Shown here one piece after another: positions 1 through 30,020 of a DNA stretch of 30,020 nt. The notes beneath the pieces were generated by a model that did no database searches, was not told the origin of the DNA, and saw only the letters and a list, made by a program, of their open reading frames with translations. How positions within the stretch are numbered: position 1 is the first letter of the stretch; each line of letters begins with the position of its first letter. The translations under genes and the position numbers were made by a program. The stretch comes from a virus: IMG/VR virus record IMGVR_UViG_3300045051_000335, positions 1 to 30,020 of that record, one strand, 5' to 3'.

Positions 1-987
1 GATGACCTGTATCCACTATATGACCAGACCGGGGACATGGTTGCTTTTGCACGTGGCTATAAAACAATAGATGACCAAGGCAAGGAGTTTGAGCATTTTG
101 ACATTTTCCTGCCGGACATAGAGTATTATTATATTAAGACTCAGGAAGGATGGATATTAGACCCTGAGTTGCTGAGTCCTAAATTGAAAGTTTCCGGGGT
201 AGTCAATAATGAAGTGGGGAAAATAATGATCATTTATTACTCCCAGAAGAAACCTGAATGGCATAAGGTTCAGCCAATGTGTGAGCGTCTGGAAACTTCA
301 GTTTCAAATCATGGGGAGATCAATGAATATTTTGGTGCCCCTATCCTGACACTCAGGGGCCGCATGATCGGACAGACAGATAAGGGAGAGGTAGGAAAAA
401 TCATTGAACTGGACGGCCCGGATGCTGAAGCAAAATTCCTAGCCCTGAATTCACAGCCGGAATCTATCAAAATGGAGGAAGAGAATCTGGAAAAGTGGAT
501 TTACACCCTATCCCAGACCCCAAACATTACCTTTGACGCTATGAAGGCAATAGGGGATGTTTCCGGGGTATCCTTGGAACTCATGTTTATGGATGCACAC
601 ATGGCAGCCAAAAACAAAGAGGAGATATTTGGGAAGGGCCTACAGAGACGCATAAACCTACTAAAAACAGCCATTGGTAAGGTCATGGATACTTCATTGT
701 CTCCCCTTATTGATTCGCTCAATTTTAAGCCTGTAATTACTCCCTATATGCCTAAGAACAAGGCTGAAATGATTGAGATGCTATCTGTGGCAGTTACGTC
801 CAATATAATGAGCGTTGATACATCTGTGGATGTGAATGACCTGATAATGGATAAGGAGGCCGAAAAAGAAAAACTGGCAGATGAAAAAGCCCAGAATGAT
901 CAGGCAGATTTATCCATGCAGTCAGAGCTTGCCAAGTTAAAAACGGGGCCACTTAGCAAAACACCTAGCAAACCCCTAGCAAAATAG
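1..987 (+). CDS. Phage portal protein, 3' part (5' end outside window)
   Basis: The frame is open from base 1, so this is the C-terminal 328 residues of a longer gene; the internal ATG at 37 is not the true start. Portal proteins form the dodecameric ring at the capsid vertex through which DNA is packaged and ejected. The fragment reads like the C-terminal half of SPP1 gp6-type portals: a beta-rich segment (MVAFARGY, then a charged strand region) followed by a long helical part and a low-complexity Lys/Glu/Gln tail. Its position directly upstream of the head-morphogenesis module supports this. The last codons (LSKTPSKPLAK) and the stop lie inside a tandem repeat. The family call rests on context and general resemblance, not on a diagnostic motif. 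Confidence 0.78.
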   Translation, partial: DDLYPLYDQTGDMVAFARGYKTIDDQGKEFEHFDIFLPDIEYYYIKTQEGWILDPELLSPKLKVSGVVNNEVGKIMIIYYSQKKPEWHKVQPMCERLETSVSNHGEINEYFGAPILTLRGRMIGQTDKGEVGKIIELDGPDAEAKFLALNSQPESIKMEEENLEKWIYTLSQTPNITFDAMKAIGDVSGVSLELMFMDAHMAAKNKEEIFGKGLQRRINLLKTAIGKVMDTSLSPLIDSLNFKPVITPYMPKNKAEMIEMLSVAVTSNIMSVDTSVDVNDLIMDKEAEKEKLADEKAQNDQADLSMQSELAKLKTGPLSKTPSKPLAK

Positions 988-1029
988 TTAGCAAACTTCT
1001 AGCAAAATAGTTAGCAAACTTCTAGCAAA
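954..1029 (+). repeat. Tandem repeat with seven TAGCAAA cores
   Basis: TAGCAAA occurs at 954, 966, 977, 989, 1000, 1012 and 1023. The spacing alternates strictly 12, 11, 12, 11, 12, 11, giving a 23-bp period with the last units nearly identical. The array encodes the end of the portal protein, including its TAG stop at 985-987, and runs to 6 bp before the glycosyltransferase start. It could be a slippage-prone expansion, a protein-binding array or a trace of the event that inserted the sugar genes. No spacer structure suggests CRISPR. Confidence 0.85.
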
Positions 1030-1034
1030 ATATA

Positions 1035-2015
1035 ATGAAAGTATTGTTTTTGGTAAATTCCCTTACAGATGCCTGCTCGTTTTATAGGGCGGGCGGTATT
1101 GTCAGGGACTTAAGAGAGAGACGGGGAGATGACATTTTTTGTGTTGAGTATGGGACAATCCCGCTGCACTGGCAGAACATTATGGATTTTGATTTGATCA
1201 TGATGCAGCGGCCTTCCAGTGATGCAGAATTAAGTCTGGCTAAGTACATGAAACATCTCAGGGTGCCCCTGTGGGTTGACCACGATGACAACCTGTTTGA
1301 AATACCGATAGAGAACCGGGCTTATTTGATCTATGATAATAAGCGAAAAAAAATAGTCTCAGACATCCTGCAACTGGCAGACGTGGTAACTGTAACCACG
1401 AATGATTTGAAAAATGCCTATGATGGGCTAAGCGGGGACGTTAGGGTCATACCAAATGCTTTGAACGATGGAATATTCATCCGGGAAGGAAAGCTCCCCA
1501 AAAGGGCTAAAAACGTGATTTGGCGGGGTAGTGATTCGCATGTCTACGACGTTATGTCGTTTGGGCAGGCCATTAATCAGGTAAAGGGGGAATTCCCTGA
1601 GTACATGTTCACATTCATGGGTTACAAGCCTTGGTATTTGGAGCAAACCCCCAATATGAAAGCAGTGCCGGAAATTGACCTGATTATGTATATGAACTTC
1701 CTGACAAAACAGAAGCCCATTGTTATGCAGGTGCCACTGGATGACAATTTCTTCAATCACTGCAAATCAAACATTGCATTTTTAGAGGGGACATTTGCCG
1801 GGGCTGCCTGCCTTGTTCCTGACTGGTGGGATGTTCCGGGGGGAATTCATTACAAAGGAAATCAGGGGTATTACCTAGCACTTAAGGCAATGCTTAATAA
1901 AGAGGTAGATATAGTTAAACAAAATGAACAGGCATGGGAGTATGTGCAGGATACACTACTTCTAAGTAAGGTTAATGATGCAAGATTATCAATATTGGAT
2001 ATGTTTCGGAAATGA
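1035..2015 (+). CDS. GT-B fold glycosyltransferase (GT4-like)
   Basis: Predicted to transfer a sugar from a nucleotide-sugar donor, acting in the host cytoplasm. The 326-residue protein starts with a Rossmann-type strand (MKVLFLVNSL). It has a mid-protein linker motif typical of GT4-like enzymes (VIPNALNDGIF) and a C-terminal donor-site region with an acidic residue and glycines (EGTFAGAACLVPDWWDVPGG). The length suits a compact GT-B enzyme. The start at 1035 is the first ATG after the repeat. It overlaps the next gene by four bases (ATGA), so the two are probably translationally coupled. Its site between the portal and MuF genes suggests a virion protein or a cell-surface glycan as target; the acceptor and sugar are unknown. 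Confidence 0.72.
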   Translation: MKVLFLVNSLTDACSFYRAGGIVRDLRERRGDDIFCVEYGTIPLHWQNIMDFDLIMMQRPSSDAELSLAKYMKHLRVPLWVDHDDNLFEIPIENRAYLIYDNKRKKIVSDILQLADVVTVTTNDLKNAYDGLSGDVRVIPNALNDGIFIREGKLPKRAKNVIWRGSDSHVYDVMSFGQAINQVKGEFPEYMFTFMGYKPWYLEQTPNMKAVPEIDLIMYMNFLTKQKPIVMQVPLDDNFFNHCKSNIAFLEGTFAGAACLVPDWWDVPGGIHYKGNQGYYLALKAMLNKEVDIVKQNEQAWEYVQDTLLLSKVNDARLSILDMFRK

Positions 2016-2812
2016 TTAAAACATTCACACTAGCCCATAATTTGACTTCAGAAGTCGATAGGGCAACAAAAGAGCTGTATGCATTAAATGAGGGGACAGA
2101 TTTTGAGCATGTAATAATAGACCTTTCTTTCCCGCTTATGGCAAAGGACGAAATTCCTGAGAATATAACAAATGCACGTCTGTTTAACAGTAACATGCTT
2201 CTGAGAATCGCACGAAAACACAATACCCCATACGTGAAACTGGATAACATAGGGGTGTCACAGAACTGGACGCAAGCGATTGAATTATTGAAACCTGAAG
2301 ATGGGGATGTGATTATAGGGGTAGACCCGGATGAGAGAGTTCAGACTGAAGGATGGGTACAGGCAGTGGCCACAGTTATGCAGGCCGGGGGTTATGGTTT
2401 AATTTCCCTTGGGGAGCCGGGCAATAATGCAGCAATGTTAAACCCGGAATTCCTGAAGACATACAAGATAAGCTACAACGAAAAAACCATTGAAGGCATC
2501 CGGGTCTGGGAAATGTCCGGGATCACAAACATGGCCCTTATTGGCCTTTCCGGGAAATTTATAAACAAGGGTCTTGGTGGTTTAATGCCTTACCCTATAC
2601 AGGTTCCCAGATATGGATGGATTGAGTCCGGGCTGATGCAAAACATATACGAACATGGAGGGTGGGCTGTATTGCCGGACTATATTGTACATCATACATG
2701 TGTATCGGAAATTTACGGGGAGTGGAAAACATGGGTTGTTCAAAACTGGCAGCAGTACGGACAGCCTGATTTTGGAACATGGTTAAGATGGAGAAAGGCA
2801 GGCAAGATATGA
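2012..2812 (+). CDS. GT-A fold glycosyltransferase (GT2-like)
   Basis: A second putative glycosyltransferase of 266 residues. It starts with a strand and a glycosyltransferase-type hydrophobic core, and carries an acidic DxD-like motif, VDPDER, at about residues 104-109. In GT-A enzymes such a motif binds the metal and nucleotide diphosphate. The rest is rich in Trp and Tyr (for example WEMSGI and YGEWKTW), as is common in acceptor-binding regions. Its start overlaps the stop of the upstream glycosyltransferase (ATGA) and its stop overlaps the epimerase start in the same way. The three genes therefore form one translational unit. The specific family and sugar cannot be read from the sequence. 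Confidence 0.62.
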   Translation: MIKTFTLAHNLTSEVDRATKELYALNEGTDFEHVIIDLSFPLMAKDEIPENITNARLFNSNMLLRIARKHNTPYVKLDNIGVSQNWTQAIELLKPEDGDVIIGVDPDERVQTEGWVQAVATVMQAGGYGLISLGEPGNNAAMLNPEFLKTYKISYNEKTIEGIRVWEMSGITNMALIGLSGKFINKGLGGLMPYPIQVPRYGWIESGLMQNIYEHGGWAVLPDYIVHHTCVSEIYGEWKTWVVQNWQQYGQPDFGTWLRWRKAGKI

Positions 2813-3738
2813 AAATGGTCTTACTTACAGGGGCGGCAGGCTTCATAGGCAGCAACGTAGCAGCCAGAATTATGAAATCGGGGGATTTTGTAGTACATGG
2901 ATGCGATAATTACAGCTTTGGGGACAAACTAAATGTTCCTGAAGGATTGAGTATGTACAACCGGGGATTTGAGGAGCTTACCCCGGCAATACTTTCAGAG
3001 TATGAAATCCTGATTCATTGTGCAACTTCCAATATTATTTATGGAATGGATAACCCCATTGCAACCTTCCAGAATAATGCAGTCAGGACAATGGAGCTAT
3101 TCAGGCAATTCAAGGGAAAGATTATTTATACATCCACGTCTTCAGTATACGGGCAGGCAGATGTATTTCCTACACCTGAGACGGCCCCAATAAGGACATA
3201 CAACGCTTATGATACATCTAAGCGAATAGCAGAGATGTATTTACAGCAGCGGGGTAATTTCACAACGCTCAGGCTATCAAATGTTTATGGACATGGACAG
3301 CGGGCTAGTAATCCATATTGCGGGGTGCTTGGAAGGTTCTTAAGGAATTCCTTAGAGGGCAATATATCACTGATATTTGGAGTAGGCGACCAGACAAGGG
3401 ATTACACCTACATTGACGACGTGGTTGATGCAATTTACAGGGCCTTAAAATATCCTGCCTTTGAAACTGAAATTAACATAGGAACCGGGATTGAAACCTC
3501 AGTTATTGAGCTACTGGGGCTTATGCCTTGGAAGGGCACATGGAAACATGTTCAGGAAAGGGATATAGACAGGGTAAAACGTCGCTGCTTGGACATATCC
3601 AAGGCCCGGACAAAATTACAGTGGACACCACTTGTAAAACTTAAGGATGGAATAAACAAAACACTAGACTGGTTAAGTGCTGAAAAGGGAAGAGATACAA
3701 GTAGTAAAGCAGTTGATTCTTCGAAAGTTAAGGCGTAA
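2809..3738 (+). CDS. NAD-dependent sugar-nucleotide epimerase/dehydratase
   Basis: A 309-residue extended short-chain dehydrogenase/reductase that would convert one nucleotide sugar to another, presumably supplying donor to the two upstream glycosyltransferases. Visible features are the N-terminal NAD-binding GAAGFIG (residues 8-14), a Ser/Thr-rich strand ending in SSVYG (about 110-114), and the catalytic YDTSK (Tyr134, Lys138). I chose the ATG at 2809, not the upstream in-frame ATG at 2779, because it overlaps the preceding stop as ATGA and places the dinucleotide motif at the usual distance from the N-terminus. The catalytic set is complete, so the enzyme is likely active. Substrate (UDP-, GDP- or dTDP-sugar) is not decidable by eye. 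Confidence 0.88.
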   Translation: MKMVLLTGAAGFIGSNVAARIMKSGDFVVHGCDNYSFGDKLNVPEGLSMYNRGFEELTPAILSEYEILIHCATSNIIYGMDNPIATFQNNAVRTMELFRQFKGKIIYTSTSSVYGQADVFPTPETAPIRTYNAYDTSKRIAEMYLQQRGNFTTLRLSNVYGHGQRASNPYCGVLGRFLRNSLEGNISLIFGVGDQTRDYTYIDDVVDAIYRALKYPAFETEINIGTGIETSVIELLGLMPWKGTWKHVQERDIDRVKRRCLDISKARTKLQWTPLVKLKDGINKTLDWLSAEKGRDTSSKAVDSSKVKA

Positions 3739-3850
3739 GGTCTGGACATTAAAAACTGCTCAAATTATTCTCAGGGAACTTATTAGAACTGAGGAGTATG
3801 AGTATTGCGAAGGCTTAAAAAAAGCAATAGATGAATACAGGGGAAGTTAG
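3677..3850 (+). CDS. Possible small basic helical protein (GTG start)
   Basis: An open frame of 57 codons starts with GTG at 3677, right after an in-frame TAA, and fills the gap between the epimerase stop (3738) and the MuF start. It overlaps both. The product would be highly charged and helical, with a Lys/Arg-rich N-terminal half and an acidic C-terminal half (RTEEYEYCEGLKKAIDEYRG). That composition looks like protein, not random sequence, and the frame stays open across the gap. I do not recognise a family. No clear ribosome-binding site is visible, and the long overlap with the epimerase end leaves the start uncertain; a later non-ATG start is possible. Confidence 0.42.
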   Translation: MLKREEIQVVKQLILRKLRRKVWTLKTAQIILRELIRTEEYEYCEGLKKAIDEYRGS

Positions 3851-6800
3851 TGAAATTGCGCTCAAATACCGGGCGCAATTTTTGAACAAGCAGAAGAAGT
3901 GGCTAGACGACTGGGGCCAAGTATTTGACAAGGTTACAGGTGACTTTGCCCGGCTAGCTAATGACCCTACTGCTAAATTCTCAAAAGCCTTCAAGTTCTC
4001 AGACCGGATAGAAAAAAAGATTGTTCATATAATGGACACCTTCCATAAGGACGGTACTAAGCTGACTATGGAACAGATTTCTGATGCATGGGGTCTGGCT
4101 GTATCCAAAAACGACGCTATAACAAGAAGATTCTATGACACCCTGCACACCAAACTACTGCCTAAGCCGGAATACTTCCTGCCAAATACAGACGCTTTAA
4201 ATGCATTTCTATCCCGGACATACGACAGCCAAACGCTCAGTGACCGGGTATGGAAAACAGCTGAACAGTTAAGGAATGAAATGGAGGTTCATCTGGGTAT
4301 CGGTATAATGAACGGGGATAGTGCCGCCGTTATATCCAGAAGGGTAAGGCAGAACCTTCAGAACCCAGATGCTTACTTCAGGCGGGTAAGGGATAAAAAT
4401 GGCAATCTGGTTGCATCCAAGGCCATGATTGAGAATAAGCCGGGCCGGGGAGTTTATAATTCAGCGTACAAGAACGCTATGCGAATGACCCGGACGGAGA
4501 CAAATCAGGCTTTTCTTTTGTCTGACTCGCTCAAATGGCAGCAGTTAGACATGGTTACCGGGATTAAGATATCAATTTCAAGTCAGCACAGGATAGTAGA
4601 TATCTGTGATACCCTGCAAGGAAACTACCCAAAAGACTACGTATTTACCGGGTGGCATCCTCAGTGCTTATGTCATGTCATCCCCCTACTGATGAAGGAG
4701 GAAAGTTTCTTGGATTATCTAAGGCACCAAGACGAATTAGTTGTTCCCAAGGAGCAGCGAATTCTGGATACATCCAAGGAGTACAAGGAGTACTTGCATA
4801 ATATTATTCCACAGCTGCCAAGCCTGCCTAGATGGATGGAGTATAACCCCAGATATTCTGTGATCATTCCAGACGCTCAGACCTTGCGCCACTTATCAGA
4901 ACAGACCGGGGGAGAAGTGCAGCGGTTTGCACAGGAACTAGCAGGGAAATACGGGGGAGTAGTCTCAAATCTGAGTCTGAAAGGGATAGAGTCTATTGAG
5001 CGCAAGGCAAGGGACGACTATGGGGGCCGTTATTATGACATAAAGGACGGGGCCAGAAATACAATTTTACTCAATTCAGATGCAGACATAGCTAGGGCGG
5101 TTGAATCCCTTCAGAAAGATAACCGGGTAATCAGGCTGAAATATACAAGGCCGGGGGACGATGAACTGGGTTATACAGGGGTGCTGATGAACTTCAGGAC
5201 ATCCGGGGGATTAATCTGTGAGGTGCAGTTAAACACCCCTGACATCCTGTATGCCAAACAGGGCGGTAAATTCCTGAGAGAACTGGCAGGAGAGGAAAAA
5301 TTTGCACAGCTTCAGCAGAAATACGGGGCTGCAAATGAAGGGCTTGGACATAAGTTTTACGAAGAATGGAGAGGGCAGGCCGGGAAACTTGAAAGATACA
5401 GGAGGGGGGAAATTGCCCTTACTGAAGATGAACTAAAACTGATTAACAAAGAGTTACAGGAGATAAAAGAGGCTTCAGTAGCATATTATTCCAAATTCTA
5501 TTCAAAGGCAGAAATCCATACAGTTGATGACCTGATGGAAGCTGCCAAGGTTGCAGCTAGGGAGGTTGACCAGTTAGGTAAAAAACTGGCTGAAGAATTC
5601 AAGGGAACAGTTTCAGCCATAAACATGAAATCAAAGGCATCCATTGAGCGCAAGGTTGCCAAGGAACTAGGAGGGGATTTCTCAAAGGTCAATGATGCAG
5701 CAAGGAATTTGATCATTCTGAAAAAGGATGAACTTGAAAAGTGCCTGAATGCACTGATGGATAAAAGGAAGTACCCAAACATTCTGGAAGTCGATAATGT
5801 ACACTGGAATGATAACTCTATGGGATATTCCGGGGGTGCTATTTATTACCGGGCTTCAAACGGGCTTATCTGTGAAACGCAACTAGGGACTGCCGAAATG
5901 GTCTATGCCAAGGAGATTGAGCCTATAGCCATAGGGTTCCTAGGGAAAGAGAGGTATGAGCTTATTAAAAAAGCTACAGGTCTTCCTGCCGGGCTAGGAC
6001 ATAAGTATTATGAAGAATACCGGGTACTGGACGAAATAAAGGATGCACAGCAAATGAGAAAGTTAGAATTCTTATCCAAAGAGTACTATTCTCATTTTCA
6101 GCAGGATATCACAGAAGACACGCTCAATCTGGAACTTACCAAGGAGAAAACAATCAGCGGTCTGGTAAAACAGATTAAGGATGAATTTGGAATCGAATTT
6201 GACCCTAGAAATCTCCCACTGGAAAGTGTGCAGTCACTTGTAGATTCACTTCAGGTATTAAAACCCTTCAATCATGACCTGAAAAGTATTTCAGTTGCTA
6301 TGCCGGGGGAAGATACGAATATGACCGTCAAAACATATGCCTACCATGTAAACGGATTACACGGCAGCCGGGTAGTTCTTAACGAGGCCATGTTCAGTAA
6401 TTGGGAAACAATTAGCGCAAGGGTAGCGGAGGATGTTAGAACCGGGTGGCATCCAAACGGGACAGGGCAGCCCAGAAGTATCCTTGAACATGAGATGGGG
6501 CATGTTCTGTCATCTCAGGATATAGACAGGAATCCTGTGATTAGGCGGGAACTTTTTCAGCTTTACAATAATTACCTGAATGATCTGGGGAGAAGCCGGA
6601 ATATTTATCAGAACGTTATGGAATGGGACGGATTCATTTCTTCGTATGGGGCAAACCAGTTTAAAGAATTTGTTGCTGAATCCTTTGCAATGGCCCTTAA
6701 TTCCAAAAAGCCTTCCCCTTATGCATTAAAGGTTTTAGAGGTAATTAAGAAATACAAAAGTAAAGAGGTCAAAGAGATAGCCACTGATATAGTTGCAACC

Positions 6801-8255
6801 AATATAGCCCCGGCGGCACATTCAATTCTTTTTAGTGAGGCCGGGAGTACGCTGTATAAAGAAACGCTTGCAAACGGGGCGGTTAAAGAAGTTATTGAGA
6901 AAAAGACAGGCATAACACTTGGCTTGCACGAAAAACCAAACCTGAAAAAAACAGAGAATAGATATGATCTTGTAAGTAAAGTTAATCCGGGGAAAGAGAA
7001 GGAGATGCTAAAAAAGATTCTTGAATATGACCTAGAAGCTAAATGTACAGACCTTACCGACGGCATGACAATTAACATCCCGGTTAAGGACATGTATGGC
7101 CAAAAGAAAATATTCGAGTTTGTAATGAAAGACGAGATAGGTATGTTCAGCCCTTCCCAGACGACAGAACAGGGCTTCTGGGTGCAGGTATCTGCTAAGC
7201 CGGATGAAATATTTACAAAGATTGATAGATATCTGGATAATTATAGTTTGACCCTTTGGGACAGCAAAATGGAAGGGGTTCAGAGAGGGTTAGAGATAGT
7301 CAAAGGAAAGACCCGCTACGAAAAACTAATAAAAGATGGGTACATTTCAGTCATGGATGTCTGCACAATTATATCCAGTGCCGGGTTTGAAATCCCGGAC
7401 AGGCTGAAAAAACTTTCCCTAGGGATAGGGGCAGGAATGAAAAAGGGTGCCCCTATTGCATTCGAATTAAAAGTGAAACCAAGCGACGAGTGGCGAAATG
7501 GATTCAAGACGCTGCATTCAGATAATTTTGAACAGCTCGTAAGGGAGAGCGATGAGGTTGTTCATTTTGCATATGTCAGTGGTCATTTCAAACAGGAAGA
7601 CTATCTTTTCTTTAAGGAGAAATTCACCAAGCAGTTCAGGGAGGCCCTGCAAAAAGAATTTAAGACTGCCAAGGTTGTCACTAGAATCCGGGAAGATGCG
7701 CTTATGAAGGTGCTTAAAGATGGAAGGCTGAAGTCCCAGTTTGAAACAAACACTTCAGGCGGGGCACTTTCCCCTATGACCAGAAGAGGCTTGGAATATA
7801 ATATGTTCAGTTATCCAACAGACACGGCCCCGGAGCTTAGGCCAATTTACGGGATGCTGACTAAGGATATCAAAAAGACCCCCGGAGAACATTATGGGGA
7901 TGTGATTATAGAATATAAAAGCAGCATAAAGAAGAGAACCACATGGACACAAGGCGATTCACTGGACGGTACTTTTGCGGGGGATTATGCTGTATTTTGT
8001 CCTTCAAAATTCATAGACCCAACAGAAGAGAGTCTTCCTATGATAAACCTTGTTGGAATAGAGAAAGCCCTTCAGTACCTTACTAAAATCCAACAGGAAG
8101 GTATGAAGGGGCGGGTGCTTAATTATACTGAAGCACAAATACATGGAGGGGTAGGACTGGGGGACATAAAAAAAATATGGTTCGAAGTACAACCAAATGA
8201 AGAAATTATTCGTAAATTACAAGAGTTAGGAATTGAGTGGGGCAAAACATATTGA
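3831..8255 (+). CDS. Giant MuF head-morphogenesis protein with multiple effector domains
   Basis: A 1474-residue protein. Residues 1 to about 300 are the MuF (phage Mu gpF / SPP1 gp7-like) domain: a helical start, RTETNQAF, then the closing Cys/His region with C259, H276, C279 and C281. MuF proteins are minor capsid proteins bound near the portal, and in some phages they are ejected with DNA. Next come two RelA/SpoT-like domains. The first (about 345-525) has D406/R409, G447-Y448, E464/Q466 and H507; the second (about 580-745) has the matching D622/R625, Y666, E682/Q684 and H724. A zincin motif HEMGH lies at 887-891 with a downstream EFVAESFA (E946, E950), as in anthrax lethal factor-type peptidases. 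The C-terminal ~190 residues resemble DUF3626: DGRLKSQFET, RPIYG, RTTWTQGDS (R1369-S1377) and YTEAQIHGG (E1434-H1438). Such polymorphic C-termini on MuF are known as phage-borne toxins. The exact activities are inference. Confidence 0.85.
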   Translation: MNTGEVSEIALKYRAQFLNKQKKWLDDWGQVFDKVTGDFARLANDPTAKFSKAFKFSDRIEKKIVHIMDTFHKDGTKLTMEQISDAWGLAVSKNDAITRRFYDTLHTKLLPKPEYFLPNTDALNAFLSRTYDSQTLSDRVWKTAEQLRNEMEVHLGIGIMNGDSAAVISRRVRQNLQNPDAYFRRVRDKNGNLVASKAMIENKPGRGVYNSAYKNAMRMTRTETNQAFLLSDSLKWQQLDMVTGIKISISSQHRIVDICDTLQGNYPKDYVFTGWHPQCLCHVIPLLMKEESFLDYLRHQDELVVPKEQRILDTSKEYKEYLHNIIPQLPSLPRWMEYNPRYSVIIPDAQTLRHLSEQTGGEVQRFAQELAGKYGGVVSNLSLKGIESIERKARDDYGGRYYDIKDGARNTILLNSDADIARAVESLQKDNRVIRLKYTRPGDDELGYTGVLMNFRTSGGLICEVQLNTPDILYAKQGGKFLRELAGEEKFAQLQQKYGAANEGLGHKFYEEWRGQAGKLERYRRGEIALTEDELKLINKELQEIKEASVAYYSKFYSKAEIHTVDDLMEAAKVAAREVDQLGKKLAEEFKGTVSAINMKSKASIERKVAKELGGDFSKVNDAARNLIILKKDELEKCLNALMDKRKYPNILEVDNVHWNDNSMGYSGGAIYYRASNGLICETQLGTAEMVYAKEIEPIAIGFLGKERYELIKKATGLPAGLGHKYYEEYRVLDEIKDAQQMRKLEFLSKEYYSHFQQDITEDTLNLELTKEKTISGLVKQIKDEFGIEFDPRNLPLESVQSLVDSLQVLKPFNHDLKSISVAMPGEDTNMTVKTYAYHVNGLHGSRVVLNEAMFSNWETISARVAEDVRTGWHPNGTGQPRSILEHEMGHVLSSQDIDRNPVIRRELFQLYNNYLNDLGRSRNIYQNVMEWDGFISSYGANQFKEFVAESFAMALNSKKPSPYALKVLEVIKKYKSKEVKEIATDIVATNIAPAAHSILFSEAGSTLYKETLANGAVKEVIEKKTGITLGLHEKPNLKKTENRYDLVSKVNPGKEKEMLKKILEYDLEAKCTDLTDGMTINIPVKDMYGQKKIFEFVMKDEIGMFSPSQTTEQGFWVQVSAKPDEIFTKIDRYLDNYSLTLWDSKMEGVQRGLEIVKGKTRYEKLIKDGYISVMDVCTIISSAGFEIPDRLKKLSLGIGAGMKKGAPIAFELKVKPSDEWRNGFKTLHSDNFEQLVRESDEVVHFAYVSGHFKQEDYLFFKEKFTKQFREALQKEFKTAKVVTRIREDALMKVLKDGRLKSQFETNTSGGALSPMTRRGLEYNMFSYPTDTAPELRPIYGMLTKDIKKTPGEHYGDVIIEYKSSIKKRTTWTQGDSLDGTFAGDYAVFCPSKFIDPTEESLPMINLVGIEKALQYLTKIQQEGMKGRVLNYTEAQIHGGVGLGDIKKIWFEVQPNEEIIRKLQELGIEWGKTY

Positions 8256-8257
8256 CT

Positions 8258-8494
8258 ATGAAAGCAGTTAAAAAACAGGGAGAGTTATATATCATTCAGG
8301 ATAAGAAGGGGTACGGGTTTGTCTATGACAAAAAAAGACCCATAATTAACCCGGTCATGCCAATAGATTCAATAATAGGGCAGATGCATATGGAATTTGA
8401 GGAGGTTGATTTAGAGGTTCAAATCCCGGAAGAATTCCTGAAGGGTTGCAGGGAGTATGGACAGGAGAATTATTTAGATTTAAAAACCAAATGA
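8258..8494 (+). CDS. Small unknown protein downstream of MuF
   Basis: A 78-residue protein starting at the ATG three bases after the MuF stop (8253-8255); a longer version from 8237 would overlap MuF. I do not recognise a family. It is mixed beta/alpha: a short beta-rich N-terminal half (GELYIIQDKKGYGFVYD) followed by an acidic helix (EFEEVDLEVQIPEEFL). It is soluble, with no signal or membrane segment. Its stop overlaps the next start (ATGA), so it is co-translated with it. Immediate adjacency to a multi-domain effector makes an immunity or packaging-partner role conceivable, but nothing in the sequence proves it. Confidence 0.68.
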   Translation: MKAVKKQGELYIIQDKKGYGFVYDKKRPIINPVMPIDSIIGQMHMEFEEVDLEVQIPEEFLKGCREYGQENYLDLKTK

Positions 8495-8685
8495 CAGGAC
8501 AGGCACCGGATTGCTATAGTTGCAAACATTTAATTGAGGGTTCCCGGCCTTGGGCGTGTGCAGCATTCCCAAAAGGGGTTCCACAGTACTATATCATAGG
8601 GTTTAGCCACGACAAACCCATGAAAGGGCAGGGGAATAAGATTGTTTATGAAAAAAGACCAGACGGAAAGTTGAATATTTGGTAA
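8491..8685 (+). CDS. Small Cys-rich phage protein (CxxCKH...CAAFP type)
   Basis: A 64-residue protein read from the ATG at 8491, chosen because it overlaps the upstream stop as ATGA. The Cys-x-x-Cys-Lys-His near the N-terminus, then CAAFPKGVPQYYI and a His-Asp pair, resemble a short zinc-ribbon-like phage protein family often found beside portal or MuF genes in Gram-positive phages. That family memory is unverified. The conserved Cys and His suggest metal binding. Function unknown; the MuF-proximal position suggests a head-assembly or effector-associated role. Confidence 0.62.
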   Translation: MTGQAPDCYSCKHLIEGSRPWACAAFPKGVPQYYIIGFSHDKPMKGQGNKIVYEKRPDGKLNIW

Positions 8686-8713
8686 AAAATTCGTATATTA
8701 TAATTGGATAGAG

Positions 8714-8938
8714 ATGAAGATTGATAATGAAATGGTTAAGAAGATGGAACGAGAGGATGTCTATATTTATCATAAGGCACAACGGAGAATGTTTCATAGG
8801 GTGGCGGGTTCAGGGATGGAATATTACTGCAAGTACCCCGGCGAAAAGCCCTTCAAGGTAGACAGGAATACAACATCTGTGACTGATGCCCTGATTTATG
8901 GAGTTGAAGTAAACGGAGAAGACTATGAAAAATTTTAA
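8714..8938 (+). CDS. Small unknown protein, tandem paralogue 1
   Basis: A 74-residue soluble protein of unknown family, with an N-terminal helix and then a beta-rich part (EDVYIYHK, YYCKYPGEKPFKV) ending in YEKF. It is similar in length and layout to the next gene: ED-(V/F)-Y, an aromatic/basic strand, a Pro-Gly turn, a Thr/Leu-rich strand and a terminal YEK(F/Y). It overlaps that gene by 14 bases. The pair probably arose by duplication and has diverged strongly. A 28-bp AT-rich gap separates it from the previous gene. Confidence 0.6.
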   Translation: MKIDNEMVKKMEREDVYIYHKAQRRMFHRVAGSGMEYYCKYPGEKPFKVDRNTTSVTDALIYGVEVNGEDYEKF

Positions 8939-9149
8939 AAGAATGACCGATTTGATGTGTTCAAAAGAGGATTTTTACCTGAAGAACACCTTTGAGAAGC
9001 TTGTATTAAAATTCAGCAAAGGGGAGGTTTACGCCAAGCCCCCCGGCGGCGAGGAGTATCAAATCTTAAATGCAGAATCTTCAAACTTAGTACTGGATAC
9101 CTATACGGAAGCTGATTTGATAACCAAGATAGAATATGAAAAATACTAG
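8925..9149 (+). CDS. Small unknown protein, tandem paralogue 2
   Basis: A 74-residue soluble protein starting inside the end of the previous gene. It shares that gene's size and order of features (EDFYLKN, AKPPGGEEYQIL, terminal YEKY), so I read it as a diverged duplicate. No catalytic motif, membrane segment or Cys pair is visible. It is the last gene before a terminator, so it closes the transcription unit that begins with the sugar genes or the MuF gene. Possible roles are immunity to one MuF domain or a minor structural protein; both are guesses. Confidence 0.58.
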   Translation: MKNFKRMTDLMCSKEDFYLKNTFEKLVLKFSKGEVYAKPPGGEEYQILNAESSNLVLDTYTEADLITKIEYEKY

Positions 9150-9386
9150 GAAGTCAACGGACAAGGCTGTGGCAGGTGTAACAAACTGGTGGGATGCGTG
9201 TGGTTAGACTTCCGCTTTTTATTGCCGTGTTTTGCCAAGTGAGAGGAGGGGCCAGTCAAAAGGGTCTCTTCTCTTTTTTTTTAATAAAATTTAACAGGCA
9301 GCTTTATTGATATTTGCCGGGTTATTAGTAAGTTGAGGCTTGCAATTTTGATAACAAATAAACTTTAAAAAGAAGGGATTAAAAGG
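9150..9386 (+). other. Intergenic region with structured 3' UTR
   Basis: This 237-bp gap carries an inverted repeat (GGAAGTC at 9149-9155 with GACTTCC at 9207-9213) and then a strong terminator at 9241-9282. The rest is AT-rich and leads to the next start. I see no convincing promoter, although the next gene must be reached by read-through or by a promoter here. No tRNA cloverleaf forms. Confidence 0.5.
9241..9282 (+). terminator. Rho-independent terminator
   Basis: GAGAGGAGG (9241-9249) pairs over nine positions, with two G-U pairs, with TCTCTTCTC (9265-9273). A run of nine T follows directly (9274-9282). It would end the MuF and small-gene transcript. Confidence 0.85.
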
Positions 9387-9659
9387 ATGTGGCAATACTT
9401 CAATGAAGCAGTTATGGATTGTTCAGCAGAAACAAAACACGAGTTATGGAAGCGGGCACACCCGCCAAAATACAAAAGAGGAGATAAGTTTTATATGTGG
9501 CGGGTTTTCGGGGAGCCTAAATTTAGGTTTGATCCCATAGGGGAGGCAACAGCAAACTATAGATATGAATACCAGTGTTTTAATACACACAGCGGGGAGT
9601 TTAAAGACTTCGAAGAAAAAACCTTAACTACATTAATGGTCTTACAGATAAATGAATAA
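9387..9659 (+). CDS. Small unknown protein (Trp/Tyr-rich)
   Basis: A 90-residue soluble protein with many aromatic and basic residues and an SH3-like feel: a Lys-rich Gly-Asp turn, then strands (KYKRGDKFYMWRVFG). This pattern is common in small phage proteins with an SH3-like barrel. I do not recognise a family. The start is the first ATG after an A/G-rich stretch (AGAAGGGATTAAAAGG) that could act as a weak ribosome-binding site. Its 3' end overlaps the next gene by eight bases. Confidence 0.62.
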   Translation: MWQYFNEAVMDCSAETKHELWKRAHPPKYKRGDKFYMWRVFGEPKFRFDPIGEATANYRYEYQCFNTHSGEFKDFEEKTLTTLMVLQINE

Positions 9660-9909
9660 CAGGAGAATTTTCAAATACCAAATCGGATACGGGAATAAAA
9701 TCACAGTCCCTATAGAGGCCGTAACACTGGCGGCAAAGTATTTTGATGGAGATATTTACGTCTGGGTTGAGATTGACCCAAACGAAACAAGAACAGAGGA
9801 TAGGACTTATAAAGTTATTGCCACAGGAGAGGAGTTTTGCGGGGCCGGGCTTACCTATATTGATACGGTAATTGACGGGGCGTTTGTTTGGCATATTTAC
9901 GAACAATGA
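9652..9909 (+). CDS. Small unknown protein
   Basis: An 85-residue protein beginning eight bases before the upstream stop. It is mostly beta-strand (YQIGYGNKITVPIEAV, IYVWVEIDP, KVIATGEEF) with a compact acidic middle. It has no membrane segment and no motif I recognise. The layout partly echoes the preceding 90-residue protein, including a short strand-turn-strand and a phrase of the type GE(F/E)F near the end, but the match is too weak to call them paralogues. Its stop overlaps the next start (ATGA), so the three genes 9387-10172 are one coupled unit. Function unknown. Confidence 0.58.
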   Translation: MNNRRIFKYQIGYGNKITVPIEAVTLAAKYFDGDIYVWVEIDPNETRTEDRTYKVIATGEEFCGAGLTYIDTVIDGAFVWHIYEQ

Positions 9910-10172
9910 AGATGGAACAGGAAAAAAGGAAAGTAGGACGACCAAGAAAGATTAAGGCTGTAGAAATGTCGCTTCTTGAACAGAGGATAGGGAACAGGTT
10001 TACAATTAAGATAAAGGATTTTGGGTATACATATCTACTGGTTGAGGGTATAACCAGAGCACAGAATGAGAACTTAAGAACGCTTCCACAGCCGGAATAC
10101 AAGGGATATAAAAATATGGCCTTACTGGCATGTTGGAAGACCCCAATAATTCTGGAAGAAGAAAATATTTAA
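9906..10172 (+). CDS. Small protein with AT-hook-like N-terminus
   Basis: An 88-residue protein. I place the start at 9906 (ATGA overlap with the upstream stop); an alternative ATG at 9888 adds six residues. The N-terminus is very basic and contains KRKVGRPRKIK, where GRPRK is the core of an AT-hook minor-groove DNA-binding motif. The rest is a small beta-rich domain (FTIKIKDFGYTYLLVEG) with a C-terminal acidic tail. It may bind DNA or RNA, perhaps regulating the head operon immediately downstream or serving as a minor virion DNA-binding protein; both are inference. A terminator follows 28 bases later. Confidence 0.58.
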   Translation: MKMEQEKRKVGRPRKIKAVEMSLLEQRIGNRFTIKIKDFGYTYLLVEGITRAQNENLRTLPQPEYKGYKNMALLACWKTPIILEEENI

Positions 10173-10200
10173 GCAGGGACAGGAAAACGCAAATAAATGT

Positions 10201-10240
10201 TACCCGGTTGCAATTAAAAAGGCAGCCGGGTATTTTTTTT
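10201..10240 (+). terminator. Rho-independent terminator
   Basis: TACCCGG (10201-10207) pairs perfectly with CCGGGTA (10226-10232), followed by eight T (10233-10240). It separates the small-gene unit from the scaffold/capsid unit, which implies a separate promoter for the capsid genes in 10241-10313. I see no site there that matches the host consensus. Confidence 0.88.
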
Positions 10241-10313
10241 AATAAAAGTTATCAACAACGGAACGGGGGGATTTAATATCCTTTATTTTTAGAGACATAA
10301 TATAATTTTAAGA

Positions 10314-11012
10314 ATGAAGGACAAAATAGTTAAGTACCTGAAAATCCAATTACCGGGGGTTCAGGATACATTCTTGGACAGGGTTGCTGAAGATTACAGC
10401 AAAACTATCACAGAAGAGTCACAAATCGCATCCGCTTTTACGCCTAACATCATTGATTTACTGAAAGGCACAGCCGGGTTTATACAGTCTGAAGGAGACA
10501 GAAGGGCTAATGATGCTATTTCATCTTATCGCGAAAAACACGGCCTAGATGAGAACGGGAAGCCGAAAGACAAAAAGGAGAAAGACAAATCCCCAAAGGA
10601 AGAGGATAAGGATGAACCTGCATGGTTTAAGGCACACCGGGAGAAACAAGAAGCAGTACTACAAGGATTAGAGGGCAAACTGGCAAAATTAGAGGGGGAG
10701 AAAAAATCTCTAGGGTTGCAGTCAAAAGTTAAAGAAGCACTTAAGGCCAAGGGGGTATATGATTCATTCTATAAATCCAGACTGGCAGAAGTTGATTCTG
10801 ATGAAAAAGTGGAAGGGTTTGTAAAGCAGATTGAAGCTGATTTCGAGGAGTTTAGGCAGGAAATGGTTAATGATAACGTTGTTATCAACAGGCCAAAAGG
10901 AGGAGGGGAAGCCTCAACGCCTACCAAAGTAATCGCTGAAAATATTGCTGAAGCTAGGAATAGTTCTTCAAAAAAGGCCGAGCAAAACGGCATAAAAGCA
11001 AAAGAAATTTAA
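10314..11012 (+). CDS. Putative capsid scaffolding protein
   Basis: A 232-residue hydrophilic protein, predicted almost entirely helical. A Lys/Glu/Asp-rich disordered stretch lies at about residues 75-105 (KPKDKKEKDKSPKEEDKD), then a coiled-coil segment (about 105-150, with LEGKLAKLEGEKK), then a basic, disordered C-terminus. This fits phage scaffolds of the GP20 type, which guide capsid assembly and are lost from the mature head, often binding the shell through a basic C-terminus. The position two genes before the major capsid gene fits well. No protease motif is visible, so a head maturation protease is not evident in this window. The family call is by composition and synteny. Confidence 0.7.
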   Translation: MKDKIVKYLKIQLPGVQDTFLDRVAEDYSKTITEESQIASAFTPNIIDLLKGTAGFIQSEGDRRANDAISSYREKHGLDENGKPKDKKEKDKSPKEEDKDEPAWFKAHREKQEAVLQGLEGKLAKLEGEKKSLGLQSKVKEALKAKGVYDSFYKSRLAEVDSDEKVEGFVKQIEADFEEFRQEMVNDNVVINRPKGGGEASTPTKVIAENIAEARNSSSKKAEQNGIKAKEI

Positions 11013-11026
11013 TTAATTAATTCACC

Positions 11027-11626
11027 ATGCAAATAATAAACAAGACCATTTCAGGACAAAAAGTTGTCTTTGAAAGTGTTATTGAAGAAGTACCGGGAGG
11101 TTGCGGGCTGAATGTCGCAAGACTGGATTACGCGAAGGTGGATGCATCCCTAGGGGTTGACAAAAGGTATATTGCAGCAGGGACACCTGTTTATTATGCC
11201 TTAACTACCCGTGTAGCAGAGATTTGCAAATCTGCCACAGCCATTGACGGGGGAGCCGCAACAGCTCCAAGGGTGCAGAAGGAACACCACTTTAAAGTTG
11301 GGGATTTCCTCAACGACGGAACCACAGGGGCCATTATTTCTGCAATTGACACCACAGTGGCAGCATACGACACCTTAACTGTTAATACAGCGGTTACCTA
11401 TGCAGCCGGAACTAAATTCTTGGAAGGTACTGTCACTGGAACCAGTGCAGCACTGAAGTACACACCTAACGGATTGCTGAAAGACAATGTATTTATCGGA
11501 AACGGTAATGCAGATGCATCCATTGTTACAATTGGTTCTGTCCGGGAAGCAGCTTTGACTTACCCGCTGCCCGACCTGTACAAAACTGCCTTAAGGGGTA
11601 CAATGTCTTTAATAACAATCGTTTAA
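11027..11626 (+). CDS. Putative head decoration protein
   Basis: A 199-residue protein rich in Thr, Ala, Val and Gly. Beta-strands dominate in the central part (about residues 85-150), and a hydrophobic C-terminus ends in LRGTMSLITIV. Its place between scaffold and major capsid genes is where many phages encode a capsid stabilising or decoration protein. I see no catalytic motif. Alternatives are a second capsid-associated structural protein or head fibre. Spacing to the capsid gene is only 14 bases, so the two are co-expressed, and the high level expected of the capsid would apply to this gene too. If virion proteins are glycosylated by the cassette at 1035-3738, this Thr-rich surface protein is a natural candidate target (inference). 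Confidence 0.52.
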   Translation: MQIINKTISGQKVVFESVIEEVPGGCGLNVARLDYAKVDASLGVDKRYIAAGTPVYYALTTRVAEICKSATAIDGGAATAPRVQKEHHFKVGDFLNDGTTGAIISAIDTTVAAYDTLTVNTAVTYAAGTKFLEGTVTGTSAALKYTPNGLLKDNVFIGNGNADASIVTIGSVREAALTYPLPDLYKTALRGTMSLITIV

Positions 11627-11640
11627 AGAAGTAAACTATT

Positions 11641-12732
11641 ATGGGAGCAAATAAAACACCTATTATAGAAGGATTAGACCAGACTGGTCTTGAATCTTAT
11701 CTGAATAAAAGGCTTTACGACGCAATGTATTGGCCTTTATTCTTCCCTATCAAAAACGTCAATCAACTGGACTCAAAAACTTTGATTGGCGAACAGGGTT
11801 CAAGGGTTGCAGCAGAGATTATATCTTATAATGCAAAGGCCCCGGAATATGGAAGAAGTACCATGAAGACCAAATATTTTGATATTCCTAAAATCTCTAT
11901 TGCTCGTCCGAAAGACGAAAAGCAAATCCTTGAACACCAAGTGACCAAGGCTATGCAAGGGCAAAATGCAGTGATTGAGGAGTATTACAACGACATTGAT
12001 TTTGTTGTTGATGGATGTTTGGCCCGTATGGAGTGGCTTGCACTGACAGCAATGTCAACAGGCAAAATCCAACTTACAGCAGACAACAACCCAAAAGGTA
12101 TTGTCAATGAGACTGTTATAGATTTTGGAATCCCGACAGCAAATAAAAAGCTTGCTTTGACGGCAGCTTGGTCTGTAGCTAACGCTGCAACAATGGTTCC
12201 AATCGCAACCATTAAGGCAGTAGTAAAAGCCGCAAGGGACAAAGGGAAAACTTTGCAGAAAATGCTTATGCATCCTGACACCTTTGACCTTATTACAGGG
12301 TGTACTGAATTCCAGACAGCTTGCAAATCTTTGCTTGTTGGAGAATCTCAACTTCTGGGTATGATGTCTTTGGACGTGGTTAATAAGGTTCTGACAGCAT
12401 TGCGCCTGCCTACCATTGCACTGATTGAAACGTCAATTGCACTGGAAGCTAAATCCGGCGTAAGGACTGAAGCAAACCCTTGGGATTCAAACCATATCCT
12501 GTTTGTTCCACAAACCAATTTGGGGAACATGCATAATGGCCCAATTGCTGAAGAGATTGAGAAGCCGGATGGAATTATACAGAGCAAAAAGGGGAACGTT
12601 CTTGTTTCTGTGCAGAAGAAATTTAACCCGGTATCTGTTTTGACCAAAGGGGAATGTAACGCCTTCCCTTCATGGCCAACGGTTGAGTCATGTTTCAGCC
12701 TGTATACGAATTCTACAACTACTTGGGCTTAA
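11641..12732 (+). CDS. Major capsid protein (gpE-like, HK97 fold)
   Basis: A 363-residue protein forming the icosahedral shell. The order of features resembles lambda gpE-type capsid proteins: an N-terminal arm, a basic strand region (about residues 75-100), a long spine-helix area with EWLALTAMSTGKI (about 120-135), then DFG, a W-containing helix, and a C-terminal part ending in aromatic and Thr-rich residues. Codon use here is more regular than in neighbours, as expected for a highly expressed gene. The hairpin just downstream would set the end of an abundant transcript. Assignment is by synteny and pattern; I cannot exclude another HK97-fold subfamily. Confidence 0.8.
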   Translation: MGANKTPIIEGLDQTGLESYLNKRLYDAMYWPLFFPIKNVNQLDSKTLIGEQGSRVAAEIISYNAKAPEYGRSTMKTKYFDIPKISIARPKDEKQILEHQVTKAMQGQNAVIEEYYNDIDFVVDGCLARMEWLALTAMSTGKIQLTADNNPKGIVNETVIDFGIPTANKKLALTAAWSVANAATMVPIATIKAVVKAARDKGKTLQKMLMHPDTFDLITGCTEFQTACKSLLVGESQLLGMMSLDVVNKVLTALRLPTIALIETSIALEAKSGVRTEANPWDSNHILFVPQTNLGNMHNGPIAEEIEKPDGIIQSKKGNVLVSVQKKFNPVSVLTKGECNAFPSWPTVESCFSLYTNSTTTWA

Positions 12733-12772
12733 GCTAGTTAGGCACTTTCATTCCGATTCATATATCCAAAAA

Positions 12773-12803
12773 GGGGATTGCAGTAATACTGCATCCCCCC
12801 TTT
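12773..12803 (+). terminator. Hairpin after the major capsid gene (partial terminator)
   Basis: GGGGA (12773-12777) and TGCAG (12779-12783), separated by one bulged T, pair with CTGCA (12789-12793) and TCCCC (12794-12798) around a five-base loop. Only TTT follows, then A7, so termination is probably incomplete on this strand. A partial stop would give more capsid than connector transcript. Confidence 0.65.
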
Positions 12804-12815
12804 AAAAAAAGAAAG

Positions 12816-13124
12816 ATGAATTATTCAGAAGCACTACAGGGGGCAATTGGGTTTCCGCTATCAGCAAATACCCTAGAGTTACATTTAACAAACAGGGGGC
12901 TTGTATCGGATGCTACATATACAACTGCAACAAAAAAAGCTTTTGATCTTGCGACGGCAGACGCTTTGATGAGCTTAGTGAGTTTTCCTAATATTGCAGA
13001 AATGGGTTATACATTAACATTGACAGAAAAAAACCTGCTTATAAAAAGGGCTTCCCAGATATTTGAATTATACGGGGTTCCCGATTTGACTAAGCCAAAA
13101 GTGACATTTGTCAGAAGAATGTAA
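12816..13124 (+). CDS. Putative head-tail adaptor protein
   Basis: A 102-residue, mainly helical protein directly after the capsid gene, where phages of this type encode the adaptor ring that sits under the portal (gp6/gp15-like). The sequence has an N-terminal helix (YSEALQGAIGFPL), a Thr/Ala-rich middle and a C-terminal helix ending in a basic tail. It resembles short adaptor proteins of Bacteroidota phages, but without a diagnostic motif. The start follows an AAAGAAAG stretch. It shares one base with the next gene (TAATG). Confidence 0.52.
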   Translation: MNYSEALQGAIGFPLSANTLELHLTNRGLVSDATYTTATKKAFDLATADALMSLVSFPNIAEMGYTLTLTEKNLLIKRASQIFELYGVPDLTKPKVTFVRRM

Positions 13125-13441
13125 TGGTAGCACAATTCAAACAGTACCCTAATAGTATAACGGTAACAGTTGTTACCCCGGCCACTCAGGACGCTGCAAC
13201 CCGGTTATGGACACCGGGAACAGAGACTACACACCAGTTTGATTGCAGGTGTGAAATGAACAGGCAGGGGAGACGGGTTGCAACAGGGGATGGGAGCTTT
13301 GAGGCTTATGATTACGATATTCTGATGCCTTGCACCGATGTGACTATACCGAAAGGGTCTAAGTTTATTCTGGACAGCGGGGAGACAGGGGCGGTTAAAC
13401 GCCAATGGAGAGGTCAGTTAAGCAGTAGGTTATGGGTGTAA
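13124..13441 (+). CDS. Putative head closure / head-tail joining protein
   Basis: A 105-residue beta-rich protein, second in the connector row. The N-terminal strand (NSITVTVVTPA), a Cys pair (CRCEMNRQGR), a Gly-Asp turn and short strands near the C-terminus (KGSKFILDSGE, GQLSSRLWV) match the small beta-barrel head-closure proteins of SPP1 gp16 type. These proteins plug the connector before tail joining. The stop overlaps the next start by ten bases. Assigned by gene order and predicted fold only. Confidence 0.52.
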   Translation: MVAQFKQYPNSITVTVVTPATQDAATRLWTPGTETTHQFDCRCEMNRQGRRVATGDGSFEAYDYDILMPCTDVTIPKGSKFILDSGETGAVKRQWRGQLSSRLWV

Positions 13442-13875
13442 AATCTCATTTCAACGAAACTGAATCACAGCGTGATCTGGATAGGCAGTATAGGGTTATT
13501 AAGAAGAAGATAATTGCAGCCTTCAATTATGCCGGGATAAGGTTCTTACAGGAGGCAAGGGGGCAGCCGGGGGATCACTCAAAAGGTTTTTATCAGGATG
13601 TAACCGGGAATCTCAGGAACTCAATACAGTACTTTATTTTTGAGGACGGCAAATTGCTAGACAACAGTGAATCTGCTTTTACGATGCAGAACCTAGCGGA
13701 GATCAGGAGTTTAGTAAAGTTCAAAGGAATTCAGCTTATCGGGATAGCCGGAATGAATTATGCCAGTTCAGTAGAAGCCAAGGGATACAATGTAATAGCC
13801 AAGCAGGCAGATATGTGCATAATATTAATTGACAAATACTTAACGGTAATAGAAGACGCTTATGAGCAGCTATAA
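13432..13875 (+). CDS. Putative tail completion protein (HK97 gp10-like)
   Basis: A 147-residue protein. An N-terminal helical part is followed by VTGNLRNSIQYFIF and, later, MNYASSVEAKGYNVI. This pairing, an LR-N/S-SI helix then a YAxxVExxGY strand, is the pattern of HK97 gp10-like proteins, which act in joining the tail to the head or completing the tail tube. The position between the closure protein and the next, terminator-like gene fits. It overlaps the next gene by 14 bases. Confidence 0.66.
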   Translation: MGVKSHFNETESQRDLDRQYRVIKKKIIAAFNYAGIRFLQEARGQPGDHSKGFYQDVTGNLRNSIQYFIFEDGKLLDNSESAFTMQNLAEIRSLVKFKGIQLIGIAGMNYASSVEAKGYNVIAKQADMCIILIDKYLTVIEDAYEQL

Positions 13876-14245
13876 AACAACTGAAGACGTTGTGATGACA
13901 GTAACCGGGCTGCTTGCCTTTTTTACTATCCCTGTTCATATGGGTACAAAACCGTTATCTGAGAGAAGTGGTAAATTCATTGTGGTCAATGCCTTTGAGA
14001 TAGGGGCAGATGTAATGCAGAAATGCAGGGTAAATGTCAATTACTATGTCAGGGATATTGAGCCGGGAATCAAAGATACAGTTGCCATTCAGGGGGCAAA
14101 TAATTTAATTATTAACGCTTTGGACGGGGTAACAGTGACCGATGACTACCTGATTGACTTTGAAGGACAGGAGACAATCCCGGACGAAAACAATGACTAT
14201 CATTATTCAAACATTAAATTCAGTTACAAACAAATTAATTCATAA
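13862..14245 (+). CDS. Putative tail terminator protein
   Basis: A 127-residue alpha/beta protein preceding the major tail protein, the usual place of the tail terminator (SPP1 gp17 / lambda gpU-like) that caps the tail tube. Strands NVNYYVRD and YHYSNIKFSYKQI and an acidic stretch (FEGQETIPDEN) suit that fold. There is no membrane segment; the hydrophobic MTVTGLLAFFTIPV near the N-terminus is short and probably a buried helix. Assigned mainly by order. Confidence 0.55.
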   Translation: MSSYKTTEDVVMTVTGLLAFFTIPVHMGTKPLSERSGKFIVVNAFEIGADVMQKCRVNVNYYVRDIEPGIKDTVAIQGANNLIINALDGVTVTDDYLIDFEGQETIPDENNDYHYSNIKFSYKQINS

Positions 14246-14251
14246 AACAAA

Positions 14252-14755
14252 ATGGCAAACTATGTATATTCAGTTAAAACCGTAAAGTATGGAACCCCTA
14301 CCGGGACAAAGAGTATGCCAGTTACACTGGTAACCTTGCCCAAAACGGTAAAAGGTTCAGTTAACTTGGATGAAACTGAAGGGACTTTTACAAAGTTCTA
14401 CACCGACCAAGACCGTGACCCTATCATGGTAACCAAAACAGAGGAAGGGGAATTTTCAGCAGTGATGCAGTTCTATGATATGTCCTATGACCAAGTAGCT
14501 GCCTTGAAAGGTGGTTCAAGGGTTACGGGTGCAACTACAGACTCTTTTGAGCCTGCAACCGGGTACACCAACGTTCTGAAGGCTTTGGAAATCGAATTTG
14601 ATTCTGGCCATAAGCTTCAGATGTATAATGCTTCTTGCTTTGCCCGTATTACCGGGGGTGGGGGTCGTGATAAGATGCTCGCACTGGAACTGAAGGTTAA
14701 CCCCCTGATGACAACCGACGGCACCGGGTCTTGGAGACTTTACAAGGAAAATTAA
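14252..14755 (+). CDS. Major tail protein
   Basis: A 167-residue protein that would polymerise as the tail tube. It is strand-rich with many Thr, Gly and Asp. It has an alternating pattern early on (KSMPVTLVTLP), a central TEEGEFSAVMQFYDMS, and a Gly-rich turn (GGGGRDKM) before the last strands, typical of tube-forming beta-barrels. It lies between the terminator-like gene and the frameshifted chaperone, the standard place of the tube gene. A terminator follows, as expected for a highly expressed structural gene. The tube protein is single-domain with no added Ig-like domain. Confidence 0.7.
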   Translation: MANYVYSVKTVKYGTPTGTKSMPVTLVTLPKTVKGSVNLDETEGTFTKFYTDQDRDPIMVTKTEEGEFSAVMQFYDMSYDQVAALKGGSRVTGATTDSFEPATGYTNVLKALEIEFDSGHKLQMYNASCFARITGGGGRDKMLALELKVNPLMTTDGTGSWRLYKEN

Positions 14756-14798
14756 AGTTATTTGAGAGGAGATAATTTCTTATTGAATTCGCTAAGTC

Positions 14799-14832
14799 AA
14801 AGGCCCTTAAACTTAACAGGATAGGGGCCTTT
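14799..14832 (+). terminator. Terminator after the major tail gene
   Basis: AAAGGCCC (14799-14806) pairs perfectly with GGGCCTTT (14825-14832) around an 18-base loop. A short T-rich tail follows (TTTGTT). It would lower transcription into the chaperone and tape measure genes relative to the tail tube gene. Confidence 0.75.
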
Positions 14833-14852
14833 GTTCATTAATTAAGGGATAT

Positions 14853-15275
14853 ATGAAGGAAGAAGTTGCAGGTGTAATCCTTGGGGGAAAAGTGGCCAAG
14901 GCAGAGAGTTTTGAAGTTAGATGGGGAATACTGAAATTAAACCTGAAAATCAGGCTACAGACGGTTGCTCAGGTTATAGAGATAGCCGGGGAAGTAGGAC
15001 AGATCAGGGATATTGATGAAAATGATCAAAGATCAATGTACCCGGTATTTGTAGAAAGAATCACAGATGTTAAAAAAGTTGTTAATGCTATTGTTATAGC
15101 AACCGGGACAAGGTTCAGGTGGTTAGTTCGCAAGATGTTGCTAGGCTTGCCACTGAAAGACATAGATACTCTTTGGGCCATTGTGCAGAGACAGTCAGAC
15201 ATTCAACGCTTTTTTTTTATTATAATTTCAGCAAAAGGGCAGATGAACCTACTGAAACCAAGAACGGAAGAATAA
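14853..15275 (+). CDS. Tail assembly chaperone, unshifted product (gpG-like)
   Basis: A 140-residue protein located between the tube and tape measure genes, where tail assembly chaperones sit. The sequence is a helical, charged protein without motifs, as usual for this role: binding the tape measure and recruiting tube protein. The zero frame runs through a T9 tract at 15210-15218 (codons TTT TTT TTT) and ends 18 codons later at 15275. A second open frame, offset by -1, overlaps it and continues to 15478. This is the standard gpG/gpGT arrangement of long-tailed phages. Confidence 0.75.
   Translation: MKEEVAGVILGGKVAKAESFEVRWGILKLNLKIRLQTVAQVIEIAGEVGQIRDIDENDQRSMYPVFVERITDVKKVVNAIVIATGTRFRWLVRKMLLGLPLKDIDTLWAIVQRQSDIQRFFFIIISAKGQMNLLKPRTEE
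15212..15218 (+). promoter_or_regulatory. Probable -1 ribosomal frameshift site (T TTT TTT)
   Basis: The heptamer T TTT TTT lies within a T9 run, in the right register for simultaneous slippage of the two zero-frame TTT codons at 15213 and 15216. A slip of one base back moves reading into the open frame ending at 15478. Slippage by RNA polymerase on T9 would give an equivalent result and cannot be excluded. Confidence 0.68.
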
Positions 15276-15478
15276 TAGGAGGAGAGACGCTTTTCGGAAG
15301 ACTGGCAGTAATGAGAACAAAACTTGGACTAACAGAATCGGAGCTTATGAAATCAATTTGGGTTTATATCAATTTACAGATGTTTGATTTTCCATACTGG
15401 GAAAGTAAAGGGGGAGAAGCCCCGGTAACCGGGAAGGAGGCCATTGACCATTTAGATAAGTATATGGATAAGGGTTAG
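15218..15478 (+). CDS. Tail assembly chaperone, -1 frameshift extension (gpT-like)
   Basis: This frame supplies the C-terminal 86 residues of a fusion with the first 122 residues of the upstream chaperone, 208 residues in total. It begins YYNFSKRADEP and includes the helical FGRLAVMRTKLGLTESELMK and a MFDFPYWESKGG segment, ending in HLDKYMDKG. The frame is also open upstream of the slip site (from a GTG at 15119), but a separate start there has no support, and the frameshift reading explains the overlap better. The extension presumably binds the tail tube protein while the shared part binds the tape measure, as in lambda. Confidence 0.7.
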   Translation, partial: YYNFSKRADEPTETKNGRIIGGETLFGRLAVMRTKLGLTESELMKSIWVYINLQMFDFPYWESKGGEAPVTGKEAIDHLDKYMDKG

Positions 15479-15514
15479 TCCTACCTAGAATATAGGTATA
15501 ATTCTTAAATTACA

Positions 15515-15647
15515 TATTGTTAAAGATTGTAACTCTCTGAGGCTTAATCAGACATATTTTCTCAGGATGGGCAATACGAAAGCATCAAACAGGGGGGTGA
15601 GTTGAAATTTCGGGCTAAAAACGGCCTTAAAACGAAAATAACATAAT
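15515..15647 (+). repeat. 133-bp repeated intergenic element, copy A
   Basis: It aligns without gaps to 27574-27706 (83 of 133 positions by hand count). Conservation is concentrated at both ends: a 5' block TATTGTTAAnnnTTGTAACT and a 3' block with GGGGGT, GGGCTAAAAA, GGCCTTAAA and TAACATAAT. It fills most of the 173-bp gap between the chaperone and tape measure genes and ends four bases before the tape measure start. Just upstream lies a small inverted repeat (TACCTA 15482-15487 / TAGGTA 15493-15498). It may be a phage-specific promoter, operator or leader RNA element. Confidence 0.72.
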
Positions 15648-15651
15648 AGCT

Positions 15652-18600
15652 ATGAGTTCAGTGCGATTTTCAGCAGATATGGACACTTCCCGACTAGAGA
15701 GGGCCATACGACAGTCAAACACAACTGTAAAAAACTGGGCTTCCGGGATAGAAACGCAAGCAGCAGGCATAGATAGTGCCATGAAAAAAATAGGTGGGGC
15801 GGTTGCGGCTTATTTTTCTTTTCAGGCTATGGCAGAATTTTCCGGTAAGGTTATAGAGGCAAGAGGGGAAATTCAGAACCTTCAGACGGCCTTCGAAACC
15901 ATGCTGAATTCTAAGTATAAGGCTGATAAAATGATGGAGGAAATTGTTGATTTCGCCATGACCACACCTTTTGAAATGGTTGATGTAGCATCCAATGTTA
16001 AAATGCTTTTGGCTATGGGGGTGGCAGCGGAGGATTCACTTGCCACGCTTAAATCACTGGGAGATGTTGCAGCCGGGTTGTCTGTTCCGCTTAACAGGAT
16101 CGCAATGAACTACGGGCAGGTTTTAACCCTTGGTAAATTAGAGGGCCGGGAAGTCAGGGACTTTGCTATGATGGGGGTGCCATTAATGGACGAGCTTGCT
16201 AAAAACCTAGGAAAAGCCAGAAGTGAAATTGACAAAATGGTTACCGACGGGGCTATTAAGTTTAAGGATGTAGCGGAGGCATTTAAGACCATGACCGGGG
16301 AGGGTGGTAGATTTAACAACCTTATGGCCCGGCAGATGTCATCTGTAACCGGACAGATTTCAAACTTAAAAGACCGGATTCACCACATGCTCAATGCTAT
16401 TGGAGAGCAGAATGAAGGAATTATTTATGCAGGTGTTGAGGGAACTACAAAACTGGTTGAAAATTGGGAGACTATTGCAGATGTCTTAAAAGGGCTTATC
16501 CTGACTTACGGAAGTTACAAGGTTGCCATGATGGTAGCATACCAGTGGCATTTAGCTGAAAATCAGTTAATTGCAGCCAAAAGAGATCAGATAGCAGCTG
16601 AAGCAATAGCAAGGGAGACGGCGGCCACAGAGGCAGCAGCAGCAGCAGCCAAAGAGGCAGCAGCACAGGAAGCGGCCACAGCAGCACAAAACAGGTCAAC
16701 GGCAGCAGCAGAGAGAACAAAACTAGCCAAGAGGGATTTACTGCTTGCAACAGAGCAGTTAATAGCAGCAGAAAGGGCTTACGCACTTGCAGCCGTACAG
16801 GCCGGGGAAGCTTACGCACTGGGGGCAGCCACAGAGGAGCAGATACTTCTCAAAAAAGAGCTTAACGCTGTGGAAAAGGCAAGGCTACAGGTTCAGGAAA
16901 CTTCTATGGCTGTCAATAAAGCCATGACTGCCGAAGTGGTTGTGAATGAAGCAATTCAGGCAGAGGCTACAATGGTTGCAGAACAGGAAAAAATAGCGGC
17001 CACAAACGCCGGGACAGCAGCAGAGACAAAACAGCTTATAATGAACCAAGCTGCAACAGCCGGGGAAATAAGGCATGCAATGTCAAAAAAACTACTGGCA
17101 GCAGCACAGGCACTACTCAACGCTACAATGTTAAACAATCCCTATATTGCAGCCGCCGCCGGACTGGCCGCTATTGGTTATATAACATATAAAATAGTCA
17201 CACACCAGACAGAACTTGAAAAGCAGTTAACAAAAACCAACTTAGAACTGCATAAGGAAAAATCTGAAGTTGCCATGCTTTTTGGAGAGCTGAAGAGTCT
17301 GGAAAAAGGAACCAAGGAATACGAGGCTGTTAAAAAAGAAATCCTTGAACTATACGGGAAGTATATTCCCAAGCAATTACAGGAGCTACAGAACTACAAG
17401 GATCAGGAGGCTGCACTGAAGGCGGTAAACGGGGAACTTGAAATGAATATCCGGCTGAAAGGCAAGCAGGACGCTAAGAAGGGCCTCATTGGAACCACAG
17501 AAGAAGAACTGGAAAAGCAGCGCAAGGTAATATCCAAAAAAATTGAAGGAGTACTGACAGCTGAGGAACAGGGGCAGCTGAAGGGTCAAATCGAAAAAAC
17601 CTTGGCAACATACCGGGAAGGGGTAAGCTTTGTTACCGGGAAGCAACTGGGAACCAAGGAGCTTAATAAGGAATTTGATGCAGAGTTAACCAAGATCAGA
17701 AATACTTGGGCTTCCAAGTTCGGAACCGATAATATTGGAAAGTATTCAGATTTTGTTAGTGCCCTTCGTAAAATGGCAAATGCAACCAAGGAGTTCCGGG
17801 AGCAAAACGAAGGAATAGATAAGGCGTTTAAACAGAATGATATACTGGATATTCCAGACCCAAGGCAGGGGCAGAAGGTATTTACTACAGCAGCAAAGGA
17901 GAGAAAGGCCCTACAGGAAGAGCTTATCAAAAAAACCAAGGAGCTTAAGCAGCTAGAAAAAGCTGAAATGGAGGTTAAGCCCGGCGACAAAAAGAACAAG
18001 GCCCTAGATGCTATTGAGGCCAAGAAAAAGGAGATTGAAGAAATAAAAGACCTTCTGGGGATGAAGACCACAGATGAGAAAAAGGCAGCAGACAAGCAGA
18101 TAGAGCAGCAGAAAAAGCTCATGGATATGGATATGCAGATGGGTAAAAAAAGGATTCAAAACACTTTGGAAACCAATAAGCAATTACTAGAGGCCGGGCT
18201 TGTAAATACTGAGGATTTCAAAAATCTGGCAGAAAGCAGGTATAAGTACGAAAAAGAAACACTGGACAAAGAGAAGGCGGAGAGAATAAAAGTGCTCAAT
18301 GAGCTTGCAGGTGGAACGCCGGATGTCCCTAAAATAACTACGCTCCCGCTTGTAGAACAGGAGGCATATAATAAAAAATACATTGCACTGGAAGATAAAA
18401 AGAACAAGACAATTCAGGAGATGGGAACCCGGACAGTTGCCTTTATGCTACATACAGAAGAGGGCAAGAACAGGGAATTCATCAAAATGGCCCAAGATAG
18501 TGTAGGCATCCAGAAGGCACAAATCTGGGGTGATTATCAGGAGGAATTGCAGCGTATTAATCAGGATGAGCAGGATGCCTTAAACGACCTCAATATTGCC

Positions 18601-20703
18601 AAGGGAGGTATTGATGAAGCCGGAAAAAAGGTGAAAGGCAAATATATTGAAACTATGCCGGAACAAGACCGGGACGCTTATAATCAGAGAAGGGTTGCAG
18701 CAGAACAGAAACTTCAGGACTCAATTGGGAAGATAGACCAGATTGCAGCAGATAGGACAAAAAAGCTCATGAGAGATATCTATCAATTTTCAGTAGGGGA
18801 AGCAGAGAAGGAGAGGCAGCAAATCAAAAGCAGGTACGACGAGCAGCGCAAAGAGGCAGCTATCCTGTTTTCTGATAAGATGGAATTACAAAAAGCCCTG
18901 ACTGCAATAAATGAGCAGGAAGGTAAAGAGATTGAGGCGTTCAATCAAAATCTGGCTTTTAAAACTTCTTCGTTCTACGAAAAGATGTTTAGCGACATCC
19001 AGAATTATAGTTATGTGACAGTCAGTAAAATGGCCTCAGACATAGATAAGATGCTATCCAATGCAAAACAAACAGCAGGGGAGAAGGGTGAAACTATGTA
19101 TATTGTTGATTATGAAGAGATTGACAAGGAAGGTAAGGCTGTTAAAAAAAGTGTAACCATAACCACTGAAGAATTTATCAAACTTAGGGAGCGTCTGACT
19201 GAGATGCAGAAAAACATCAAAGAAAGAAATCCATTTAAAGAGATAGGGGAAGGGTATAAAAAACTGAAGGATGCAATTACCAAGAACGACAAAAAGGGAA
19301 TTGCAGATGCCATTCAGGAGATGAATGAAGGGTTTGATAAGGGTATCAAAATAATGGAGGAATGGGGGCAGAGTTTAGACCAGATTTTCGGGGGGCAGAT
19401 ATCTAAAACCTTTTCGACCATTAAAGAGCTTGGTTCCGGGGTATTCAAGATAGGGGCAGGTATCGGACAGCTCGCAACCGGGGATATAGTTGGAGGCATA
19501 ACCAATACCCTGAAGGGGGCGGCCACGCTTGTAGATGTTTTCTCTAGGGGAGAGAAGGCCTATAGAGAAGCACAGAAAAAATGGATGGAGGAAATCATTG
19601 GGCTGCAACTTGAAATAAACAACCTGCTCATTGACGAAATGCAAATCCGAAAAGGCGGTAATGTGTTTATTGCTGACTATGCCAAGGACGCACTGCAAAA
19701 CGCTAGGGCCATACAGGAGGCCCAAAGGTTGTTTAGTGACCAGTGGAAGAAACCTATAAATGTAGAACTTACTGGGAAGCTTACAAATGAGTACATTAAG
19801 GATATTACAAGGATAGGTGATTCTTATAAAAACCTAGAGGAATACCTGACTGCACTGCCTATAAAAATAGGTATTGCAAGAAAGAAGATTCTGGGAATAA
19901 CTGTAGGTCAAAACGATGTATACGGATCACTGTTTGACACATATCCTAAGCTAATCAATGATAGTAAAGAGTTGAACGTTGAACTGGCTAAGAGTGTGCT
20001 TAATATGGGGGATGCACTCCCAGACGCAACAAGGCAGGCCCTAGAGGCCCTTATCCGGTATCAGGAACAGATAAATGAATCCCGCAAGGCCATTGAAGAT
20101 TCAATATCTTCCATAGCCGGGTTTGTTTCCGGGAACCTAGCTTCTGCTCTAGTGGATGCATGGGATAACGGGGAAGATGCTTTTAATGCCTTCAAGGATA
20201 GTGTGACTGCCGGGCTAAAACAGATTACTAGCCAAATGGTTTATAATGAGGTATTTTCACAGGCATTCACAGACCTTCAGGGCAGCATGAAAGAATCCCT
20301 GAGTTTAACAGGAGATCAGAATTTTACAGATGACTTTCAGGTTTTCTTCCAGAAGGCCCCGCTGCTTGTCAAACAGTGGCAGGAAGGAATGAAGGAGGCT
20401 GAAAAGCAGGCTACAGCAGCAGGGTTTGATTTTCAGGGTCTTTTGGACGACGAAAAGAAAAAGGGCTTGCAGGGAGAAATAAACCGGATGACTGAGGAAA
20501 CCGGGGGAGAGCTAGCGGGCCTTGTAAGAAGGGAGGCTGATGACATCCGGGTTATGAGAGATTTGAATAAGGCCGGAATAAATCACTTGGTGAACATAGA
20601 GGCCAATACATTCAATACAGTTGAGGAAGCTAAAAAGATGTTAATAGAACTTAAGGCTATTAATGCAAATACAAAACCAATATTTTCAGGCATAGGGGGA
20701 TGA
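15652..20703 (+). CDS. Tail tape measure protein
   Basis: A 1683-residue protein, the longest in the window, that sets tail length and lies inside the tube. Residues about 60-250 match the conserved tape measure domain, with TTPFEMVDVASNVKMLLAMG followed by a segment containing GKLEGREVRDFAMMGVPL. Residues about 310-480 are a very Ala/Glu/Gln-rich coiled coil. A hydrophobic stretch follows at about 480-515 (NNPYIAAAAGLAAIGYITYKIV), a likely membrane-inserting helix used during DNA entry. Then come long charged coiled coils to about 1180 and a Gly-rich hydrophobic segment near 1265-1300. The start ATG lies in the context AGCTATG, shared with two later genes. By the usual rule of about 1.5 angstroms per residue, the tail would be roughly 250 nm (inference). 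Confidence 0.92.
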   Translation: MSSVRFSADMDTSRLERAIRQSNTTVKNWASGIETQAAGIDSAMKKIGGAVAAYFSFQAMAEFSGKVIEARGEIQNLQTAFETMLNSKYKADKMMEEIVDFAMTTPFEMVDVASNVKMLLAMGVAAEDSLATLKSLGDVAAGLSVPLNRIAMNYGQVLTLGKLEGREVRDFAMMGVPLMDELAKNLGKARSEIDKMVTDGAIKFKDVAEAFKTMTGEGGRFNNLMARQMSSVTGQISNLKDRIHHMLNAIGEQNEGIIYAGVEGTTKLVENWETIADVLKGLILTYGSYKVAMMVAYQWHLAENQLIAAKRDQIAAEAIARETAATEAAAAAAKEAAAQEAATAAQNRSTAAAERTKLAKRDLLLATEQLIAAERAYALAAVQAGEAYALGAATEEQILLKKELNAVEKARLQVQETSMAVNKAMTAEVVVNEAIQAEATMVAEQEKIAATNAGTAAETKQLIMNQAATAGEIRHAMSKKLLAAAQALLNATMLNNPYIAAAAGLAAIGYITYKIVTHQTELEKQLTKTNLELHKEKSEVAMLFGELKSLEKGTKEYEAVKKEILELYGKYIPKQLQELQNYKDQEAALKAVNGELEMNIRLKGKQDAKKGLIGTTEEELEKQRKVISKKIEGVLTAEEQGQLKGQIEKTLATYREGVSFVTGKQLGTKELNKEFDAELTKIRNTWASKFGTDNIGKYSDFVSALRKMANATKEFREQNEGIDKAFKQNDILDIPDPRQGQKVFTTAAKERKALQEELIKKTKELKQLEKAEMEVKPGDKKNKALDAIEAKKKEIEEIKDLLGMKTTDEKKAADKQIEQQKKLMDMDMQMGKKRIQNTLETNKQLLEAGLVNTEDFKNLAESRYKYEKETLDKEKAERIKVLNELAGGTPDVPKITTLPLVEQEAYNKKYIALEDKKNKTIQEMGTRTVAFMLHTEEGKNREFIKMAQDSVGIQKAQIWGDYQEELQRINQDEQDALNDLNIAKGGIDEAGKKVKGKYIETMPEQDRDAYNQRRVAAEQKLQDSIGKIDQIAADRTKKLMRDIYQFSVGEAEKERQQIKSRYDEQRKEAAILFSDKMELQKALTAINEQEGKEIEAFNQNLAFKTSSFYEKMFSDIQNYSYVTVSKMASDIDKMLSNAKQTAGEKGETMYIVDYEEIDKEGKAVKKSVTITTEEFIKLRERLTEMQKNIKERNPFKEIGEGYKKLKDAITKNDKKGIADAIQEMNEGFDKGIKIMEEWGQSLDQIFGGQISKTFSTIKELGSGVFKIGAGIGQLATGDIVGGITNTLKGAATLVDVFSRGEKAYREAQKKWMEEIIGLQLEINNLLIDEMQIRKGGNVFIADYAKDALQNARAIQEAQRLFSDQWKKPINVELTGKLTNEYIKDITRIGDSYKNLEEYLTALPIKIGIARKKILGITVGQNDVYGSLFDTYPKLINDSKELNVELAKSVLNMGDALPDATRQALEALIRYQEQINESRKAIEDSISSIAGFVSGNLASALVDAWDNGEDAFNAFKDSVTAGLKQITSQMVYNEVFSQAFTDLQGSMKESLSLTGDQNFTDDFQVFFQKAPLLVKQWQEGMKEAEKQATAAGFDFQGLLDDEKKKGLQGEINRMTEETGGELAGLVRREADDIRVMRDLNKAGINHLVNIEANTFNTVEEAKKMLIELKAINANTKPIFSGIGG

Positions 20704-21605
20704 GCTACACACTAGATAATACAGACTTATGGTTGCAGTATGGAATCAAAGGGGGACAGGCCCCGGATTCTAATATTGCAGTTAAAGGCGTTTTTGATAT
20801 GCCTCAACGGCTTGGGGAAACTTTCTACGACTGGGGAGACGAAAATGGGATAGAGCCGTATGTTGCCGACGTGGATATAATTTTCGGGGGCCGGGACGTG
20901 GTTTTCTATGGGATTATCCTAGGAGCAAGGGAAGAGGTAAATGTTAAATTGCAGCAGCTTTACACTCAGGTAAAATCCTTTACTGATTTGGTGGTACTGG
21001 GAACCCCATATGGGAGCTTTGATGTCACTGTCAGGTCTGTCATCCCTACTTATAAGCCGGGGATATGTTCCTTTGAGATGCTTTGCAGGGAGCCGTATGT
21101 AAAAGCTTACCTGTTTAATTTCATCCTGAAGGACACCAACGACGATTTTATGATTGACAATCAGGGAAACAGGATTGTTCTGAACGGGTGGCAACCCTTG
21201 CCGGGTACAGGAGTAAGCCCTTATACTATTGATGGAATTCCATTTGCTTCTCTAGGGTTAAGTTTGAATGAGGCTACAGACCTTCATAATCTGGGGGACT
21301 TCAAAGATCAGTTTGTCACAAAATATGCCGGGGAGGCTTATCAACTAGTAAAAAGGCAGGGTAACAGACTGGTATTCAATGGGTATTTAATAGGGAGTAC
21401 GCTAAATGATTTTACAACAAAGGCCAAGTGGATTCAGACCCTTTTTATTAAGCCCGGCCTGAGAACAATAAAGATAAGGGATGAAGTAGTTCTGGAATGT
21501 TTTGCCACAGATGGGTTTGAAATTACAGGAACTTATCTGTATGAGACAGCCATGATAGCCCGGTTTAATGCATCTCTAATGATTAGCTCAACTAGTTACA
21601 TATGA
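20700..21605 (+). CDS. Distal tail protein (Dit-like)
   Basis: A 301-residue protein between tape measure and tail tip, joined to both by ATGA overlaps. It has a strand-rich N-terminal half with GGRDVVFYGIILGA and GTPYGSFDVTVRSV, typical of the ring-forming domain of Dit-type hub proteins, and a second half with another beta-domain (IDNQGNRIVLNGW; ALNG-like turns). Dit forms the hexameric ring joining the tail tube to the tip proteins. The position and fold pattern are good evidence; no enzyme motif is seen. Confidence 0.72.
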   Translation: MSYTLDNTDLWLQYGIKGGQAPDSNIAVKGVFDMPQRLGETFYDWGDENGIEPYVADVDIIFGGRDVVFYGIILGAREEVNVKLQQLYTQVKSFTDLVVLGTPYGSFDVTVRSVIPTYKPGICSFEMLCREPYVKAYLFNFILKDTNDDFMIDNQGNRIVLNGWQPLPGTGVSPYTIDGIPFASLGLSLNEATDLHNLGDFKDQFVTKYAGEAYQLVKRQGNRLVFNGYLIGSTLNDFTTKAKWIQTLFIKPGLRTIKIRDEVVLECFATDGFEITGTYLYETAMIARFNASLMISSTSYI

Positions 21606-24600
21606 ATACAAGATTAGACATATACAGGCCCGGAACCCCTGCCGTTTTGCAGGAAGTTATTGAGATAGATATCAGAACTGAATTCTCAAAAAAACTGATG
21701 GGTGACCATACGATAACGGCGCAATTTTACACTGACACCCCGATTTCTGTACAGTTAGGGGATTATATTATCTATAATAACGAGCAGTTTTATATAAACA
21801 GGGTTCCTTCCATGAAGAAAATCAAATCGGATGCTTTTGAGTATACGATAGTATTTTGCGGGGAGGTTCATGAGCTAGAGAAGAAGCTGTTTATATCCTC
21901 AGATGGACTTACAGATTTTTCCTACACCGGGACGGCAAATGATTTTCTGGATTTGGTTATTCAAAATATGAACACCTATAGCACCGGGTGGCATATTGGA
22001 GTGGTGGCAACCACAGAGGAAAGAACCTTGGAATTTTCCGGGGATTACTGCCGGGGTGCACTAACAAGAATAGCGGAAGAATTCAAACTGGAATATGAGA
22101 TTAATGATAAAACAATTGATCTGACTACCTCAGTGGGCCAAGTGAGGGCGTATGCGTTTGAATACGGGAAAGGGAACGGGCTATATAATATTGAAAGGCA
22201 GCATGTTAGAGATCAAAATATAGTCACAAAAGTTTATGGCTTTGGGGGAGTTAAAAACATCCCCTTTGGATACAGAAGCAGGGCCAAAAGACTAGTATTT
22301 GAAGAACGTTTTTTAACAGCAAATACTGACCTGTACGGGGTGGTTGAGGGGGTATATAAAAACGAAGAGATTTATCCTAAGCGCACATCCACATTAACGG
22401 CGGTACACATCCAGTTCAATACCGGGAAGGACGGGACAGAATTCAATAATAGGACATCCTATATTGAGGATTCAACTTTGGATTTTGATATCAACGACTA
22501 CCTGATAGATGGAGAGACTGCAAAAATAGTCTTCAAATCCGGGGATATGTCAGGGGTTGAGTGTGAAATATGGAAATACGACGCTGCACAGAAACGCTTC
22601 TATTTTAATGAATACGTAGACAGCGACGGCTACAAACAACCAAGCTATAACACCGGGGCCACAATACAGCCAAGAACAGGGGATAGCTATACGCTTGTAA
22701 ACATATCGCTTCCTCAGTCATATATAGATGCAGCAGAGGCAGAGTTACGTTCTTTGACTCAAACTTATATTGATGAAAATTCTGTTCCACAAGTTGTATA
22801 TACCGGGAATATTGACCCTAAATATGCAAGGGAGAATGGGGTGTCATTAAGATGTGGGGATAAGGTCACTGTCATTGATGCAGACTTGGGGGTTAATACT
22901 TTAATTCGAATTGCGGGAATAACCTTCCCATTAGTAAATCCTTACAAGCTTAATCTGACTATTGCAGACTTCGTTCCTTATACCATACAGGAGAGGATTA
23001 TCAAAACAGCAGTTGCAGCAAAAAAAGAAACGGTTTATATCCAAAGGCGCAATACAGAGCTGATACGTCGCAATGTAATGAGACAGGAACAGCTTAAGGG
23101 TTTGATATTCGACACGGACGGCTATTTTGACCCGTCAAACATTAAACCCCTGTCTATTGAAACAACGTATTTATCAGTAGGGGCCAAGTCTCAAAATTTT
23201 GCGCTCAACGGGGTATCAATACAGCCAAATTATAACGGGGACGCAAATAGTCTGTATGTTTCACCGGGTATGTTGATACATTATGCAGTAGATTTTCAGG
23301 GGCCATTTAACGACGAGTGGACTATACCAAATCCGGGAGTATGGAACGACCTGACCCCTACTGTGGCCTATTATCTGTATGGGAGATGTTCTAAAACTTC
23401 ACCAGATGGGTCATGGTATTTGACCAATGTAAGGCTTTTTGCGGACGGCACAGATGGATATTATTATTTTTTGTGCGGAATCCTGTATACGGTTTACAAT
23501 GGGGCTAGGGATTATGACTTTACTTATGGGATAACCTATATAAATGGGAGGGTAATTACAACCGGGCGAATCAGATCGGTTGACGGGCAAAACTATTTTG
23601 ACTTAGACCAGAACCAGTTTTACATTGGAGACGATAATCATTCACTGGACTGGAATGTTACTAACCCCGGTATGTTAACCCTGAAGGGTGCCATGGTTCA
23701 AAGTCCTTCCGGGGAACCGGGAAGCATCCCTGTTTACAGGGGCGTTTGGGCCTCAAATTCGACGTATTATTATGGGGAGCAGGTAACATACAATAATGCT
23801 GTCTGGACTTATAAAAACGCCACACCTTCAGCCGGGAATGTGCCACAGGACGGAAACTTCTGGATGCTGTTCGTACAGTCCGGGGCTAATGGGATTAGTA
23901 TAGTCTGGAAAGGAGAGTTTGCAACAGAGGCAGCCCTGATTTCAGCACTTGGACAACCACAGGCAGGATGGGCCTATCATAATACAACAGCGAAAGCAAG
24001 TTTCTGTTACAGCGGGTCTTCTTGGACAAAAATGTCAGAGGACGGGGCACCGGGAGAGCAAGGCCCTGTAGGGGCGGGATATTTTTTTGCAGGTGAAGCA
24101 TCTGTCCCAAATGTGGCATGGCAAATACTAAATTATTGCTATAGGGACACTGATAACGGGGTTGTATACGTATGGAATGGAACTACTTGGACGCTGATGC
24201 TACAGGACGGCAATGATGGGACACCCGGCACCAACGGCACCAACGGGAACGGGGTATTTATCACTTATCACAACAACCCAATATCTGTAGCCCCTGCAAC
24301 CCCTACAGGAGACGGTACAGCAGGAGGGTGGCATACGGCCCCTTCAGTTGCCGCTAACTGGATGTCCCAGAAGGTTGCGCCAAACGCAAGCAGCGGACAA
24401 TGGGGTTCCCCGCTATGCATTACCGGGGCAGACGGATCAAACGGACTGAATGGTACTAATGGAATAAATTCATACCTGCATATTGCATATGCAAATGACC
24501 AACTAGGAACAGGCTTTTCAAAAACAAACGCAAACGGGAAAGCCTATATGGGCACATACACCGACAGCTCCCCTGTGGGCAGTGATAGTTATGCGGCCTA

Positions 24601-25777
24601 TACATGGATACTAGTTAAAGGTGCAGACGGCGCAAATGGCCCTATGATTAACTTAAGGGGCACATTTTCAGCCTTAACCCCCTACTTCAATACCAGTATT
24701 GTCAGGGATGTGGTTAAATACATAGATGCATATTATTTATTCAAGGGGGCAACCGGGACAAGTGGGGCGTGGGATGTGAATAACTGGGAACCATTTGGGT
24801 CATCATGGTCTAGCGTGGCAACCGGGTTACTTCTTGCAGAGATGTCAACAATCGAAAACCTGTATGTTCAGGATTTTCATGGGATAGCCGTTCCAGTTGG
24901 AGATTTCGACGGTACGGAGGGGATCATACAGAGTAATATTGCCCCAATTGCAAGGGTTGACACATTCACAAAAAGCACAGACCCGACAGATACCCCCGTA
25001 ACCCTTAACGGGTACATGTATACAATGGTATGGAATACAAACAAGGCTGTAACTGTGGGGAATTTCGTATCCCAGTATGCGAACAGTTTTGGTAATCTTA
25101 CCCTTACGAATATGGGGAATGGAGTATTCACAGCAACGGCAAATGTGCCGGGCGTGGATTTTTATGGTTCTACCGGGTTTCCGGGCGGTACGGTTGTTAC
25201 AACCATAGCAAATAATCCGGGGGCTAAACAGAAATATGAAATCATTTTTTCCGGGTCTTCAGGTAGGCTTATGTTGCAATGCAACGGGGTAAGCAAAGAA
25301 ATGGACTGGTTTGGCGAACAACTGTATGCTGCCATAGATGCTTTTATTGCGGTTTACGGGGCCATTTTTACAGCAGCAGGCGCAAACCTGATAAGAGTAG
25401 GGGATAGGCTTTATGTTGAATCTACAGCCGCCGGGGTGCCCCTTACGGGCATGAATATCTACAATGTCCCAAACGGATACAGGGGGAGCTTAAAAATACA
25501 CGGAAATGAGATGTGGGAAGACTCAGAAGCCAATTCCACATATGGGTCTTTAATGGTTAACCGGAAAGGATATAAAGGAGGAGATTTGTATTACAGGGAT
25601 TTTTTTGTGGGGAATGGTAAGGGAGAAATGATAATTTCGCTGTATGGAAATGCCACAGGAAATTCATGCCTGATTAATGCGACAAGGGTACTAATGGGGA
25701 ATATTCCCGCAAGTGCAGCAGCAGCAGCAACAGGGGAACTTTATAAAGAAAATGGATATATTAAGTATAAAATATAA
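21602..25777 (+). CDS. Tail-tip / receptor-binding protein, modular (Tal-like)
   Basis: A 1391-residue protein. Residues 1 to about 460 resemble the N-terminal hub domain of tail-associated proteins. A helical junction (about 475-505) follows, then a beta-rich region. From about 700 to 1100 the protein alternates small modules with short collagen-like Gly-x-y stretches: GAPGEQGPVGAG, GTPGTNGTNGNG, GADGSNGLNGTNG and GADGANGP. Two modules look like carbohydrate-binding type 5/12 units (RGVWASNSTYYYGEQVTYNN with a closing W, and LRGTFSALTPYF with EPFG). The last ~250 residues are another beta-rich unit ending in SCLINATRVLMGN. The protein probably recognises a surface glycan of the host. Modules of this kind are prone to exchange between phages. 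No peptidase motif is evident. Confidence 0.8.
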   Translation: MNTRLDIYRPGTPAVLQEVIEIDIRTEFSKKLMGDHTITAQFYTDTPISVQLGDYIIYNNEQFYINRVPSMKKIKSDAFEYTIVFCGEVHELEKKLFISSDGLTDFSYTGTANDFLDLVIQNMNTYSTGWHIGVVATTEERTLEFSGDYCRGALTRIAEEFKLEYEINDKTIDLTTSVGQVRAYAFEYGKGNGLYNIERQHVRDQNIVTKVYGFGGVKNIPFGYRSRAKRLVFEERFLTANTDLYGVVEGVYKNEEIYPKRTSTLTAVHIQFNTGKDGTEFNNRTSYIEDSTLDFDINDYLIDGETAKIVFKSGDMSGVECEIWKYDAAQKRFYFNEYVDSDGYKQPSYNTGATIQPRTGDSYTLVNISLPQSYIDAAEAELRSLTQTYIDENSVPQVVYTGNIDPKYARENGVSLRCGDKVTVIDADLGVNTLIRIAGITFPLVNPYKLNLTIADFVPYTIQERIIKTAVAAKKETVYIQRRNTELIRRNVMRQEQLKGLIFDTDGYFDPSNIKPLSIETTYLSVGAKSQNFALNGVSIQPNYNGDANSLYVSPGMLIHYAVDFQGPFNDEWTIPNPGVWNDLTPTVAYYLYGRCSKTSPDGSWYLTNVRLFADGTDGYYYFLCGILYTVYNGARDYDFTYGITYINGRVITTGRIRSVDGQNYFDLDQNQFYIGDDNHSLDWNVTNPGMLTLKGAMVQSPSGEPGSIPVYRGVWASNSTYYYGEQVTYNNAVWTYKNATPSAGNVPQDGNFWMLFVQSGANGISIVWKGEFATEAALISALGQPQAGWAYHNTTAKASFCYSGSSWTKMSEDGAPGEQGPVGAGYFFAGEASVPNVAWQILNYCYRDTDNGVVYVWNGTTWTLMLQDGNDGTPGTNGTNGNGVFITYHNNPISVAPATPTGDGTAGGWHTAPSVAANWMSQKVAPNASSGQWGSPLCITGADGSNGLNGTNGINSYLHIAYANDQLGTGFSKTNANGKAYMGTYTDSSPVGSDSYAAYTWILVKGADGANGPMINLRGTFSALTPYFNTSIVRDVVKYIDAYYLFKGATGTSGAWDVNNWEPFGSSWSSVATGLLLAEMSTIENLYVQDFHGIAVPVGDFDGTEGIIQSNIAPIARVDTFTKSTDPTDTPVTLNGYMYTMVWNTNKAVTVGNFVSQYANSFGNLTLTNMGNGVFTATANVPGVDFYGSTGFPGGTVVTTIANNPGAKQKYEIIFSGSSGRLMLQCNGVSKEMDWFGEQLYAAIDAFIAVYGAIFTAAGANLIRVGDRLYVESTAAGVPLTGMNIYNVPNGYRGSLKIHGNEMWEDSEANSTYGSLMVNRKGYKGGDLYYRDFFVGNGKGEMIISLYGNATGNSCLINATRVLMGNIPASAAAAATGELYKENGYIKYKI

Positions 25778-25789
25778 TCCACTAGTAAA

Positions 25790-26137
25790 ATGCAACAGAA
25801 CAATCAACAAGAGGGAGGACATTACTGTATGTATGAGGATGTAATTCACAGGCTGCAAAAAGTCTGGGAGGGTAACGGGCAGGAAGGTTTATCCAAAACT
25901 ATCCCGGCGTTACAAGCAAAAATAGAAATGTTACAACAGTCTATTGAAAAACATTCATCCAAACTGGACAGCCTTCAGAGAGAGGAAGCAAAAAGTGAGG
26001 GGATAAGGATGGGAGAGGCAAATAAAAAAAACGAGGACAGGGTAAATTCTCAGATTAAGATTGCCAAGATTGCCATATTTTCATCTGCCGGGACTGCACT
26101 GATACTGAAGATCATAGAATTAATGCTTAAAGTATGA
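25790..26137 (+). CDS. Coiled-coil protein with C-terminal membrane segment (XhlA-like)
   Basis: A 115-residue protein. Residues about 20-85 form a charged coiled coil (LQAKIEMLQQSIEKHSSKLDSLQ), and a single hydrophobic helix follows near the C-terminus (IAKIAIFSSAGTALILKIIELML). The layout is that of XhlA-like lysis accessory proteins, which anchor to the membrane and assist holin action. It overlaps the lysozyme gene by four bases (ATGA), which supports a lysis role. Translation could instead start at an inner ATG (MYEDVIHRL), 13 codons later. A tail-associated role is the alternative. Confidence 0.62.
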   Translation: MQQNNQQEGGHYCMYEDVIHRLQKVWEGNGQEGLSKTIPALQAKIEMLQQSIEKHSSKLDSLQREEAKSEGIRMGEANKKNEDRVNSQIKIAKIAIFSSAGTALILKIIELMLKV

Positions 26138-26643
26138 AAGCCTCAGATGCCTGTATTTCGCTCATTAAGAAATTTGAAACCCTGCATGATGGGGATTTAA
26201 GCCATATCGGTCTTCAGCCTAAGATGTGCCCCGCCGGGTACTGGACAATAGGATGGGGGCATGTGGTCATGGTAGGGGGTAGGATGCTAAAAGGGAAAGC
26301 CGACTACGAATTAGCATACCACGCATATTCAAATCTTTCATTGGAAGGGGCAGAAGAGCTGCTTAGGAAAGATATTGAGTTTTTTGAGGATGTGTTAAAT
26401 TCTCTTAAACTAAATCTCAGTCAAAATCAGTTTGACGCTTTAATATCCCTGTCTTTTAATATCGGTTCTGAGGCTTTTAGAAAGTCTACATTAAAAAAAT
26501 TAATTGCAGGGAAGGCCCCAAAAGAGGCTATTCAGGGAGCTTTTATGAGTTGGGTATATGCAACTATTGACGGCAGAAAACAGAAACTAAAAGGGCTTAT
26601 AAGAAGAAGAGAAGAGGAGGCAAAAATGTATTTTCTTAATTAA
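26134..26643 (+). CDS. Endolysin, GH24 lysozyme
   Basis: A 169-residue muramidase that cleaves the beta-1,4 bond between MurNAc and GlcNAc in peptidoglycan. The catalytic Glu is E15 (IKKFETLHDG). The following CPAGYWTIGWGH (C32, T38) matches the second half of the phage lysozyme E...(D/C)...T triad, though the Glu-to-Cys distance is longer than in T4 lysozyme through an insert. The later motif FDALISLSFNIG is also typical of the family (usually FNxG). No N-terminal signal or anchor is visible, so export should need a holin. It overlaps the coiled-coil gene upstream. Confidence 0.9.
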   Translation: MKASDACISLIKKFETLHDGDLSHIGLQPKMCPAGYWTIGWGHVVMVGGRMLKGKADYELAYHAYSNLSLEGAEELLRKDIEFFEDVLNSLKLNLSQNQFDALISLSFNIGSEAFRKSTLKKLIAGKAPKEAIQGAFMSWVYATIDGRKQKLKGLIRRREEEAKMYFLN

Positions 26644-26668
26644 ACAATAAATTGTTGATAAGTTTTTT
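26643..26668 (+). terminator. Weak AT-rich terminator after the lysozyme gene
   Basis: AACAA (26643-26647) pairs with TTGTT (26652-26656) around a four-base loop, with six T a few bases further (26663-26668). The stem is A/T-rich and short, so efficiency is doubtful. The rest of the gap to 26788 is AT-rich with no gene that I can support. Confidence 0.4.
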
Positions 26669-26788
26669 AAAAAGGTAGGGTGAGGGTATTGCAGAATTGA
26701 GTAATTTTCAGAATCCATTTTATTATTAAAGTTTATTTTTCTGGACATTTCTTTTTTTTTATTCTTCGAGTCAAAATTCCGCAAATCA

Positions 26789-26825
26789 GCCCCCTGCCTT
26801 AAACACCAAAGGAAAGGGGGCTTTT
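26789..26825 (+). terminator. Hairpin just upstream of the holin-like gene
   Basis: GCCCCC (26789-26794) pairs with GGGGGC (26816-26821), with an inner CCTT/AAGG pairing (26797-26800 / 26809-26812), followed by TTTT. The T run ends only three bases before the next ATG (26829). The hairpin therefore also sits on the ribosome landing site of that gene and could act as terminator, attenuator or translational brake. Confidence 0.72.
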
Positions 26826-26828
26826 GTT

Positions 26829-27068
26829 ATGAAAAAGATGAGCGACGTATGGGATTTGTTGAATGGGAAAAAAGTGATAATAGGGGGTATACTGTTTTTT
26901 ATTTTACGGGGTGTTTCGGTTATCTGGCCTGAATTTATCCCGGATAATGTATATGCCTACATAGAGGATGTTATTGCCATTTTAACGGGCGTGGGTATTG
27001 GTCATAAAATTTACAAAAATGAAAGAGACAGAAAAACTATTAGAAGTAGCACTGAAGACAACCAGTAA
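26829..27068 (+). CDS. Putative holin (two membrane segments)
   Basis: A 79-residue protein with two hydrophobic segments: about residues 16-34 (VIIGGILFFILRGVSVIW) and about 47-60 (VIAILTGVGIGHKI). A charged N-terminus (MKKMSD) and a highly charged C-terminal tail (KNERDRKTIRSSTEDNQ) flank them. This is the layout of small class II-type holins, which perforate the inner membrane and release the endolysin. It lies 185 bp after the lysozyme gene. Its 3' end overlaps the next gene by 50 bases if that gene starts at 27019. No ribosome-binding site is obvious because the hairpin described at 26789 sits just upstream. Confidence 0.66.
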   Translation: MKKMSDVWDLLNGKKVIIGGILFFILRGVSVIWPEFIPDNVYAYIEDVIAILTGVGIGHKIYKNERDRKTIRSSTEDNQ

Positions 27069-27345
27069 GGTTGCGCAAGCCTATGTAGACAAAAAAATAT
27101 CTACTGGGGAAGCTATTGGAATTGCCCTTGTAGCAATTGGTTTTGTGGGGGCTTTTAAGAGGGTGGGAATCATTGAGCAGGAGATGAAAAATTTCAATGC
27201 CAAAGAAGACATCCCCGGACTGGTTACCATGATTGACAAACAGCTAATTCTACCTAACAAGGAGACAGAAACCAAAATTAAAAACAATGTCAAAATTATT
27301 GCCGAAATTGCAATGTCAACTTTCGGAGGTGAAGCGTTGGGATAA
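27019..27345 (+). CDS. Unknown protein with one hydrophobic segment
   Basis: A 108-residue protein overlapping the holin-like gene. I chose the ATG at 27019 over the one at 26998 because the intervening seven residues are unlike the rest and would overlap more. It has an amphipathic N-terminal helix, a glycine-rich hydrophobic segment (about 31-44, EAIGIALVAIGFVGAF) and a charged helical C-terminus. It may be a lysis accessory, such as an antiholin or spanin-like partner, given its position. It lacks a signal peptidase II lipobox, so a classic outer-membrane spanin is unlikely. Family not recognised. Confidence 0.58.
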   Translation: MKETEKLLEVALKTTSKVAQAYVDKKISTGEAIGIALVAIGFVGAFKRVGIIEQEMKNFNAKEDIPGLVTMIDKQLILPNKETETKIKNNVKIIAEIAMSTFGGEALG

Positions 27346-27407
27346 TTTATCCCCTGTCAGGAGAACTGTTAAATTATCATTAAAATTCAGGTGGTTAAAG
27401 ATTTTGA

Positions 27408-27438
27408 TTGACAAAGTGAAAAGAATGTGATATCTTTG
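27408..27438 (+). promoter_or_regulatory. Bacteroidota-type promoter P1
   Basis: TTG (27408-27410), 20 bp, then TATCTTTG (27431-27438), an exact match to the TAnnTTTG -7 element of Bacteroidota primary sigma factor promoters with usual spacing. The predicted start of transcription is near 27445. No gene start lies between here and the terminator 75-110 bases downstream. Confidence 0.82.
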
Positions 27439-27444
27439 TGTCTA

Positions 27445-27548
27445 ATAGTTCACTTCCCCAAAAGCGGGCTATTATGAAGTTTGTCTCAATTTCTTTAAGT
27501 CAAAATTTGCCCAAGAGGCCCTACTGCAAAGTGGGGCTTCTTTTTTTT
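27445..27548 (+). ncRNA. Small RNA of about 100 nt (promoter to terminator)
   Basis: The stretch begins just after promoter P1 and ends at the strong terminator at 27513-27548, giving a transcript of about 100 nt. It has no supported coding frame: the 26-codon frame at 27474-27554 runs through the terminator stem. The RNA upstream of the terminator has CCCC (27456-27459) and GCGGGC (27464-27469), which could pair weakly, and an unpaired U-rich middle. It may be a trans-acting regulator, a decoy or an abundant phage RNA. The boundaries are predicted. Confidence 0.6.
27513..27548 (+). terminator. Very strong rho-independent terminator
   Basis: AAGAGGCCCTAC (27513-27524) pairs over all 12 positions, with two G-U pairs, with GTGGGGCTTCTT (27531-27542) around the loop TGCAAA. 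Six more T complete the run to 27548. Confidence 0.92.
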
Positions 27549-27573
27549 GGGTAAGAATTTGTCCTAGTTAACT

Positions 27574-27706
27574 TATTGTTAACCCTTGTAACTAATTGAT
27601 CTATAACCAACAAAACGATCTATAAGGGAGCTTTATAAATATAGCACTGTAGGGGGTAAATTCAAAAAAAGGGCTAAAAAGGGCCTTAAATCAAATGTAA
27701 CATAAT
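27574..27706 (+). repeat. 133-bp repeated intergenic element, copy B
   Basis: It aligns ungapped to 15515-15647. The conserved 5' block is TATTGTTAAnnnTTGTAACT; the 3' block has GGGGGT, GGGCTAAAAA, GGCCTTAAA and TAACATAAT. In this copy the final AT begins an ATG (27705) that starts a 31-codon frame; in copy A the tape measure start follows within seven bases. This copy also carries GATCTATAA twice (27598-27606, 27617-27625) and GTTAAC motifs not shared with copy A. The even spacing of both conserved blocks argues for a functional element, not chance. Confidence 0.72.
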
Positions 27707-27800
27707 GATAAAAATAATTGAAAAAACAGTGAAAAAAACACTGGAAAATATTGCTTTTTGTTTTAATCCGCCGTATATTTGTTATGTGAGATGGGGGTAA
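27705..27800 (+). CDS. Possible 31-residue leader peptide
   Basis: An ATG overlapping the end of element copy B opens a 31-codon frame with a Lys-rich N-terminal half (MIKIIEKTVKKTLENIAF) and a Cys- and aromatic-rich end (CFNPPYICYVRWG). The stop at 27798-27800 lies just after promoter P2, so the frame crosses that promoter. The position matches that of the tape measure start behind copy A, but size and overlap make this only a candidate. Confidence 0.3.
   Translation: MIKIIEKTVKKTLENIAFCFNPPYICYVRWG
27751..27781 (+). promoter_or_regulatory. Bacteroidota-type promoter P2
   Basis: TTG (27751-27753), 20 bp, then TATATTTG (27774-27781), the same spacing and -7 pattern as promoter P1. Transcription would begin near 27788, at the start of the structured RNA. 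Confidence 0.8.
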
Positions 27801-27990
27801 GGCCCGACGGGAAGCAGCCCGGACAGTTCACCGGAAAACTGAGGCAAAAAGACGGATAAGGGTAGCGATTCATGTACGTCCTGATAAGTTCTGAGTAGTG
27901 CGAGGGGAGAGTCCCGTAACCCGGCTAACGGCGGGTCGTGAGTGCGAAAGGAGCGACAGGGGCCGACTGCTTATAAAACGGCTCCCTGAG
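27786..27990 (+). ncRNA. Structured RNA of about 200 nt, class not recognised
   Basis: A G/C-rich island in AT-rich flanks, directly downstream of promoter P2. Hairpins visible by eye: CGGG/CCCG (27808-27811/27818-27821); CAGTT/AACTG (27824-27828/27837-27841); GACG/CGTC (27851-27854/27877-27880); GGGA/TCCC (27905-27908/27912-27915); CCCG/CGGG (27920-27923/27932-27935); GTCG/CGAC (27935-27938/27954-27957); and CAGGGGCCG (27957-27965) with CGGC-T-CCCTG (27979-27988), nine pairs with one bulge. A near-repeat AGTGCGA(R)RGGAG occurs at 27897 and 27941. A further stem CGTTATC/GGTAACG lies at 28012-28031, before the next gene. It could be a free RNA or a leader of the 82-residue gene at 28052. No rRNA, tRNA, group I or group II core was recognised. 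Confidence 0.7.
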
Positions 27991-28051
27991 AATGAAGATA
28001 AAACAACAGGGCGTTATCTTTAAAGGTAACGGCTTTAAATAATAAAGAGCT

Positions 28052-28300
28052 ATGAAATACACATTAACAGTTGAAGAAACCGGACTGAAGAATGGTAAGT
28101 ATTTTTACAAGGTTACCGACGAAACCGGAAAAGTTTGGGCAACAAGACACTCTAATCGTAAATACGTCGCCTGTGATAAACTTGGGAACTGGTTTTTTGG
28201 TCGTCTGGATTTGATTGGGAAAGGTGCTCATGCCTACCACTTGAAAATGTGCAGAGAGAAAGGCGTTGAGCCGTTACCACTGGCATATTTAGAAAATTAA
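28052..28300 (+). CDS. Small unknown protein downstream of structured RNA
   Basis: An 82-residue basic protein, beta-rich in its first two thirds (YTLTVEETGLKNGKYFYKVT, TRHSNRKYVACDKLGNWFFG) with a short C-terminal helix (HLKMCREKGVEPLPLAYLEN). The small, strand-rich, Lys/Arg-rich fold could bind nucleic acid, but no motif proves this. The start sits in the context AGAGCTATG, shared with the genes at 15652 (ATAGCTATG) and 28740 (ACGCTATG). It may be translated from the transcript carrying the structured RNA and so could be regulated by it. Family unknown. Confidence 0.62.
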   Translation: MKYTLTVEETGLKNGKYFYKVTDETGKVWATRHSNRKYVACDKLGNWFFGRLDLIGKGAHAYHLKMCREKGVEPLPLAYLEN

Positions 28301-28304
28301 TCAG

Positions 28305-28322
28305 CCGGGGCGCAAGTCCCGG
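28305..28322 (+). other. Short intergenic hairpin
   Basis: CCGGGG (28305-28310) pairs with TCCCGG (28317-28322), the inner pair being G-U, around a six-base loop. It lies in the 38-bp gap between two small genes. No T run follows (A-rich instead), so it is more likely an mRNA processing or stability element than a terminator. Confidence 0.55.
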
Positions 28323-28338
28323 TTAAAAAACAAAACAA

Positions 28339-28722
28339 ATGGATACAAAGGAAAAAGAAGAAAAAATGAGAGAAAGTTTTGGGGCACAAACAGCCTTGGT
28401 ACTTTTGTCTATCGAAAGAGTGAACCACAAACCACATCCCTACACTATAGGGCCTAAGCACGTCGCATGGGCTTCTGAACATTCCGGGGGTTCATTAACA
28501 GAGGAAACCTTTAAAAAGGTTCCGTGTGCTGCTCGTGGTTGTCAGCTGTCTTATGCAGAACACACAAGTGACGAGGCTGCATTTGTGCAGCTTACCCGGA
28601 ACGCTACAGGTGACGAAATTAGGACTATCCTGAAAAGGTCAACTGAAAAACTTGGAGATAAATTTGTGGATGGATTTGTCTTTGTTGAAACGAAAGAAAA
28701 ATTTAGAGTAACCAAAGAATAA
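28339..28722 (+). CDS. Unknown soluble protein
   Basis: A 127-residue soluble protein with a charged N-terminal helix (KEKEEKMRESFG), then a mixed alpha/beta part with two Cys and His residues close together (KVPCAARGCQLSYAEH), and a C-terminal strand-rich end (FVDGFVFVETKEKF). The CxxxxC-x6-H arrangement could bind metal but fits no family I recognise. It sits between other small unknown genes with A-rich start contexts, in what looks like an early or accessory gene cluster. Confidence 0.6.
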   Translation: MDTKEKEEKMRESFGAQTALVLLSIERVNHKPHPYTIGPKHVAWASEHSGGSLTEETFKKVPCAARGCQLSYAEHTSDEAAFVQLTRNATGDEIRTILKRSTEKLGDKFVDGFVFVETKEKFRVTKE

Positions 28723-28739
28723 CCCGTAAATAAAACGCT

Positions 28740-28955
28740 ATGAAAAATTACATCAAAGGGGCTGAAAATAAACCACTGGCTTACCAGTTAGAGGTAGTAA
28801 AAAAGCAGCTCAATTACTTCCAGAATTTAAATAAGGAAAATCTTACAAATGCCGAAAAAGAGGTTCTTGTTGAGGCATGGGAAACAGCAAACAAACTGAG
28901 GTTTGTTATTGCAAACAGAATAAGAGCGATACTTAATTTCACAAGTTTAAACTAA
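28740..28955 (+). CDS. Small all-helical unknown protein
   Basis: A 71-residue protein that is almost all helix: QLEVVKKQLNYFQNLNKENL, then an acidic helix with NAEKEVLVEAWETANK, and a basic last helix (VIANRIRAILNF). No membrane segment is evident. Small helical proteins of this kind are common in phage early clusters as inhibitors or accessory subunits; no function can be assigned. The start lies in ACGCTATG, the context noted for two other genes in the window. Confidence 0.58.
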   Translation: MKNYIKGAENKPLAYQLEVVKKQLNYFQNLNKENLTNAEKEVLVEAWETANKLRFVIANRIRAILNFTSLN

Positions 28956-28967
28956 AAACAAAAAACC

Positions 28968-29450
28968 ATGAGTTCATACATACCTTCACCAAAACATTTT
29001 AACAGTGTGCAGAAGGCACTGGTTGATTTATTTACAGGCCATGACTTTGAAGGCCCCTACGCTTTGCGGGAAAAGCTGCCCCGGCTATTCGTGACCGGGA
29101 CAGTTGAGGCAGAGGTTGAAAAAGTGGTTGATGACTTAAGGAAGTTAAATGTGCTTTGTGTTACTCTTCAGTATGCACATCATTATGAAGGACATGTAAA
29201 TGAAGAGATCAAAGAGGAAACCAGTCATCTTATGGATAACAAAAACAACTATAAATACCTAAGTGTTCATGGTTTGTATAATGCACTCAATTGCATAAGC
29301 TATCAGATTGAGGTTGAACATTTAACAGAGCCCCTGACTGGGGATGAGCAGAACGCCATGTTCTTTTTGGCGAAAATGAGAGAGAGTTTAGCTTATCATT
29401 TGGTGCGAAAAATGCCGGAAGATAAGACTTGCAGATGGGAAGTTGAGTAA
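28968..29450 (+). CDS. Unknown soluble protein
   Basis: A 160-residue, mostly helical soluble protein, twelve bases after the previous gene. It contains a His-rich middle (LQYAHHYEGHVNEE) and a helix with LYNALNCISYQIEVEHL. The acidic, helical character suggests protein-protein contact. No catalytic motif or recognised family. The start context is A-rich (AAAAACCATGAG). It is followed by ATAACATAATA, which resembles the end of the 133-bp element but without the rest of it, then by the next start. Confidence 0.6.
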   Translation: MSSYIPSPKHFNSVQKALVDLFTGHDFEGPYALREKLPRLFVTGTVEAEVEKVVDDLRKLNVLCVTLQYAHHYEGHVNEEIKEETSHLMDNKNNYKYLSVHGLYNALNCISYQIEVEHLTEPLTGDEQNAMFFLAKMRESLAYHLVRKMPEDKTCRWEVE

Positions 29451-29468
29451 TAACATAATAAAAAAGAA

Positions 29469-30020
29469 ATGAGACTGAAGATTAAAAACGAAGAGGAACC
29501 GTATGGGGAACTGATTTACAACTACATTAATAGACAGTTCCCATACGTGGCGCAAATGCAAAACTGTGAACTGGTTGAGGCAGTTTCGAATGTTCTGATA
29601 GGAACCAAGGAAGTAAGATATGGGAGTCTTCCAAATCCTGAACATCTGGTGAATTTACGTAGTATCATACGGGAATTAATCAAAAAAGAAATTGCTATCC
29701 CGGTTCTGGTTCCTTGGGGTAGCATAAAGGCCAATTTTACAGCTAATTTGGACATTGCGGAGATTGCAGCTTTACAACGTTTGGTTTGCTTAACTGAAGA
29801 CGTAAAACGTTACTACCCGCAAGGATTAGAGGTTGTTATCCGGGTTGAGGATACCAGTGGGTATTCACTTTTCCAACTGGAAGGCAACCAAGCTGAAATC
29901 AAAGAGGCAATTGATTCATATTCATGGGATATGAAAAAGATTGTCAGGATGTTAAGCCCGGACGGAACAATCAGGGTGCAGTTAGAAAGCGAGATGGAAA
30001 ACGAATACAAGTATAAATGC
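29469..30020 (+). CDS. Unknown protein, 5' part (cut by window edge)
   Basis: An ATG at 29469 opens a frame that stays open for 184 codons to the last base, so the gene continues outside the window. The product is soluble, with an N-terminal charged helical part, then PVLVPWGSIKANF (about residues 77-90), a helix with EIAALQRLVCLTEDVKRYYP and a strand LEVVIRVED. The order of a basic/Trp turn, an acidic-Ala-Leu helix, a YYP turn and a short strand faintly recalls the isocyanide-synthase (PvcA/DIT1) family, but that is a weak impression with no catalytic residues confirmed. The start context is AAAAAGAAATGAG. Confidence 0.7.
   Translation, partial: MRLKIKNEEEPYGELIYNYINRQFPYVAQMQNCELVEAVSNVLIGTKEVRYGSLPNPEHLVNLRSIIRELIKKEIAIPVLVPWGSIKANFTANLDIAEIAALQRLVCLTEDVKRYYPQGLEVVIRVEDTSGYSLFQLEGNQAEIKEAIDSYSWDMKKIVRMLSPDGTIRVQLESEMENEYKYKC

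Follow-up and report, generated by a model that had tools for sequence, protein, structure and literature searches.

The put sites of lambdoid phages are RNAs of about 70 nt that comprise two hairpins and act in antitermination at early promoters. To our knowledge, few regulatory RNAs have been described from phages of Bacteroidota, a group whose members seldom rely on Shine-Dalgarno sequences. Here, we analyse a GC-rich non-coding island that lies directly downstream of a promoter in a Bacteroidota phage, and that may form the structured part of a long leader of its early operon.

The window, by which we mean the whole 30,020-base IMG/VR record analysed here, carries the gene set of a tailed phage, including portal, major head protein, tail genes, endolysin and a candidate holin, together with a 1683-aa ORF that is probably the tape measure. 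The head protein shares 56-65% identity with its counterparts in nine IMG/VR phages and 31% with those of Riemerella phages, and shows weak similarity to head proteins in Bacteroidota genomes. Both the related phages and the promoter sequences suggest a host among the Bacteroidota. Between the portal and scaffold genes (1035-3738) are glycosyltransferase and nucleotide-sugar epimerase genes, homologues of which are retained in the head-gene region of related phages. The early promoter, the terminator before it, the leader with its helices and hairpins, and the first two early genes described below all lie on the plus strand.

A promoter resembling those of the Bacteroidota primary sigma factor occupies positions 27751-27781, with a TTG (ATTG) -33 box at 27751, a 20-nt spacer and the -7 box TATATTTG at 27774-27781. 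It fits the consensus described for B. fragilis (TAnnTTTG at -7 and TTTG at -33; PMC7366714), except that ATTG replaces TTTG in the -33 box. Two such sites are present in the 441 nt from 27346 to 27786 against 0.03 expected, and none of 2000 shuffles reached two. The consensus promoter that a sequence-only reading of this DNA had placed a few bases before the island is therefore borne out, and from the position of its boxes the transcript is expected to start at about 27787. Upstream of it, an intrinsic terminator (27513-27548) separates the early promoter from the late and lysis genes.

Two further elements were observed in the same spacer. A second promoter (TTGACA-N17-TATCTTTG) is followed about 100 nt on by the strong terminator just mentioned, making 27408-27548 a candidate for a small RNA of its own, about 105 nt long, with a layout resembling that of Bacteroides sRNAs; its sub-threshold Rfam matches (BTnc231, E 0.03; GibS, E 0.13) seem to be mostly driven by the terminator. 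The element GGGCTAAAAANGGCCTTAAA is found at 15612-15631 and at 27671-27690 within a 55-bp repeat (78%), one copy directly preceding the 1683-aa gene and the other lying upstream of the early promoter. These are its only two copies in the window, against 0.03 expected, and it is possibly a phage regulatory site.

The same junction can be recognized in related IMG/VR phages and in cultured phages of Bacteroides and Parabacteroides, where the lysis genes are followed by a terminator and then by a TANNTTTG-like promoter that precedes the early operon. The -7 box at the equivalent position is TATATTTG in L005 and L131-L135, and TACCTTTA in L117. At the same place, G001 (58% identity in the head protein) combines a terminator and a TATATTTG promoter with a leader about 30 nt long; in G401 (65%), the promoter is of the TACCTTTA type, the leader measures about 45 nt, and the early operon includes a homologue (48% identical) of the 127-aa protein encoded by the second early gene of the window (28339-28722). 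The first early gene of the window (28052-28300) codes for an 82-aa protein with homologues (E down to 7e-11) in phages BKO1-3, PDS1, PD491P1, C1_85S2P, Barc2635 and BF10P1-3; a structure prediction for this protein reached a pLDDT of 55 and was set aside. In several of the cultured phages with an 82-aa homologue, the endolysin genes are followed by a terminator hairpin, TATATTTG and a leader with a hairpin (about 49 nt long in PD491P1 and C1_85S2P), after which come the early genes; hairpin leaders seem common in the early operons of these phages. Since the relatives share both the layout of the junction and early-gene homologues, we take the promoter of the window to be the one that drives the early operon in phages of this type.

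The leaders at this junction differ greatly in length, at about 30-50 nt in the relatives versus about 265 nt here. As those of the relatives are short, the GC-rich domain would represent a lineage-specific expansion of the leader, and one that this type of operon can do without, since the relatives manage with short leaders. The island itself has no homologue in five related phages, and single-sequence covariance models run over the relatives were also negative. GC-rich hairpins (CCGGGGGTTCGTCCCCCGG) were also observed directly before early genes in the cultured relatives L131 (2434-2456) and L132 (2437-2459), and in the window CCGGGGCGCAAGTCCCGG precedes the 127-aa gene.

The best explanation, which we favour tentatively and rate at slightly less than an even chance, is that the early operon has a long 5' untranslated leader, transcribed by the host polymerase, of which the island forms the structured part. 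The putative leader (27787-28051, about 265 nt) ends at the ATG of the 82-aa gene, and no terminator was found between 27990 and 28052. With a promoter upstream, no coding capacity and no terminator ahead of the first gene, the region presents the features of a cis-acting 5' leader. The sequence-only reading had left the choice among a stand-alone RNA, a decoy and a leader of the 82-residue gene; the leader is the option best supported by the missing terminator, the promoter at the junction and the early-operon homologues, and leader status is moderately well supported.

The composition of the island stands out clearly. The GC-rich core proposed initially (27786-27990) has 58% GC and 36% G, and the best 205-nt stretch of the spacer (27346-28051) reaches 57.6% GC, whereas in 1000 shuffles of the spacer the best stretch averaged 45.5% and never exceeded 53.2%; the remaining spacers of the window have 32-40% GC. 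Codon-usage scores in all six frames range from -0.27 to -0.84 (references: real genes +0.24, wrong frames -0.21) and mark the island as non-coding. The presence of a G/C-rich non-coding island of about 200 nt is thus confirmed, and a hidden gene is rejected on the same scores, though one frame contains two stops only.

The claim of strong structure fared less well. Folding energy of 27786-27990 is -59.9 compared with -64.4 in shuffles (z +0.96, and +1.2 in a repeat run), i.e. no better than chance, and the full 27786-28051 region gives a z of -0.3. A 13-nt internal near-repeat is indeed present (27897-27909/27941-27953), but is equalled in 20% of shuffles. In contrast, the nine-pair closing hairpin CAGGGGCCG...CGGCUCCCUG (27957-27988, pairing 27957-27965 with 27979-27988) is recovered with pair probabilities of 0.85-0.99; it is not an intrinsic terminator, because it has no U tract. 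Two internal hairpins, GACGGAUAAGGGUAGCGAUUCAUGUACGUC at 27851-27880 (pair probability 0.77-0.95) and CCCGGCUAACGGCGGG at 27920-27935 (0.85-1.0 in three leader-length folds), are likewise stable in folds of the leader, and only the distal hairpins are stable across folds.

Folding of the whole leader suggests that the boundary at 27990 is probably too short, as the domain is then closed by a predicted helix, P1, that reaches 28019. P1 pairs the 5' strand GGGUAAGGCCC (27795-27805) with the 3' strand GGGCGUUAUCU (28009-28019) at a probability of about 0.94-0.95 in the 27788-28051 fold. The first 25 and last 50 bases of the leader form 12.05 expected pairs versus 2.7 in layout-preserving shuffles, which retain its arrangement of GC-rich and AT-rich parts; pairing as strong occurs in 2.7% of these and in 7% of whole-leader shuffles, a statistic that is suggestive only, because the test was picked after the fold had been seen. 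The 3' strand of P1 is also used by a competing palindromic hairpin, CGUUAUCUUUAAAGGUAACG (28012-28031), 21 nt ahead of the start codon, and the lowest local folding z of the region (-2.45, for 27980-28059) covers this hairpin. The two are mutually exclusive and are predicted, from the single sequence, to lie 0.8 kcal/mol apart. Extending the fold by 39 nt into the gene raises the hairpin state, and only the distal hairpins then exceed a probability of 0.7.

In the mechanism that we would propose, the host primary RNA polymerase would transcribe the leader (about 27787-28051) from the promoter at 27751-27781, and the leader would fold as a multibranched domain closed by pairing of 27795-27805 with 28009-28019. 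The 3' strand of P1 could then switch to the hairpin directly before the start codon and, as with other leaders that act in cis, whichever state is adopted would set how well the early mRNA is translated or how stable it is; the switch is deduced from folding predictions. Two other observations concern the same stretch. A perfect 8-nt complement (GGGCCTTA/TAAGGCCC) links 27681-27688, in the upstream element, to 27798-27805, in the 5' strand of P1, and may be relevant to read-through transcripts. At 27992-28042, an open frame of 16 codons, MKIKQQGVIFKGNGFK, overlaps the palindromic hairpin and stops 9 nt before the 82-aa gene; it is a possible leader peptide.

Several points count against a folded leader domain: a folding energy no better than that of shuffles, the choice of the P1 test after the fold had been seen, the lack of homologues, the few hairpins that stay probable once gene sequence is added to the fold, and the short leaders of the relatives. 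None of the relatives examined has the domain. Alternatively, the island may have no function at the RNA level and be a recent GC-rich non-coding insert or a DNA element, such as an operator or a replication or packaging site, the fold being a product of composition. We consider this unlikely, but a serious contender. The folding z of +1.0 to +1.2, the chance-level near-repeat and the lack of the island at the same junction in every relative all fit it; however, the pairing of the leader ends is unusual (2.7% of shuffles), and neither repeats nor inserted gene remnants of a mobile element were found at the island. Moreover, with a strong promoter within a few bases, the island should be transcribed.

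A separate trans-acting phage RNA, with its own promoter and freed by processing upstream of the 82-aa gene to serve as a regulator, a protein-binding RNA or a decoy, appears improbable. The promoter, the stable 3' hairpin at 27957-27988 and a composition rich in GC and purines, as is typical of structured RNAs, would suit such a molecule, but the island does not end in a terminator, and the early operon would be left without a promoter of its own. Base-pairing in trans with phage mRNAs was rejected: predicted pairing with phage translation starts is no stronger than that of controls, and binding at least as good as that of the tape-measure leader was seen in 73% of control stretches.

The island is an orphan by sequence comparison, with no relative in any collection searched. 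No homologue was detected by blastn in phage and plasmid records or across 395 + 393 Bacteroidota genomes (about 790), nor by three pattern scans of IMG/VR viral contigs; weak genome matches (L096-L105, L127) and pattern matches (L106, L128, L129) were each inspected and rejected as chance, consisting mostly of coding or AT-rich DNA. A single-sequence covariance model run over 198 genomes gave no homologue (best E 0.07, at chance level), and a repeat search found no second copy of the island in the window, which also discards a DGR template. Rfam returned no family at gathering scores and none inside the island even at E <=10, and neither tRNA nor tmRNA was found in the sequence. Covariance models of HEARO, GOLLD, ROOL, RNase P, group I and II introns and raiA, among others, gave no match. 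The initial assignment to an unknown class, distinct from tRNA, tmRNA, RNase P, rRNA and introns, therefore holds. The nearest downstream genes (82, 127, 71 and 160 aa) match no reverse transcriptase family, in the search for a retron or DGR, and no IscB family, consistent with the earlier statement that IscB is missing nearby.

That reading had also perceived a faint likeness to omega RNA (HEARO) of IscB systems, which did not stand. No match to RF02033 was obtained in the island at E <=10, although the same cmscan detected HEARO in 8/8 control IscB loci (L008-L015), found in plasmids, phages and genomes with an OgeuIscB protein verified by its full-length match to PDB 7utn. The conserved HEARO motifs CUACGUU, UUAAACAGU and AACAUUGGCGA are absent from the island, the regions upstream of IscB in two OgeuIscB-like loci (L016, IscB 70% identical; L017, 43%) have no motif in common with it, and its single-sequence model does not match IscB loci. 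A supposed order of motifs shared with OgeuIscB omega RNA (GUAAGG...AAGCAG...CUGAGURGUGCG) was dropped, as L016 and L017 show no such motifs. An omega RNA partnered in trans with a host IscB, for which speak only a similar length (about 205-230 nt versus 211) and the phrase pointed out initially, is thus highly improbable.

It is also conceivable, but doubtful, that the leader belongs to an undescribed class of phage regulatory RNA, in which the large P1-closed domain would respond early in infection to a ligand, to a protein of phage or host, or to the polymerase itself, and switch the early genes through the hairpin at 28012-28031, or would act as a put-like antitermination site in Bacteroidota.

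If the structured leader is real, Bacteroidota phages can bear large structured leaders at their master early promoter, which would offer a compact system for RNA control in a group where Shine-Dalgarno sequences are rarely used. For now, this single orphan sequence has mainly yielded a revised boundary, a genomic position conserved among relatives, cultured phages named for comparison and a clear negative result for IscB.

Comparison with known systems places the region as follows. The omega RNA of IscB systems (RF02033) is of similar length, but differs in sequence, in structure model and in that no IscB lies near the island. As in riboswitch-like bacterial 5' leaders, the fold predicted here is a multibranched domain whose closing helix, P1, shares its 3' strand with a hairpin before the start codon; unlike them, the leader of the window lacks a conserved aptamer, a known ligand, homologues and an Rfam match. 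The put RNAs of HK022 are structured and open an early phage transcript, as the island is proposed to do, but differ from it in size, sequence and host polymerase. The early leaders of PDS1, PD491P1, C1_85S2P and BKO1-3 share with the window the position after the lysis genes and terminator, the TATATTTG -7 box, a GC-rich hairpin preceding the first early gene, and an operon holding 82-aa homologues. They differ in their length of about 49 nt and single hairpin (CCGGGCGUUUUCCCGG) where measured, in having no sequence similarity to the 265-nt leader, and in that other early genes precede the 82-aa homologue in the operon. We read the island as belonging to an ordinary kind, the leaders of phage operons, and as set apart by a predicted folded domain of unusual size and high GC content.
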